This document shows positions 1-61,484 of a stretch of DNA of 61,484 bases, piece by piece. Position 1 is the stretch's first letter. Each line of letters opens with the position of its first letter. A model generated the notes under the pieces. That model did not search any database, was not told the DNA's origin, and saw only the letters and a list, made by a program, of their open reading frames with translations. The stretch is from Rhodospirillales bacterium (GTDB taxonomy: Bacteria > Pseudomonadota > Alphaproteobacteria > Rhodospirillales > JAPHRK01), in the NCBI GenBank assembly GCA_026196105.1, contig JAPHRK010000038.1:1-61484 (forward strand), given 5' to 3'. The position numbers and the translations under genes are program-made.

Positions 1-131
1 AACTTAAGAAAAAGGTTGAAGAAAAATCAAAGCCAAAACCAGAAACCCCAAAACAAGAGGCACCTAGTTCTCCCTTTGCTGTTCTGGAAAAATTAAAAAA
101 TCAATTTGCGGATAAAGACTCTAAAGAGTAA
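1..131 (+). CDS. C-terminal tail of a truncated gene, possibly peptidyl-tRNA hydrolase
   Basis: The window opens inside a reading frame that runs to a TAA at 129-131. The visible 42 residues are lysine- and proline-rich (KKVEEKSKPKPE) and end in a short helix-like segment, SPFAVLEKLKNQFADKD. This is a low-complexity linker plus a terminal helix, so function cannot be read from it directly. In many alphaproteobacteria the gene before ychF is pth, and Pth there often carries a charged, proline-rich C-terminal extension of this kind. The Pth call is inference from gene order only. An SUV3-like helicase tail would look similar. Confidence 0.5.
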   Translation, partial: LKKKVEEKSKPKPETPKQEAPSSPFAVLEKLKNQFADKDSKE

Positions 132-207
132 CGCTGCTTGACCCATTGCTCTTAACGGGTTATCGCCTCTCTTCAACTTTTAACAGCAGAAATTGCGGAC
201 GGATAAA

Positions 208-1308
208 ATGGGATTTAATTGCGGTATTGTTGGTATGCCTAATGTGGGCAAATCTACCTTGTTTAATGCGCTGACCTCGACTGCAGCAGCAGAAGCAGCA
301 AACTTTCCCTTTTGTACCATTGAGCCTAATACGGGCCGAGTTGGTGTTCCTGATCCTCGATTAGCTATTATTGCTGAGCTTGGTAAATCAGCAAAGATCA
401 TTCCTACACAACTTGAGTTCGTTGATATTGCCGGCCTCGTGCGTGGGGCCAGCAAAGGCGAAGGCTTGGGTAACCAGTTTCTCGCAAATATTCGTGAAAC
501 CGATGCCATTATCCATGTGTTGCGTTGCTTTGAGGATGAAAATATTACCCATGTTGAAGGGGGGATTGATCCGGTTCGTGATGCTGAGACTATTGAAACC
601 GAACTGATGCTTGCCGATTTGGAAAGTCTTGAGAACCGGATGAATAGTTTGGTTAAAAAAGCACGCGGAAACGACAAGCAGGCTAAAGAGTCTTTGGCGA
701 TGGTTGAGCGGTGCTTAGAAGTCCTTAAAGAAGGTCAACCCGCCAGAACAGTAGAGTATACGAACGACGAAGCAAAAACCTTTCAGATGCTGCAACTCCT
801 GACTTCAAAACCTATTCTCTATGTTTGTAATGTTGAGGAAGAATCAGCGGCTACTGGAAACTCTTTGACTGAGAAAGTTTCTGAAATGGCAATAGGCCAA
901 GGCGCCCGCGTCGTGGTGATTTCTGCCAAGATTGAAGAGGAAGTGGCGCAATTAACGGATGAAGAAGAGAAGAAAGAGTTTCTTGAAACTCTGGACCTGG
1001 AAGAAACGGGACTTGCTCAGATTATCCGAGAAGGCCAAGCCTTGCTTAACCTCATCACCTTCTTCACAGTTGGTCCCAAAGAAGCCCGCGCTTGGACTGT
1101 TCGAAATGGTGCTAGTGCTCCTGAAGCTGCAGGTGTTATTCATACCGATTTTGAGCGTGGCTTTATTAAAGCTGAAACCATCGCCTATGATGATTTCGTT
1201 GAGTGCCAAGGGGAAAGTGGTGCCAAAGAAGCAGGTAAAATGCGACAGGAAGGCAAAGCTTATCCAGTTAAAGATGGTGATATCTTCCATTTCCGCTTTA
1301 ACGTGTAA
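208..1308 (+). CDS. ychF: Ribosome-binding ATPase YchF (OBG family)
   Basis: This is a cytosolic Obg-like P-loop ATPase that binds the ribosome and is linked to translation and stress control. The Walker A motif GMPNVGKST lies at residues 9-17. The G4-position motif is NVEE (N208-E211) instead of NKxD, the known feature that makes YchF prefer ATP over GTP. A coiled-coil insertion and a C-terminal TGS domain follow (VGPKEARAWTVRNG, KAYPVKDGDIFHFRFNV). From the ATG at 208 the protein is 366 aa, the normal family length. An in-frame ATG at 193 would add five residues, but homologues begin at MGFNCGIVG and GGACGG lies just upstream of 208. Confidence 0.97.
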   Translation: MGFNCGIVGMPNVGKSTLFNALTSTAAAEAANFPFCTIEPNTGRVGVPDPRLAIIAELGKSAKIIPTQLEFVDIAGLVRGASKGEGLGNQFLANIRETDAIIHVLRCFEDENITHVEGGIDPVRDAETIETELMLADLESLENRMNSLVKKARGNDKQAKESLAMVERCLEVLKEGQPARTVEYTNDEAKTFQMLQLLTSKPILYVCNVEEESAATGNSLTEKVSEMAIGQGARVVVISAKIEEEVAQLTDEEEKKEFLETLDLEETGLAQIIREGQALLNLITFFTVGPKEARAWTVRNGASAPEAAGVIHTDFERGFIKAETIAYDDFVECQGESGAKEAGKMRQEGKAYPVKDGDIFHFRFNV

Positions 1309-1384
1309 TAACTCTTTTCCGTTCCTCTTCTTCTAGGGGGATGTTGGGAAGTGCTTTACCAATTTTCGCCCGGCCCCCTCCTAA

Positions 1385-1417
1385 CCGCCCCTAAAAGGGG
1401 AGAGATTGTTTTTAATT
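1385..1417 (+). terminator. Hairpin and T-run after ychF (candidate terminator, repeat-like)
   Basis: CCCCT at 1388-1392 and AGGGG at 1396-1400 form a 5-bp stem, followed after eight bases by a T-rich run (TTGTTTTTAATT). It lies 80 bp after the ychF stop. The surrounding C-rich and G-rich tracts (1333-1340 and 1370-1380) make the block look like a short dispersed palindromic repeat as well as a terminator. Confidence 0.4.
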
Positions 1418-1537
1418 CACAAAAAATTCTCACAATCCCACCTTGCACAATTTTTCAACTATTCTAAATTACGTCCTAAGGCCTAATCAAATGATTGGGC
1501 CAAAGAATTTTTTGAACTCTTTTAATAGGGACGCGAT

Positions 1538-2020
1538 ATGACAATTTCTGTAGGCGATAAAATGCCTTCCGGTACTCTTAAAACCATCCTGGCAGATGGC
1601 CCTTCTGACGTCAGCACAGATGATCTTTTCAAAGGTCGTAAAGTGGCTTTTTTCGGTGTGCCTGGTGCCTTTACCCCAGCTTGTTCAGCAACTCACCTTC
1701 CAGGTTACGTCGCTAATGCTGATGCCCTTAAAGCCAAAGGCATTGATGCCATTGCTTGTATGTCTGTAAATGATTTTTTCGTCATGAAAGCTTGGGGAGA
1801 TGCCACAAACGTTGATGGCAAAGTAACCATGCTTGCTGATGGCGTTGCTGAATATACCAAAGCTATGGGTATTGAGCTCGACCTTAGCGGTGCTGGTCTT
1901 GGAATGCGGTGCACCCGTTTCTCAATGGTTGTTGATGACGGTGTTGTATCTCAGCTTTACCTTGAAGAAGGCGGAAACCTCGAAGTTTCTACTGCTGAAA
2001 AAATGCTTGAAAACCTCTAG
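1538..2020 (+). CDS. Peroxiredoxin, Prx5-type (redoxin family)
   Basis: This 160-aa cytosolic thiol peroxidase reduces hydrogen peroxide and alkyl hydroperoxides. The peroxidatic cysteine is C49 in PGAFTPACS, followed by THLPGY, which is diagnostic of the Prx5/type II peroxiredoxins that usually take electrons from glutathione/glutaredoxin or thioredoxin. A second cysteine (MRCTRF) lies near the C terminus, but whether it resolves cannot be read from sequence. AGGGA lies about eight bases before the ATG. The gene is convergent with rnhA and shares a bidirectional terminator with it. Confidence 0.93.
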   Translation: MTISVGDKMPSGTLKTILADGPSDVSTDDLFKGRKVAFFGVPGAFTPACSATHLPGYVANADALKAKGIDAIACMSVNDFFVMKAWGDATNVDGKVTMLADGVAEYTKAMGIELDLSGAGLGMRCTRFSMVVDDGVVSQLYLEEGGNLEVSTAEKMLENL

Positions 2021-2038
2021 AAGGTTTCACTGTTTTAA

Positions 2039-2072
2039 GAAAAAGCGGCTTCATTTGGAGCCGCTTTTTTTA
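2039..2072. terminator. Bidirectional rho-independent terminator
   Basis: AAAAGCGGCT (2041-2050) pairs perfectly with AGCCGCTTTT (2059-2068) across an 8-base loop. Poly-A precedes it and a T-run follows, so it can work for both the peroxiredoxin gene on the plus strand and rnhA on the minus strand. The rnhA stop codon sits at its edge (2070-2072). Confidence 0.85.
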
Positions 2073-2525
2073 ATCGTAAATATGTTTGATACCATTTCTC
2101 GCTAATTGGTCGGCTCGTTCGTTTTCCTCATGTCCAGCATGGCCTTTGACCCATTGCCAGTCAATATCGTGTCCCCCAATTGCCGCATCAAGCCTTTGCC
2201 ACAAGTCGTCATTTTTAACCGGTTTTTTGTTCGCTGTACGCCAGCCATTCTTTTTCCAGTTATGGACCCACTTGGTAATTCCATCCATCACATAACGGCT
2301 ATCGGTGGATAGAATGATCTTCATGGGGCGCTTTAGTGATTCAAGTGCCTGGATTGCGGCCATCAGTTCCATGCGATTATTGGTGGTTTCTGGGTCTCCA
2401 CCGCACATTTCTTTTTCTGTGCCGCGCCACCGCAATAAAGCTCCCCAACCACCTGGGCCAGGATTGCCACTACAAGCGCCATCTGTGAAAATTTCTACGA
2501 TGTTATTTTGGTTTTCGTCAGTCAT
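2070..2525 (-). CDS. rnhA: Ribonuclease HI
   Basis: RNase HI cleaves the RNA strand of RNA/DNA hybrids and removes primers and R-loops. The 151-aa protein has the four carboxylates of the family at expected places: D15 in [17 protein letters not shown]53 in NRMEL, D75 in STDSRY and D139 in ERADQLA. The catalytic histidine loop GHAGHEEN is also present. It is the last gene of the ispH-thrB-dsbA-like-rnhA run, beginning 19 bp after the DsbA-family gene. ispH-thrB-rnhA is a common alphaproteobacterial order. Confidence 0.97.
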
Positions 2526-2544
2526 GGCGACAGGTTATGCCGGA

Positions 2545-3189
2545 TCAACCTTCTTCAGGCAACTCGATTGTTTCAGTGACCCACTGATCAAGGGCTGGCT
2601 TGATGACATCAAACTCACAATAACCTCGGTTGAGGGCTCGAAGCTGCTTGCCATCTCGCAATACCAAGGTTGGGAAACCTGTCACGCCTAACTGTTGAGC
2701 CGACATGAAATCAGAGAATGTTTCTTTCTGGATTTCGGGGCTTTCAAAGGCATCACGAAAAGCCGTGCTATCGACATCAAACTTTTCGGCCAACTCGACG
2801 AGGATATCTGTTTGTGTGATGTCCTGGTTAGCAGCATAAAAAGCTCCATGAAGCAGGGCAAAGTAGCCAAAAGTTGCTTCAGGCATGATGTTACGCATGG
2901 TGACAACGGCTCGACATGAAGGTTCAGTGTCGTAAATGAAATCGTTGCGTTCAAAAAAGGAGAAGTCAAAAGGTTGTCCCGAAGCTTTCTCCACATCTTC
3001 CCAATGGTGACGAATTTCTGCTTTGGCCTGATCATCCATAACTTTGGTGTTACCAGCCCTTAAGCCACCAACAACCATTGAAAGGGGAATCTCATCGCCA
3101 TATGTTTCGGCAATACTTCTCATGACCGGAGCAAAACCCCAGCACCAGGAACACATCGGGTCGCCAAAGAAGATGATACTTTTATCCAT
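2545..3189 (-). CDS. DsbA-family thioredoxin-fold protein (FrnE-like)
   Basis: This 214-aa protein begins directly with the thioredoxin fold, IIFFGDPMCSWCWGF, with a CxxC active site at C13-C16 and a cis-proline motif near the C terminus (GVTGFPTLVL). A helical insertion lies between, as in DsbA/FrnE/HCCA-isomerase-like proteins. No signal peptide is visible, so it is probably cytoplasmic and acts on thiols or glutathione conjugates rather than in periplasmic disulfide formation. It sits between thrB and rnhA, 33 bp downstream of thrB. The substrate is unknown. Confidence 0.85.
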   Translation of the reverse strand: MDKSIIFFGDPMCSWCWGFAPVMRSIAETYGDEIPLSMVVGGLRAGNTKVMDDQAKAEIRHHWEDVEKASGQPFDFSFFERNDFIYDTEPSCRAVVTMRNIMPEATFGYFALLHGAFYAANQDITQTDILVELAEKFDVDSTAFRDAFESPEIQKETFSDFMSAQQLGVTGFPTLVLRDGKQLRALNRGYCEFDVIKPALDQWVTETIELPEEG

Positions 3190-3222
3190 GTGCTATATAT
3201 ACCTCCAAAAAGTAAACGGAAT

Positions 3223-4170
3223 CTAAAGTCCGTAGCCGCTGGGATTATTCACACCGTGATGAAATTTTAGCTTCTGCCAATATTCCATAGGGTCTTTGCG
3301 GCGGGTCATAGGGCCGTCAGGCGTGTGGGTCCAATCGTAGAGACGGGTGAGGAGGAAGCGTAAGGCCGCACCTCGAGCAAGGATTGGCAGCGCGTTTGTT
3401 TCATCGGCTGAGAGGGGGCGAACTTTGTTGTATCCACTAAGGAGGCTTCGAGCTTTACTAATATTAAAAGCACCATCCTTTTCAAAGCACCAAGCATTAA
3501 GGCAAACCCCTAGGTCATAAGCCAAAGCATCCGTACAAGCGAAATAAAGATCAATAATACCACTGAGCTTATTATCGAGGAAGAAGGCATTGTCGGGGAA
3601 CAGGTCGCCATGGATGATGCCTTTGGGTAGGCTACGGGGCCAATTTTCTTCGAGGAAATTTAACTCCCGAGCGATCTCTTTTTCTAACTGGTCAGCTACT
3701 CCGGCACATTGTTCGAATAACGGTCTCCATTTATCGACGGATAAGGTGTTTTTACGCTCGTGGTTGAATGTTTTCCCGGCAACATGAAAGGAGGCTATGC
3801 CTTGCCCAAGCTTGGTGCAATGGTCTGGGAGGACACGCCGAGGGGAAACACCGTTTAAAAAACTCACCAGCGCTGCGGGCTTATCACAAAGGGTCTGTTG
3901 TGTTTGTCCGTTCTGGCCTTTAACCGGAACAGGGCAGGGGACGCCTTCACTTGCAAGGTGCTCCATGAGATTAAGGTAAAAAGGAAGGTCTTGCCCTTCG
4001 ACCCTTTTTTCATAAATCGTTAGAATAAAAGTGCCCTGTTCCATACCGAGCAAGTAATTGGAATTTTCAATCCCTTCGGCAATTCCTTTAATTGACTGAA
4101 GCTTGCCCAAGGCATAACGGTCCAGAAAAGCCTCTAATTCTTCATCAGGAATTTCTGTATAGACCGCCAC
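3223..4170 (-). CDS. thrB: Homoserine kinase ThrB (aminoglycoside phosphotransferase fold)
   Basis: This enzyme phosphorylates homoserine in threonine biosynthesis. It belongs to the choline-kinase-like type of ThrB found in alphaproteobacteria, not the GHMP kinase of E. coli. The Brenner motif HGDLFPDN is at 187-194 and the metal-binding aspartate D207 follows in IIDLYFACTD. The N-terminal lobe has ENSNYLL and the lysine of FILTIYEKR. The length of 315 aa is usual. The start codon is 3 bp after the ispH stop, so the two are cotranscribed and probably translationally coupled. Confidence 0.93.
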   Translation of the reverse strand: MAVYTEIPDEELEAFLDRYALGKLQSIKGIAEGIENSNYLLGMEQGTFILTIYEKRVEGQDLPFYLNLMEHLASEGVPCPVPVKGQNGQTQQTLCDKPAALVSFLNGVSPRRVLPDHCTKLGQGIASFHVAGKTFNHERKNTLSVDKWRPLFEQCAGVADQLEKEIARELNFLEENWPRSLPKGIIHGDLFPDNAFFLDNKLSGIIDLYFACTDALAYDLGVCLNAWCFEKDGAFNISKARSLLSGYNKVRPLSADETNALPILARGAALRFLLTRLYDWTHTPDGPMTRRKDPMEYWQKLKFHHGVNNPSGYGL

Positions 4171-4173
4171 TTT

Positions 4174-5121
4174 TTAAATGTTCCGGAGTTCTGGAGGAAC
4201 TTTAAAGATCAAAGTTTCTTTGGTAATTGTTTCCATTTCAACCGTGACCTCATAGCGTTGCCGGCAAGCTGAAATTACTTCATCGACTAAAACTTCGGGA
4301 GCAGAAGCTCCGGCGCTAATACCTAAAGTTGTCACCTCTCCCATTGCTTCCCAATCAATTTCACTTGCCCTTTGAACGAGCATCGCATTTTTGCACCCGC
4401 CAAGGGCGGCGACTTCAACAAGGCGTTTAGAGTTGGAAGAATTGGGGGCACCAATAACCATCAACATGTCACATCTGGGCGCAATAGTTTTGACGGCTTG
4501 TTGACGGTTTGTGGTTGCGAAACAAATATCTTCCCGCCTTGGCCCCCTCAGGTTAGGGATTTGCTGTTTTAGAATCTCAATTATATCCGTGGTTTCATCT
4601 ACTGAAAGAGTTGTTTGCGTTGTATAGGCAATATCAGTTTCTGGAGAAATTTCGATAGCTCTGGCTTGCTCTTCGTTCTCAATTAAAATGACTTCACCTT
4701 CGGGCAATTGTCCCATGGTGCCAACAACTTCTGCATGTCCCGCATGCCCGATCAGAATTACTTTGCGGCCAATTTTGTTGTGGTGCTCTGCTTCTTTATG
4801 AACTTTGGTGACCAATGGGCAGGTAGCATCAAGGTAATGCAAACCCCTGTCGGAAGCTTCTTTGAAGACGGCTTTTGCAACCCCATGAGCTGAAAATATG
4901 ACGGGAACACCGTCTGGAACTTCATCTAGTTCTTCAACGAAAACGGCCCCTTTTTCCTTTAGGCCATCGACCACATATTTATTGTGGACAATCTCGTGGC
5001 GCACATAAACGGGAGCACCATATTTTTGCAAAGCCTTATCAACAATTTGAATAGCGCGATCAACGCCCGCACAAAATCCCCTCGGCGCGGCTAAAATTAT
5101 TTTTAAATCAGGGAGATTCAT
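4174..5121 (-). CDS. ispH: 4-hydroxy-3-methylbut-2-enyl diphosphate reductase
   Basis: IspH performs the last step of the MEP isoprenoid pathway, reducing HMBPP to IPP and DMAPP using a 4Fe-4S cluster. The three cluster cysteines are C17 ([12 protein letters not shown]), C101 ([11 protein letters not shown]) and C200 ([11 protein letters not shown]). The active-site glutamate and histidine loops ([20 protein letters not shown]) are intact. It is 315 aa and is the first gene of the minus-strand operon ending in rnhA. It is divergent from the exported repeat protein at 5199, with 77 bp between. Confidence 0.97.
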
Positions 5122-5198
5122 TTGCTATCCTTGGTTCACTTTTAGACAGATACTATATAATAAGGGATACTAGATCTTACAACTCGGTAGCAAAACCT

Positions 5199-6923
5199 TT
5201 GGCATATCCAATAAAAATAATTTTTACAAAAATCAGTGTCGCTATCATTTTAGGATTGCTTTTTGCCATCCTAAATTTGGGCGAGGGGTTCGCTGCGGCC
5301 CCAGAAGGACTTGGAATCGAGAAAAGTCGAGAAGAGTTGGAAAAGGGCGACAAGCTCTTTGAAGGAAATTCTGTTGTTTTACGCATTCAAAAAGTGCTTG
5401 CGGCTGAAGGACGGTATCACGGACGCCTTGATGGACGCATGACAGATGACTTGAAAGCGGCGATCCGGGTATACCAAAAACGTAACCGACTCCTAGTTGA
5501 TGGCAAGGCGACGAAAAGATTAGCAAAGCGCATGGAGACCCATGACAAAGTTCAAGCGCTTCTTAATAAATTAGAACAAGCCCGACAAAATGATTTAGAA
5601 AAAGCTCGCTTAGCATTGCTCTCAAATCCCTTAACCAAGCATTTAGCAAGTAAACCAGATACAGAAAAGGCAAACCCTACACGAGATGCGACTGCTTGTT
5701 TTTCTTCTCCAACAGCGACTTGCTTGCTTTTCGAAGCAGCAGAAAGCGCAAAGGCGATACCAAAGAAAGATCGCAGAGATTGGGCTTTAGGGGAAATTTT
5801 AGCTGCTCAAACCAAAGCGGGTTTAATTCGTCAAGCTATGGTTACCGTTGAACGAATTTCTGATCTGAGATTGGTTGTTGTAGCCTTGCGTAACATTGCG
5901 GTGCAACAAGCCAATGCAGGTCGGCAGAAAGAAGCACATGAAGCTATAGCTGTTATTCCTGATGTTAGTGAACGGTTGGAAGCTTATGTTAAAATTACTG
6001 AAATCGTCTTAGAACGCTATAAACAGAAGAAAAGCTCACTTGAAGATATCAACCTTGCAGCCCAGTACGTCATAGAAAATTCTAATTCAAGCACGGATAT
6101 TGATGGGGTATCTGCCCTTTCACGTACAGTTGCGGTTCTGGCTGCCACGAAACAAAAATCTAAAACCAATGAAATTCTCAAACTTCTGGAGCAGAAAGTT
6201 GACAGTTTCCTCCCTTTAGAAAAAAGGGTTGATGCCTATCGCCATCTTTCTGCTGCTTATGCTGTCATGGGGAATTCTGCAAAAGCTCTGAAAGCTCTAA
6301 AACGCCATTCAAGTGGCGCAGATACGACATCGGTACTGGTTGCTGCAGCCAAGGCTCAGTTAAGAGAAGGCCATCCTGAGGAAGCCCTGAATACAGCATA
6401 TGGTATCACGGCAGACCGTTATCTGTCTGTCTTGTTAACCAAGATTGCAGTGGCACAATTTGACCAAGGAAAGTTTCTTGAAGCGAGAGGGACCTTAGCA
6501 AGAGCTGCAACAAAATCATTGGAAATTAGATTACCATTTGCCCGCTCCTTCGCCTTGAGCAAAGTGGCGTTGTCTTGGGGGGTTATGGGGGATTCTGGAA
6601 AGGCTGTAATAACAGCTCAAGAGATTAAGGATGAGCGTATAAAAGCCCAAACTATGTGGTCACTTTTAAGTTTAATCAAAGAAACAGAAAAACGTGACCA
6701 GTTGGAGCAAAATGCTTTAGATGCAAGTAATGGAATAAAAAGTGGATTTTCCCGTAGTTGGATTTTTGCTGATGCCGCCTTAAGTAGTTTCAGGGATGGT
6801 AAGCCAGAGAAAGCCCGGGAAACCTTTATGACAGGTATTGCCATCGCCGATACAATTACCAATCCGTGGGGCCGGGCTCGAATTTTGGCAAAACTCGCTA
6901 ATGTATTAGTCGAACTGCAGTAA
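5199..6923 (+). CDS. Exported protein with peptidoglycan-binding-like domain and TPR-like repeats
   Basis: The 574-aa protein starts with a hydrophobic signal sequence or anchor (about residues 7-32, ending near GFAAAPEG). A PG_binding_1-like segment follows at about 58-112 (LRIQKVLAAEGRY, DGRMTDDLKAAIRVYQ). From about residue 185 to the end are repeating helical units with alternating AL..IA.AQ..AG and A......I.D...R patterns, which are TPR/Sel1-like solenoid repeats. A periplasmic scaffold role tied to the cell wall is inferred; no enzyme motif is seen. The start is a TTG at 5199 with a weak ribosome site, so the true start is uncertain. The next gene downstream is a lipoprotein. Confidence 0.75.
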   Translation: MAYPIKIIFTKISVAIILGLLFAILNLGEGFAAAPEGLGIEKSREELEKGDKLFEGNSVVLRIQKVLAAEGRYHGRLDGRMTDDLKAAIRVYQKRNRLLVDGKATKRLAKRMETHDKVQALLNKLEQARQNDLEKARLALLSNPLTKHLASKPDTEKANPTRDATACFSSPTATCLLFEAAESAKAIPKKDRRDWALGEILAAQTKAGLIRQAMVTVERISDLRLVVVALRNIAVQQANAGRQKEAHEAIAVIPDVSERLEAYVKITEIVLERYKQKKSSLEDINLAAQYVIENSNSSTDIDGVSALSRTVAVLAATKQKSKTNEILKLLEQKVDSFLPLEKRVDAYRHLSAAYAVMGNSAKALKALKRHSSGADTTSVLVAAAKAQLREGHPEEALNTAYGITADRYLSVLLTKIAVAQFDQGKFLEARGTLARAATKSLEIRLPFARSFALSKVALSWGVMGDSGKAVITAQEIKDERIKAQTMWSLLSLIKETEKRDQLEQNALDASNGIKSGFSRSWIFADAALSSFRDGKPEKARETFMTGIAIADTITNPWGRARILAKLANVLVELQ

Positions 6924-6998
6924 GCCTCTAGACAAGAGGGCTCCATCCAAGTACTTCTGTTTATCCCAGATTTGGACGATAAAATTGAAGGCAAGAGA

Positions 6999-7577
6999 AT
7001 GAAGGCGATCACATTGACTAGATTTCTAATTATTGGACTGATCCCGTTTGTATTAGCTGGGTGCTCTATCGTTGAGAACGCCTATGAAGATGTCATGGGG
7101 AAATCATATCGTCCAACCGTTTGCCCTCGCATTTCTATACTTGCTGAAGCTTCTGACTTAACTAAATTTAAAACGGGCCCGGGTCGGGATATTATTGACC
7201 AAACTGTAGAGAGCAATATTTCAGGTGTAGATGTCACCTGTAAATACGATTTGGAAGAAGACACATCTGGTACCCTTAACGTAGGTGTTGTCCTTCATTT
7301 TGAGGCAACAATGGGACCAGCAAACAAAGTTAATAAAGCCGTTCTGCCTTATTTCCTTGCTGTTGTTGATAACGAGAAAAATATTCTTGAGAGAGAAGCC
7401 TTCACACAAGAAATTTATTTCAAAGGGAATATAGTCAAAGCCTCCTTCCAAGATGAGCCTGTGCAATTCATTCTTCCACTTAAGAGAGGTGAAGATGGCT
7501 CTGATTTTGAAATCTATGCTGGATTCCAATTAACCCAGGAAGAAGTAAAATATAATCGCCGTCGTTTGACGCGTTAA
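6999..7577 (+). CDS. Hypothetical lipoprotein
   Basis: From the ATG at 6999 the product is 192 aa with an N-terminal hydrophobic stretch and a lipobox, IPFVLAGC, so it should be lipid-anchored after cleavage before the cysteine. The mature part is beta-rich with no catalytic motif that I recognise. AAGG upstream supports this start over an in-frame TTG at 6972. It follows the exported repeat protein by about 75 bp and may be cotranscribed with it. It carries two further cysteines (PTVCPR, DVTCKY) that could form a disulfide. Function is unknown. Confidence 0.75.
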   Translation: MKAITLTRFLIIGLIPFVLAGCSIVENAYEDVMGKSYRPTVCPRISILAEASDLTKFKTGPGRDIIDQTVESNISGVDVTCKYDLEEDTSGTLNVGVVLHFEATMGPANKVNKAVLPYFLAVVDNEKNILEREAFTQEIYFKGNIVKASFQDEPVQFILPLKRGEDGSDFEIYAGFQLTQEEVKYNRRRLTR

Positions 7578-7762
7578 AAAACGTCTAACAGCCTAGAAAC
7601 ATTTCAGAAAACCATCCACAAGTTATCCTGTTGACCTAGGACAGCGACCCGGTAAACTACTTTCGACTCAGTGAATAGAGGGACGTTTTCTAGGGCGGAC
7701 GTTATCTCAAAAGCGCTTAGCGCTGGTTCGAATTTTAGAAATATGTGATCTGGGAGATCTAT
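7578..7762 (+). promoter_or_regulatory. Leader region of the glycine cleavage operon
   Basis: The 185 bases before gcvT hold a promoter-like pair, TTGACC (7631-7636) and TAAACT (7653-7658), spaced by 16 bases. A short perfect hairpin AGCGC-TTA-GCGCT lies further down, and a distant complementary pair exists (AAAACGTC near 7577 with GACGTTTT at 7682-7689). I looked for the conserved cores of a glycine riboswitch and did not find them. The promoter is a pattern match only. Confidence 0.3.
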
Positions 7763-8878
7763 GTGGCAGACACGAATTCAGAACAGCTAAAACAATCCCC
7801 CCTTTTATCAGTGCATAAGAAAATGCAAGGTAAATTGGTTCCTTTTGCAGGCTATGAACTTCCTGTTCAATACCCAACAGGGATTCTAACAGAGCATAAG
7901 CATACCCGTGAAAAAGTTTCTCTTTTTGATGTTTCCCATATGGGGCAAGCCGTTTTGCGAGGTGAAAATGCCGCTGCTGCTCTTGAAAGCTTAGTGCCTT
8001 CTGATTTACAGGCACTGCCCGCAGGAAAAATGGCATATACAGTCCTGACAAATGATCAGGGCGGTATTATTGATGACCTCATGGTGACCAACCAAGGGGA
8101 TCACATGCATCTGGTGGTCAACGCTTCACGTTGTGGGGTGGATTTCGCTCATATAATGGAGCGCCTTGAAGGCCGTGCCAGTTTGGAAGTTCATACAGAA
8201 CGCGCTCTGATTGCCTTGCAAGGACCTCAAGCCGCTCATGTGCTTGCTCGATTTGCTCCGGCTGCTCGACATATCTTGTTCTTGCATTCAGTTGCTTTGA
8301 CCATCGCCGATGTTCCTTGCCTAGTTACTCGTTCTGGTTATACGGGCGAGGATGGATTTGAAATTTCGGTTCCTTCAGAAGATGCCACCAAAATTGCTGC
8401 TTTGCTCATTAGCGAAAATGAAGTGGAACCCGCTGGGCTTGGTGCTCGTGATTCTCTTCGTCTTGAAGCGGGGCTTTGCCTTTATGGGCATGACATTAAT
8501 GAGGCCACGACGCCAGTTGAGGCCGGCTTGAGCTGGGTGATCAGTAAGCGCCGCCGTGAAGAAGGTGGTTTCCCCGGTGAAGCGGTTATTCTTCAGCAAT
8601 TAAAAGATGGCTCTAAGCGTAAACGTGTCGGAATTAAGCCTGAAGAAAAAGTTCCTGCACGAGAAGGCGCAAAAGTGACCGATGAAAACGGTACGGAAAT
8701 AGGTGAAATTACCAGCGGTGGGTTTGGTCCTTCAGTCGAAGGTCCCATTGCAATGGGGTATGTTGAAACCGCCCATGCCCAAGTGGGTACGGCTGTAAAT
8801 TTGATGGTACGAAACAAGTCGCTTGCTGCCCAAGTGGTCAAGCTACCATTTGTAGAACACAATTATTATCGCGGATAG
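7763..8878 (+). CDS. gcvT: Glycine cleavage system T protein (aminomethyltransferase)
   Basis: GcvT transfers the aminomethyl carbon from lipoylated H protein to tetrahydrofolate, releasing ammonia and forming 5,10-methylene-THF. The N-terminal folate-binding domain is clear (HKKMQGKLVPFAGYELPVQY, SLFDVSHMGQ), followed by TRSGYTGEDGFEI and LGARDSLRLEAGLCLYGHD. The C-terminal barrel ends near VAVQ-like residues (LAAQVVKLPFV). The GTG at 7763 has GGGAG six bases upstream and gives 371 aa. The in-frame GTG at 7745 would add six residues without a ribosome site. It is the first gene of gcvT-H-PA-PB. Confidence 0.96.
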   Translation: MADTNSEQLKQSPLLSVHKKMQGKLVPFAGYELPVQYPTGILTEHKHTREKVSLFDVSHMGQAVLRGENAAAALESLVPSDLQALPAGKMAYTVLTNDQGGIIDDLMVTNQGDHMHLVVNASRCGVDFAHIMERLEGRASLEVHTERALIALQGPQAAHVLARFAPAARHILFLHSVALTIADVPCLVTRSGYTGEDGFEISVPSEDATKIAALLISENEVEPAGLGARDSLRLEAGLCLYGHDINEATTPVEAGLSWVISKRRREEGGFPGEAVILQQLKDGSKRKRVGIKPEEKVPAREGAKVTDENGTEIGEITSGGFGPSVEGPIAMGYVETAHAQVGTAVNLMVRNKSLAAQVVKLPFVEHNYYRG

Positions 8879-8887
8879 AGGGGTTAA

Positions 8888-9268
8888 ATGATGGCGACAG
8901 TTCGCTTTACCAAAGATCACGAATGGGTCAGTGTCGATGGCGACACAGCGACTGTAGGCGTGAGTGATTATGCTCAACAACAGCTCGGCGATGTGGTGTT
9001 TGTTGAACTTCCTGAAACGGGAACAAGCTTAAATAAAGGTGATGAGGCTGCGGTGGTTGAATCTGTTAAAGCAGCCAGTGAACTCTATTCACCTATTTCT
9101 GGAGAAGTTTCAGAAGCTAATGGTGCTTTGGAAGACGAGCCCTCTTTGATTAATAGTTCTGCCATGGGTAATGGATGGTTCTATAAAATGACAGTTTCAA
9201 ATACCGCTGAGCTTGATGAGCTCATGGATGAAACTGCTTATAAAGGTTATATCGAAGGACTCGATTAA
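8888..9268 (+). CDS. gcvH: Glycine cleavage system H protein
   Basis: This small lipoyl carrier shuttles the aminomethyl intermediate between the P, T and L proteins. The lipoylated lysine is K61 in [12 protein letters not shown], and the N-terminal FTKDHEWV and central [19 protein letters not shown] are family hallmarks. The length is 126 aa if translation begins at the first of two adjacent ATG codons; the second (8891) is equally good. A GAGAGGGG ribosome site precedes it. The stop overlaps the gcvPA start as TAATG. Confidence 0.97.
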
Positions 9269-10611
9269 TGCGCTATCTGCCTTTGGGCCAAAGCGACCGT
9301 GAGGAAATGCTGAAAGACATTGGTGTTTCCAGTGTTGACGACCTCTTTGTTGATGTTCCTAAATCTGTACTGCTTGACACTCCGGTTGACCTGCCAAAAA
9401 CAGCAGGTGAAATGCAGGTGGAACGCAGTATATCTGCAATGGCACGAAAGAACCTAGGGACGTCCCAAGCTCCCTCTTTTCTTGGCGGAGGAGCTTATCG
9501 TCACCATGTTCCTGCTGCGGTTGACCATCTTATCCAGCGAGGGGAGTTTTTAACTTCTTACACGCCTTATCAGCCGGAAGTTTCCCAAGGCACCTTGCAG
9601 TATCTTTTTGAATTTCAAACCCAAGTATCCATGCTAACGGGTATGGACGTTGCCAATGCCTCTTTGTATGACGGGGCAACTGCAACGGCTGAAGCTGTGA
9701 TGATGGCCGCAAGGGTAACTAAACGCAAAAAAGCTGTGCTTAGTGGAGGGCTACATCCTCACTACAGAGATGTCACTTTGACTCAGGCCCGATTTATGGA
9801 TTTCGCGGTTGAGAGTGCTGATGTTGATGTCGAAGGCAAAGAAGACCTTACCGCTTTAATTGATGATAAAACCGCCTGTGTAGTGGTCCAAAACCCTTCT
9901 TTTTTTGGTCATGTAAAAGACCTAACGGGGTTGGCAGAAACTTGCCATGAAAAAGGCGTACTGCTTGTTGTCGCTTTCGGGGAAGTCGTGTCTCTGGGGG
10001 CGATTACCCCTCCAGGTGCCATGGGCGCGGATATTGTTGTTGGTGAAGGCCAATCTCTTGGCAACGCCGTGAACTATGGCGGTCCTTATTTGGGGTTGAT
10101 GGCGTGCCGACAAAAATTTGTGCGCCAAATGCCAGGACGTCTTGTTGGTGAAACAACCGATGTTGAAGGCCGTCGGGGGTGGGTTTTAACCCTCTCAACC
10201 CGCGAACAACATATCCGTCGGGAAAAAGCTACTAGTAACATTTGCACAAACTCTGGCCTTTGTGCCTTAGCCTTTAACATGCATTTGACCATGCTGGGTG
10301 AGGTTGGTTTTACTAAGCTGGCGAAAATTAATCATGCTCATGCATCGCTTTTGGTTGATCGCTTAGAAGAAATATCTGGCGTGGAATTGGTAAACGAGAG
10401 CTTCTTCAATGAGTTCACCTTGCGCCTTAGCAAACCAGCAACAGAAGTTGTTGATGCTTTGGTTGAGAAAGAGATATTGGGGGGAATTCCTGTCTCCCGT
10501 CTTTATCCAGGGGACAGCGACATGGCGGATTTGCTTTTAGTCGCTGCCACTGAGGTTAATACGGTTGAGGATATGGATGCCTTGGTTAATGGTTTGAAGG
10601 AGGTCCTCTAA
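9268..10611 (+). CDS. gcvPA: Glycine dehydrogenase (decarboxylating) subunit 1
   Basis: This is the N-terminal half of the split P protein. It forms a heterotetramer with GcvPB and decarboxylates glycine. The 447-aa length and the motifs [42 protein letters not shown] and [13 protein letters not shown] are typical of subunit 1. It lacks the PLP-binding lysine, as expected. It overlaps gcvH by one base and gcvPB by one base (both TAATG), so the three are translationally coupled. The two-subunit form is usual in many alphaproteobacteria, unlike the fused GcvP of E. coli. Confidence 0.96.
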
Positions 10612-12110
10612 TGCCGACACATTCCATTAGTGGCAACCGTGGCCTACAAATTGAAGAACAGCTCATTTTTGAACAAGATAACCCTGGACAAACGGGTGTT
10701 GATTATCCTGACATTCCTCAAGCTAAGAATAGGCTTGGTGGGTTAGACCGGGAAGGGGAGATTGGTCTTCCTGGATTAAGCGAGCCGCAAGTGGTCCGTC
10801 ATTACATGCGTTTGAGCCAAAAGAACTATGCCATTGATAGCGGTGTCTATCCTCTTGGTTCGTGCACGATGAAACATAATCCGCGCTTGAATGAGAAGAT
10901 GGCGCGTCTGCCAGGATTAGCGGACCTTCATCCTTTACAACCCATGCAGACGACTCAAGGGGCTATGGAGCTTATGAGTTCCTGTGCCAATTGGCTCTGT
11001 ACCCTGACCAACATGCCTGTAGTTGCTATGTCACCTGCTGCTGGGGCCCATGGCGAGCTTTGTGGGTTGATGGCGGTTCGGGCTGCTTTGGAGGATCAAG
11101 GATATGCTCGGACGAAAGTTTTAGTCCCGGAATCCGCACATGGGACAAATCCAGCAAGCGCCCATCTTTGTGGCTATTCTGTTGAGTCCATTCCGGCGAA
11201 AGAAAATGGCCGGGTAAACTTGGATGTATTGAAAGAGAAACTTGACGGTGAAGTCGCCTGTTTCATGCTGACTAACCCCAATACATGCGGTTTATTTGAA
11301 AATGAGATTTTAGATATAGCCAAAGCAGTTCATGATGCCGGGGCTTATTTCTATTGTGATGGAGCTAACTTCAACGCTATCGTTGGCGTAGTACGTCCAG
11401 GTGACTTGGGCATAGATTGCATGCACATCAACCTGCATAAAACCTTCTCAACGCCCCATGGCGGCGGTGGACCAGGTAGTGGACCTGTTGTCTTCTCTGA
11501 AGCTTTAGCTCCGTACGTTCCTGTGCCTTATGTGGTGCAAGAAGGGGATACCTATCGACTAGTAGAAGATGAGGCTAGCGCTGAAGGGAAACCTTTTGGT
11601 CGTATGAAGAGCTTCCATGGACAGTTTGGCGTTTTTGTCCGTGCTTTGTCTTATATGATGAGCTTAGGCAGTGATGGTTTACGGCAAGTGGCACGGGATG
11701 CTGTGCTTAATGCCAATTATCTTGCGGTGAAGCTAGAAGGTTCTCTCTCTCGTTCATATGAAGGTGTGTGCATGCATGAGGTGTTGTTTGATGATCGTTT
11801 CCTCAAAGACACCGGGGTTACTACCTTAGATTTTGCAAAAGCTTTGCTTGATGAAGGTGTACACCCGATGACCATGTATTTCCCCTTAGTGGTGCACGGT
11901 GCCTTGTTGATGGAACCAACTGAAACGGAGTCTAAGCAAAGCCTGGATCAATTTATTGAGATGGTCTTAGGGCTTACAGAAAGAGCAAAGGGCGACAATG
12001 CGCGTTACTTTGAGCAAGCCCCTCGCATGACTCCTCGGCGTCGTTTAGACGAAACCGCAGCAGCCAGAAAACCTGTCTTGAAATGGGTCCCGCCTACTGA
12101 AGAGGCTTAA
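10611..12110 (+). CDS. gcvPB: Glycine dehydrogenase (decarboxylating) subunit 2
   Basis: This is the C-terminal, PLP-carrying half of the split glycine decarboxylase. The Schiff-base lysine is K277 in INLHKTFSTPHGGGGPGSGP. The N-terminal LPGLSEPQVVRHYMRLSQ and YPLGSCTMKHNPR, and the later HGTNPASAHLCGY, are conserved. The length is 499 aa. The operon continues 4 bp downstream into an MFS transporter. Confidence 0.97.
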   Translation: MPTHSISGNRGLQIEEQLIFEQDNPGQTGVDYPDIPQAKNRLGGLDREGEIGLPGLSEPQVVRHYMRLSQKNYAIDSGVYPLGSCTMKHNPRLNEKMARLPGLADLHPLQPMQTTQGAMELMSSCANWLCTLTNMPVVAMSPAAGAHGELCGLMAVRAALEDQGYARTKVLVPESAHGTNPASAHLCGYSVESIPAKENGRVNLDVLKEKLDGEVACFMLTNPNTCGLFENEILDIAKAVHDAGAYFYCDGANFNAIVGVVRPGDLGIDCMHINLHKTFSTPHGGGGPGSGPVVFSEALAPYVPVPYVVQEGDTYRLVEDEASAEGKPFGRMKSFHGQFGVFVRALSYMMSLGSDGLRQVARDAVLNANYLAVKLEGSLSRSYEGVCMHEVLFDDRFLKDTGVTTLDFAKALLDEGVHPMTMYFPLVVHGALLMEPTETESKQSLDQFIEMVLGLTERAKGDNARYFEQAPRMTPRRRLDETAAARKPVLKWVPPTEEA

Positions 12111-12114
12111 AGGG

Positions 12115-13329
12115 GTGAATTCGGCATTAAAAGGTCGTTCGCTCGTTATTATTTCTGTTTCTCAAGTAGCGATTATGGCGCTGTGGTTTTCAGCATCAGC
12201 CGTAGCGCCTGCCCTTAAAATTGAGTACGGCCTCACGGCTGATCGAATTTCCCTCTTAACAAGCTCTGTTCAAGCTGGCTTTGTTGCTGGAGCATTGATC
12301 AGCGCCTTGTTTGGAATGGCTGATCGTCTAGATCCCCGACGCTTTATCATGGGTGCCGCTCTTATAGCTGTTATCGCTAATACGGCAATTTTATATATCC
12401 CACCTGACTCTTATAGCTTTGTCATTCTCAGGTTTATTACAGGCCTCTGTATGGCAGGGGTTTATCCAGTGGGGATGAAACTTGCAGGTTCTTGGGCGAA
12501 AGGGGATATGGGCCTCTTGGTGGGTATACTAGTTGGTGCATTGACGTTAGGGTCAGCTGCTCCCCATCTTTTTAATGCCTTTGGCGGCATAGATTGGCGC
12601 TTTACCATTGGTATGGCCTCTGTTGCAGCTTTTGGGGGCGCTTTGTTGATTAATTTGGCTACGATTGGACCAAATATAAGCCCCTCTCCGCCCTTTAAAG
12701 CCAAAGCAGCACTTGCTGCCTTTACGACTCCTTCCTTGAGGTTGGCTAATTTTGGTTACCTTGGTCATATGTGGGAACTTTATGCTATGTGGGCTTGGCT
12801 CGGGGTTTTTCTAACCGCGAGTTTTGAGCTAACCATGGACCAAACTGAAGCTGGTACTTGGGGTAGTTTTGCTGCTTTCCTATCGATCGGTGTTGGGGGC
12901 GCTATTGGGTCATTAGGTGCTGGGCATTTAGCGGACCGTTTAGGGAGAACTACCTTGACCATTGCCGCTATGGGCATAAGCGGGGCATGTGCAATTTTAG
13001 TCGGTTTCTTCTTTGGGGCCTCCCCAATTTTACTAATTGTTATTTGCTTTATATGGGGTGTTTCTGTAGTAGCTGATTCTGCACAGTTTTCAGCAAGTAT
13101 TGCTGAGTTATCGCCACCAGATCGGGTAGGGACTATGTTAACGGTCCAAACCGCTTCCGGCTTTCTCTTGACCCTTGGGGCAATCCATTTGATGCCTCAT
13201 ATGGTCAATTGCGCAGGATGGCAATACGCCTTTGCTATTTTAGCGATAGGTCCTCTCTTTGGGGTGATATCTATGGCGCGATTACGCCTTCACCCTGATG
13301 CTATTAAACTAGCTAACGGGAAACGTTAA
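12115..13329 (+). CDS. MFS transporter at the end of the gcv operon
   Basis: A 404-aa polytopic protein with about 12 hydrophobic segments and MFS signatures, including the loop after helix 2 (FGMADRLDPRRF) and its repeat in the second half (GHLADRLGRTT). It resembles the CynX/NimT type of small MFS carriers, but the substrate cannot be read. It starts with a GTG at 12115, only 4 bp after gcvPB, so it is probably translated from the same mRNA. That position hints at a link to glycine or one-carbon metabolism, which is inference only. Confidence 0.85.
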   Translation: MNSALKGRSLVIISVSQVAIMALWFSASAVAPALKIEYGLTADRISLLTSSVQAGFVAGALISALFGMADRLDPRRFIMGAALIAVIANTAILYIPPDSYSFVILRFITGLCMAGVYPVGMKLAGSWAKGDMGLLVGILVGALTLGSAAPHLFNAFGGIDWRFTIGMASVAAFGGALLINLATIGPNISPSPPFKAKAALAAFTTPSLRLANFGYLGHMWELYAMWAWLGVFLTASFELTMDQTEAGTWGSFAAFLSIGVGGAIGSLGAGHLADRLGRTTLTIAAMGISGACAILVGFFFGASPILLIVICFIWGVSVVADSAQFSASIAELSPPDRVGTMLTVQTASGFLLTLGAIHLMPHMVNCAGWQYAFAILAIGPLFGVISMARLRLHPDAIKLANGKR

Positions 13330-13337
13330 CGAAGCTC

Positions 13338-13667
13338 TTAGAAAAAGCCGTCTTCGTCATCGCCAATAGTAAAGAGTTGTGAAACGTAATCGAGGCGACT
13401 GCGCAGGCCTTGGCGTTTCAACAACTTGTGTTGAGCAGCATCAGGAAGGTCCGTAAACATGATAATGCCTTTTTCGATCAAGATGTCGATCAAATCTTCC
13501 GTTACCCGAGCCAACTCCATGTCGGCTTGCATCCATTCAGCATCTTCAATGCCAAGGAAAGCTCTTAGCTCTTTATCTTCGGAGGGCACCTCTTCAAGGG
13601 CACCTTCCGTGAGTACGTCATAGACAGCAACGATTTTTCCGGCTTCATTCCGTGTAACAAAGGGCAT
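13338..13667 (-). CDS. Conserved small alphaproteobacterial protein of unknown function
   Basis: This is a 109-aa acidic soluble protein. Its pattern is MPFVTRNEAGKIVAVYD, then an acidic stretch, then ELARVTEDLIDILIEKGIIMFTDLP and AAQHKLLKRQGLRSRL. I recognise this as a small family widespread in alphaproteobacteria that databases sometimes mislabel as tryptophan-synthase-beta-like. No catalytic residues are evident. It converges on the MFS gene with 8 bp between stops. GGGAG-like bases precede the start. Confidence 0.7.
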   Translation of the reverse strand: MPFVTRNEAGKIVAVYDVLTEGALEEVPSEDKELRAFLGIEDAEWMQADMELARVTEDLIDILIEKGIIMFTDLPDAAQHKLLKRQGLRSRLDYVSQLFTIGDDEDGFF

Positions 13668-13742
13668 TACGCTCCCTTTCTTTTTGCTTTTGCCAAATAC
13701 TGATATTCACTGTAACCATTTAAATTGATTAGGGGAAGTGAT

Positions 13743-14594
13743 CTAATTGAGGTGCGCTGCAACAGCAATTGCTGCGGCTGTTGGAATAGAAGCAATAAGA
13801 CCAAGAACGATAGGTTTCAGCCGAGTTGCTACACGGTCATTCCCGGCTATAAATTTTTTAACAACAATATCGCTAAAGAAAATCGGTACCAAAAGTAAAA
13901 GAGTGAGAGGGGGAATCTTGGTGAAGTAAATAGCTTGGCTTAACATAACCATGAGTAAACCGCCTGCGCCCAGCAAGAGTACCCCGTTAAAAGGGAAGCG
14001 TGTTTTTGGCCAATTCCATAAAATAAACCCAACCATTGAACCCCCTAGGGTTATTCCAAGTTGGGATAGTGTTTGAGTGTTGCTAAACATAGCAACACCG
14101 CTCAATCCGATTGCGGCGAATAAAATCATGATGGAAGACGTTAAGCCCCGGTCTGCCAGCTTATCTAAGCGTGCCATCAGAATACCGCCAACAATGGTGA
14201 TCACTAAAAACTTTAAGACTTCTGGAGATAAGGCCAAGCCATGAAACTGGGAATAACCAAACCAATAGGCAGTCAACATTGGGAAGCCTATCGCCGCAGT
14301 CCGCTTTACGTGGTGTTGGCTTTTTGAGCGGTCAAGAAATAGACCAACTCCAAAGCCAATAACAGCGAGATAAAATAGCTTGTGGCTTGATGCGATTGGC
14401 GGGAATGGAGGGCGCCCGACGATGAAAATGTAGGCTAATAAGAAGCCAATACCTACGCCCAATCCTGCAAATTCCCCCCCTCGTTCATTTCCAAGAACCA
14501 ACTTAATTGCCACAATAATGCTAAAGCTTACCAAGAGAGGGAAAGCTGTGGAAAAGATCAGAGGATTAGAGAGAATTCCTTCCATGGGGTTCAT
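13743..14594 (-). CDS. Hypothetical polytopic membrane protein
   Basis: The 283-aa product is almost entirely hydrophobic with roughly 8-9 membrane segments and short loops, one of them charged (LDRSKSQHHVKR). No transporter signature that I know is visible. Its start lies inside the 3-prime end of the upstream GST-fold gene, which overlaps it by 29 bp, so the two form a minus-strand transcription unit. An in-frame ATG at 14585 is an alternative start. Function is unknown; the pairing with a quinone/glutathione enzyme is the only contextual clue. Confidence 0.7.
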   Translation of the reverse strand: MNPMEGILSNPLIFSTAFPLLVSFSIIVAIKLVLGNERGGEFAGLGVGIGFLLAYIFIVGRPPFPPIASSHKLFYLAVIGFGVGLFLDRSKSQHHVKRTAAIGFPMLTAYWFGYSQFHGLALSPEVLKFLVITIVGGILMARLDKLADRGLTSSIMILFAAIGLSGVAMFSNTQTLSQLGITLGGSMVGFILWNWPKTRFPFNGVLLLGAGGLLMVMLSQAIYFTKIPPLTLLLLVPIFFSDIVVKKFIAGNDRVATRLKPIVLGLIASIPTAAAIAVAAHLN

Positions 14595-15492
14595 TGAACT
14601 CTATCTTGGGGCCGAGAGGTACGACGCCGCTGGGGTTAATAGTATCATGGCTCCGATAATAATGATCCTTAATGTGATCCATATGGACCGTTTCGGCAAC
14701 TCCTGGATATTGATAAAGTTCCCGAGTGTAAGCCCAAAGGTTTGGGTAATCAGCAAGACGTTGTTTGTTACATTTAAAATGTCCTACATAAACCGGATCA
14801 AAACGCAGTAAGGTCGTGAAGAGTCGCCAGTCAGCTTCGGTGATTTGGTCTCCTGTAAGATATCGCTGATTAGCAAGCTTGTTCTCTAAGGTGTCCAGGC
14901 CATCAAAAAGTTCACCGAAAGCTTCCTCATAAGCTTCTTGAGTTGTCGCGAATCCACAGCGGTAAACACCATTGTTTACTCGAGGATAAACATAGTCATT
15001 CACCTCATCGATCTCAGTTTTTAATGAGTCAGGGTAATAATTTCCTTCTTTAGCCCCAATCCCATCAAATTCCGTATTAAACATACGAATGATCTCAGAG
15101 GATTCGTTGTTAACGATGCTATTTGTTTGTTTGTCCCACAGGACAGGTACAGTAACCCTTCCTGTAAAATTCGTGTCGGCTTTTAAGTAAATAGAATAAA
15201 AAGGGGTGCCGTCAGGGAGTATCCACCCTTTATCCTTCATCAGAGCATTGACCACAGTAACATCAATCATGTTCTCAAGCCCTTTGAGAGCTCTGAAGAT
15301 TAACGTTCGGTGAGCCCAGGGACAGGCATACGAAACATACAGATGGTAGCGCCCCGCTTCTGCTTTAAAGCCGCTGGAGCCATCGGCAGTCACCCAGTTT
15401 CTAAAAGAGCTTTCTTTTCGCTCAAATCGACCTTCTGATTGAGAAGTTTCATACCATTGGTCTGCCCACTTGCCGTCAATTAGAAGTCCCAT
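14566..15492 (-). CDS. Glutathionyl-hydroquinone reductase-like GST (Xi class, ECM4/YqjG)
   Basis: This is a cytosolic glutathione-transferase-fold oxidoreductase. The family reduces glutathionyl-hydroquinones using glutathione. The signature CPWAHRT begins at C57 (YVSYACPWAHRT), and later motifs TVPVLWDKQTNSIVNNES, EIDEVNDYVYPRVNNGVYRCGFA and GDQITEADWRLFTTLLRFD match the Xi class. The length of 308 aa is usual. It is divergent from a LysR gene 120 bp away, which may control it. Confidence 0.92.
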   Translation of the reverse strand: MGLLIDGKWADQWYETSQSEGRFERKESSFRNWVTADGSSGFKAEAGRYHLYVSYACPWAHRTLIFRALKGLENMIDVTVVNALMKDKGWILPDGTPFYSIYLKADTNFTGRVTVPVLWDKQTNSIVNNESSEIIRMFNTEFDGIGAKEGNYYPDSLKTEIDEVNDYVYPRVNNGVYRCGFATTQEAYEEAFGELFDGLDTLENKLANQRYLTGDQITEADWRLFTTLLRFDPVYVGHFKCNKQRLADYPNLWAYTRELYQYPGVAETVHMDHIKDHYYRSHDTINPSGVVPLGPKIEFNEPHGRNSL

Positions 15493-15612
15493 TCTTTTAT
15501 CCTAAATTACTATGAGAAAATTGTTGAGACTAATTTAGGGAGTTTGCCTCTGGATATTAAGGTGGTTTGGTGGAATAATACTGTTTCTTCAAATTGCCCA
15601 ATGGGAGATTTA

Positions 15613-16524
15613 ATGGAAAAACTTACCGGTCTAGCCGTTTTTGCCAAAGTTGTAGAAGAGGGAAGTTTTACCGGAGCTGCGACCAGCCTTAACTTCTCTA
15701 AATCAACCATCAGCAAACATGTCACCCGCTTGGAAGAACGCTTAGGTGCGCGGCTTCTAAACAGGACAACACGGCGACTGACCCTTACAGAGGTTGGGCG
15801 GACGTTCTATGAGCGGTGTGAGAGAATTCTTGCTGAAGCAGAAGAAGCCGAGGAAGCGGTCAGTCGCTTGAGCAATGAGCCCCGCGGAACCCTGCGTATT
15901 ACCGCCCCGATGACATTCGCCACCCGGCATCTTTCAGACAGACTCCCCAAATTTATGGCACAACATCCCGATGTTTCCATAGAGATTGAGTTGGGTGATC
16001 GAGTAGTAAATATCGTTGATGAAGGTTTTGATGTCGCAATTCGGATTTCTCGAATGGCTGACTCAAGCCTTATAGCCAGACGCTTTGCCTCAAGTACTAT
16101 GAAAGTATGTGCTTCACCAGAATATTGGGAAAAACATGGTAAGCCACAAACACCACAAGATTTAAAAGACCACAACTGCCTCTTGTACAGCTATCGCTCA
16201 AGCCCAAGGGAATGGCGCTTTAAGGTCGCTCCAGATAATGAACAGGCCTTTGTTTCCGTGAGAGTATCTGGAACTTTGTTAGGTAATAATGGTGATATGG
16301 GGTTGTCTGTTGCTAAAGCTGGGCTCGGAGTCGCATATATTCCTGCTTTCCATATAGGAAATGACATAGAAGAAGGTTTGTTGGAACCAGCACTTGATGA
16401 TTATGTTGAGGCCCCAATCAACATGTATGCTGTTTATCCTCATGCGCGCCATCTTTCACCAAAAGTTAGAGTTTTTGTTGATTTCTTGGTTGAGTCTTTT
16501 AAAACCGATGGTCACTGGGATTGA
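15613..16524 (+). CDS. LysR-family transcriptional regulator
   Basis: The 303-aa protein has an N-terminal winged helix-turn-helix (LAVFAKVVEEGSFTGAA, STISKHVTRLEERLGARLL, RRLTLTEVG). A substrate-binding domain follows, with RGTLRITAPMTFATRHL and the GLGVAYIP loop typical of the CrgA/AaeR-like subgroup. GGGAG at 15603-15607 is well placed for the ATG at 15613. A longer frame from 15544 would reach into the intergenic space and is not favoured. It is divergent from the GST-fold gene, the common arrangement for a LysR regulator and its target. The effector is unknown. Confidence 0.93.
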   Translation: MEKLTGLAVFAKVVEEGSFTGAATSLNFSKSTISKHVTRLEERLGARLLNRTTRRLTLTEVGRTFYERCERILAEAEEAEEAVSRLSNEPRGTLRITAPMTFATRHLSDRLPKFMAQHPDVSIEIELGDRVVNIVDEGFDVAIRISRMADSSLIARRFASSTMKVCASPEYWEKHGKPQTPQDLKDHNCLLYSYRSSPREWRFKVAPDNEQAFVSVRVSGTLLGNNGDMGLSVAKAGLGVAYIPAFHIGNDIEEGLLEPALDDYVEAPINMYAVYPHARHLSPKVRVFVDFLVESFKTDGHWD

Positions 16525-16654
16525 TTTAATAAAATTGTATCAGAAAAAGTAACAACTTTTCTCTTGTTATACCCAATTAATATTACCAATTGTAGTTCAG
16601 CGCATTAAAAATCTGATATGGTTTTTAAATTATGAGTGGGGTAGTCGGAAACTA

Positions 16655-17275
16655 ATGATGCAACAAACTCAAGATAATAGTGCAGAGACTCGCTTCATTA
16701 ACGAATGTTTTTCGGAAAGTGATCAAGCCCCTGTAGATTGCCGAAAGGGTATCCCAGGTTTATTGACTCTTCCCGATTCTCCTGGTCGTGAGTATTGTGG
16801 TGAAATAGATATTAACATTGACGCTAATGGAAACTGGTTCCATGAAGGCTCTCCTTTTACCCGCAAAGATTTGATCTGCCTCTTTGCCTCAGTCTTAAAG
16901 CGTGATGAAAAAGGGGATTACTGGATTGCAACCCCAGCCGAATTGGGCCGAATTAAGGTTGATGATGCGCCTTTCTTAGCCGTTGAGATGTTTGTAACTG
17001 GAACGGGTAAGGACCAGGTTATTAGCTTTCGTACCAATATTGACGAGATGGTCACGGTTGAAGAAACACATCCGTTACAAATGCTTAAAGCCGCAGACAA
17101 TGGTGATTTGACTCCTTATGTGGGTATTCGCGGCAATATGGAGGCAAAAATTTCTCGCTCTGTGTATTACGAACTGGTTTCTCATGGTATAGAAGAAGAA
17201 ATTAACGGAAAAGTGATGTACGGCGTATGGAGCAGCAACAAATTCTTTCCACTGGGATCCCTAGACACCTCATAA
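16655..17275 (+). CDS. DUF1285 domain protein
   Basis: A 206-aa soluble protein of the DUF1285 family. The conserved core includes EIDINIDANGNWFHEGSPFTRKDL, broken here into the recognisable parts EIDINIDANGNW and FTRKDLICLFASVL, and the later DEMVTVEETHPL and PYVGIRGNMEAKISRSVYYEL. Function is not established. In alphaproteobacteria this gene typically precedes the CoA NUDIX hydrolase, a small DUF6111 membrane protein and the CCA transferase, exactly as here. It overlaps the NUDIX gene by 49 bp in another frame. A 7-codon reading frame ends in TAATG at its start. Confidence 0.9.
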   Translation: MMQQTQDNSAETRFINECFSESDQAPVDCRKGIPGLLTLPDSPGREYCGEIDINIDANGNWFHEGSPFTRKDLICLFASVLKRDEKGDYWIATPAELGRIKVDDAPFLAVEMFVTGTGKDQVISFRTNIDEMVTVEETHPLQMLKAADNGDLTPYVGIRGNMEAKISRSVYYELVSHGIEEEINGKVMYGVWSSNKFFPLGSLDTS

Positions 17276-17892
17276 CTCTAGAGCAAATCCTTAAGCGGTT
17301 TTCTCAAGGGAATAAACCAACTGCGCCCAAGAAGCCTGAAGACCGACGCGGTGACCATACCCTTAACCCAGGAACCTATCCTGATAATCCCACGCTTAGA
17401 ACCGCGGCAGTCCTAGTACCATTGATTAAACGTGAAGAAGGACTAACAGTCCTCCTTACTCAGCGCACAGAGCATCTTTCTAACCATGCAGGGCAAATCA
17501 GCTTTCCTGGTGGGCATGTTGAAGAGGATGATGAAACCCATGAGGAAGCTGCTTTGCGTGAAACAGAAGAGGAGGTTGGACTTGATAGAAAGCATATCTC
17601 AGTCATTGGGCGTCTTTCTGATTACGTAACCAGGACAGGGTTTATTGTCACCCCTGTTGTTGGAATAGTAGAGCCTCCTTTTGATATTAAACCTGATGAC
17701 CATGAGGTGGCTGAAGTTTTTGAAGTCCCCTTAGATTTTTTCCTGAATAAGGATAACCATCAAAGGCATACTTTATTTTATGCTGGGAAGGATCGCTACT
17801 TCTGGGCGATGCCATATGGGGATTATTATGTGTGGGGGGCAACAGCTGGAATGCTGGTAAACCTCTATGATTTTTTGATGGGACCTGAATAA
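17227..17892 (+). CDS. NUDIX hydrolase, CoA pyrophosphatase-like
   Basis: The 221-aa protein cleaves CoA or related nucleoside diphosphate derivatives to phosphopantetheine and 3-prime,5-prime-ADP by family analogy. The CoA-specific motif LLTQRTEHLSNHAGQISFPGG lies before the NUDIX box, whose key parts are GHVEEDDE and AALRETEEEVGL. It begins inside the DUF1285 gene, overlapping it by 49 bp, and ends 2 bp before the small membrane gene. The overlap and order suggest cotranslation from one message. Confidence 0.92.
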   Translation: MEQQQILSTGIPRHLITLEQILKRFSQGNKPTAPKKPEDRRGDHTLNPGTYPDNPTLRTAAVLVPLIKREEGLTVLLTQRTEHLSNHAGQISFPGGHVEEDDETHEEAALRETEEEVGLDRKHISVIGRLSDYVTRTGFIVTPVVGIVEPPFDIKPDDHEVAEVFEVPLDFFLNKDNHQRHTLFYAGKDRYFWAMPYGDYYVWGATAGMLVNLYDFLMGPE

Positions 17893-17894
17893 CC

Positions 17895-18152
17895 ATGCGT
17901 ATCCTACTACAATATGTTCTGCCAATCCTGGCACCCTTGATAATTTATGTTACTTGGTTGCTACTGCGAGGTAAGGGGAAGAAGTTACCTAATTGGGATG
18001 AAGGCCTCTGGTTCTGGCTTATTCTTCTCGGGCTTGTGTTTGGAATGATCAGTTTGATTTTTTTTGGTGTATCTGGCATGGAAGAAAAGGGTGGTCAGTA
18101 TATCGCTCCCCGTTTTGAGGATGGCAAAATTCTCCCACCTGAAAGACGGTGA
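17895..18152 (+). CDS. Small DUF6111-type membrane protein
   Basis: This 85-aa protein has two membrane segments (about residues 5-24 and 39-60) and a soluble C terminus ending GGQYIAPRFEDGKILPPERR. That tail and the place between a CoA NUDIX gene and the CCA transferase are characteristic of the DUF6111 family. Function is unknown. It starts 2 bp after the NUDIX stop and ends 9 bp before the next gene. Confidence 0.82.
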   Translation: MRILLQYVLPILAPLIIYVTWLLLRGKGKKLPNWDEGLWFWLILLGLVFGMISLIFFGVSGMEEKGGQYIAPRFEDGKILPPERR

Positions 18153-18161
18153 TGGTAAGTT

Positions 18162-19451
18162 ATGGGGGAAATAGAATTCCAGGTAAACGGGTTATCCCCA
18201 GTTGGACAATTAAGTCCTCAAACTTGGATGGAAGAGCCGGGCCTGAAAGCCGTTGTTGCTGCTCTGACGGTTGAGGGAACCGAAATCCGCTATGTGGGCG
18301 GCTGTGTCCGGGACTCCCTTGTTGGTCGTATAGTTAGCGATGTTGATATTGCCACCCCTGAGCCACCAGAAAAAACTTTGCAACGCCTTGAGGCTGCAGA
18401 GATCAAAGCAATTCCGACAGGCATGGCCCACGGCACAATCACGGCTGTTGTTAGTGGGAAGCCTTTTGAGATTACCACTCTGAGAAAAGATGTAGAGACC
18501 GATGGCCGTCATGCTGTCGTTAATTTTACGGATAATTGGATAGAAGATGCCGCCCGGAGGGATTTCACTATCAATGCTCTTTCTGCCACGGTCAGTGGAG
18601 AAATTTATGATCCCTTTGGTGGCATTGATGATTTAGCCACAGGAACCATTCGTTTTGTTGGGCGGGCAAAGGAGCGGATTGAAGAAGATGTTTTACGCAT
18701 CCTTCGATTTTTTAGGTTTTATGCGTATTACGGCCGATCAAGACCAAATCAAGATGCCCTTTTTGCCTGTAAACAATTATCTCCGAATTTAGTCAACCTT
18801 TCAGGGGAAAGATTAAGAACCGAGTTCCTAAAACTCCTTTTAGCTCCAGAACCAGTGAGTGCTCTTACATATATGCGGGAAGCCGTTCTTAAGGTTGTTT
18901 TACCGGAAGTTGCTGATCTTGGCCTTTTGAGAGCATTGGTTTGGTTGGAGACGTCGGCAATTAAGTACGAAACAGTCTGCCCTGATGCTCTACGCCGTTT
19001 TACGGCCCTCTTAAAGGGAAGAGAAGTAGATCATAAAGTTATCAGTGATCGTTTCCGCCTTTCAAATAAACAGCAAGCAAGACTTGGTAAATTGATGTCT
19101 CATGAAGGAGATAATATTTTATGGAATATGACTGAAGACCAATGCCGAAAAGAAATTTACTTGTCGTCTCCTTCAACAGTGCGTGATTTAATATTGCTAA
19201 ATTGGGCAAAAGAGGTATCAGTACAAGCAAAGCTACCGAGAGAGGAAACGGATGGGTGGGTTTCTCTTGTCGAGCTTACTGAAAATTGGGTTGCCCCGTC
19301 TTTTCCTTTAACGGGTAAAGATGCGCTGGATATGGGGATATCTGCAGGGCCAGCCATGGGGAAAAAGCTAAAAAAAGTAGAGGAATGGTGGTTGGACGGA
19401 GGCTGCCGTGAATCTAAAGAAGCCTGCCTACGGGTCTTAAAAAGGCTTTAA
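18162..19451 (+). CDS. cca: CCA tRNA nucleotidyltransferase / poly(A) polymerase family
   Basis: This class II nucleotidyltransferase adds or repairs the 3-prime CCA end of tRNAs. Motif A is RYVGGCVRDSLVG followed by the metal-binding DVDIATP. The template-related motifs RRDFTINALS and the neck region RIEEDVLRILRFFRFYAYYG come next. The length of 429 aa suits the alphaproteobacterial CCA enzyme. Poly(A) polymerase shares these motifs, but gene order with NUDIX and DUF6111 favours the CCA enzyme. The start at 18162 follows a GGTAAGTT ribosome site. Confidence 0.93.
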   Translation: MGEIEFQVNGLSPVGQLSPQTWMEEPGLKAVVAALTVEGTEIRYVGGCVRDSLVGRIVSDVDIATPEPPEKTLQRLEAAEIKAIPTGMAHGTITAVVSGKPFEITTLRKDVETDGRHAVVNFTDNWIEDAARRDFTINALSATVSGEIYDPFGGIDDLATGTIRFVGRAKERIEEDVLRILRFFRFYAYYGRSRPNQDALFACKQLSPNLVNLSGERLRTEFLKLLLAPEPVSALTYMREAVLKVVLPEVADLGLLRALVWLETSAIKYETVCPDALRRFTALLKGREVDHKVISDRFRLSNKQQARLGKLMSHEGDNILWNMTEDQCRKEIYLSSPSTVRDLILLNWAKEVSVQAKLPREETDGWVSLVELTENWVAPSFPLTGKDALDMGISAGPAMGKKLKKVEEWWLDGGCRESKEACLRVLKRL

Positions 19452-19454
19452 GAA

Positions 19455-19530
19455 AGCTCTCAGCTAAATGGGCTGAGGCTCTGCCGCGAACCATTTCGGG
19501 GTAAGCCCAAGGGGGCTGAACGGCCCCGTC
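19455..19530. repeat. GC-rich double hairpin after cca
   Basis: Two inverted repeats lie between cca and the SGNH hydrolase gene. The first is CTCAGC (19459-19464) with GCTGAG (19472-19477), extended by AGC/GCT beyond a one-base bulge. The second is GGGGC (19512-19516) with GCCCC (19523-19527). No T-run follows either, so simple intrinsic termination is unlikely. The block is more GC-rich than its surroundings and looks like a dispersed palindromic element. Confidence 0.45.
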
Positions 19531-19557
19531 CGGCGATTGAGGGCATTAAAAGGGGTT

Positions 19558-20202
19558 ATGATGACAACGCTTAGAATATGTTTTGTCGGTGATAGTATTA
19601 CTGCCGGAACAGGTGACGAAGATTTTTTGGGGTGGCCCGGGCGGCTTTGCCACGAGGAAACATTAAAAGGTCACGACATTACACTCTATAACTTGGGTAT
19701 TCGGGGAGACACCTCAGAGCTCATCCAAGCTCGGTGGAAAGCTGAGTGTGCAGCGCGCTTGCCTGATAACTTAGATGGGGCTTTAGTCTTTTCTTTTGGG
19801 GTTAATGATGCGGCACACGAAGAAGGGTTAGGTATCCGAGTTCCTCTAGAAAAATCCATCGCCAATGCCCGCGATATTTTGAAAGATGCGATTAGGTGGA
19901 AGCCTGTTTTATGGATTGGCCCCCCGCCTATTGATGAAGAAAAGCAGCCGTTCACTCTCCCCAGTGGACAGGTTTTTACCTTTAATAATGAACGATGCAA
20001 GGCCCTTTCAGATGCCTATAAAAGGGAAGCCGCTTTGATGGGGATTCCTTATTTGGATGTTTTTAATTCCCTTGACCATCAAAATATATGGAAGCAATCC
20101 CAAGCTGCCAAAGATGGGATACACCCCCTTGGTGAAGGGTATAAAATTCTTACCGAATTGATCGGCGAATGGGACGCTTGGCGCGCCTGGTTTGATGGAT
20201 GA
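19558..20202 (+). CDS. SGNH/GDSL-family hydrolase
   Basis: A cytosolic esterase/lipase-type hydrolase of about 214 aa. The nucleophile serine is in block I, ICFVGDSITAGTGDE. Block II glycine (NLGIRGDTSELI), block III asparagine (FSFGVNDAAHEE) and the C-terminal DGIHPLGEGY with its Asp-His pair complete the family set. AAAAGGGG precedes two consecutive ATG codons (19558 and 19561); either may be used. The physiological ester is unknown. The next gene overlaps its stop by 8 bp. Confidence 0.9.
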   Translation: MMTTLRICFVGDSITAGTGDEDFLGWPGRLCHEETLKGHDITLYNLGIRGDTSELIQARWKAECAARLPDNLDGALVFSFGVNDAAHEEGLGIRVPLEKSIANARDILKDAIRWKPVLWIGPPPIDEEKQPFTLPSGQVFTFNNERCKALSDAYKREAALMGIPYLDVFNSLDHQNIWKQSQAAKDGIHPLGEGYKILTELIGEWDAWRAWFDG

Positions 20203-20755
20203 GGAAGAACGCAGAGCTTTTGTTACCTCCGTTATAGAGGGACATAAAGAAGCTCTCGACTGTCTCTCGATCCTTAAAAAACTCAATCTCCCTGATGCCT
20301 GGATTGGTGGCGGGTTTGTGCGTAATCCGGTTTGGGACAGGCTTCATGGTTATGAAATTTTTACCCCCTTAAATGATGTGGATGTTCTGTTCTTTGACTC
20401 CGATGATTTGAGCAAGGACACAGAAGGCCTTATTCAAGCCAATCTTTCGAGGGAACTTCCCGAGGCTGCTTGGTCAGTCAAAAACCAGGCCCGAATGCAC
20501 CTCCATAACGGTGACGCGCCTTATGAAAATACGGAACAAGCCGTTGCGCGTTGGGTAGAAACGGCGACGGCTGTTGCGGTACGCCTTGATGAGAATGATA
20601 AATTAGAACTTTGTGCCCCTCATGGTCTGGAAGATTTGACCTCGCTGGTCCTTTGTCCCACGTTAGCCTTCAAACAAAATCTCGCGGTTTTTCAGGGGAG
20701 GATTGAGTCCAAAGAGTGGCTCAAGCTTTGGCCTAAGCTGAGAATTATTCTTTGA
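20195..20755 (+). CDS. Nucleotidyltransferase-like protein (NTP_transf_6 type)
   Basis: A 186-aa protein of the uncharacterised nucleotidyltransferase-like family. It has the nucleotidyltransferase pattern WIGGGFVRNPVWDRLHGY followed by NDVDVLFFD, which supplies a G-G and D-x-D metal site, and a later TAVAVRLDENDKLELCAPHGL. The fold resembles the catalytic half of CCA-adding enzymes, but no tRNA-binding domain is present. It starts within the SGNH gene (ATGGATGA overlap), so it is translationally coupled to it. The target is unknown. Confidence 0.82.
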   Translation: MDEEERRAFVTSVIEGHKEALDCLSILKKLNLPDAWIGGGFVRNPVWDRLHGYEIFTPLNDVDVLFFDSDDLSKDTEGLIQANLSRELPEAAWSVKNQARMHLHNGDAPYENTEQAVARWVETATAVAVRLDENDKLELCAPHGLEDLTSLVLCPTLAFKQNLAVFQGRIESKEWLKLWPKLRIIL

Positions 20756-21212
20756 GTCTGCGCTCGCTATTTTCGATAACCCGTTCGAGCATGGCAAAAA
20801 GCTGCACTTTTTCGTCTTCATTGAAATCTTCTAATAGAAGATCATTCACTGTCTGATAAAAATCAATTAAGTGAGACATCGCTTGGCTTTTAGGGGTGAG
20901 ATACATACGCACAACGCGTCGATCTTTTCCGTCAGGTTTACGTTTAATCAGCCCTTGAGTGACCATGCGGTCTAGGGCGCGAGAAAGGGCTGCATCTTTG
21001 GCCCCATAATACTTCGCCAATTCCCCATTGGTCATGCCATCTTGACGCCAAAGAGCCGATAAAATCACCCATTGAGTAAGGGTCAGCCCATGTGCCTCCA
21101 ATTTTTTCTCACCCAAATTAACGGCTGACCTCTGAGCAAAAGTCAAAAGCCGCCCAATAGCATGAAAGCGGGCTGGGATCGAATTGTTTTCCATGGAGAT
21201 TTTATCCGTCAC
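20745..21212 (-). CDS. MarR-family transcriptional regulator
   Basis: A 155-aa winged-helix dimer-type repressor. The DNA-binding core is LTLTQWVILSALWRQDGMTNGELAKYYG, seen here as the parts LTLTQWVILSALW and NGELAKYYGAKDAALSRALD, with the wing VTQGLIKRKPDGKDRRVVRMYLT. The C-terminal dimerisation helix follows. It converges on the nucleotidyltransferase gene with an 11-bp overlap and is divergent from the RelA/SpoT gene. The start codons would be 12 bp apart if the longest RelA/SpoT frame were used. A second in-frame ATG at 21194 is possible. Confidence 0.92.
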   Translation of the reverse strand: MTDKISMENNSIPARFHAIGRLLTFAQRSAVNLGEKKLEAHGLTLTQWVILSALWRQDGMTNGELAKYYGAKDAALSRALDRMVTQGLIKRKPDGKDRRVVRMYLTPKSQAMSHLIDFYQTVNDLLLEDFNEDEKVQLFAMLERVIENSERRLKE

Positions 21213-21223
21213 AATTATTTCCT

Positions 21224-22603
21224 ATGAAACATTATGGGTCGGAAGGGGGAAGGTGGCAAGCAAGCTTTCATATCTGCACATACCAGCCTAATGAAGTTGA
21301 TCAATTCCCCATGTTTCCTGAATACCAAGTGTATAGTCTGTTAGCCTCTTTACTTCCCCAAAAAGCTGTGAGAGAGTTTCTCAGCTTAATTATTAAGGGC
21401 GGGAATTTGGGAAAATTTAAAACAGTTCCGTCGATTGGTGAAATAAAGCCAAATCGCAGTCAGACAAAATACAGCAAAAGCCAAGTAGCAAAGGTGGGGA
21501 AGAAGCTGAAAGGTCAAATTGATCTTGAGCGATACTCGTGGGAGGAAATTAATAAAATCTTCCGGGTCTCCTATGATTGGATTGATTCCCATGCAACCCC
21601 AATGAAAAAAATCCGTAGCGAGATGATTGGCCGAGTGAGTTCGTTACGCCTCAATGGTATCACGGTTGCTCGCCTTAAAAGAATGCAGTCCGTAAGGAAG
21701 AAGTTGAGAGCCATTAGTGTTAAGCTTGACCAAATTCAAGACCTTGGAGGGTGCCGAATAATTCTCCCTTCGATGGCAGAAGTCAATCGTTTGGTTTCCA
21801 GTCTGCAGGACAAATCCAGACACCCGATATTTGGTGAGAACGATTATATTGCTCTTCCCAAGCCAAGTGGTTATCGGTGCCATCATCTTATTTTCCAATA
21901 CGACGCCAAAGATGATACTGCAATTTTCAATGGCAGAAGAATTGAAGTCCAGGTTAGAACTCGCTTACAGCACTCCTGGGCTACAGCTGTGGAATCTGTT
22001 GGACTCCTTCTTCAGGAAGATATGAAGGCGGGAAAAGGAAACCAAGAGTGGTTGCGACTCTTCGAGTTGATGTCTACAGAATTGGCGTTGGCAGAGGGCA
22101 AAATTCCTGATCCAGATTATCAAGCTCGTAATAAAAGAATTCAAGAAATACGCTCACTGAATACTTCCCTCGGCGCGATTTCTTTATTAGAGGATTTTCG
22201 ACAAGTGGTGCGTCAACTTGATAGAATTCCTCGAGGTAAAAATAAACCTTCATACTACCAACTGGAATATAATCATGATAAGAAAACCGTTTGTGTTCAG
22301 CCAAAATTCTCTACACCAGCAACACTAAACTCCTATCAAAGTTCGCCGAGAAAGGAAGATATTTCTGGTATTGAGTCTTTAAATCGGGTGCTTGTTGAAG
22401 CCGATAAGGTGGAGGATCTAAAAGAGGCCTACCCTAATTATTTCGGTGATGTCCGCATATTTTGTTCGAACCTGCAAAGAATAGTCAACGGTCAAGAGGC
22501 GATTGAGTTCACCATGCCACCTGTTAATTTATATCCCCGTAAAAGAGAAGTTCTAGGTGATCTAAGTTGGCTGCGACCTGGGCGCAATAGGCGGTGGAAG
22601 TAG
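21224..22603 (+). CDS. RelA/SpoT-domain (p)ppGpp synthetase-like protein
   Basis: The protein carries a standalone RelA/SpoT nucleotidyltransferase domain with no HD hydrolase, TGS or ACT domain. Numbered from 21224, the motifs are YSKSQVAKVGKKL (83-95), RLKRMQSVRKKL (150-161), IQDLGGCRIIL (171-181), the G-loop YIALPKPSGYRCHH (208-221) and IEVQVRTRLQHSW (240-252). The C-terminal half has VLVEADKVEDLKEAYPNYF, a known end block of this family. The catalytic Gln/Glu and G-loop Tyr are present, so it may transfer pyrophosphate to a nucleotide or to tRNA. The first 80 residues are not family-like; the real start may be the ATG at 21311 or the TTG at 21407, which has AAGG upstream. Confidence 0.85.
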   Translation: MKHYGSEGGRWQASFHICTYQPNEVDQFPMFPEYQVYSLLASLLPQKAVREFLSLIIKGGNLGKFKTVPSIGEIKPNRSQTKYSKSQVAKVGKKLKGQIDLERYSWEEINKIFRVSYDWIDSHATPMKKIRSEMIGRVSSLRLNGITVARLKRMQSVRKKLRAISVKLDQIQDLGGCRIILPSMAEVNRLVSSLQDKSRHPIFGENDYIALPKPSGYRCHHLIFQYDAKDDTAIFNGRRIEVQVRTRLQHSWATAVESVGLLLQEDMKAGKGNQEWLRLFELMSTELALAEGKIPDPDYQARNKRIQEIRSLNTSLGAISLLEDFRQVVRQLDRIPRGKNKPSYYQLEYNHDKKTVCVQPKFSTPATLNSYQSSPRKEDISGIESLNRVLVEADKVEDLKEAYPNYFGDVRIFCSNLQRIVNGQEAIEFTMPPVNLYPRKREVLGDLSWLRPGRNRRWK

Positions 22604-22656
22604 CGATGATCACCAAGGAAAAATTGGGCTGTAAAATAGTTTGTGATCTATAAATT

Positions 22657-22726
22657 CCTGGGACCAGGTTCAAAGGATTTGAAATCCTTTGCGTGTACGG
22701 GCAGCGCCCGTGGACTTTCTAAAGTC
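22657..22726. repeat. Cluster of four consecutive perfect palindromes
   Basis: Four inverted repeats follow each other in 70 bases. They are CCTGGGACCAGG (22657-22668), CAAAGGATTT with AAATCCTTTG around one base (22671-22691), ACGGGC-AGC-GCCCGT (22697-22711) and GACTTT-CT-AAAGTC (22713-22726). The block lies between the convergent RelA/SpoT and DUF3422 genes. It can act as a bidirectional transcript end, but no T-run follows. The regular build suggests a mobile or dispersed palindromic repeat. Confidence 0.6.
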
Positions 22727-22729
22727 TCT

Positions 22730-24034
22730 CTATTCCTCATCGGCATGCAGACTTTTCTTCATCCGTTTTAACCCCAGCCATACAGCCAGCAAGACTACGG
22801 GGACGGAGATGGCGGTGGCGATGTCTTTGTCTAGGGGGAGGCCTGCGGATTTTAGGCCATTGATGGCGTAGCCAACTAAGCCCACCAAGTAATAACTGAT
22901 GGCGACGACGGAGAGGCCTTCTACGGTTTCTTGTAATCTCAGTTGCAGCTTTGCTCGGCGGTTCATGGATTCTAAGACCGAGCGGTTTTGTTCTTCAAGC
23001 TCTACATCAACACGGGCGCGCAGTAGGCTTGTCACGCGAGAGGCGCGTTTTGACAGGGCTTCCTGGCGTTGTTCTGTGGCTTCGCAGGTTGCCATGGCGG
23101 GGGCGAGACGGCGATCAAGAAATTCGCTGAAAGTTTGCAAACCTTCAATCCGCTCTTGGCGTAACTCATTAAGTCTGCGTATGACAATTTGATAATAGGC
23201 ATGGGCCGCCCGGTAGCGGTAAGAGGATGAGGCAACGATTTCCTCTACATTTGCCGCAAGGTTGGACAGAGATTGTAGCAAGTCAGCGTCTGATTCTTCG
23301 TCGCCGGGGTTTGACATGCGTTGAGCGACTTGGGCGAGCTTACGTTCGGCAGCATTAATCCGAGGGGATGAGTCGCGTGCTAGCGGGAGGGCGGCTAAGG
23401 CGAGATTTCGATAAGTCTCGATTTCCAACAACCTTTGGACCAGACGCCCTGCTTGGCGAGCGGAAAGCCCCTGATCTCGCACCAAAATTCTCCCGAAACC
23501 ATCATCGTGGAGTTTAAGGTCGCTATAAGCGATAGCCCTACCCCCAGCAACGTGACATCCGACAATAGAGTTGCCTTCAAAAAGAAGGGGGAGTTCTTCA
23601 GGGCGGCGTTTATCTTTATCCTTAGGCTCTAAAACTAAATGAACGGCTGCAAACAGCTCTCCTTTGAGGCCCTCCATCCAAGAGGCAGGGAGTAAATTAA
23701 TCACGGGGTCTTGGAAGGGAGTGCCAAATTTGCCCTGTTTAAAAAAAGTATAAGTACAAAATTCTGTATGACGTTCCCAACGAACCCGAAGCCGTGTCCT
23801 CTCTGCCCCACTTAAATCAACGATATAATTTTTGGCATCGGTTGGAGGGAGGGCGGCATTAAAGTGTTCGCAAAGCTTAACCAGACTTTCCCTGTCCGTA
23901 TCCCCACGCGCTTCGCCAGAGAGCAAAGCGATATGACTCACTCGTTCTGGTGACTGCATAGTCTCAAACGGCCGGGCATGCAGTTCGTAGTTTAGCTGCC
24001 CCCGTAAAGGGTGTTTATTGGGTTGGGCATCCAT
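22730..24034 (-). CDS. DUF3422 family membrane-anchored protein
   Basis: The 434-aa protein starts HPLRGQLNYELHARPFETMQ and contains RVSHIALLSGE, hallmarks of DUF3422. The middle part is a long charged coiled-coil region (about residues 240-370). The C terminus has two membrane helices (about 378-397 and 405-425) followed by a short basic tail. Function is not known. Topology suggests an inner-membrane protein with its large domain in the cytoplasm. It converges on the RelA/SpoT gene and lies next to trmL on the same strand, 79 bp after it. Confidence 0.88.
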   Translation of the reverse strand: MDAQPNKHPLRGQLNYELHARPFETMQSPERVSHIALLSGEARGDTDRESLVKLCEHFNAALPPTDAKNYIVDLSGAERTRLRVRWERHTEFCTYTFFKQGKFGTPFQDPVINLLPASWMEGLKGELFAAVHLVLEPKDKDKRRPEELPLLFEGNSIVGCHVAGGRAIAYSDLKLHDDGFGRILVRDQGLSARQAGRLVQRLLEIETYRNLALAALPLARDSSPRINAAERKLAQVAQRMSNPGDEESDADLLQSLSNLAANVEEIVASSSYRYRAAHAYYQIVIRRLNELRQERIEGLQTFSEFLDRRLAPAMATCEATEQRQEALSKRASRVTSLLRARVDVELEEQNRSVLESMNRRAKLQLRLQETVEGLSVVAISYYLVGLVGYAINGLKSAGLPLDKDIATAISVPVVLLAVWLGLKRMKKSLHADEE

Positions 24035-24113
24035 ATTTTATCTCTCATTCCTAAGTCAGTGTGGCTTTGTAACCTGTCGTAAGGGCAAAAAAAAGAAGTA
24101 TGGGAATGCCACT

Positions 24114-24563
24114 TTAGTCGGGAAAACTCCCCACTTGCCTCATAGCTTCGCCTAAAACCATGGCGGCAGAGACGGCAATGTTGAGGGAACGGGCTTCCTT
24201 GACCATGGGTATAAGGACTCGAGCTTCTACAGCATTGTGGATTTCGCCGGGGACTCCGGCACTTTCGCGGCCCAATATGAGTGTATCGCCGGGTTGGAAT
24301 TGGAAATTTGTGTAAGGCACCGAGGCTTTGGTACTCAAAAGAACCTGTCGTCCGGGGCAATCCTGCTTATAGGACTCCCAATTGGCATATCTGGACAGGT
24401 CAACATCTTTAAGGTAATCCATGCCAGAACGCCGCATGCGTTTGTCATCAAGGACAAATCCACAGGGTTCAATAATATTCACAGGTACATTTAAACAAGC
24501 CGCCATACGGAGGATCGTGCCTGTATTTTGCGGGATATCGGGTTGATATAGGGTGATTTCCAT
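24114..24563 (-). CDS. trmL: tRNA (cytidine(34)-2'-O)-methyltransferase
   Basis: This SPOUT-fold methyltransferase modifies the wobble base of leucine tRNAs. At 149 aa it is the minimal TrmL. Motifs are LYQPDIPQNTGTILRMAACL at the N terminus, then the knot-forming LILGRESAGVP and IPMVKEARSLNIAVSAAMVLGEAMRQ near the C terminus. It is divergent from petABC, a common alphaproteobacterial arrangement. Confidence 0.95.
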   Translation of the reverse strand: MEITLYQPDIPQNTGTILRMAACLNVPVNIIEPCGFVLDDKRMRRSGMDYLKDVDLSRYANWESYKQDCPGRQVLLSTKASVPYTNFQFQPGDTLILGRESAGVPGEIHNAVEARVLIPMVKEARSLNIAVSAAMVLGEAMRQVGSFPD

Positions 24564-24688
24564 GTCGTTTAACAGTATTCCCTTATATAAATATGATCTC
24601 TTGAGCTATTTTGAGCGTCTTAGCTCTTTTCTATTGGTGCATTTTCCATTATATCCTAGCCCGGATTACATCTAGTTGGAGTCGTTAA

Positions 24689-24713
24689 GCCTGACAATTT
24701 TCAGGTCTTTTTT
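24689..24713 (+). terminator. Weak terminator-like hairpin in the petA leader
   Basis: CCTGA (24690-24694) pairs with TCAGG (24701-24705) and is followed by TCTTTTTT. It lies 40 bases before the petA ribosome site on the plus strand, with no plus-strand gene before it within range. It could be an attenuator in the petABC leader or chance; the stem is only five base pairs. Confidence 0.25.
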
Positions 24714-24754
24714 CTTCTACTAGATATTTATACGATTTCTGCAGAGGTATTAAA

Positions 24755-25315
24755 ATGGCTGATACGGCATCTACCGCCGTTGACGACAACGGCACCGAAG
24801 AGTCACGTCGTGACTTTTTGTTGCTGGCAACTAGCGCCGTAGGCGCAGTTGGGACGGCCGCCGCTATATGGCCTTTCGTCGACAGCATGAACCCGTCCGC
24901 TGACGTTTTGGCGTTAGCATCGACGGAAATTGATCTTTCTCCTATTGAGGAAGGCCAAAGCATTACCGTTATGTGGCGTGGTAAACCTGTTTTTGTCAGG
25001 AACCGCACCGCTGATGAGATTTCCAAAGCACAAGCCGAGGATTCGGCTGCTATGGTTGATCCTCAAAAAGACGGCGAGCGCATCAAAGAGGGTAAAGACA
25101 ACTGGCTGGTTTTGGTCGGCGTTTGCACCCACTTAGGCTGCATCCCATTGGGTCAGAAAGCTACTGATCCTAAGGGTGAGTATGGTGGCTGGTACTGCCC
25201 TTGCCATGGCTCACATTACGATACCTCAGGTCGCATTCGTAAAGGTCCGGCTCCGACAAATTTGCCGGTTCCACCTTATGAATTCACCTCTGACACCACC
25301 GTGAAAATCGGTTAG
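24755..25315 (+). CDS. petA: Ubiquinol-cytochrome c reductase, Rieske iron-sulfur subunit
   Basis: This is the 2Fe-2S subunit of the cytochrome bc1 complex. It takes one electron from ubiquinol to cytochrome c1 at the periplasmic face. A twin-arginine motif [10 protein letters not shown] (18-27) and the following hydrophobic helix act as the Tat signal and membrane anchor. Cluster ligands are C124 and H126 in CTHLGC and C148 and H151 in CPCHGSH, with C129-C150 as the disulfide. GAGG precedes the ATG. It is the first gene of petABC, 9 bp before petB. Confidence 0.98.
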
Positions 25316-25324
25316 GGGGATATT

Positions 25325-26614
25325 ATGAGCGACGTCCAATGGAAAAATCCTGTGGTCAAATGGGTCGATGAACGCCTTCCAGTGTTCTCCCTTATGCACC
25401 ACTCCACAGTTGGCTACCCAACTCCGAAGAACCTGAATTATTGGTGGAACTTCGGCTCTTTGGCTCTGACTTGTTTAATTATTATGATTGTCACCGGTAT
25501 TTTTCTGGCGATGAGTTATACTCCACACGCATCCATGGCATTTGACTCTGTCGAACGTATCATGCGTGACGTCAACTACGGTTGGCTTCTGCGCTACTTA
25601 CACGCCAATGGCGCTTCTATGTTCTTCATTGTGGTTTATATCCACATGTTCAGGAACATGTATTACGGTTCATACCGGGCACCACGGGAAATGCTTTGGT
25701 TCCTCGGACTTGCTATTTACTTAGCAATGATGGCGACTGGTTTCTTAGGTTACGTTCTTCCTTGGGGCCAAATGAGCTTCTGGGGCGCGACGGTTATTAC
25801 TAACCTGTTCTCCGCAATTCCCCTCGTAGGTGACGATGTTGTGACTTGGCTTTGGGGCGGTTTCTCAGTTGATAACCCAACCTTGAACCGTTTCTTCTCG
25901 CTGCACTACCTGCTGCCGTTCGTTATCTTCGCTCTGGTAGCTCTTCACCTTTGGGCTCTTCACGTTGTGAAGTCTAACAACCCAGCAGGTGTTGAAATTA
26001 AGTCTGAAGAAGACACCATTCCATTCCATCCTTACTACACGATCAAAGATCTGTACGGTATTGCGATCTTCATGATCATCTACTTGGCGTTTGTTTTCTG
26101 GGCACCAAACTTTCTTGGTCACCCAGACAACTACATTGAAGCAAACCCAATGGTAACCCCACCGCACATCGTGCCTGAATGGTATTACTTACCTTTCTAT
26201 GCCATCTTGCGGGCTTTCACGGCTGATGCGATCATCTATATTCCTTTCGGATGGTTCTTCATTACGCCTAAGTTGGCTGGTGTTATTGCCATGTTCGGTG
26301 CGATTATCGTGCTGTTCTTCCTGCCTTGGCTTGATACTTCAAAAGTCCTGAGTGCCAAATACCGACCCGTATTCAAGCAGTTCTTCTGGATATTCGTGAT
26401 CAATGTTCTGATCCTCGGCTATTGTGGCGCTAAATCACCTACCGATACCCTGTTTGGAATCAAACTGGAGATCGTTAGCCAAGTTGCTACGTTCTACTAC
26501 TTCGCACATCTTATGGTTTTGACTCCGCTTATCGGCTGGATGGAAAAAACAAGAGAAGTGCCAAACAGTATTGCTGCTGCGGTTACTAAACCTACAAAGA
26601 CGGAGGAAGCATAA
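25325..26614 (+). CDS. petB: Ubiquinol-cytochrome c reductase, cytochrome b subunit
   Basis: This is the membrane core of the bc1 complex. It holds hemes bL and bH and the Qo and Qi sites. The 429-aa length matches bacterial fused-type cytochrome b. Recognisable parts are the first helix ([14 protein letters not shown]), the heme helix [12 protein letters not shown], the [17 protein letters not shown] segment and the Qo-site PEWY motif in [17 protein letters not shown]. Paired heme histidines lie in helices B and D (HLHAxx-like RYLHAN and VALHLWALH). The stop overlaps petC as TAATG. Confidence 0.98.
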
Positions 26615-27441
26615 TGCGTAAGTTCGTAATTTCCGCCGTTTTCGGTGCGGTTCTGGCTGCAAGTGCTGTTGTCGGATCGGCTTTTGCTGCTGGCGATGCC
26701 GTAAAAGTTGAAGGCCAAGATTGGAGCTTCAGTGGTGTGTTCGGCAAGTACGACAAAAAGCAACTGCAACGGGGCTTCCTTGTTTACAAAGATGTCTGTG
26801 CTGGTTGCCACGGCCTCCGTCAGGTCGCCTATCGCAACTTGTTAGAAATCGGTTTGACTGAAGAAGCTGTTAAAGAATATGCAGCAGAGTTTGAAGTTCC
26901 GGCTGGTCCTAACGACGATGGTGAAACCATTGTTGACGGTGAACTGTTGGTGCGTCCTGCCAAGTTGTCTGACAAAATGGTGCCACCTTTTGCTAATGAA
27001 CAAGCCGCACGTGTGAGTAATTCTGGGGCATTCCCACCTGATCTTAGCTTGATGACGAAGGCTCGTATGAATGGCCCTGACTACCTCTACGCTTTGTTGA
27101 CCAAATATGAAGAAGAAGTGCCCGAGGCATTTCTTAAAGAGTATAAAGAGAAACATGGCGAAGAGTTTGTCCTTCCTGAAGGCATGAGCTTCAACCATGT
27201 TTTCCCTGGTTATCAAATTGCAATGGCTCAGCCATTGTCTGAAGAGTCTGTGGAATATGAGGATGGCACGGAGCCGACCCTGGAAAACCACGCCAAAGAC
27301 GTCACGGCTTTTCTTAACTGGGCAGCTGAACCAGAGCTTGAAGCTCGTAAATCTATGGGTGTTAAAGTGATGATCTTCTTGCTTTTGCTCTCAGTTATGC
27401 TGTTTGCTCTCAAGAAACGCATCTGGTCTGACGTTCACTAA
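26614..27441 (+). CDS. petC: Ubiquinol-cytochrome c reductase, cytochrome c1 subunit
   Basis: Cytochrome c1 passes electrons from the Rieske centre to soluble cytochrome c. A Sec signal peptide covers residues 1-26 (ending GSAFAAGDA). The heme attachment motif CAGCH is at 62-66, the distal methionine lies in PGYQIAMAQPLS, and a C-terminal membrane helix (KVMIFLLLLSVMLFAL) with a basic tail anchors it. The 275-aa length is normal. It is the last gene of petABC and is followed by a strong terminator. Confidence 0.98.
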   Translation: MRKFVISAVFGAVLAASAVVGSAFAAGDAVKVEGQDWSFSGVFGKYDKKQLQRGFLVYKDVCAGCHGLRQVAYRNLLEIGLTEEAVKEYAAEFEVPAGPNDDGETIVDGELLVRPAKLSDKMVPPFANEQAARVSNSGAFPPDLSLMTKARMNGPDYLYALLTKYEEEVPEAFLKEYKEKHGEEFVLPEGMSFNHVFPGYQIAMAQPLSEESVEYEDGTEPTLENHAKDVTAFLNWAAEPELEARKSMGVKVMIFLLLLSVMLFALKKRIWSDVH

Positions 27442-27461
27442 GAACCAATAATATATTAGTG

Positions 27462-27497
27462 AAAAAGGGCCGTTGGTTTTCTAACGGCCCTTTTTTT
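27462..27497 (+). terminator. Strong rho-independent terminator of petABC
   Basis: GGGCCGTT (27467-27474) pairs with AACGGCCC (27483-27490) around an 8-base loop, with five A residues before and seven T residues after. It starts 20 bp after the petC stop codon. Confidence 0.92.
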
Positions 27498-27569
27498 ATT
27501 CTCTTGCGGAAATTCTTTCTCAGGTTTAGAGCCTTTCTAAGCTCTTGCGAAAATTAATTTGGAGTAGGC

Positions 27570-28748
27570 ATGGCAACGGCGACGGAGAAAAGGAATGTGG
27601 CGCTTTTGGCGATGAGTCAGGCGCTTTTCACAACGTCCCAAGCAACGCTTATTATTCTAAGCGGATTGGTTGGCCATGCCTTATCCATCAACAAAGCTTT
27701 AGCCACTTTACCTGTCAGTTCTGTTGTTCTTGCCGCTGCACTCACCACGATCCCTGCCTCGCTTTATATGCACAAGGTTGGGCGTCGTCGTGGGTTTTTG
27801 ACAGGGGCCGCCTTCGGAATTGTTGGTTCGCTGATTGCTGCCTATTCTATTTGGATAAGTTCTTTCTGGCTTTTTGTCTTCGGGACTTTCGTTATTGGGA
27901 TCAATGGTGGCTTTGCGCCTTTTTACCGTTTTGCTGCCGCCGATGCAGCGAGCGGAGCATTTAAAAGCAAGGCAATATCCTATGTCGTTTCTGGCGGTTT
28001 GGTTGCCGCCTTCATTGGCCCTCTGATGGTTCGCATGACCACAGACTTGTTTGAGCCAGTCATGTTCCTGGGGACTTATGTATCCTTAATTGGCGTGGCT
28101 CTTATTGCCATGGCTGTTTTGGCCTTTCTGCAAATTCCCCCTCTGTCTGAAGAAGAAAAAGCAACGAAGGGGCGGCCCCTTCTACAAATCATCAGACAAC
28201 CTGTTTTTATCGTTGCAGTAATTGGCGGTATGGTAGGGTATGGCATCATGAGCCTGATCATGACTGCAGCTCCCTTGGCAATTGTTGGCTGTGGCTATGG
28301 CGTTAATGAAGCCGCAACCGTAATTCAGTGGCATATCGTTGCCATGTTCGCGCCTGCTTTCTTCACCGGATCATTGATTTCTCGCTATGGTGTGTTGAAT
28401 ATTATGCTCGTGGGTATGATTTTATTGGCAGGTTGTGTCGCGGTAGCGCTCTCAGGCCTTGATGTGATGAACTTTACGGTTGCTTTGATAGCCCTGGGGT
28501 TGGGCTGGAACTTTAGTTTCGTTGGAGCTTCTACCCTGGTTACGGAGGCCTATGAGCCTTCGGAGCGTGCTAAAGTTCAAGCTATAAATGATTTCCTCGT
28601 TTTTGGTACTGTTGCCGTAGGATCTCTCGGTTCTGGTGCGTTGCTCCATTTCTCTGGCTGGGATATGGTACAATATGTTGCGTTACCTTTTATTATCTTA
28701 TCGTCTTTAGCCACCTTGGGTTTGGCAATTTCTAGGAAGCGAAAATGA
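27570..28748 (+). CDS. MFS transporter
   Basis: A 392-aa polytopic protein with about 12 membrane helices and the MFS loop between helices 2 and 3 (YMHKVGRRRGFLTGA). A central charged loop (LSEEEKATKGRP) separates the two six-helix halves. It resembles the drug/unknown-substrate group of bacterial MFS proteins; the substrate is not readable. GGAG lies six bases before the ATG at 27570. Its stop overlaps the start of the next small membrane gene, so the two are coupled. Confidence 0.88.
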   Translation: MATATEKRNVALLAMSQALFTTSQATLIILSGLVGHALSINKALATLPVSSVVLAAALTTIPASLYMHKVGRRRGFLTGAAFGIVGSLIAAYSIWISSFWLFVFGTFVIGINGGFAPFYRFAAADAASGAFKSKAISYVVSGGLVAAFIGPLMVRMTTDLFEPVMFLGTYVSLIGVALIAMAVLAFLQIPPLSEEEKATKGRPLLQIIRQPVFIVAVIGGMVGYGIMSLIMTAAPLAIVGCGYGVNEAATVIQWHIVAMFAPAFFTGSLISRYGVLNIMLVGMILLAGCVAVALSGLDVMNFTVALIALGLGWNFSFVGASTLVTEAYEPSERAKVQAINDFLVFGTVAVGSLGSGALLHFSGWDMVQYVALPFIILSSLATLGLAISRKRK

Positions 28749-29119
28749 ATACACTTTTCCTAACATCAGCCTTAATTGCTACATTTACCGTTGTGGGGCA
28801 TTGCACAATAGGGCGTAAACAATTCTTCCTTCCCATGGTCGAAGCCAACTTTGATCAAACGGCTAAAAGGGTTATGGGGATTGTCTGGCACATGTCGACA
28901 GTTGCTTTAGCCTTGCCCGCGATCACTCTGTTCTATGCAGCCCAATACGCAGATCGTATTTCAAACGGTTTAATTTTGTTTATTGTCGTTCAATATGCCC
29001 TCTGGACTGGAATTCATTTCTTCTTCACGGTGACATCAGGTGTCCCTGGTGCTCTCTATAAGTTCTTCCAATGGGCGTTGTGTGCAGCTATTGCCATCAC
29101 CGCTTATCTTGGAATGTAA
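28745..29119 (+). CDS. Small four-helix membrane protein of unknown function
   Basis: The 124-aa protein has four predicted membrane helices (about 1-18, 43-64, 73-93 and 104-122) with polar GRKQFFLPMVEANFDQTAKR between the first two. A histidine pair (VVGHCTIGRK, IVWHMST) is notable but not diagnostic. It overlaps the MFS gene by 4 bp (ATGA), so it is probably made with it. I do not recognise the family with confidence. Confidence 0.75.
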   Translation: MNTLFLTSALIATFTVVGHCTIGRKQFFLPMVEANFDQTAKRVMGIVWHMSTVALALPAITLFYAAQYADRISNGLILFIVVQYALWTGIHFFFTVTSGVPGALYKFFQWALCAAIAITAYLGM

Positions 29120-29159
29120 ACTAAAGAATTTGCTGAACTTTTTAAGATGTAGCTGAAGA

Positions 29160-29190
29160 GGTAATCGGTGTTTGTTCGCGATTGCCTTTT
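29160..29190 (+). terminator. Candidate terminator after the MFS/membrane-protein pair
   Basis: GGTAATCG (29160-29167) can pair with CGATTGCC (29179-29186) with one G-T wobble, followed by TTTT. It lies 40 bp past the stop of the small membrane protein and just before the convergent NTF2-like gene. Confidence 0.5.
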
Positions 29191-29191
29191 C

Positions 29192-29641
29192 CTACGTTAA
29201 TAAAATGCCAGGGTTTTCCAGTATCCCATCTGAGAGCAACTTTTGCATTAGCTCACCATCATAATATCGCTCTTCTACAACGTACCCCATTTCCCACTTC
29301 TGCCAGCTAAGTCCGTTAATTTGATACTCAGTATCGTCGGCTGTTTTGAAGCGTGAAAGATTTCTAAAGACGCAGATGTTTTGGCTTTCAACGATATTCA
29401 CATCGGTGATTCGGCCAATGATCGACACAGCAGAGGTAATATAAGGCTCTTGTTTCCTCCGTCCTTCTTTTGCATCAGAAGCAAAAAGATCGTTATTTGC
29501 AAACATCATAACGGCGGCGCTAAAATAACTGTCAAAAGCTTCTAAAGGTTTGCCATTCATAAGCATAGCGACTTGGCCTTCTACCCGATCTTTCAAGGAT
29601 TGATGAGGGGAGGGGGGTAAGTTATTTTTGTTTTCTTCCAA
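29192..29641 (-). CDS. NTF2/SnoaL-like protein
   Basis: A 149-aa soluble protein that fits the NTF2-like cone fold: an N-terminal helix (PLEAFDSYFSAAVMMFANND), then strands carrying ISIIGRIT-like and WQKWEMGYVVEERYYDG segments. Such proteins are small hydrolases, isomerases or binding proteins. No catalytic residues can be assigned. It stands alone on the minus strand, divergent from mtnP by 201 bp. The family call is from pattern only. Confidence 0.6.
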   Translation of the reverse strand: MEENKNNLPPSPHQSLKDRVEGQVAMLMNGKPLEAFDSYFSAAVMMFANNDLFASDAKEGRRKQEPYITSAVSIIGRITDVNIVESQNICVFRNLSRFKTADDTEYQINGLSWQKWEMGYVVEERYYDGELMQKLLSDGILENPGILLT

Positions 29642-29842
29642 GTTTAAAATCCTTCAGATACCATTTGCTGACAATCAAGCTAACAAACGTCTATCTCAAT
29701 CATCCGTCAACCTTATTATGTTTCGGCCTATTCAGGCCAATCTTTTGCTCTGACTATTTTACTGAAAACCGAACTGCTTCTTGAATCGTCAGGTCTAACC
29801 TGAGAAACTGCGACCCTAAATTTTAGACTTAAGGGGATTCTA
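29642..29842. other. Intergenic region between the NTF2-like gene and mtnP
   Basis: This 201-bp region must hold the promoters of two divergent genes. The only clear signal is the AAGGGG ribosome site before mtnP (about 29831-29836). I see no RNA structure or repeat. Confidence 0.4.
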
Positions 29843-30727
29843 ATGGGTGAAGGTGCAGTTAAGCCGATAATTGGTGTTATCGGCGGCAGTGGTGTTTATG
29901 AAATCGATGGGTTAGAGAATACCCGTTGGGAAAAGGTTGAATCCTCTTTTGGTAAGCCATCTGATGAGCTTTTCTTTGGGGAACTTAATGGTCAGCAACT
30001 CGTCTTCTTGCCGCGCCATGGTCGTGGGCATCGCATCCCTCCCTCAGAAGTGAATTACTGCGCTAACATTGATGCGTTAAAGCGTGTCGGTGTGACAGAA
30101 ATTCTCTCCATTTCCGCCTGCGGTTCTCTTAAAGAAGATTACCCTCCAGGAACTTTCGTGATCGCTGATCAGTTCATTGACCGGACGATTAATCGCAAGA
30201 AAAGCTTTTTTAGCAAGGGCCTTGTGGCCCACGTAGCCCTTGGTCACCCCGTTTGCTCCCGTTTGGGCGACGTCATTGAGGACGTTCTAAAAGCTCAAGG
30301 TGTCCCCCATTATCGTGGTGGAATCTACCTCGCTATGGAAGGACCACAGTTCTCTACCTTGGCAGAGTCAAATCTTTACCGCCAATGGAACTGTGACGTG
30401 ATCGGCATGACTAATATGCCCGAGGCAAAATTAGCTCGTGAAGCGGAAATTTGTTATGCCACCGTTGCCATGGTGACAGATTTTGATTGCTGGCACCCGG
30501 ATCACGACCATGTCACTGTCGATGCCATTATTGCCGTCCTTCTCGGCAATGCCGACAAAGGCCGTGCTTTGGTCAAAGCCGCTGCACCAAAACTTTCTGG
30601 TGAGCGTGACCTCTGCCCATGTGGATGCCAAACCGCTCTAGAATCAGCCCTTATCACCGCCCCTGAAGCCCGTGACCCAGAGCTGGTTAAAAAGCTGGAT
30701 GCGGTTGCAGGGCGTGTGTTAGGTTAA
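29843..30727 (+). CDS. mtnP: S-methyl-5'-thioadenosine phosphorylase
   Basis: MtnP cleaves methylthioadenosine to adenine and methylthioribose-1-phosphate. The 294-aa protein has IGVIGGSGVYEIDGL at the N terminus, the phosphate-binding LPRHGRGHRIPPSEVNY, the substrate loop YLAMEGPQFSTLAES and the C-terminal MVTDFDCWHPDHDHVTVD, all typical of MTA phosphorylase rather than purine nucleoside phosphorylase. AAGGGG precedes the ATG. The partner genes mtnA and the aldolase lie downstream on the same strand, separated by an oppositely oriented unknown gene. Confidence 0.95.
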   Translation: MGEGAVKPIIGVIGGSGVYEIDGLENTRWEKVESSFGKPSDELFFGELNGQQLVFLPRHGRGHRIPPSEVNYCANIDALKRVGVTEILSISACGSLKEDYPPGTFVIADQFIDRTINRKKSFFSKGLVAHVALGHPVCSRLGDVIEDVLKAQGVPHYRGGIYLAMEGPQFSTLAESNLYRQWNCDVIGMTNMPEAKLAREAEICYATVAMVTDFDCWHPDHDHVTVDAIIAVLLGNADKGRALVKAAAPKLSGERDLCPCGCQTALESALITAPEARDPELVKKLDAVAGRVLG

Positions 30728-30751
30728 AATTCTATAAAAAAATAATGGATA

Positions 30752-32068
30752 TTATGGACGGGGCTTTCGTGTGAACACGACGGCTCTGTCTGCACGTAAA
30801 CAATCAGAAATTATTGATGTTATTGTATCTGAGCTTGCCCTTCTGCTACCTATCAAACCATTCTTTAAAAAATCGTTGAAAGTTTTTTCAGAGAGATGTT
30901 TTCTCAGAACGTCTTGGCTTGCTTTAAGAGTTTGCCCGGTTTCTTTACATTCACGTGCATATGATGCCCAAAGGTCATATGAAAGATATTGACCTTGAAT
31001 CACGTTGTTTTCAAATGGAGCAAACTGAATAGATTTACAGAACTTAAAGAAGAACGGTGACGAAAAAGCTTTGAAATTACTATAGGTACTATTTAAGTTT
31101 CGACCGATTTCTTCTCTTTCAATTATAGCTAGCTCTCTAGTAAATTCCTTCATTTTGCGAATATCAGATTTATAATTTTTATCACTGTTTGGGTAGTAAA
31201 CAAACCGATTACTTTTTGTTTTGCTCATTCGTTTGTACTGAACAAGACAAAAACTCTCTATCTCTTCATTATAGAAAATTAGATCTACACCTAGAACTCT
31301 TTCAAGCTCATTCCGGTTTGCCATTGTAACTAATATTTCTCTGTTTCCATCTGAAAAAACATTTGTTTTGAAGTGATACTCATCAATAAGTGCGAATTTA
31401 TCGAAATACTTTTGATCATGAATAAGGATATCGTCCTCAGTTAAATGGATCTCATCAGGTACAAAAATTCCATCATTATAGGTTAATGATTCTTCATATT
31501 CATCAGGTTCCCATAAGTCCTCATATCCAATAGTTTTGAGGCCAAATGCTTTTGCAGCGCTTTGAAGTGCATCACGTTGTAATGCAAATAACCTTGCTTT
31601 ATCAGGGTGGTCATCAAAGCTTATTCCATTTGTAATCTGTATTAACTTGTTAAGCTTATGCTCAATCTCAGGGCGTAAAATTATTAGCCGGTCAATAGCA
31701 GCTTTTAGCACACCAGAACCAAGGCGAATTTTGTTTTGTTTTAGAATTTGACTTTTTGTTAGTTGCCCAACTTGGGTGTTTGGTAAAATATCATCAAGAT
31801 CTATTTGAGCGAACTGGGTAACCTGCTTTAGTTTGATTCGAACTGATTGGGTAGCTGTAGTTCCCGTTTTTACACCTAGAGCGAATGCATCCACTTTATT
31901 CCTGGCAAACCCTAGAAGATAAATACCTAATTTTTCAGGTTTGAGGTCAGGTAATGATGCATTTTCGGTAAAGTACTTTTTATAGAGAAGATTATCTTTT
32001 ATGCTTTTAACTCTTTCGGGTTCATCAAATTGAAAAAAAAAGCCATCTTGACTTGGAGTTTCAACCAT
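30752..32068 (-). CDS. Uncharacterised protein with PD-(D/E)XK nuclease-like motif
   Basis: The 438-aa protein matches no family that I know. Residues 254-279 read E-x-E, then G-V-D262-L-I, then V-Q277-Y-K279-R, which fits the E..D..(E/Q)xK pattern of Mrr-like PD-(D/E)XK nucleases. Before this is a helical region (about 100-180), and after it an Arg/Lys-rich helical part (290-420). The gene is clearly more AT-rich than its neighbours. It lies in reverse between mtnP and mtnA, genes that are normally adjacent, so it looks acquired. A single-gene defence nuclease is possible. No partner methylase or helicase is nearby. Function remains unassigned. Confidence 0.7.
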   Translation of the reverse strand: MVETPSQDGFFFQFDEPERVKSIKDNLLYKKYFTENASLPDLKPEKLGIYLLGFARNKVDAFALGVKTGTTATQSVRIKLKQVTQFAQIDLDDILPNTQVGQLTKSQILKQNKIRLGSGVLKAAIDRLIILRPEIEHKLNKLIQITNGISFDDHPDKARLFALQRDALQSAAKAFGLKTIGYEDLWEPDEYEESLTYNDGIFVPDEIHLTEDDILIHDQKYFDKFALIDEYHFKTNVFSDGNREILVTMANRNELERVLGVDLIFYNEEIESFCLVQYKRMSKTKSNRFVYYPNSDKNYKSDIRKMKEFTRELAIIEREEIGRNLNSTYSNFKAFSSPFFFKFCKSIQFAPFENNVIQGQYLSYDLWASYARECKETGQTLKASQDVLRKHLSEKTFNDFLKNGLIGSRRASSDTITSIISDCLRADRAVVFTRKPRP

Positions 32069-32117
32069 TGGAGTTTCCTAAGATGTTTTTTACCGTATAG
32101 GGAGGTATGGTAACAGT

Positions 32118-33218
32118 ATGAAAGTAGACGGTAAAGATTTTCGCACGATTTGGTTGGCGGGTGATGGCTGGGGTGTGGAGATTATTGACCAAACCAAACT
32201 GCCCCATGTTTTTGAAATTGTTCGTATGGAAACCCTCGACGATGCCGCCGTTGCCATTAAGGATATGTTGGTCCGAGGCGCGCCATTGATTGGAGCTACC
32301 GCAGCTTATGGGGTTTGTCTTTCTATTCGCAATGACCCAACCGATGCAGGCTTAGAGAATACCTATAAGGTTCTTCACGCTACCCGGCCTACGGCGATTA
32401 ATCTCAAGTGGGCTTTAGATGAAATGACTGCCTTGCTTAAACCTTTGCCAGAAGGGGAGCGGGTAGCTGCGGCTTATAAACGGGCGGCTGAGATTTGTGA
32501 TGATGATGTAGAGATTTGTTCCTCCATCGGGGATAACGGTCATAAGATCATTGCGGATATTTGGGAGAAAAAAGGCAAACAGGGTGTGGTCAATATTCTG
32601 ACCCATTGTAATGCTGGCTGGTTGGCGACTGTTGATTGGGGCACGGCTTTAGCGCCAATTTACAAGGCCCATAATGCAGGTATTCCTGTTCATGTCTGGG
32701 CTGATGAAACTCGCCCTCGTAACCAAGGGGCAAGCCTGACAGCTTGGGAATTGGGTAAGCATGGTGTTCCTCACCACATTATTGTTGATAATGCTGGGGG
32801 GCATTTGATGCAACATGGGCAGGTTGATCTGTGCATTGTCGGCACAGACCGTACTACGGCTGATGGGGATGTATGCAATAAGATTGGTACCTACCTCAAA
32901 GCTCTTGCGGCTCACGATAACAATGTTCCATTTTATGTTGGTCTGCCGTCGCCTACGGTTGATTGGACCGTTCATGATGGGGTTAAAGAAATTCCCATTG
33001 AAGAGCGCGGTCAGGAAGAGGTTACTGATATGACCGGGCGGACTGCTGATGGCTCTGTGGTAACCGTTACTATTTCCGCTGAAGGAAGCCCAGCTGGAAA
33101 CCCGGCATTCGATGTAACTCCTCGTCGCCTTGTGACAGGTTTAATTACTGAACGAGGTGTTTGTGAGGCCAGCCCAGAAGGTCTTGCTGGTTTATTCCCT
33201 GAGAAGGTAATCAAGTGA
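32118..33218 (+). CDS. mtnA: Methylthioribose-1-phosphate isomerase
   Basis: MtnA converts methylthioribose-1-phosphate to methylthioribulose-1-phosphate. The 366-aa protein shows the aldose-1-phosphate isomerase set: [29 protein letters not shown], the catalytic-cysteine loop [13 protein letters not shown], and [16 protein letters not shown] with its conserved aspartate. The eIF2B-like fold is shared with translation factor subunits, but the HCNAG and TADGDV motifs favour the isomerase. Its stop overlaps the GTG start of the aldolase gene. Confidence 0.95.
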
Positions 33219-33988
33219 GCCGTCGTAAAGACTTCGAACCCTCAACTAACCGAGAGCGCCGGGCAGAAATTTTAAAAACGGCACTCAAGATGAATGAGGT
33301 TGGCCTTAATCAAGGTTCCGCTGGAAACGTCAGTTTACGTATTGGTGATTTCACCGAGAACAATGGCTTTATGGTTACCCCCTCGGGCATCCCTTACGAT
33401 GAATGTACGGTTGACGACATGGTGCCGATGACCATGGAAGGGCTGTGGTCTGGGAAGATGAAACCTTCTAGTGAATGGAAGTTTCACCGCGATATCTATA
33501 AGGACCGCCCAGACGTCAATGCCGTCATCCATACCCACTCTACCTTTGCCACAACAATTGCCTGTTTAGGCAAAGACATCCCTGCTTTTCATTACATGGT
33601 CGCTGTGGCTGGAGGGCGGAATATTCGTTGTGCACCGTACCACACATTCGGTTCTCAAGAGCTTTCTGATGCGACAGTGAAAGCCTTGCTTCGTCGTAAA
33701 GCTTGCTTGCTTGGCAACCATGGAATGATCGTCACTGGGCCAAACTTAAAGAAAGCCTTGGCTATGGCCGTTGAGGTTGAGGAGCTTTGCGAAATGTATT
33801 GGCGCACCCTGCAAGTTGGTGGCGGCAATATGATCGACGATGAAGAAATGGGCCGAGTTTTGGTTAAATTCCAAACCTACGGCCAATTTGCTCCTCCCAT
33901 GGAGAATGACGAAGACGAGTATCGGCCTAAGCTAGACCCTAGAAAGACACACAACCCTAAAGTGTCTCTTCCAAAGATGCGCCGTTAA
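33215..33988 (+). CDS. Class II aldolase, probably methylthioribulose-1-phosphate aldolase (Ald2-type)
   Basis: A 257-aa zinc aldolase of the fuculose-phosphate aldolase/adducin family. The catalytic acid is E87 (SSEWKFH), and the zinc ligands are H106 and H108 in HTHSTF and H169 in GNHGM. Directly coupled to mtnA (GTGA overlap), it fits the Rhodospirillum rubrum Ald2, which splits methylthioribulose-1-phosphate to dihydroxyacetone phosphate and 2-(methylthio)acetaldehyde. The dehydratase MtnB has the same fold and a similar gene place, so sequence alone leaves some doubt. No mtnC or mtnD is nearby, which favours the aldolase. Confidence 0.82.
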
Positions 33989-34110
33989 GGTTGTTCGAAT
34001 AGTTCAGTTTCTACTAAGTTGACGCTTTTAATTGCCATATCGTTCTGACTTGAGTAGTTTGAGTTGCAAATGAATCTGTTAGTTTTCTAAATGGAGTTTT
34101 AGGGGGAAGT

Positions 34111-34521
34111 ATGCGTCTTATTTTGGTTTTAGCGGTTACCTTGTTGATCTCTGGTTGTGTCAAATACCCTTTAATCGCAAGCTTTGAAGATATTGAAGAT
34201 CGTTATATCGGGGTCGTCAATTCTAACATGCTTTTTGGCGTAGCGACGGTAAATGCCATTAGCGAAACTGATGGTAATGAGTGTAATGGCAATACAAAGC
34301 TTACTGCAATGCCAGTTAATAGTTTTGGATGTGCCGGGCAAATTGGTGAAGTTGTGTTTGAATGTGGTGACGGAAGAAAAGCGGCTGGAGAATTTAAAGC
34401 TACATCATGCACTTCAGGTTATGGGCAAGGGATTGACAGCAATGGTAATAAATTCAATTTTTACTTCGGCGACAAAGCAAAAGAGTTAATTGATGGTGGC
34501 GGGAAGCCAGAAATTAAATAG
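34111..34521 (+). CDS. Small hypothetical lipoprotein, paralogue A
   Basis: The 136-aa product has a lipoprotein signal, LLISGC at the cysteine near residue 16, so it should be anchored in a membrane. The mature domain contains paired cysteines and the C-terminal signature DGRKA, then TSCTSGYGQGIDSNGNKFN and YFG. The next gene has the same signature, so the two are tandem paralogues. GGGGGAAG lies before the ATG. The composition is AT-rich. Function is unknown; disulfide-stabilised envelope domains are inferred. Confidence 0.75.
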   Translation: MRLILVLAVTLLISGCVKYPLIASFEDIEDRYIGVVNSNMLFGVATVNAISETDGNECNGNTKLTAMPVNSFGCAGQIGEVVFECGDGRKAAGEFKATSCTSGYGQGIDSNGNKFNFYFGDKAKELIDGGGKPEIK

Positions 34522-34554
34522 CCTAGTGATATGAAAAATGAGTCGTTTTGAACA

Positions 34555-34953
34555 ATGAAAAAAATATACCTTATATTCATTTTAATTCTACTTCCTGGCT
34601 GTGCTGCTGAGGTTTTCATTGTAAGTTATGAGGAAAGTGGAGAGCGTTTAGTTGGGACGATTTATGAGAGAATTGAAGTTATAAGTGAAAAGAATGGGGC
34701 GGTTTGTATTGGTGAGTATGAACCAACCACCCAACCAATTGGGGGAGTTGGGCTTTTCTCTTGTGAAGGTATTGGAGGAGTTATCAAATATACTTGTGAT
34801 GATGGTAGGAAAGCCATGTCTGAAACTATGTTTTCATCTTGTTCTTCTGGGTATGGAAGTGGAATAGATAGTAATGGTGATAAGTTTAATGTTTACTTTG
34901 GGCCAGATGTTAAAGCGGCTATAGCAAAACCATCAACAACGCAGGTTGAATGA
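34555..34953 (+). CDS. Small hypothetical lipoprotein, paralogue B
   Basis: The 132-aa product has a lipobox, LLPGC, and a mature part that repeats the architecture of the preceding gene. CEG and CDDGRKA precede SSCSSGYGSGIDSNGDKFN and YFG. The identities cluster in the C-terminal third, whereas the N-terminal halves differ, so the pair is an old tandem duplication. It starts 33 bp after paralogue A and is followed 15 bp later by a secreted protease gene. Function is unknown. Confidence 0.75.
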   Translation: MKKIYLIFILILLPGCAAEVFIVSYEESGERLVGTIYERIEVISEKNGAVCIGEYEPTTQPIGGVGLFSCEGIGGVIKYTCDDGRKAMSETMFSSCSSGYGSGIDSNGDKFNVYFGPDVKAAIAKPSTTQVE

Positions 34954-34968
34954 TTGGGTTAAAAAACG

Positions 34969-36390
34969 ATGGTCTCCAATTTTTTAAAATTGTCCCTATT
35001 TGTTTTATTCCTGGCAACTATTTGGTCTGAGGAGAGCATTGCTGATCTTGGGCACTATAATGGTAAGAAAGTGGTTTTTGTTGATGCGACCAGCAGGACC
35101 CTATTGCGCCAACGTCAGATTGATTTTTCTCCCGAAGTTGAAATTGATATGGAGATTGATGCTGAAAGAGGGTCCTTAGATAGTGCGCTAAACGGAAGTG
35201 CTGATTTTGCCGTTATTTTTGAAGTTGCCATAGCTAAAGCCAATCGGCGCGTCTTGGACCTCAGGCGTATAGCCTCGATCTATGTTGCCAAAACAGAAAA
35301 AATCATAAACCCTGAATGGAAAATGGCAAAGATGAATGCCTTTATGTCAAAATTTGGGGATTCATACGATGGAGATTCAGCCCATAGAGGTTTGGTAGGT
35401 ACACCTAAGTTTATCGAAAAGCCTATCCACGTTAACTATGAATTTGAGCAGGCTCGGGTTCGTGGCACCAAGGCAATGACTGTAAACTACTATGTCGTTG
35501 ACCTCAAAAACAAACGCTATTTCAAATCAAATTTTGATATTAATGAAAAAAAGCAGTTTAAGATTGCCTATCGCCTCCATAAGCGAGATGTAAAACGAAA
35601 CCAACACCTGGAAATTCATAACACAGAAAAAGATGTTAAAAATTGGGAAGACGCTCCTCTAACTATACTGGCTTCGCAACTCTTTAATCAATACGATAGG
35701 AAGCGAGGAAAATCTAAAAAATTAACGAGTATGGCTGCGCTTCGTAAGACCATTCTTAAAGATAAAAATGTAGCTTTGGCAAAGCATAAAGATACTGATT
35801 ATAAGTATGGGGTCGATAAACGTCTTGATAGCGTTGTCGTTATTTATACAGGACGAAATTCAGTAGGAACGGGTTTCTTTATCACGCCTGATATAGTGTT
35901 AACAAACTGGCATGTTATTAATGGTTCAGAGTTTGTTGAGATGAAAATGCATGGGGGAATGGAAACCTTCGGTAAAATCATTGCGAAGGATGTTAGGCTT
36001 GATCTAGCATTAATTAAAGTCCAGAATCGGGGGAAACCAGTTCGATTTTACAGCAAAAGAAAGCTTGACCTAGGGCTGACGACTGAAGCTATTGGACATC
36101 CAAAGAGATTTGAGTTTTCGGTGACGAGAGGGGCCATCAGTTCAATACGGCGTCATTCAAGCATTAACTTGCCTCGAGGCAGTGGAAAAAAAGTGCTTTA
36201 TATCCAAACAGACACTTCGATAAATCCTGGTAATTCAGGAGGGCCTCTATTCCATAAAAACAAAGTAGTAGGTGTGAATACTTGGGGGGTTGGGGAATGG
36301 GACTCAGGCCTTAGTTTTGCAATTCACTATGGTGAAGTTCTTCAATTCCTGAAAGATGTTCTTCCCGAATATTCTCCACATTCCGGTTAG
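34969..36390 (+). CDS. Secreted trypsin-like serine protease with uncharacterised N-terminal domain
   Basis: The 473-aa protein has a Sec-type signal (residues 1-26, ending ESIADLG). A domain that I do not recognise follows (about 27-270), with a beta-rich, lysine-rich make-up. The chymotrypsin-fold domain is C-terminal: VGTGFFITPDIVLTNWHV with H315, DLALIKV with D345, and TSINPGNSGGPLF with S423. There is no PDZ domain, so it is not a DegP/DegQ protease. It follows two lipoprotein genes and precedes a TraT-like lipoprotein gene, all on one strand with short gaps. A periplasmic role in envelope protein processing is inferred. Confidence 0.85.
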   Translation: MVSNFLKLSLFVLFLATIWSEESIADLGHYNGKKVVFVDATSRTLLRQRQIDFSPEVEIDMEIDAERGSLDSALNGSADFAVIFEVAIAKANRRVLDLRRIASIYVAKTEKIINPEWKMAKMNAFMSKFGDSYDGDSAHRGLVGTPKFIEKPIHVNYEFEQARVRGTKAMTVNYYVVDLKNKRYFKSNFDINEKKQFKIAYRLHKRDVKRNQHLEIHNTEKDVKNWEDAPLTILASQLFNQYDRKRGKSKKLTSMAALRKTILKDKNVALAKHKDTDYKYGVDKRLDSVVVIYTGRNSVGTGFFITPDIVLTNWHVINGSEFVEMKMHGGMETFGKIIAKDVRLDLALIKVQNRGKPVRFYSKRKLDLGLTTEAIGHPKRFEFSVTRGAISSIRRHSSINLPRGSGKKVLYIQTDTSINPGNSGGPLFHKNKVVGVNTWGVGEWDSGLSFAIHYGEVLQFLKDVLPEYSPHSG

Positions 36391-36400
36391 AGGAAACGAT

Positions 36401-37141
36401 ATGGTCAATTTTATAAAAATGAAGTCGCTAATTATCGTCCCCATACTGTTAGTACTGTCGGGTTGTGTTAGTACTATTCAGAATGACTTAGGCATGGTGC
36501 GAAATAAAGAAACTGGGTTGGCATATGGTTCCATGATTAATGGCAACTTAATGACGGACCCAGCGTTTTTTCCAAATAAGAATTTGAAGCTTTCAATCAG
36601 AAATACTTCAGGTGATGACGCCTTTAAACTGGGTAACTTCAGAGAGCGCATTGAGAGTTTTTATCTCAATAAAGGGTATGACGTTACTCGAGGTTCTGAC
36701 TTCGGTCTTAAAGTAGATGTAAATGTTGTTTATTCGGGGCAAATACAAACAGATCGGATGTCTGAATATGCCATGATTGGTGGTGTAGCAGGTGGTGTTG
36801 CGGGTGTACGCTCTAAAGCCCTATATGACGCTGCATTGTGGTCAACAAGTGGTGCCGCTTTAGGTTCGGTTCTTGGTTCCTTTGATACAGAGGATACTTA
36901 TATAATCGTTGCCGCAATCACAGTTGGTATCAGAGATAAGGCCCGTAAGCGAAGGAAGGTGATTACTTTTGACCGCAGCGAAAGAATTCGTGATTACGAT
37001 GATGACGAATCTTTTGGGAAATGGCGTGAAAAGGCTACGATCCGGTTAGCCGTATACGCCGGTGGTCGAAATACGGAACAATCAAAAATTGCTGAAGAAG
37101 TTCGTCGACGTATTTCTAATATTGTTGGAGACATTATCTAA
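36401..37141 (+). CDS. TraT-like complement resistance / surface exclusion family lipoprotein
   Basis: The protein has a lipobox, LVLSGC, and then a region aligning with plasmid TraT. The match is NLKLSIRNTSGDDAF against the TraT pattern L.I.NTS..D, and FYLNKGYDVTRG against the TraT pattern KGY.V. A glycine-rich hydrophobic stretch (about 125-165, GGVAGGVAGV and SGAALGSVLG) resembles the TraT membrane-associated segment, and the C terminus ends in a helix (IAEEVRRRISNIVGDII). The ATG at 36401 has AGAGGAAA upstream and gives 246 aa; an ATG at 36419 is an alternative. The chromosomal location without transfer genes argues against conjugation. Confidence 0.75.
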   Translation: MVNFIKMKSLIIVPILLVLSGCVSTIQNDLGMVRNKETGLAYGSMINGNLMTDPAFFPNKNLKLSIRNTSGDDAFKLGNFRERIESFYLNKGYDVTRGSDFGLKVDVNVVYSGQIQTDRMSEYAMIGGVAGGVAGVRSKALYDAALWSTSGAALGSVLGSFDTEDTYIIVAAITVGIRDKARKRRKVITFDRSERIRDYDDDESFGKWREKATIRLAVYAGGRNTEQSKIAEEVRRRISNIVGDII

Positions 37142-37151
37142 CCTCCGTTCT

Positions 37152-37188
37152 ATGATCCAGCCGCCTCTTAAACAATTACCTGGATCAT
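37152..37188 (+). promoter_or_regulatory. Inverted repeat covering the start of the first thioesterase gene
   Basis: ATGATCCAG (37152-37160) and CTGGATCAT (37180-37188) are perfect inverted repeats with a 19-base gap. The right arm contains the first ATG (37187) of the downstream gene. In RNA this could hide the start codon. There is no T-run, so it is not a typical terminator; an operator is also possible. Confidence 0.4.
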
Positions 37189-37660
37189 GATGACTGACGT
37201 TAATGAAGACGATCTTTACCCCCTAGATGCCTTTAAGCAAATCATGGAGGCTCTTCCCCATTGTGAAGCTTTGGGAATTAATATGACCAAATATACGCGA
37301 GGTCATTGTGAAGCTTATGTCGAATATGATCCTAAGTTAGCAGGTGACCCCGACTCTGGTGTGGTGCATGGTGGGGTTATCACGACATTAATGGATAGTA
37401 TTGGTGGGGCGGTTGCTTTTAGTAAAATTAAGGCCGGGCAATCAGTTGCGACCCTTGATTTACGGATTGATTATCTTAAGCCCGCCAAGCCTGGAAGCCG
37501 TATCAACGGAACCGCTGAGTGTTACAAGCTAACAAAGAATGTCGCCTTTGTTCGTGGTCATGCCTACAATGATGACCCTAATGACCCCATAGCTAATTGC
37601 ACCGCTACATTTATGATTGGCTCGGTGGGCTTTTCTCCTAAAACCGGGAAGGAGAAATAG
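37187..37660 (+). CDS. PaaI-type hotdog thioesterase, first of a tandem pair
   Basis: A 157-aa single-hotdog acyl-CoA thioesterase. The core helix motif is GVVHGGVITTLMDSIGGAVAF, with the catalytic-type aspartate in LMDS and the conserved HGG. It is followed by VATLDLRIDYLKPAKPGSRI, the strand typical of PaaI-like enzymes. Two adjacent ATG codons (37187, 37190) can serve as start. It is 2 bp ahead of a second hotdog gene, so the two may form a heteromer or act in sequence. The acyl substrate is unknown. Confidence 0.88.
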   Translation: MMTDVNEDDLYPLDAFKQIMEALPHCEALGINMTKYTRGHCEAYVEYDPKLAGDPDSGVVHGGVITTLMDSIGGAVAFSKIKAGQSVATLDLRIDYLKPAKPGSRINGTAECYKLTKNVAFVRGHAYNDDPNDPIANCTATFMIGSVGFSPKTGKEK

Positions 37661-37662
37661 AT

Positions 37663-38094
37663 ATGCTGTTTAAAAAAATCATGGGTTTGAAAAAGGCGGG
37701 TGACCTTAAAGGTTTAAGCAAAGCCATTCCCTATACCTCGTTTTTAAACCTGAGCTACGAAATAGACGACACGGGTCTTCTCACGGTTATGCGCCAAAGT
37801 GATAGTAATATTGGCAATATCACTATCCCGGCTGTCCATGGTGGAGCCGTTGGTGGGTTGCTTGAACAGGCTGGAATAATGCAAGTTATTTGGGAGTGTG
37901 AAATTAGTAAATTTCCAAAGATCATTAATATTTCGGTAGATTACTTGCGTCCCTGTTTGGGCAAAGAGGATACATTCGCTCGGGCGACCCTGATCAAGCA
38001 AGGACGGAGCGTGTCCAATGTTCGTGTGACAGCTTGGCAATCTGACCCGGTTAAGCCCGTTGCGGCCGCCCATGTTCACTTTTTAATGGGCTAA
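37663..38094 (+). CDS. PaaI-type hotdog thioesterase, second of a tandem pair
   Basis: A 143-aa hotdog protein with IPAVHGGAVGGLLEQAG as the central helix motif and IINISVDYLRPC as the following strand. The usual Asp of LMD is replaced by Glu (LLEQ), so activity may differ from that of its neighbour. It follows the first thioesterase by 2 bp and overlaps nothing. It likely works with that partner and the two downstream genes. Confidence 0.82.
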   Translation: MLFKKIMGLKKAGDLKGLSKAIPYTSFLNLSYEIDDTGLLTVMRQSDSNIGNITIPAVHGGAVGGLLEQAGIMQVIWECEISKFPKIINISVDYLRPCLGKEDTFARATLIKQGRSVSNVRVTAWQSDPVKPVAAAHVHFLMG

Positions 38095-38099
38095 GTGTT

Positions 38100-38642
38100 T
38101 TGTCAGAAGAAGAAATTGTTACCGTCACCATTGCTCGTAAAATCACCCCAGGGCGAGAAGCTGACTATGAAGCGTGGGTAAAAGGCATCGCTGATGTTGC
38201 TCAAGCTTTTCGAGGCAACTTAGGTATGAAAATGCTTAAGCCTAGCCTTGAGACAGGCGACGAATATGTCACCGTGTTCCGTTTTAATAACTACAAAAAC
38301 CTTCGCATCTGGGCGGATTCTGACGAGCGAGCTTTATGGGTTTCTAAGTTAGAAGAAATGGTCGAGAGCGAAACCGTCCATAAGGTCACAGGGTTAGAAT
38401 TTTGGTTCTCGTTACCGGAAGCCCCCGTTAACAAACCTCCCTCACCGCATAAGATGGCTTTAGTGCTCTGTGTGGTGGTCTTTACCTTAGTTTTGGGCAT
38501 GAATGTCTTCTTAGGGGATTGGCTTTCTACGCTACCCCTTCTTGCCCGTGTCGCTTTTGTCGTCATAGCTCAGGTTTTGTTGATGACCTATATCATCATG
38601 CCGCAAGTGACCAAGCTCCTGAAATCCTGGTTGTTTAAATAA
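38100..38642 (+). CDS. ABM-domain protein with two C-terminal membrane helices
   Basis: The N-terminal 105 residues match the antibiotic biosynthesis monooxygenase fold (VTVTIARKITPGREADYEAWVKGI, here the parts TIARKITPGREADYEAWV and EYVTVFRFNNYKNL). The C-terminal part has two membrane helices (about 120-140 and 150-170). Such fused ABM-membrane proteins are found in many bacteria and are not well characterised. The start is TTG at 38100, five bases after the previous stop, and the stop overlaps the next gene as TAATG. Confidence 0.8.
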   Translation: MSEEEIVTVTIARKITPGREADYEAWVKGIADVAQAFRGNLGMKMLKPSLETGDEYVTVFRFNNYKNLRIWADSDERALWVSKLEEMVESETVHKVTGLEFWFSLPEAPVNKPPSPHKMALVLCVVVFTLVLGMNVFLGDWLSTLPLLARVAFVVIAQVLLMTYIIMPQVTKLLKSWLFK

Positions 38643-39508
38643 TGCCGTCTCCTGCTCGAAAACTATCTACCCTTTTAGAAAAGCTAAACCTCATAACCAT
38701 GCCCTGCTGCTTTGATGCCTTTTCAGCCAAAGTCATTGAGCAGAATGGTTTTCCTCTTACCTTCATGAGTGGGTTTGCAGTTTCAGCCGCGCGCTTAGGT
38801 GTGCCGGATACGGGATTGATCTCATATGGAGAAATGGTGGAGCAGGGGTGCAATATCACACAGGCTGTTTCAATTCCGGTCATTGGTGATGGTGATACGG
38901 GCTATGGCAATGCTTTGAATGTGAAACGTACTGTCAAAGGGTATGCTGCCGCAGGGTTTGCCTGTATCATGATTGAAGACCAAGTGGCACCAAAGCGATG
39001 TGGACACACTAAAGGTAAAGCAGTGGTCGAACGAGATGAAGCCCTGATGCGTATCCGAGCTGCTTGTGATGCACGCCAGGAACTACGAGACCAAGGCAGA
39101 GATATCCTAATTATGGCTCGCACAGATGCGCGAACAACTGATGGCATGGATGAAGCCCTTGCCAGGGTGAATGGTTTTGCTGAACTCGGTGCTGATATTA
39201 CTTTTTTGGAAGCCCCTGAGAGCGAAGAGGAAATGGCTCGTTATTGCCAGCAAACGCCAGGGTACAAGATGGCAAATATGGTGGAGCAAGGCAAAACCCC
39301 CATTTTGTCTCCAAAGGAACTAGAGGAGATTGGCTATAAGATTGCTGCTTATCCCCTCACGCTTCTTTTAGCCTCGTTAAAAGCCATGGAAACAGCCTTG
39401 GCTCAATTAAAAAATGGGCAGCATCCCGCAGAGCTTTCAAGCTTTGAGGAGTTGAAAAATACAGTAGGCTTCCCTTCTTATTACGAAGAAGAAGAGCGTT
39501 ATAAGTAG
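38642..39508 (+). CDS. Isocitrate lyase/PEP mutase superfamily enzyme
   Basis: The 288-aa TIM-barrel protein has PCCFDAFSAKVIEQNGFP, the magnesium-binding VIGDGDTGYGNALNV, EDQVAPKRCGHTKGK and IMARTDARTT. The KRCGH loop, whose cysteine is the catalytic acid of methylisocitrate and 2,3-dimethylmalate lyases, favours a lyase over a phosphonomutase. The substrate, a C4-C7 hydroxy-dicarboxylate or tricarboxylate, is not certain. It is the last gene of the hotdog/ABM operon. Confidence 0.85.
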   Translation: MPSPARKLSTLLEKLNLITMPCCFDAFSAKVIEQNGFPLTFMSGFAVSAARLGVPDTGLISYGEMVEQGCNITQAVSIPVIGDGDTGYGNALNVKRTVKGYAAAGFACIMIEDQVAPKRCGHTKGKAVVERDEALMRIRAACDARQELRDQGRDILIMARTDARTTDGMDEALARVNGFAELGADITFLEAPESEEEMARYCQQTPGYKMANMVEQGKTPILSPKELEEIGYKIAAYPLTLLLASLKAMETALAQLKNGQHPAELSSFEELKNTVGFPSYYEEEERYK

Positions 39509-39520
39509 ACCTGAATAAAA

Positions 39521-39556
39521 CACCGACAAGATGGTAATTACTTGTCGGTATTTTAT
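39521..39556 (+). terminator. Rho-independent terminator after the lyase gene
   Basis: ACCGACAAG (39522-39530) pairs perfectly with CTTGTCGGT (39541-39549) around a 10-base loop and is followed by ATTTTATTATT. It closes the operon of 37187-39508 and faces the convergent chemoreceptor gene. Confidence 0.75.
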
Positions 39557-39572
39557 TATTAAGACGCTAAGC

Positions 39573-41942
39573 TTAGACTTTGCCGGAGCTCTTAGCATAT
39601 TCAACGAATTTAAAATCATCGTTGAATATATGGTTTTTGAGCCAGTTTGAAACAAAGTCGAACATCTGGGTGTTTGCGTTCATATCTCCCCGAACCAAAG
39701 CTTCTTCAAGGGCTTTGTATTTAGGGATAAACTCTTGATGGCGTCTTTTATGCTCGGCTAGGCCAGGGAAATTGATTGAGGCCATATAGTTTTCTTCCTC
39801 AACAAAGTGCTGCTTCATGACAGCTTCGATGTGATCTGCCATCTTACGGGCAGAGTCTTTGCCTTTGCCACCCATCATGCTGGCATAGAACTCATTGATC
39901 ATGCCAATCAATTCGCGATGATCTTCGTCAATAGAAGTAACGCCTGTCCTTAATTTGTCATCCCACTGGAGCAGTTCCATATTATCTTTGTCGGAGCGAA
40001 CTTGTTCTAAGAACTTAGCGACTTCTTGGCGAAGGAATTCAGATTGTTCTGACAAGTCTGTGGCCGCAGATGAAATTTGGTTAGCTGCAGCACCTGTTTC
40101 GCCTGAGGCTTGTTCCACACTGATTATGTTTGCTGAAACTTCTTGTGTACCATCGGAAGCTTGAGCGACGTTACGAGCAATTTCTGATGTTGCGGCAGTT
40201 TGTTCTTCTACAGCTGTTGCAATAGAGCCTGCAATTTGGTCGATCTCACCAATGGTTTCGCTGATGACTTCAATAGCTTTTGCTGCGGAATTAGTGACGC
40301 TTTGGACGTGGCCAATTTGATCTGCAATTTCCTGGGTGGCTTTAGCGGTTTGGTTGGCAAGGTTTTTCACTTCAGAAGCAACGACGGCAAAACCTTTGCC
40401 TGCTTCGCCAGCCCGAGCTGCTTCAATCGTGGCATTCAGAGCCAGGAGGTTGGTTTGTTCTGCAATGTCGGAAATTAAATTAACAACATCACCAATCTTC
40501 CCGACAGCATCGACCATCTCTACAACGGTTTTTTTGGTGTTCTCAGCCTGTTTAGCTGCTGTGTCGGCAACTTCAGAAGACTTGTGAACGTGACGGCTGA
40601 TTTCAACTTCAGAGCTTGAAAGTTCTTCGGCAGCAGAAGCCACGGTTTGAACGTTGGTAGAGGCTTCTTCAGCAGCGGCAGCGACTGTTGTAGCTTGGGC
40701 ACTCGTTTCTGACGCAATTGAAGCCATTTGGGTTGAAGATGCCTGGAGTTCGGTTGAAGCAGATGTGACTGCATTGATCACTTCCCCAACATTTCCTTCG
40801 AAAGTATCAGCCATTTGATTCATGGCAGCGCGCCGTTGCCGTTCTGCTCGCTCTTCTGCTTCAACTTGTTCTGCTTCCATCTCCTTCACGCGGATAGCAT
40901 TATCTTTGAAAACCTGGACAGCTTTAGACATTAAGCCTACTTCGTTTCCGTATTCTTGACCGGATATTTCAATGTCTAAATTTCCCTCTGCCAAAACGAT
41001 CATGTCGTTGGTCATGCGCTTGATAGGAGAGCTGATCGCGCGACCAATATAAATGGCTATACCTAAAACAATGACGGCAATGATACCGAGTGATGATAGC
41101 ATCAATTTAAAGGTGGATTTGACATTGGCCTCTAGCATCTTTGTAGCTTCTGCTGCGTCAGCGCTTCCCTTTTCATCAAGAAAGTTTAGCCCAGGGACTG
41201 TCTCTTTATAGAGGCTACTTAAAACTTTTTTGTCTTCTCTTTCTTTTAAGAGCAAATTGGCAACTTCTTTAAACTCTGCCAGATAGTCGTCTAATTCTTT
41301 CTCAATTTTTGATTTATCATCAGAGGGGATATCCGTTCCCGCTAAGGCTTGATCAAATTCGACCATGCGCTGATCCATTCTTTTGATATATTTGGGATCT
41401 AGCCGCATCAAAAAATCTTTTTCATGGCGACGCATCATTAACATCGTCGCAGTTAGTTGAATTTGATTGTATTTTCTAAGGTTTTCTTCAACGCTTTTAA
41501 CTAATGTACGCAGTTCGCCCCGCATGCCTTTGTTCGGGGATAAGCCAATTTTATTTCGGTTAGTCACGATTTCCTGGAACTTAGCTGTATAAGCCGTAAA
41601 CTTAATTTTTATATCTTCGACGAGTTGTTGTTCATCGGGTTCTTGGTGGATTGTTTTTAGCTTGTCAAAATACGGGAGGACATCTGCTTCTATCTTTTTG
41701 TGTTCCTCTGCGTATTTCATTTTGAAGCGAAGGAAGAAATCTTTTTCGTTGCGTCGTTCTTGTAGGAAAGCTTCTTTAACAGCGCCGACATAAGAAACCC
41801 CCTTCGTTTCCGACAATTGGGTTGCTAAAAAAGCTTCTTGTTTATTGGCGCTAGTTACATAAAGCAATGTAGCCGCAATAAAGCCAGTGATAGCTATGAG
41901 GGCAATTAGCAATGTTTGAGTGCTTACTTGCAAGTTTTTCAT
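39573..41942 (-). CDS. Methyl-accepting chemotaxis protein with C-terminal bacteriohemerythrin domain
   Basis: A chemoreceptor fused to an oxygen-binding hemerythrin. In order it has an N-terminal membrane helix; a periplasmic helical sensor with two repeated blocks ([15 protein letters not shown] and [15 protein letters not shown]) that fits the HBM domain; a second helix; a HAMP linker ([22 protein letters not shown]); and a signalling core with [19 protein letters not shown]. Last comes a hemerythrin with [29 protein letters not shown] and HIFNDDFKF, the full His/Glu/Asp diiron set. The ATG at 41942 with GGGAA upstream gives 789 aa; a TTG at 41966 would extend it. Confidence 0.92.
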
Positions 41943-41966
41943 TTTTCTTTTCCCAACTAAGCGCAA

Positions 41967-44433
<2,467 letters not shown>

Positions 44434-44460
44434 GTCCATTTAAATTTTAAGGAATAGATA

Positions 44461-44859
44461 ATGCCCAATTCCCCAATGAAGAAATGGCATCAACTCATCG
44501 AGACGAAGGACCAAACTCTTCTCGATGAGTTATTGGCTGATGATGCTGTTTTCCACTCGCCTGTGGTCCACTCTCCTCAGGTCGGCAAATCAATTGTGAA
44601 GCTTTACCTTATGGGGGCTGAACAGGTGCTCAACAATGAGACGTTTAAGTATGTTAGAAAAATAGAGAGTGAAAATGATGCTCTCTTAGAGTTTGAGTTG
44701 GAAATCGATGGTATTCACATGAACGGAATTGATTTGATCCGATGGAATGATGAAGGCCAGATTGTTGACTTTAAAGTGATGGTTCGTCCCTTGCAGGCAG
44801 TCAATTTGATCCATAAAAAAATGGGTGAAATGTTGGAACTTCTAAAGAAAAATAGCTAA
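44461..44859 (+). CDS. SnoaL/NTF2-like protein
   Basis: A 132-aa cone-fold protein with the pattern KKWHQLIETKDQTLLDELLADDAVFHSPVV, read here as the helix LIETKDQTLLDELLADDAVF and strand HSPVVHSP, then ALLEFELEIDGIHMNGIDLIRWNDEGQIVDFKV, part of which (GIDLIRWNDEGQIVDFKV) is a common SnoaL signature. Such proteins are small cyclases, isomerases or ligand binders. It is 42 bp after fadH, possibly cotranscribed. Its stop overlaps that of the convergent hydrolase gene by four bases. Confidence 0.8.
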   Translation: MPNSPMKKWHQLIETKDQTLLDELLADDAVFHSPVVHSPQVGKSIVKLYLMGAEQVLNNETFKYVRKIESENDALLEFELEIDGIHMNGIDLIRWNDEGQIVDFKVMVRPLQAVNLIHKKMGEMLELLKKNS

Positions 44860-45710
44860 ACGCCTGCCTTCTCTAAAAGGCTGGGCCAATCTTTAGACCA
44901 ACAGCATTTATGCTTATAGTAAGGCATCTCAATAATTTTAGCAGGCGGCGCTTCGGTGCCGCTTTTGCTTTTTAAGGTTGCCATATAACTGCCTATAATC
45001 CCTCGTGGCACTACTTTATCTTTTGCGCCGATGAAATGGGTTTGCGGGGTCTTGGTTAATTTATCTGCGAAATCAACGGGATTAAGGGAATTTTTCAGGC
45101 GAGGGAGTTTGAAGTAATCCATCCATAGAACATGGTTGAGGGTTCCTGCCACTGTTATAAGGTGGGTAACATCATTTCGCTTAGCTGCCACTAAAGCAGC
45201 GATAGCCCCACCCCCAGAGTATCCAGTCAAAATGACCTTGTTAGCGCCGACTTTGTTCTTAAAGACACTGATAGCTTTATTCGTTGCTTTGATGACCTCT
45301 TCGGAAAACCGATGGCTTGTCCAATAACGCTGATCACATATATATTTAATTTCCTGAAGGGGGTATTGGCAGGGACGAGCTAGATAGAGCACGTTCACAG
45401 CAGGGTCTGTATAGGCCATGTTGAGAGCTATCGGCGTTGTTGGTGTAGGGTCTGTGGAGACGTGTCCATAAGGCCCATACGCATTCCCGTCACCTTCGAT
45501 ATAGATGTGTAATATTGGGGACTGTGTTTTAACTGGTTTAGAAAACCCAGTTAACATAAAAGGTGGGGCATCAAATGAGGTTGCTTGCCATCCTGCTTTC
45601 GTCACACTCGCCCTTATCGTGAAGCTTGGGTCAATAGAAGGGGAGGTGCAAGCGCTAAGAGGGGTCAAAACTGCGAGAAGAAGAACCGCTAGTGTTTTGA
45701 CCCCTGCCAT
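44856..45710 (-). CDS. Alpha/beta-hydrolase fold lipoprotein
   Basis: The 284-aa protein has a lipoprotein signal (TPLSAC, cysteine near residue 21) and an alpha/beta-hydrolase core. The nucleophile elbow is GYSGGGAIAAL. The oxyanion region is LHIYIEGDGNAYGPYGH, and the C-terminal histidine may be one of those in MPYYKHKCCW. It is therefore an outer-membrane or periplasmic esterase-like protein. The start overlaps the stop of the SIS-domain gene (TAATG), so the two are coupled. The substrate is unknown. Confidence 0.82.
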   Translation of the reverse strand: MAGVKTLAVLLLAVLTPLSACTSPSIDPSFTIRASVTKAGWQATSFDAPPFMLTGFSKPVKTQSPILHIYIEGDGNAYGPYGHVSTDPTPTTPIALNMAYTDPAVNVLYLARPCQYPLQEIKYICDQRYWTSHRFSEEVIKATNKAISVFKNKVGANKVILTGYSGGGAIAALVAAKRNDVTHLITVAGTLNHVLWMDYFKLPRLKNSLNPVDFADKLTKTPQTHFIGAKDKVVPRGIIGSYMATLKSKSGTEAPPAKIIEMPYYKHKCCWSKDWPSLLEKAGV

Positions 45711-46279
45711 TAGCTTACCTCATCTTCGATTCGTTCGCAGAGGTAATGATATAGGTTGATATGAACTTCCTGAATTCGGGCAGTAGTGGATAAAGGGGCA
45801 TCAAGAAGGATATCGCTAAGGACAGCCATCTTGCCGCCGCCAAGTCCGGTCATAGCAATTACCGTCATGCCTTTCTCTTTAGCTTTTTCAAAAGCTTTGA
45901 TGACGTTGGCTGAATTGCCGCTTGTGCTGATACCAAGAATAACACCGCCATTCTCACCATAAGCCTCAACTTCGCGAGCAAAGGCGCTTTCGTAATCGTA
46001 ATCGTTTGACCAAGCAGTTAATTGCGCCGTATTTGCTCCAAGAGCGATACATTTGTATCCGTTTCGCTCTTTTAAGAAGCGTGCAACTAATTCACCCGCA
46101 ATGTGCATAGCATCTGAGGCTGAGCCTCCATTGCCACAAACTAAGAAAGATTTATTGCTTTTAAGGGCATCTGAAATCACTTTTATCGATTGCTCCATGG
46201 CAGCATCCAAACCATGTTCAGCCGCCTTAGCCATGTTCTCGGCAGACTCTTTCAGATAGTCGCTAATCTTCATAGACAC
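45710..46279 (-). CDS. SIS-domain isomerase, phosphoheptose isomerase GmhA-like
   Basis: A 189-aa SIS protein close to D-sedoheptulose-7-phosphate isomerase. The motif VCGNGGSASDAMHIAGELVARF, seen here as the parts VCGNGGSASDAMHIAG and ELVARFLKE, and GISTSGNSANVIKAFEKAKE are the sugar-phosphate binding loops. The C-terminal VHINLYHYLCERIEDEV is also conserved. The enzyme starts ADP-heptose synthesis for LPS. The DnaA-related DiaA family is similar, so some doubt stays. GAGGA before the GTG at 46279 favours that start; an ATG at 46273 is an alternative. It is divergent from the polysaccharide operon. Confidence 0.85.
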   Translation of the reverse strand: MSMKISDYLKESAENMAKAAEHGLDAAMEQSIKVISDALKSNKSFLVCGNGGSASDAMHIAGELVARFLKERNGYKCIALGANTAQLTAWSNDYDYESAFAREVEAYGENGGVILGISTSGNSANVIKAFEKAKEKGMTVIAMTGLGGGKMAVLSDILLDAPLSTTARIQEVHINLYHYLCERIEDEVS

Positions 46280-46440
46280 CAATTATTCCTCGTTAAAAAT
46301 ATGATATTCTTTGATGTTTGTAGCGCTTCCTTACACAAAAGTCATTTCTCTTTAAGGGGGGATGTTATAGATTGCGGAAATTAATGGTTTGGGTAGGCAC
46401 CTTCTATCCAATGGGGACCTCTTTTCACGGTAGGATTTAA

Positions 46441-47454
46441 ATGAAAGTCCTGGTTACCGGCAGCGCCGGATTTATTGGAAATTATGTGTGTCAGCGCCTT
46501 TTGGCGCGAGGCGATGAAGTCGTTGGTCTTGATATCGTTAATGATTATTACGATGTGAACCTGAAAGAAGCTCGCCTTGATCGCATCAAAGCCCATGCGA
46601 ATTATACAGAAGCACGGATTTTATTGGAAGATCGTGAAGCTATAGAGAAGCTCTTCGCAGAAGAAAAACCTCAAAGAGTGATTAATTTAGCGGCCCAAGC
46701 AGGGGTGCGCTACAGTTTGGAAAATCCTCGGGCTTATATTGATAGCAACATTGTTGGGTTTTTGAATCTTCTTGAGGGATGTCGTTCCCAGCAGGTTGAG
46801 CATCTGGTTTATGCCTCTTCAAGTTCAGTTTATGGCACCAATACAAACATGCCATTTTCGGTCCATGACCGAGTAGATCACCCCATTAGCCTTTATGCAG
46901 CGAGTAAACGGTCGAATGAATTGATGGCCCATACCTATAGCCATCTTTTCAATATCCCTTCGACTGGTTTGCGCTTCTTTACAGTTTATGGTCCCTGGGG
47001 ACGCCCTGATATGGCTTTGTTCCTCTTCACCAAAGCCATTGTTGAAGGTCGTCCGATTGATGTTTTCAATGATGGTAATATGAAGCGCGCCTTCACCTAT
47101 GTTGATGATATCGTCGACGGGGTTATTCGCCTGCTTGATACCGTGCCGACAAAAAACCAAAACTACGATACTGACAATCCGGACCCCGCAACCAGTGGCT
47201 CAGCTCCATTCAGGATATCCAATATCGGCAGTGATCAATGTGTGTCGTTGATGCGTTATATCGAAGTTTTGGAAGAAAACCTTGGGCGCAAAGCTGAGAA
47301 GAATATGCTACCTATGCAAGCAGGTGATGTGCAAGCGACTTGGGCCGATGTAGATGACCTAAAAGCTGATATTAATTATCACCCAACGACCACCGTTGAA
47401 GAAGGTGTGGCTAACTTTGTGGCTTGGTATAAAGATTTCTACGGGGTGAAGTGA
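46441..47454 (+). CDS. NDP-sugar epimerase, probably UDP-glucuronate 4-epimerase
   Basis: The 337-aa short-chain dehydrogenase/reductase has the NAD-binding GSAGFIGNYVCQRLLARG, the region VVGLDIVNDYYDVNLKEARL typical of UDP-glucuronate epimerases, YASSSSVYG, and catalytic YAASKRSNE. GPWGRPDMALFLFTKAI is another marker of this group. It makes UDP-galacturonate from UDP-glucuronate for surface polysaccharide. It is the first gene of a six-gene overlapping operon. AGGA precedes the ATG. The stop overlaps the next start as TGATG. Confidence 0.88.
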   Translation: MKVLVTGSAGFIGNYVCQRLLARGDEVVGLDIVNDYYDVNLKEARLDRIKAHANYTEARILLEDREAIEKLFAEEKPQRVINLAAQAGVRYSLENPRAYIDSNIVGFLNLLEGCRSQQVEHLVYASSSSVYGTNTNMPFSVHDRVDHPISLYAASKRSNELMAHTYSHLFNIPSTGLRFFTVYGPWGRPDMALFLFTKAIVEGRPIDVFNDGNMKRAFTYVDDIVDGVIRLLDTVPTKNQNYDTDNPDPATSGSAPFRISNIGSDQCVSLMRYIEVLEENLGRKAEKNMLPMQAGDVQATWADVDDLKADINYHPTTTVEEGVANFVAWYKDFYGVK

Positions 47455-48740
47455 TGAGTCATAATCGCAAAATTTCCGTTGTAGGTCTTGGATACGTTGG
47501 CTTTCCAGTTGCGGTAGCTTTCGGACATCAAGATCATGAGGTGATTGCTTTTGATATCAATGAAACTCGTATCACTGAATTAAAAGCGGGTAATGATGTC
47601 ACCGGAGAAATACAGCCTTCTGCAATTGCTTCAGCAAACCTAGTATTGACCTCTGACCCGGTAGACTTAGCCCGTGCAGATTTTCATATTGTCACGGTCC
47701 CCACACCAATTACTGAGGCAAAACGCCCTGATTTATCTCCTTTAGTTTCAGCCAGCACTACCGTCGGTCGGGTTTTGAAGAAGGATGATATCGTTGTCTA
47801 TGAATCCACCGTTTATCCAGGCGTAACGGAAGATATTTGTGTTCCAGTGCTGGAAAAAGAATCTGGTCTGGTTTGTGGGCAAGATTTTACAGTTGGCTAT
47901 TCGCCCGAACGAATTAACCCGGGAGATATGGTTCATCGCTTTGAAACTATTACCAAAGTCGTTTCAGGACAGAACGCAGAAACTTTAAAAATCGTATCAG
48001 CTGTATATAGCAGCGTTGTAACGGCTGGTGTGCACGAAGCGGCTAACATCAAAACAGCAGAAGCCGCGAAGGTTATTGAAAATACCCAACGGGATTTGAA
48101 CATTGCCTTGATGAACGAGTTGGCAGTGATCTTTAAGCGCATGGGCATTGATACCCGTGATGTGCTGGCTGCCGCAGGAACCAAATGGAATTTCCTACCC
48201 TTTATGCCGGGGTTGGTTGGAGGGCACTGTATCGGTGTTGATCCCTATTATCTGACTCATAAAGCCGAGCAACTTGGCTATAATCCCAAAGTGATTTTGG
48301 CAGGGCGACAAATTAACGATGATATGGCTAGGTTTGTCGCTTCTGAAATGGTTAAGTCCCTTGTCAAAAGCCGACGGGCAGGCCCCTTTAAGGTAACTGT
48401 GCTTGGTCTGACCTTCAAAGAAGATGTTCCAGATTTCCGCAATACCAAGGTTGTTGATGTGGTCCGTGAGCTAGAAGACTATGGCTTTGATGTTCAAGTA
48501 CATGACCCCCTTGCTGACCCGGTTTTAGTTGAAAAAGAATACAGTGTTTCTTTGGTCGCTCGTGACCAACTCACGCCAGCTGATGCGATTGTTTATGCTG
48601 TGTCCCATAAAGAGTATCTCAATGAAGGGTGGGAACTTATCACTTCGCTTCTAAAAGAGGGAGAAGGATTCGTTTCTGATGTGAAAGGAACCCTCGATCG
48701 CCTCACTAAACCAGATGGTGTGGAGCTGTGGCGGCTATAG
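47454..48740 (+). CDS. UDP-N-acetyl-hexosamine 6-dehydrogenase (TviB/WbpO type)
   Basis: A 428-aa NAD-dependent nucleotide-sugar dehydrogenase. It has ISVVGLGYVGFPVAVAFG, TPITEAKRPDLSPL, ESTVYPGVTEDICVP and the catalytic cysteine C259 in GGHCIGVDPYYLTHKAE. The last motif and GYSPERINPGD favour the TviB/WbpO branch, which oxidises UDP-GlcNAc or UDP-GalNAc to the uronic acid, rather than UDP-glucose dehydrogenase. The ATG at 47454 overlaps the previous stop; a GTG at 47451 is adjacent. A uronic-acid-containing glycan is inferred. Confidence 0.88.
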   Translation: MSHNRKISVVGLGYVGFPVAVAFGHQDHEVIAFDINETRITELKAGNDVTGEIQPSAIASANLVLTSDPVDLARADFHIVTVPTPITEAKRPDLSPLVSASTTVGRVLKKDDIVVYESTVYPGVTEDICVPVLEKESGLVCGQDFTVGYSPERINPGDMVHRFETITKVVSGQNAETLKIVSAVYSSVVTAGVHEAANIKTAEAAKVIENTQRDLNIALMNELAVIFKRMGIDTRDVLAAAGTKWNFLPFMPGLVGGHCIGVDPYYLTHKAEQLGYNPKVILAGRQINDDMARFVASEMVKSLVKSRRAGPFKVTVLGLTFKEDVPDFRNTKVVDVVRELEDYGFDVQVHDPLADPVLVEKEYSVSLVARDQLTPADAIVYAVSHKEYLNEGWELITSLLKEGEGFVSDVKGTLDRLTKPDGVELWRL

Positions 48741-49879
48741 GCCAGTCCCCTAAAAAACTTCTCTTTTTGGTGACCGAAGATTGGTACTTTTGGTCCCATC
48801 GGCTTCCTATGGCCCGAAAAGCAAAAGCCTTGGGTTTTGATGTGGTTGTTGCCACTAGAATAAATCAACATCAGAAGAAAATTGAAGGAGAAGGATTTCG
48901 AGTTGTTCCTCTTTCATTAGACCGTAAGAGCAAAAATCCTTTTAAAGAAATTGCGGCAATCCTTGATATCGCCAAAATTTATCGTTGGGAAAAACCTGAT
49001 TTAATCCACCATGTTGCTCTTAAACCCGTACTTTATGGCTCCGTAGCGGCTCGATTAGCAGGGATTAAGAAGGTCATTAACGCCTTCGCGGGAATGGGTT
49101 TTGTTTTTATTGCCAAAGGGGGAGTAGCTCAAGCATTGCGGCCCTTCTTAGTAATGGCTTTTCGGCTGCTGCTTAATCATTCCAGTAGTCATGTTGTTTT
49201 GCAAAACCATGATGATCAAGAACTGTTTCAACAGTTAGGTATTGGCAAGCCTGAACGGACCTACCTGATCAAAGGTTCTGGTGTGAGTATGACGGATTTT
49301 CCTGTAGCGGGTGAACCTACAGGCACTCCAATTGCCACTTTTGTCGGGCGGATGCTTTGGGATAAGGGTGTCGGGGAGCTGGTGGAGGCTGCTCGTCTTC
49401 TTAAAGAAAAAGGCATCACCATTACGGTACAGCTTGTAGGTACTCCTGACCCTGCCAATCCTAAATCAATCCCTCAAGAAATTTTAGAAGGTTGGAAAAA
49501 TGAAGGCGTGATTGAATGGTTGGGGCATCGGGAGGATATTGCCGACCTTTGGGAGGCTTCTCATATCGCTGTTCTCCCGTCATACCGGGAAGGGTTACCT
49601 AAAAGCTTGCTTGAAGCAGCTTCATGTGGCCGTCCTATGGTCGCGACAGATGTGCCGGGGTGTCGGGAATTGGTGAATGAGGGGAGCAATGGCCTCCTCA
49701 TTCCTTCTCAGGACGCAGAAAGACTTGCAGAAGCTTTGGAAAAATTAGCTACTGATCCAACTTTAAGAAAAAAATATGGTAAGCAGGCTCGCCTTGATGT
49801 TGAGGCTTCTTACTCTGAAGAAGCTGTGTCTGAGGCAATTGGGCTACTTTACCAACAGTTGAGCACCGCTAATGGATAA
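48728..49879 (+). CDS. Glycosyltransferase family 4, PglA-like
   Basis: A 383-aa GT-B enzyme. It has LFLVTEDWYFWSHRLPMA at the N terminus, KPDLIHHVALKPVLYGSVAA, VINAFAGMGFVFI and the C-terminal donor site SYREGLPKSLLEAASCGRPMVATDVPGCRELV, seen here as REGLPKSLLEAASCGRPM and ATDVPGCRELV. These fit GT4 transferases that add GalNAc or similar to an undecaprenyl-diphosphate sugar. It starts with GTG at 48728 inside the 3-prime end of the dehydrogenase gene (13 bp overlap). The linkage made is unknown. Confidence 0.88.
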   Translation: MAAIGQSPKKLLFLVTEDWYFWSHRLPMARKAKALGFDVVVATRINQHQKKIEGEGFRVVPLSLDRKSKNPFKEIAAILDIAKIYRWEKPDLIHHVALKPVLYGSVAARLAGIKKVINAFAGMGFVFIAKGGVAQALRPFLVMAFRLLLNHSSSHVVLQNHDDQELFQQLGIGKPERTYLIKGSGVSMTDFPVAGEPTGTPIATFVGRMLWDKGVGELVEAARLLKEKGITITVQLVGTPDPANPKSIPQEILEGWKNEGVIEWLGHREDIADLWEASHIAVLPSYREGLPKSLLEAASCGRPMVATDVPGCRELVNEGSNGLLIPSQDAERLAEALEKLATDPTLRKKYGKQARLDVEASYSEEAVSEAIGLLYQQLSTANG

Positions 49880-50303
49880 AAGTACCTTTGGTGCTGACGG
49901 TTGGGATGCTCTTGTTGCACCCCTAGCCAAAGGCCAAGATATAGATGACAATATTCAATGCGTTGACCGTCCTTGGGGATGGTACAAAGTCCTGGTCCAG
50001 GGAGAGAGTTTTCAAGTAAAACAGCTTTCAGTCATTCCTGACGCTAAGCTAAGTTTGCAACTTCACCGCTATAGGGCAGAACACTGGGTTGTAACAGCAG
50101 GACAAATCAGAGTTACTAAAGGAAAAGAACAGTTTGACCTGCTGGAGAATGAATCTACATTTGTCCAAATGGGTGAGGTGCATCGTTTAGAAAACGTAAC
50201 GAAAAATATTGTGACCATTCTGGAAATCCAAACAGGGGATTATTTAGGGGAAGATGATATTGTGCGGTTTGATGATACTTATGGAAGAATAGATGATGAA
50301 TAA
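49872..50303 (+). CDS. Standalone type II mannose-6-phosphate isomerase-like cupin
   Basis: The 143-aa protein is a single cupin like the C-terminal isomerase domain of bifunctional mannose-1-phosphate guanylyltransferases. Key parts are RPWGWYKVL, SFQVKQLSVIPDAKLSLQLH, RAEHWVVTAGQIRVT and FVQMGEVHRLENV, with metal ligands likely from QLH, E of AEH and H of EVHR. The nucleotidyltransferase part is missing, so a role in making mannose or another phosphosugar for this operon is inferred. It overlaps both neighbours by about 8-11 bases. Confidence 0.88.
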   Translation: MDKSTFGADGWDALVAPLAKGQDIDDNIQCVDRPWGWYKVLVQGESFQVKQLSVIPDAKLSLQLHRYRAEHWVVTAGQIRVTKGKEQFDLLENESTFVQMGEVHRLENVTKNIVTILEIQTGDYLGEDDIVRFDDTYGRIDDE

Positions 50304-51240
50304 GAGCAAAGTCACCATCGTTGTTTCTGCCGACGCCAATTATTTTGACATCTTAAAAGGTCTCATTCTTTCCATTAAGGATAAACCTGAAGCCAAAGAC
50401 GTCCATATTTCTCTACTTGATGTTGGCCTTGCTCCAGAACATCTTGAGTGGGCAAAAGATTATGTGGAAAATATAGAACAGGCTCAATGGGATTTTGAGT
50501 TTCCTGGGCGAGATAAAGTACCAGGGCATTTCAGGGCTTTGTTGGCTCGCCCCTTCTTTCCGCGCTACTTTCCTGGTTATGACATTTATATTCAAATCGA
50601 TAGTGACGCCTGGGTACAGGAATGGTCCGTGATCGAGATGTATATTGCTGCGGCTGAAAAAGGGAAGCTTGCGATCACGCCGCAAATCGATCGTTCGCAC
50701 TTTACCTATTACAAAAGACCTAAGTTCTACCATAAAACCCAAAACCACCGCTGCTTTCGCTGGTCCTATGGCTGGAAAACCGCAGACCGCCTCGCTCGTA
50801 ACGTTATTTGCAATGCGGGTGTTTTTGCTCTTCGTGGTGATGCTCCCCACTGGAAGCTTTGGGAGATGGCTATGCAACGGGGCCTCACCCGTAAAACCCT
50901 TCTTCGTCGGGCAAGTTTTCCTGATTTGCGTTTTAAATTGGTCGAGCAAACTGCGCTTAACTACGTGATCTACGGAGACAAAGCGCCAACTGCCTTTATG
51001 CCATCTTATTGCAATTGGATGTGCGGTTTAACGGTGCCTAAAATTGACCCAAGAACGGGTAAAGTCGTTGACCCCAATGAACCCCATCATCCTCTCGGTG
51101 TTATTCATTTTGATGGTGGTGGGATGGAGAAAAAAGCCTTTAAAGTTAAGACCACGGATGGGCGTGAAACAACCGTAATGCTTCATTACGTAAACTTCCC
51201 CTTTTTCTTGGATGAAAAAACTGAGGAGAGCAAATCTTGA
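50293..51240 (+). CDS. GT-A glycosyltransferase (family 8-like)
   Basis: A 315-aa protein with a GT-A-type start (VTIVVSADANYFDILKGLILS) and the metal-binding DxD motif in YIQIDSDAWVQEW. A later HFDGGGMEKK may hold another ligand. It is less typical than most GT8 enzymes, and the match is by pattern, so the family is tentative. It overlaps the cupin gene by 11 bp and galE by 4 bp. It probably adds a sugar during repeat-unit or core assembly; donor and acceptor are unknown. Confidence 0.7.
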   Translation: MMNKSKVTIVVSADANYFDILKGLILSIKDKPEAKDVHISLLDVGLAPEHLEWAKDYVENIEQAQWDFEFPGRDKVPGHFRALLARPFFPRYFPGYDIYIQIDSDAWVQEWSVIEMYIAAAEKGKLAITPQIDRSHFTYYKRPKFYHKTQNHRCFRWSYGWKTADRLARNVICNAGVFALRGDAPHWKLWEMAMQRGLTRKTLLRRASFPDLRFKLVEQTALNYVIYGDKAPTAFMPSYCNWMCGLTVPKIDPRTGKVVDPNEPHHPLGVIHFDGGGMEKKAFKVKTTDGRETTVMLHYVNFPFFLDEKTEESKS

Positions 51241-52220
51241 AAAAGAAAATTCTCGTTACTGGGGGGGCAGGTTATATAGGCTCACATACTTGTAAAGCCC
51301 TGGCTCAAGCAGGTTTTGACCCTGTTGTTTTTGATAATCTTTCAGCGGGCAATGAGTGGGCGGTGAAATGGGGAGCCCTCGTTAAGGGAGATCTTCTTAA
51401 TGAGGACGATCTTGCTCAAGCTTTTGCGCAGCATAAGCCAGAGGCGGTTATTCACTTTGCTGCTTGTGCTTATGTAGGGGAATCCGTTGATGAACCTGAA
51501 AAGTATTATCGCAATAACCTACATGGTAGCTTAAATCTTCTTTCGGCAATGAGAGCCGCCAATTGTCATAAGATAGTTTTTTCAAGCACTTGTGCAATTT
51601 TTGGCGAACCAGATGGATTGCCGATTTCTGAGGATTTGCCTAAAAATCCGATTAACCCTTATGGGCGGACGAAGCTTGCTATGGAAGGTATGCTTGAGGA
51701 TTTTGATCATGCCTATGGCTTGAAATATGTTGCTTTACGCTATTTTAATGCTGCTGGCGCTGATCCCGATGGAGAAATTGGGGAGGACCATGACCCAGAA
51801 ACTCACTTAATCCCCATTGCCATTGAAACCGCTATGGGGCGGCGTGATCAGATGCAAGTTTTTGGTGATGATTATCCAACAAAGGATGGGTCCAATGTGC
51901 GTGATTACGTACACGTAACGGATTTGGCGAGTGCTCATTTGTTAGCTCTTCAGTCTCTCCTTGAGGGCAATGAGTCCGATGTCTTCAATTTAGGTAATGG
52001 GACCGGGGTTTCTGTGAAGGAGTTAATCCAGACAGTTAAAGAAGTCTCAGGGCGTGATTTCCCTGTTACTATAGCTCCTCGACGCCCTGGTGACCCTGCG
52101 GCTTTAGTAGCGGTTTCGACGAAAAGCCGTGAACAACTGGGGTGGGAGCCAAAATCTAGCGGTATCCAGCAGATTGTCCAAACTGCCTGGGATTGGCATC
52201 GAGGTCATAATAGTGGTTAG
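51237..52220 (+). CDS. galE: UDP-glucose 4-epimerase
   Basis: GalE interconverts UDP-glucose and UDP-galactose. The 327-aa protein has ILVTGGAGYIGSHTCKALA, VIHFAACAYVGESVDEPEKYY, FSSTCAIFGEP and catalytic YGRTKLAME, as well as RYFNAAGADPDGEIGEDHDPE, which is specific to GalE. It starts with TTG at 51237, overlapping the previous stop as TTGA, and is the last gene of the operon. Its stop overlaps the stop of the convergent amidase gene. Confidence 0.95.
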   Translation: MKKKILVTGGAGYIGSHTCKALAQAGFDPVVFDNLSAGNEWAVKWGALVKGDLLNEDDLAQAFAQHKPEAVIHFAACAYVGESVDEPEKYYRNNLHGSLNLLSAMRAANCHKIVFSSTCAIFGEPDGLPISEDLPKNPINPYGRTKLAMEGMLEDFDHAYGLKYVALRYFNAAGADPDGEIGEDHDPETHLIPIAIETAMGRRDQMQVFGDDYPTKDGSNVRDYVHVTDLASAHLLALQSLLEGNESDVFNLGNGTGVSVKELIQTVKEVSGRDFPVTIAPRRPGDPAALVAVSTKSREQLGWEPKSSGIQQIVQTAWDWHRGHNSG

Positions 52221-53557
52221 GTTTTCAGCGCCTTTTCAATCGCTAAACTAATAGATTTCAATGCTGTATCCCCCATATGCTCGCCCATAACCATGAGGCC
52301 AACAGGTTGGGCTCCTTTCTCATGTATGGGGAGAGAAACTGCACAACGATCAAGGAAGTTACCGACAGAGGGGTTTCGGAGCATCAACATATTTACTCGA
52401 AGGTATTCTTCATCCTTCTCAAGGCTGGCAATTGTCGGGGCTACGATAGGTGTGGTCGGCATGAGTAGGGCATCATAATTCCTGGAAATGGTGGATACCC
52501 TTTGCTGCAAATCTTTGCGGTTATTGTTGAGATCAATATAATCAGCCGCTGATTGCTTTGCGCCCCCTTCTATGCGTTGACGAACCCGTTGATCATATTG
52601 GTCAGCTTTATTTGCCAATATTGGTCGATGCAGTGCATAGGCTTCAGGGGCTGCGAGACCGCCCGTTTTGTTGATTTCAGGTATATCCAACAGCTCTGTC
52701 AGAGGGATTTCTTCAATTTTTGCTCCACTCTTACTGAGCAATGAAAAGGCTCGGTCAAATGCGTGAGCAACCTTCTTGTCCATACCATCTAACACAAAGC
52801 TTTGGGGGACAGCTAAGCGAAGTTGGGAAATGGGTTTCGCAACAATTGGGGTGATTTTATCCCCGGCCATAATCGTATCAAGCAGATGACAACAAGCAAG
52901 GCTAGGAGCCAGAGGGCCTATTGAATCTAGGGACGTAGACAGAGGAAAAGTTCCAGTTAAGGGGATGCGTTTTGCAGTTGGCTTAAAGCCCGTTAATCCA
53001 CAAAGAGCAGAAGGGATTCGAACCGACCCCCCCGTATCTGTGCCAATCGCTGCCGCCGCCATACCATCAGTAACAGAAATCGCCCCGCCTGAAGTGGAGC
53101 CTCCAGGAATACGAGGGTTTTCGCGATCAAAAGGGTTTTTTGGGGTGCCGTAATGGGGGTTAAGGCCTATGCCAGAAAAAGCAAATTCGGTCATGTTGGT
53201 TCGGCCAATGATGATCGCTCCTGCAGCACGTAATCGGGCAACAATTATGGCGTTATTTACAGCAGGAGGGGCATTTTTTAAGGCTATAGAGCCTGACTTT
53301 GTGACTTCTCCTGCTTCATCAAAAAGATCTTTGAGGGAAAGAGGGATACCAGCTAAAGGGGGAAGCTTCTCACCATTCTTTCTTCGAGCATCAACAGCCT
53401 TTGCGTCCACTAAGGCCTTTTGTTCATGGACCTTGATAAAGACTCTCTCACCCTCTCCATCAGGGCGCTTTATTTGTTCTAAAGCTTCTTTGACAAGGGC
53501 TTCGCTAGTCGTGGCACCTGTTTCTAAAGCAGTGGTGATTTCTTTCAATGTTTTCAT
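52217..53557 (-). CDS. Amidase-signature family enzyme
   Basis: A 446-aa amidase with the Ser-cisSer-Lys triad. K76 is in GIPLSLKDLFD, S154 in PGGSTSGGA, and nucleophile S178 in GTDTGGSVRIPS. The spacing of 24 residues between the serines is that of the family. It is not GatA by context, since no gatB or gatC is near. It converges on galE and is divergent from the hydantoinase gene 83 bp away, so amide or hydantoin breakdown is plausible. The substrate is unknown. Confidence 0.92.
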   Translation of the reverse strand: MKTLKEITTALETGATTSEALVKEALEQIKRPDGEGERVFIKVHEQKALVDAKAVDARRKNGEKLPPLAGIPLSLKDLFDEAGEVTKSGSIALKNAPPAVNNAIIVARLRAAGAIIIGRTNMTEFAFSGIGLNPHYGTPKNPFDRENPRIPGGSTSGGAISVTDGMAAAAIGTDTGGSVRIPSALCGLTGFKPTAKRIPLTGTFPLSTSLDSIGPLAPSLACCHLLDTIMAGDKITPIVAKPISQLRLAVPQSFVLDGMDKKVAHAFDRAFSLLSKSGAKIEEIPLTELLDIPEINKTGGLAAPEAYALHRPILANKADQYDQRVRQRIEGGAKQSAADYIDLNNNRKDLQQRVSTISRNYDALLMPTTPIVAPTIASLEKDEEYLRVNMLMLRNPSVGNFLDRCAVSLPIHEKGAQPVGLMVMGEHMGDTALKSISLAIEKALKT

Positions 53558-53640
53558 CAGGGAAGCATATCAAACTTTAATCGTTTGTCTCCTCAATTTC
53601 GAACCCCTATATACAAGTTTAGGAAATGTTGGGGGACTAA

Positions 53641-56600
53641 ATGAGCGGCAATCATTTTTGGCAATTTTGGATCGATCGGGGAGGAACCTTTACCGATGTA
53701 GTTGCTCGTCGTGATGATGGTCACCTGATTGCAAAAAAGTTATTATCTGAGAACCCCGAACAATATGAAGATGCGGCCCTACAAGGAATTAGGGACGTGC
53801 TTGGTGTTGAAAAAAGTCAGGCAATCCCTGAGCATCAAGTGGATGTGGTTAAGATGGGAACCACGGTGGCAACAAATGCGCTTTTAGAGCGTAAAGGAGA
53901 CCGTACGCTCCTATTGATTACCGAAGGATTCAAAGATGCCTTAAGGATTGGCTACCAAAATCGTCCCAAGCTTTTTGCTCGCCATATCGAATTGCCTGAG
54001 CTTCTATATGAAGAAGTCATTGAGGTATCGGAACGAATAGATGCTCATGGTGGTGTTGTTCGCCCTTTAGATACGGGGGCTCTTCGTATTCCTCTTAAAA
54101 CTGCATATGATAAAGGCATTCGTTCAGTTGCGATTGTCCTCATGCATGCCTATCGCCATCCTCGTCATGAAAAAGTATTAGCAGGCTTGGTTCGAGATAT
54201 AGGCTTTACCCAAGTTTCTGTCTCACACAAGGTCAGCCCCTTGATGAAGTTGGTTTCTCGCGGCGATACCACTAGTGTTGATGCTTATCTTTCACCAATA
54301 CTTCGTCGGTATGTTGATCAGGTAGCGAACGCATTGGGTGATGCTAAGCTGATGTTTATGCAATCCAATGGTGGATTGACTGATGCCCGACTTTTCCAGG
54401 GTAAAGATAGCATACTATCCGGTCCTGCAGGAGGGGTGGTTGGCATGACCCGTACCGCGGCTATGGCTGGTTATGAGAAAGTCATTGGTTTTGATATGGG
54501 TGGAACCTCGACAGACGTTTCTCACTTTGACGGCGAATATGAGCGCGCTTTTGAAACAGAAGTCGCTGGGGTTCGTATGCGAGCCCCGATGATGAAAATC
54601 CATACTGTGGCGGCTGGTGGGGGCTCAATTCTTCACTTTGATGGCACAAAATTTAGTGTTGGCCCAGATTCAGCAGGGGCGAACCCAGGGCCTGCGTGTT
54701 ATCGTCGTGGTGGCCCTCTAACAGTAACTGATTGTAATGTTGTTTTAGGCAAGCTTCAGCCAGAATTTTTCCCAAATGTATTTGGCCCTAAGGCCAATGA
54801 ACCTCTTAATTTTCAAGCGGTTGAAGAGAAATTTGAGAGCTTGGCTAAAGAGATCGGGGAGGGGCGTACGGTAGTAGAGGCAGCGGAAGGATTCCTTAAA
54901 ATTGCAGTCGAGAATATGGCAAATGCCATTAAACAGATCTCTATTCAACGGGGGTATGACGTTACCAACTATGCCTTGAATTGCTTTGGCGGAGCGGGGG
55001 GGCAACATGCCTGTCTTGTCGCAGATGCTTTGGGGATGAAGACAGTTTTTATCCATCCTCTTGCAGGTGTGTTATCAGCCTATGGGATGGGGTTAGCAGA
55101 TCTCAGAGCAATGCGGGAGAAAACTATAGAATTGCCTCTAGATGAAGACAATTTGCCGATTCTCCTTGATGAATTAGATGAACTAGAAAATGAAACCTTT
55201 GCTGAATTAGTAGAGCAAGGCGTGCCAATGGAAGAAATTTCCACCACTCGCAAGGTTCATCTCCGTTACGGGGGGACAGACAGCCCTCTGTTGGTTGATT
55301 TTGGCGATGCAGATGAAATGGCAGCTGATTTTGAAGCCCAACATAAAAAACGTTACGGATTCGTTATGTATGGACGTTCGTTAGTAGTAGAAACGGTTTC
55401 CGTTGAATCAATTGGAGGTGCTGAACCCCTAAGACGACCAAAGTTATCAGCAATCAGTAATACGCCGCCAAAGCCTATTTCACAGGTTCAAACCAGAATG
55501 AATGGTGCAGCCTATCAAACACCAGTATATGAGCGTAATTTGTTGAAATGTGGGAGCCTTGTACAAGGCCCGGCAATTATAATTGAAGAAAATGCGACAA
55601 CAATCGTAGAACCTGATTGGCAAGGAGAGATTACCTCTAACGACCATCTGATTCTTAGTCGGACCAAGCCACTACCTCGTCGGGTCGCGATTGGTACCAC
55701 TGCAGACCCGGTTATGCTCGAGGTTTTCAATAACCTGTTTATGTCTATCGCCGAGCAAATGGGCGCAACCCTTACCAACACGGCATATTCAGTCAATATT
55801 AAAGAACGATTGGACTTTTCTTGTGCCTTGTTTGATGGAAACGGCCAACTTATCGCTAATGCTCCTCATATCCCAGTTCATTTAGGATCCATGGGAGAAA
55901 GTGTTGAAAGTGTTATCCGGGCCAGAGGCAACAGTATGAAGCCCGGTGATGTTTATGCCTTGAACAATCCATATAATGGGGGCACCCATCTCCCTGATGT
56001 CACAGTCATTACTCCTGTCTTTGCTGAAGATGAAGGGCTTCCTCTGTTTTATGTCGCTTCCCGAGGGCACCATGCTGATATCGGTGGGATAACGCCTGGA
56101 TCTATGCCTCCAAACAGCACCAACTTAACAGAGGAAGGGGTGCTTATTGACAATTTTCTCTTGGTAGAGAATGGCATTTTACGGGAAGAACCACTTAAGA
56201 AACTCCTTCTATCAGGGGTTTTTCCTGTCAGAAATGTAGAGCAGAATATTGCTGACCTTGGTGCACAAATTGCGGCAAATGAGTGTGGAGTTAAAGAGTT
56301 ACATAAGATGCTTTCCCACTATGGGCGGGAGGTTGTTGTCGCTTACATGGGCCATGTTCAGGACAATGCCGAAGAAACCGTACGTCGGGTCTTAGATCAT
56401 CTTGTTGATGGAAATTTTTGTTATGAAATGGACGATGGTGCGAATATTTCCGTTTCCGTAACTGTTGACAAAATATCTCGCACTGCCAAGATTGATTTCA
56501 CGGGGACTTCAGCTCAGGTTTCATCAAACTTTAACGCCCCTTCAGCTGTCACTCAGGCGGCGGTGCTATATGTCTTCAGAACTTTGGTTGATGTGGATAT

Positions 56601-57234
56601 CCCTTTAAATGGGGGCTGCTTGAAGCCACTGGAAATTATTATTCCCGAAGGCTCAATGCTAAAGCCCCAATTTCCTGCGGCTGTGGTAGCGGGAAATGTT
56701 GAGACTTCTCAAGCTGTCGTTGATGCTTTGTATGGTGCCTTGGGCGTTATGGCTGCGGCACAAGGGACCATGAATAATTTTACCTTTGGCAATGAGACCC
56801 ACCAATATTACGAAACGATTTGTGGTGGCTCAGGGGCTGGACCTGACTTTCCGGGGACTGATGGGGTTCATACCCACATGACAAACTCGCGCCTAACCGA
56901 CCCCGAAGTATTGGAATGGCGTTTCCCAGTTCAGGTTGAGAACTTTTCTTTGCGTAAGGATTCTGGTGGAGTAGGGATTAATAAGGGTGGTGAAGGAGTG
57001 CGCCGGGTTATTAAGTTCTTAGAACCTATGACGGTTTCGCTTTTGTCTGGGCACCGAATAATTCCCCCTTATGGTATGAGCGGGGGGGAGCCTGGGAAAG
57101 TTGGCAAAAACTCAGTTGTTAGAGCCAACGGTGCCAAAGAGAAACTTTCTGGAACTGGGAGAGTGGATATCGACACCGGAGACAGTGTTGTTATTGAAAC
57201 GCCAGGTGGTGGCGGTTACGGAAAGGTTAGGTGA
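53641..57234 (+). CDS. 5-oxoprolinase / hydantoinase (HyuA-HyuB fusion)
   Basis: A 1197-aa ATP-dependent cyclic-amide hydrolase. The N-terminal HyuA half (about 1-690) begins FWIDRGGTFTDVVAR and has the actin-like ATPase motifs VIGFDMGGTSTDVS and AAGGGSILHFDGTKF. The C-terminal HyuB half (about 690-1197) has PVMLEVFNNLFMSIAEQMG, RLDFSCALFD and HLPDVTVI. The fused architecture is that of 5-oxoprolinase, which opens 5-oxoproline to glutamate, though hydantoinases of the same build exist. It stands 83 bp from the divergent amidase. Confidence 0.93.
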   Translation: MSGNHFWQFWIDRGGTFTDVVARRDDGHLIAKKLLSENPEQYEDAALQGIRDVLGVEKSQAIPEHQVDVVKMGTTVATNALLERKGDRTLLLITEGFKDALRIGYQNRPKLFARHIELPELLYEEVIEVSERIDAHGGVVRPLDTGALRIPLKTAYDKGIRSVAIVLMHAYRHPRHEKVLAGLVRDIGFTQVSVSHKVSPLMKLVSRGDTTSVDAYLSPILRRYVDQVANALGDAKLMFMQSNGGLTDARLFQGKDSILSGPAGGVVGMTRTAAMAGYEKVIGFDMGGTSTDVSHFDGEYERAFETEVAGVRMRAPMMKIHTVAAGGGSILHFDGTKFSVGPDSAGANPGPACYRRGGPLTVTDCNVVLGKLQPEFFPNVFGPKANEPLNFQAVEEKFESLAKEIGEGRTVVEAAEGFLKIAVENMANAIKQISIQRGYDVTNYALNCFGGAGGQHACLVADALGMKTVFIHPLAGVLSAYGMGLADLRAMREKTIELPLDEDNLPILLDELDELENETFAELVEQGVPMEEISTTRKVHLRYGGTDSPLLVDFGDADEMAADFEAQHKKRYGFVMYGRSLVVETVSVESIGGAEPLRRPKLSAISNTPPKPISQVQTRMNGAAYQTPVYERNLLKCGSLVQGPAIIIEENATTIVEPDWQGEITSNDHLILSRTKPLPRRVAIGTTADPVMLEVFNNLFMSIAEQMGATLTNTAYSVNIKERLDFSCALFDGNGQLIANAPHIPVHLGSMGESVESVIRARGNSMKPGDVYALNNPYNGGTHLPDVTVITPVFAEDEGLPLFYVASRGHHADIGGITPGSMPPNSTNLTEEGVLIDNFLLVENGILREEPLKKLLLSGVFPVRNVEQNIADLGAQIAANECGVKELHKMLSHYGREVVVAYMGHVQDNAEETVRRVLDHLVDGNFCYEMDDGANISVSVTVDKISRTAKIDFTGTSAQVSSNFNAPSAVTQAAVLYVFRTLVDVDIPLNGGCLKPLEIIIPEGSMLKPQFPAAVVAGNVETSQAVVDALYGALGVMAAAQGTMNNFTFGNETHQYYETICGGSGAGPDFPGTDGVHTHMTNSRLTDPEVLEWRFPVQVENFSLRKDSGGVGINKGGEGVRRVIKFLEPMTVSLLSGHRIIPPYGMSGGEPGKVGKNSVVRANGAKEKLSGTGRVDIDTGDSVVIETPGGGGYGKVR

Positions 57235-57246
57235 TTTTTCAACTTG

Positions 57247-58452
57247 TTAAATGTTTTCCAGCCAGTTTATGGCCCCTTGAGCCGCTTTAACTCCGGTACT
57301 AAAGCACCCTTGTAAAAGATACCCCCCCGTGGGGGCTTCCCAATCAAGCATTTCACCAGCGATGAAAACGCCAGGGCGTTTGTTGAGCATTAGGTCGTCA
57401 TTAAGGTGATTGAATTGTACCCCGCCTGCTGAAGAAATCACTTCTTCAATGGGGCTTGTTCCCTTAAGTGTTAGAGAGGTGGCCTTGATACGTTTCGATA
57501 TCGTACTGACCAAGGTTCTGTCTTCTGCCGAGGTGGTTTCCAGCACGAGAGAGATTGCAGGCTTTGTGAGATTAAGTGTCTTGCGCAAGTGGTTGGTCAG
57601 GCTTGCTTTACCTCTGTGTTTCTCTAGTTTTTCTCGAACTTCTTCCCAAGGGAGGCCAGGTTTAAGGTCAATAAAAATTTGCGCTGAACCATTTGCTTCA
57701 ATTTCGTTGCGCAAAGGACCACTTAGGGCATAAATCGGTGTACCTTCAATGCCATATTGGGTCACTACAATATCGCCAATGACCCGGTCACCGCTAAAAT
57801 TAAGGGCGATATTCTTTAATGGCATACCTTCTTGGCCTGCTTTTAGTTTATCTGACCAATCCACTAAAAACCCGCAGTTTGAAGGCTTCAAAGGGGCAAC
57901 GCCAACCTCAAGTTCTTCGAGTATTTTGGTCCATTTCCCATCAGACCCCATGGTTGGCCAGCTTGCACCGCCAAGGGCTAGAATTGTTGCGGAAGCAGGA
58001 TAAGTGCCTTGGTCAAAAACGAGATTCCCTGCATCATCAAACCCTTGCCAACGGTGACGTACATGGAAAGCCACCCCTTTAGAGCGGAGATCACGCACCC
58101 AAGCCCTTAATAAAGGAGCCGCTTTGAAATCCTTAGGAAAAATTCGTCCACTAGTACCAACAAAGGTTTCAATTCCAAGGCTTGTTGCCCAAGCTAGGGT
58201 GTCATCAGATTTAAAGTTGTCTAACAAAGAGGCGAAAATGTCTTCTCGCCCTCGGTATTGAGTAACAAATTTTTCTAGGGGATCAGAATGTGTGAGGTTG
58301 AGCCCTCCACGTCCCGCTAAAAGAAATTTGCGACCAACGGATGGCATACGATCAAAGAGGTCAACTTTATACCCTTTTTCGCACAGAATTGTTGCTGCCA
58401 TAAGGCCAGCAGGACCCCCGCCGACAATAGCGACGGTTAGATTATTTGTCAT
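57247..58452 (-). CDS. HI0933-family flavoprotein (NAD(P)/FAD-dependent oxidoreductase, YhiN-like)
   Basis: The 401-aa protein has an FAD-binding Rossmann motif (VAIVGGGPAGLMAATIL), FDRMPSVGRKFLLAGRGGLNLTHS, which is the HI0933 hallmark, and a C-terminal FAD site (GVFIAGEMLDWEAPTGGYLLQGC, here as FIAGEMLDWEAPTGGYLLQG). ALGGASWPTMGSDG is also typical. The enzyme's substrate is not known. It is 12 bp downstream of the DHH phosphoesterase gene and probably shares its message. Confidence 0.9.
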   Translation of the reverse strand: MTNNLTVAIVGGGPAGLMAATILCEKGYKVDLFDRMPSVGRKFLLAGRGGLNLTHSDPLEKFVTQYRGREDIFASLLDNFKSDDTLAWATSLGIETFVGTSGRIFPKDFKAAPLLRAWVRDLRSKGVAFHVRHRWQGFDDAGNLVFDQGTYPASATILALGGASWPTMGSDGKWTKILEELEVGVAPLKPSNCGFLVDWSDKLKAGQEGMPLKNIALNFSGDRVIGDIVVTQYGIEGTPIYALSGPLRNEIEANGSAQIFIDLKPGLPWEEVREKLEKHRGKASLTNHLRKTLNLTKPAISLVLETTSAEDRTLVSTISKRIKATSLTLKGTSPIEEVISSAGGVQFNHLNDDLMLNKRPGVFIAGEMLDWEAPTGGYLLQGCFSTGVKAAQGAINWLENI

Positions 58453-58464
58453 AGGATGTAATAC

Positions 58465-59406
58465 TCAGCCGTCGGCTGTGATGCGGGCGACCAGTTTAGC
58501 AAGTGTTTCATCTGCATCGGCCTCGCTGACTTGGCAAGTTCCTGCCGCGTTATGCCCACCGCCACCAAGTTCCAACATCATTTCGCCGATATTGCTCTTA
58601 GAACTGCGATCAAGGATAGATTTCCCTGCGGCAAGCTCAATTTTATCACCGGTTGCTCGTTTTTGGACTGTAATAGAAATATTGGCTTCAGGGAAAAGGG
58701 CGTAGACCATAAACCGATTGCAGGGGTAAAGGATATCTTCGTTGCGTAAATCAACAACTACGAGGTTCTTCTCTACTTTTGCACAGCGACGAATTTGCAT
58801 TTCAGCATGTTCGTGGTTCTCAATATAGGTTTCAAGGCGTTCCCTAACGCCTGGGAGATCCATGATTTCATCAATTGAAGGGTTTTGGCAAAAGACGATA
58901 AGGTCCCGCATAAAATCGTCGTGAGAGGTATTATGATCTTTAATACGATCAAGACCAGTGCGGGGGTCCATCAGGAAGTTAAGTTGAGTCCACCCTGTTG
59001 GTGCTAGAATATCTTCTTCTGAATATTGAGCTGCGTCAGCTTGGTTAACTGCATCGAGCAACTCATTAGAAATATTCGGGAATTTTTCTTTGCCCCCAAA
59101 ATATTTGTAAACCACATGGGCTGCAGAAGGAGCCTCAGTATCAAGGATTAGATTCTTATGTTCACCAACCCTGGTTAACTCACTGGCATGGTGATCAAAG
59201 CAGAGGTGGACGCCATCTACAAAAGGAAGATTGGAGGTTATGTCACTGTTAGAAACACTAACTTTCCCATCTTGCATGTCTTTTGGGTGGACAAACTCCA
59301 CGTCAGAAATCATATCGAGCTCTTTGAGCAGGACGCCTGTAACAACCCCATCAAAATCTGCGCGGGTCAATAAACGGTATTTTTTGTTATCCACTGTACT
59401 TTCCAA
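58465..59406 (-). CDS. DHH-family phosphoesterase (exopolyphosphatase-like)
   Basis: The 313-aa protein has the DHH motifs LLTRADFDGVVTG (motif I, with R where His is more common), LCFDHHASE (motif III, the DHH) and the DHHA1 glycine-rich end MLELGGGGHNAAGTCQ. This is the layout of bacterial exopolyphosphatase/nanoRNase-type enzymes, which cleave phosphodiesters or polyphosphate with metal ions. Which substrate it uses cannot be told. The variant motif I may change metal binding. Confidence 0.85.
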   Translation of the reverse strand: MESTVDNKKYRLLTRADFDGVVTGVLLKELDMISDVEFVHPKDMQDGKVSVSNSDITSNLPFVDGVHLCFDHHASELTRVGEHKNLILDTEAPSAAHVVYKYFGGKEKFPNISNELLDAVNQADAAQYSEEDILAPTGWTQLNFLMDPRTGLDRIKDHNTSHDDFMRDLIVFCQNPSIDEIMDLPGVRERLETYIENHEHAEMQIRRCAKVEKNLVVVDLRNEDILYPCNRFMVYALFPEANISITVQKRATGDKIELAAGKSILDRSSKSNIGEMMLELGGGGHNAAGTCQVSEADADETLAKLVARITADG

Positions 59407-59625
59407 GCTTCGGCCCAGTCTATGTTATCGGTAGAATAGCCTTCTTATAAGACTGATACAACGAGGTTTATCGTTTTTCACAAAGAACTATTAAAGGCCT
59501 TCAAAGTCCCCAGTGTCAACAATGTTTGACGGGGAAAAAATATGTTTTAACATGGGTTACGCTTTTTGAACTTGCGGTAAGCAAATTCGGATGAGATGAA
59601 ATTGCGAATATGAGGAAGATGTCCA
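59407..59625. other. Intergenic region between the DHH gene and the AMP ligase
   Basis: Divergent promoters of the two genes must lie in this 219-bp region. I see a GAGGA ribosome site before the TTG start of the ligase and no hairpin or repeat that stands out. Confidence 0.35.
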
Positions 59626-61197
59626 TTGCCTTTGTTTGAACCCCAAAAACCAGAAACAGATATTGGGGCGACTGTGCCCGTTCGCTTGGCTCAACAGGCC
59701 AAATCCCATCCTGAGGAAATTGCGATTGTTTGTGGTGATCAGAGGATTACTTGGGGGACGTTTTACAAGCGGGTCAAGAAAGTCGCAAATGGCCTAAAGG
59801 CTTTAGGACTTACCAAAGGCGATAAGGTTTGTATTTTAGCCTCAGCCTCTCCGGCCTACCTTGAAGTGTTCTTTGGGACTCTTGCCGCAGGTTGTTGTCT
59901 TGTACCACTGTCTACAATGGCGTCGTCAGAAGCCTTGGAGAGGATGATTAACGATTCTAGTGCCAAAGTTTTTTTCCTATCCAAGTCCATGGGATATCTA
60001 GCTGATCCTTTTTCTGGTCAACTATCAGGCTTGGTCGCAGGGGGCAGAATTGCTTTGGATTATAAGCAAGATCAATGGCAAGACTATGAAACTTGGATAT
60101 CAGATGCGTCCCAAGAAGAACCAAATGTAGATATATCCTACGAAGATCACTTCAATATTATTTATTCATCTGGCACCACTGGGGTGCCTAAAGGCATTCT
60201 GCATAACCATCTTCTGCGTGGAGCCCAAATCCAACGCGGTGGTGATCTTGGTTATAACCAAGAAGCAGTGACGATGTTATCTACCCCGCTGTATTCCAAC
60301 ACCACGATTGTATCTTTGCTTCCTGCCCTGGCGGGGGGCGGGCGAGTGGTGTTGATGCCAAAGTTCAACGCGCATGAATTTGTCTCTCTCGTCGCTAAAG
60401 AACGTGCCACCCATGCAATGCTAGTTCCTGTCCAGTATAAGAGAATCATGGATTTAGAGGATTTCGACTCGTTTGATCTAAGCTCCATGAAACAGAAGTT
60501 CTCAACTAGTGCGCCGTTGAGGAGTGAACTTAAAGCTGATGTTTTAAAGCGTTTCCCTGGGGGGCTGACTGAATATTATGGGCTGACAGAAGGAGGATGC
60601 ACAACGGTACTTAACTGTCACGAATACCCAGACAAACTTGCGTCTGTCGGAGTGCCTGTTCCTGGTGGCGAACTTAAGTTTATTGATGAACAAGGAGATG
60701 AAGTTGCTCAAGGAGTCGCTGGGGAAATTTGTGGGCGCTCCAGTATGATGATGAGTGGCTACTTTAATCGTGATGATTTGACCCAGGAAATGTTGTGGGA
60801 AGATAAGGATGGCAAAATATATTTCCGCACTGGGGATATGGGATATATGGATGAAGATGGTTTTGTTTTTCTTTCTGATCGAAAGAAAGACATGATTATC
60901 TCCGGTGGATTAAATATCTACGCAACAGATTTAGAGATCACCCTTGCACAGCACCCAGCAGTTGATGATGTGGCAGTGATTGGTATCCCCAGCGAAGAGT
61001 GGGGAGAAACGCCCCTGGGATTGGTAGTTTTGAAACAGAATGTTAATGACACTGAGCACAATATTCTGACTTGGGTGAATGAAAAATTAGGTAAAAGCCA
61101 AAGGTTATCGGCTGTTGAGTTTCGTGATAAGCTACCACGTAGTTCGATAGGTAAAATTTTGAAACGAGAATTGCGCCAACCTTATCTGGATAAATAG
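59626..61197 (+). CDS. AMP-dependent acyl-CoA synthetase/ligase
   Basis: A 523-aa adenylate-forming enzyme of the acyl-CoA ligase class. The P-loop is [14 protein letters not shown], the A5 motif YYGLTEGG, the hinge [29 protein letters not shown] (key residues in RTGDMG and DRKKDMI), and the catalytic lysine is in [13 protein letters not shown]. It activates a carboxylic acid to acyl-AMP and then acyl-CoA. The acid is unknown, but medium-chain or aromatic acids are common for this group. It starts with TTG at 59626 with GAGGA upstream. It is followed 10 bp later by a sirtuin gene. Confidence 0.9.
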
Positions 61198-61207
61198 TGA
61201 ACGAAAT

Positions 61208-61484
61208 ATGCTTTCTGACCCAACCCAAACAAATGAGTTGAGCCGATTGTTAGAAAACTGTGATCGGGCCGTGGTATTTTCGGGAGCAGGAATTAGCACA
61301 GAGTCTGGCATTCCAGATTTTCGCAGCCCAGGCGGGATTTGGGATAATTTCAAGCCCATAGACTTCTCTGACTTTATGGCATCAGAAGAAATCCGTGCTG
61401 AATACTGGCGTCGAAAATTTGCGACTGAAAATGTTATAAAGAAAGCTGAGCCCAATCTCGGTCATAAAGCCTTGGCCCACTTGG
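61208..61484 (+). CDS. NAD-dependent protein deacylase, sirtuin (partial, runs off window)
   Basis: The first 92 residues of a Sir2-family enzyme are visible. The NAD-binding motif is [20 protein letters not shown], followed by [13 protein letters not shown] and an end near [11 protein letters not shown], where the conserved NxxH-type histidine lies. Bacterial CobB-like sirtuins remove acyl groups from lysines, including acetyl-CoA synthetase. Since the upstream gene is an acyl-CoA ligase 10 bp away, control of that enzyme by deacylation is a reasonable inference. The 3-prime part lies outside the window. Confidence 0.92.

Follow-up and report, generated by a model that had tools for sequence, protein, structure and literature searches.

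The 438-aa product of the reading frame lying between mtnP and mtnA in the window (the whole stretch of 61,484 nucleotides analyzed here) is best explained as a single-gene modification-dependent (type IV) restriction endonuclease that acts by DNA restriction and belongs to a family without a name, a reading to which we give a probability of roughly 60%. Its predicted architecture joins an N-terminal domain of the PUA superfamily to a C-terminal PD-(D/E)XK nuclease (Table 1), and because its N-terminal half looks EVE/YTH-like we favor a modification-dependent restriction enzyme over a repair or plain nuclease. In the mechanism that we envisage, the N-terminal domain (residues 1-150) would recognize a modified base in incoming DNA by flipping it out, and the PD-(D/E)XK part would cleave DNA carrying that modification, E211, D262, Q277 and K279 being the residues that would coordinate metal and carry out backbone cleavage; the outcome would be an anti-phage or anti-plasmid effect with modified DNA as the substrate. 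Phages protect their DNA by base modification, and readers of modified bases serve both cells and, as mapping tools, the laboratory. A family that couples a freely diverging reader to a strictly kept nuclease and is absent from the standard libraries is a potential source of further specificities, and its placement in Gabija operons and at a recurrent metabolic-operon junction gives two places in which to seek combined defense.

Table 1. Features of the predicted nuclease gene, its junctions and flanking genes, and the corresponding interval in two relatives
Feature	Position	Strand	Basis
Whole gene, predicted modification-dependent nuclease, 438 aa	30752..32068	-	ORF, alignment, model, structure search
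Residues 1-150, predicted PUA-superfamily (EVE/YTH-like) domain	31619..32068	-	structural matches, two models
Residues 205-411, predicted PD-(D/E)XK nuclease domain and C-terminal part	30836..31456	-	structural matches, two models
E211, invariant Glu at start of helix 211-221	31436..31438	-	alignments, model
Catalytic-type motif E256-x3-G260-x-D262 ... Q277-Y278-K279	31232..31303	-	kept in 17/17 homologues
mtnP, host flank, outside the system	29843..30727	+	NCBIfam NF006492, E 1.9e-152
mtnA, host flank, outside the system	32118..33218	+	NCBIfam TIGR00512, E 2.4e-124
Left junction, mtnP stop to end of inserted gene	30728..30751	.	sequence
Right junction, divergent gap from inserted gene start to mtnA start	32069..32117	.	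sequence
HEC-01 defense candidate in mtnP-mtnA gap	L066 1117-2897 (G008); L067 1088-2946 (G038)		two relatives

An inserted gene between mtnP and mtnA

The reading frame opens with an ATG at position 32068, is uninterrupted, and is a real gene. Its GC content (0.353) and GC3 (0.264) are the lowest among the 50 non-overlapping ORFs of at least 150 aa in the window, for which the medians are 0.461 and 0.413, and it is oriented opposite to both of its flanking genes. An earlier note on this DNA had described an AT-rich, inverted orphan, and the composition, the strand and the absence of convincing family matches all bear this out; the residues that it listed (E254, E256, D262, Q277, Y278 and K279) are also where it placed them.

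The gene is an insertion in the mtnP-mtnA interval, because the two host genes are separated by 115 bp or less in 37 of the 44 relatives that carry both on one contig and strand, and because none of 59 order-level relatives has a match to the 438-aa protein at E 0.001 (a single-sequence query of 60 genomes, in which only the window's own genome was matched). By the same measure the gap in the window is 1393 bp, and larger gaps, of 263-1898 bp, are present in seven of the 44. The host genes themselves were matched in 54 (mtnP) and 53 (mtnA) of the 60 genomes, counts that include weak paralogues and the window's own genome; G048 has no mtnA match. For the gap count we dropped weak second mtnP matches (E >1e-13; G009, G022, G029, G034 and G043), the mtnP rows of G028 and G046 (weak, and the only ones in those genomes), the first piece of the divided mtnP of G017 (two pieces), and partial or weak mtnA rows (G031, G058 and G023), and we set aside six genomes with mtnP and mtnA on different contigs or strands. 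No repeats flank the insertion edges; those that were found overlap the gene itself, wholly or in part, instead of enclosing it. The insertion proposed earlier is thus supported, and as a recent one, and the relatives searched exclude the contrary possibility, that a homologue belongs permanently to the mtn cluster.

The contents of the mtnP-mtnA gap were read in four relatives. Two of them (G008 and G038) hold an HEC-01 pair, consisting of an AAA_21 ATPase and a DUF4276 protein, with PADLOC matches to HEC-01A at E 1.8e-91 and 1.8e-158 and to HEC-01B (the DUF4276 protein) at E 2.6e-33 and 3.9e-70, respectively; in each of the others (G024 and G045) the gap contains a single, different ORF. The occurrence of this unrelated two-gene system in two relatives suggests that defense cargo docks recurrently at the mtnP-mtnA junction.

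A small family with an invariant nuclease motif

Homologues were recovered from several collections. A tblastn search of plasmids gave 10 records with a homologue, eight of which were examined, and two further queries gave 9 and 10 records with no new family. A scan of a genome collection found one relative among 97 stretches, on a Methylobacterium contig, and a profile run against 385 genomes from the class had hits in five, including the window's own. Three IMG/VR contigs carry homologues: an alignment search found one relative, and DNA patterns with HMM testing found relatives in 2 of 2, 3 of 10 and 3 of 17 stretches, all on the same three contigs (a weak row, L126 at E 0.025, is left out), while an IMG/VR search with the single 438-aa protein found none. 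Two queries of a phage collection gave no match. The family comprises 17 distinct proteins, the window's and 16 others; it is a small and nameless one, carried by plasmids, prophage-like elements and defense islands.

There are several clear features in the alignments. First, the motif E-x3-G-x-D-[LI]-[IL]-[YF]-x10-[VI]-Q-Y-K is kept in all 17 proteins even though the window protein is only about 16-24% identical to the other 16, and judged from the sequences this is more conservation than chance would give. Second, the invariant columns of alignment A2 (E211, D218, N251, E256, G260, D262, L263, Q277, Y278 and K279) all lie in the nuclease part, with L263 replaced by I in the member from an actinobacterial phage contig. 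Third, the N-terminal half diverges freely, as for a specificity domain, and no conserved aromatic pocket residue was found in its columns of alignment A2. Finally, E254, which had been proposed as part of the motif, is not conserved across the homologues; E256 is invariant, and the helix Glu of the nuclease is more likely to be E211 than E254.

Not every homologue is intact, as those at L006 and L009 are truncated and the one in G194 carries stops. These are what one would see if the window gene too were a decaying insertion of no present function, but its ORF is full length and contains every invariant residue, and we consider decay very improbable.

Sequence-library and profile searches

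Pfam, NCBIfam, PHROGs and PADLOC contain no convincing match to the 438-aa protein, the best Pfam row being DUF771 (E 0.025, with 15.1 bits where 22.9 are required), and the family libraries yielded none for its relatives either. Searching PDB sequences with phmmer gave one row, at E 4.4, and a second PDB sequence search gave at best E 0.017, to AhlC-type proteins over the helical region 97-198, a weak and unrelated match. For 16 members of the family, Pfam searched at E values up to 10 returned no EVE, YTH, ASCH or nuclease model. When 14 members were aligned by hhalign with 28 EVE sequences the probability was 1.3%, and with 10 Mrr_cat sequences 0.3% (both sets taken from relatives), neither of which is significant; the EVE result weakens kinship only partly, because the comparison set was narrow, consisting of 28 conserved alphaproteobacterial proteins.

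The spacing of the motif had been likened to that of Mrr-like nucleases, and the family does share with Mrr and Mrr_cat the order G-x-D followed by Q-x-K. However, there is no match to the Mrr_cat model (PF04471) in the 438-aa protein and no significant sequence or profile similarity between the families, and the N-terminal domain is a different one, so kinship to Mrr was not found at the level of sequence. Shedu SduA (DUF4263) is a single-gene PD-(D/E)XK defense protein with a variable N-terminal part; its PADLOC and Pfam models gave no match in the family. The window's genome has no Mrr_cat match and encodes one ordinary EVE-domain protein (G000:C68:34245-34637; PF01878, E 1.1e-46).

Predicted structures

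Structure models, both of modest confidence, were made for the window protein (mean pLDDT 56.7) and for the L019 homologue (mean pLDDT 67.8, with blocks of residues 31-160 at 70-90). The second was added because the Z scores of the first lay near the level typical for no clear match; both come from the same five-row alignment, differ only in the query, and are not independent in alignment. Between residues 211 and 345 the window model has a helix (211-221), three strands (227-230, 233-240 and 243-249), a short helix (254-259), two strands (263-267 and 272-283), a helix (299-323) and a strand (339-345), and a helix-strand order of this kind is that of the PD-(D/E)XK core. In the model D262 stands at the start of strand 263-267, and Q277 and K279 within the next, as the fold requires; judged indirectly in this way, from the order of elements, the placement goes against the refuting condition named earlier, in which D262, Q277 and K279 would lie far apart.

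Structural comparison by VIA-align gave RecU as the best match to the window model (Z 9.5, rmsd 3.1, 138 residues aligned, model range 162-406; and Z 9.2), together with the Hjc-type ST1444 (Z 8.2) and I-Ssp6803I (Z 8.1). Among its best 50 matches, four are PD-(D/E)XK enzymes and 46 are YTH/EVE-type structures on residues 1 to about 152, at Z 7.6-8.6, which is close to the Z of 7-8 typical of models without a clear match; Atu2648 and Rpa0253 are matched structures that we take to be EVE domains. The L019 model matched best the EVE domain of THYN1 with 5-methylcytosine DNA (Z 10.5, rmsd 3.4, 129 aligned), I-Ssp6803I and ST1444 reached Z 9.9 and 9.7, and its best 50 matches comprise 41 PUA-type structures on the N-terminal part and nine PD-(D/E)XK structures on the C-terminal part. 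The two models thus have the same two domains, with no other fold among the best 50 matches; a family missing from these tables was not counted as excluded. With Foldseek no match reached E 0.001: YTHDF2 came first for the window model (E 0.1, probability 0.90), and Hjc (E 0.017), an ASCH-type protein (E 0.034) and YTHDC1 (E 0.040) were found for the L019 model. A viral structure library likewise gave nothing at E ≤0.001 (best 2.3e-3).

We think it very probable that the C-terminal part has the PD-(D/E)XK fold, and likely that the N-terminal part has a PUA-type reader fold. The earlier proposal of a PD-(D/E)XK nuclease therefore stands, on the invariant D262, Q277 and K279 and the matches to RecU, Hjc and I-Ssp6803I, but it had missed the EVE/YTH-like domain in front. 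Compared with enzymes that combine a PUA-type reader with a PD-(D/E)XK nuclease, the protein as modeled has the nuclease domain and, by fold, the reader domain, for which the Foldseek E-values are weak.

The matched PUA-type structures include the RNA readers YTHDC1 and YTHDF2, and structure matches cannot tell the substrate, both of which would be in keeping with an RNA-directed or suicidal effector whose PUA-like domain reads modified or phage-altered RNA or tRNA and whose nuclease cut stops the infected cell. Such an effector seems unlikely, however. First, RecU, Hjc and I-Ssp6803I, which the nuclease part matches, act on DNA. Second, the top reader match of the L019 model is a THYN1-DNA complex. 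Third, there is no antitoxin-like partner gene beside the window gene.

Gene neighborhoods and the relation to Gabija

The neighbor scan covered 16 proteins, picked by eye for their apparent relevance, from 10 of the 16 other loci (L006, L008, L009, L015, L019 and L027 lie outside it). A PADLOC-named gene is nearby in seven of the 16, and some scanned neighbors have no PADLOC match. Gabija (GajA/GajB) adjoins the homologue in four: it is downstream in L004 (GajA E 2.9e-220, GajB E 1.1e-178) and in L003, where GajA is split by insertion sequences; it is upstream in L063 (G279), where the homologue begins one base after the end of GajB; and it is divergent, 86 bp away, in L065 (G194). GajA of L063 and both Gabija genes of L065 were called by tblastn at 31-37% identity. 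Other neighbors include a predicted IetA-like ATPase with an annotated S8 peptidase (L005) and a PDC-M01A/PtuA-like ATPase (L010), PADLOC ATPase models being ones that cross-match widely, as well as a C5 methylase with Vsr (L002), an MTase_II (L065), and proteins matching Pfam Mrr_cat (L007) and SLFN_AlbA_2 (L013), these last two without a PADLOC match. By eye, the homologue of L062 lies among conjugation genes, and those of two IMG/VR contigs (L019 3987-5366 and L027 3832-5193) lie inside runs of phage structural genes, a cargo (moron-like) position. The broken homologue of G194 (L065 8525-9860) has internal stops, and next to it are Gabija, an ORF resembling HNH and a DNA methylase.

This search of homologue neighborhoods for defense islands, suggested earlier as a check, did find homologues beside defense genes, and we consider a role in defense likely. 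The original choice between a single-gene defense nuclease and a DNA-repair nuclease is accordingly kept in its first half; the second half is disfavored by the EVE/YTH-like domain.

A related possibility is a structure-specific DNA enzyme, either a junction resolvase or a repair nuclease, whose PUA-like domain merely binds DNA and which aids conjugative plasmids or phages. In its favor, RecU and Hjc rank high in the structural comparisons, and many homologues are on plasmids (the 10 records) and phage-like contigs. Nonetheless, the close company of Gabija loci and of Iet-like, HEC-type or methylase loci, the patchy presence (five of the 385 class genomes searched, counting the window's own) and the window's chromosomal copy with no mobile element alongside argue in the other direction, and we regard this enzyme as improbable. 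The Holliday junction resolvases RecU and Hjc share the PD-(D/E)XK fold with the family (best Z 9.2-9.7), but the matched chains have no PUA-type domain, and their motif is E-x-K where the family has Q-Y-K.

The proximity to Gabija also raises the question of whether the protein, instead of being an autonomous enzyme, works facultatively with Gabija and ATPase systems like it. It adjoins GajA-GajB in the four loci above, in operon-like order in three (L003, L004 and L063). However, L004-type GajA is present in 300 plasmid records (40 inspected) and the homologue in only 10, three of which have an adjacent GajA. Moreover, Gabija operons L138, L139 and L140 have no homologue, although L138, from Agrobacterium, is otherwise the L004 operon (621-aa gene 85%, GajA 83% and GajB 86% identical), and a search of the window's genome, run without a positive control, gave no GajA match. 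An obligate part of Gabija is rejected by the absence from L138, L139 and L140, and a facultative partnership appears very unlikely. The homologue of L004 falls precisely at the boundary of the 621-aa gene with GajA, which makes it a second example of a clean insertion that separates neighboring genes of an operon. The 621-aa protein itself, GHKL-ATPase-like by eye and directly before GajA-GajB (L004 5881-7746; L138 2080-3945; 85% identical), is possibly an extra Gabija-associated gene.

More speculatively, the family could be a movable one-gene restriction cassette that has repeatedly entered tight operons, including Gabija, where it would equip the Gabija complex with a trigger or blade for modified DNA, with the mtnP-mtnA junction in the window's order a docking site for such cargo; we think this rather unlikely.

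Relation to known modification-dependent enzymes

The reading as a modification-dependent restriction endonuclease places the family next to enzymes of published layout, in which a PUA-type reader is joined to a PD-(D/E)XK or HNH nuclease (PMC7641849, PMC7897488, as excerpted). Bell, Wolf and Koonin (2020, PMC7641849) report EVE-PD(D/E)XK and YTH-PD(D/E)XK fusions, which they regard as putatively type IV restriction enzymes, and in the excerpts of that paper these have, like our family, reader and nuclease in one protein, a fast-evolving reader and a defense context; in contrast, Pfam EVE is not detected in our family, and its profile is not significantly similar. EVE-PD(D/E)XK enzymes are thus already a published class, to which this family would add a member without a name, and no description of it was found in the titles or abstracts of the literature searched. 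VcaM4I, a characterized EVE-HNH endonuclease (PMC7897488), is according to excerpts of its description also a single gene with an N-terminal PUA-type domain of ~150 residues followed by the nuclease, but that nuclease is HNH rather than PD-(D/E)XK, and its pocket residues P24, W82 and Y130 have no conserved counterpart that we could find in alignment A2. A recent single-gene type IV enzyme, CMoRE, has a GIY-YIG nuclease (PMC12923530, in excerpt).

Elsewhere in the window, positions 34111-36390 (+) contain a pair of ORFs that resemble each other, each lipoprotein-like and about 130 aa long, and after them a gene for a 473-aa protein matching Trypsin_2 (E 5e-23), in a stretch with a GC content of 0.38-0.40.
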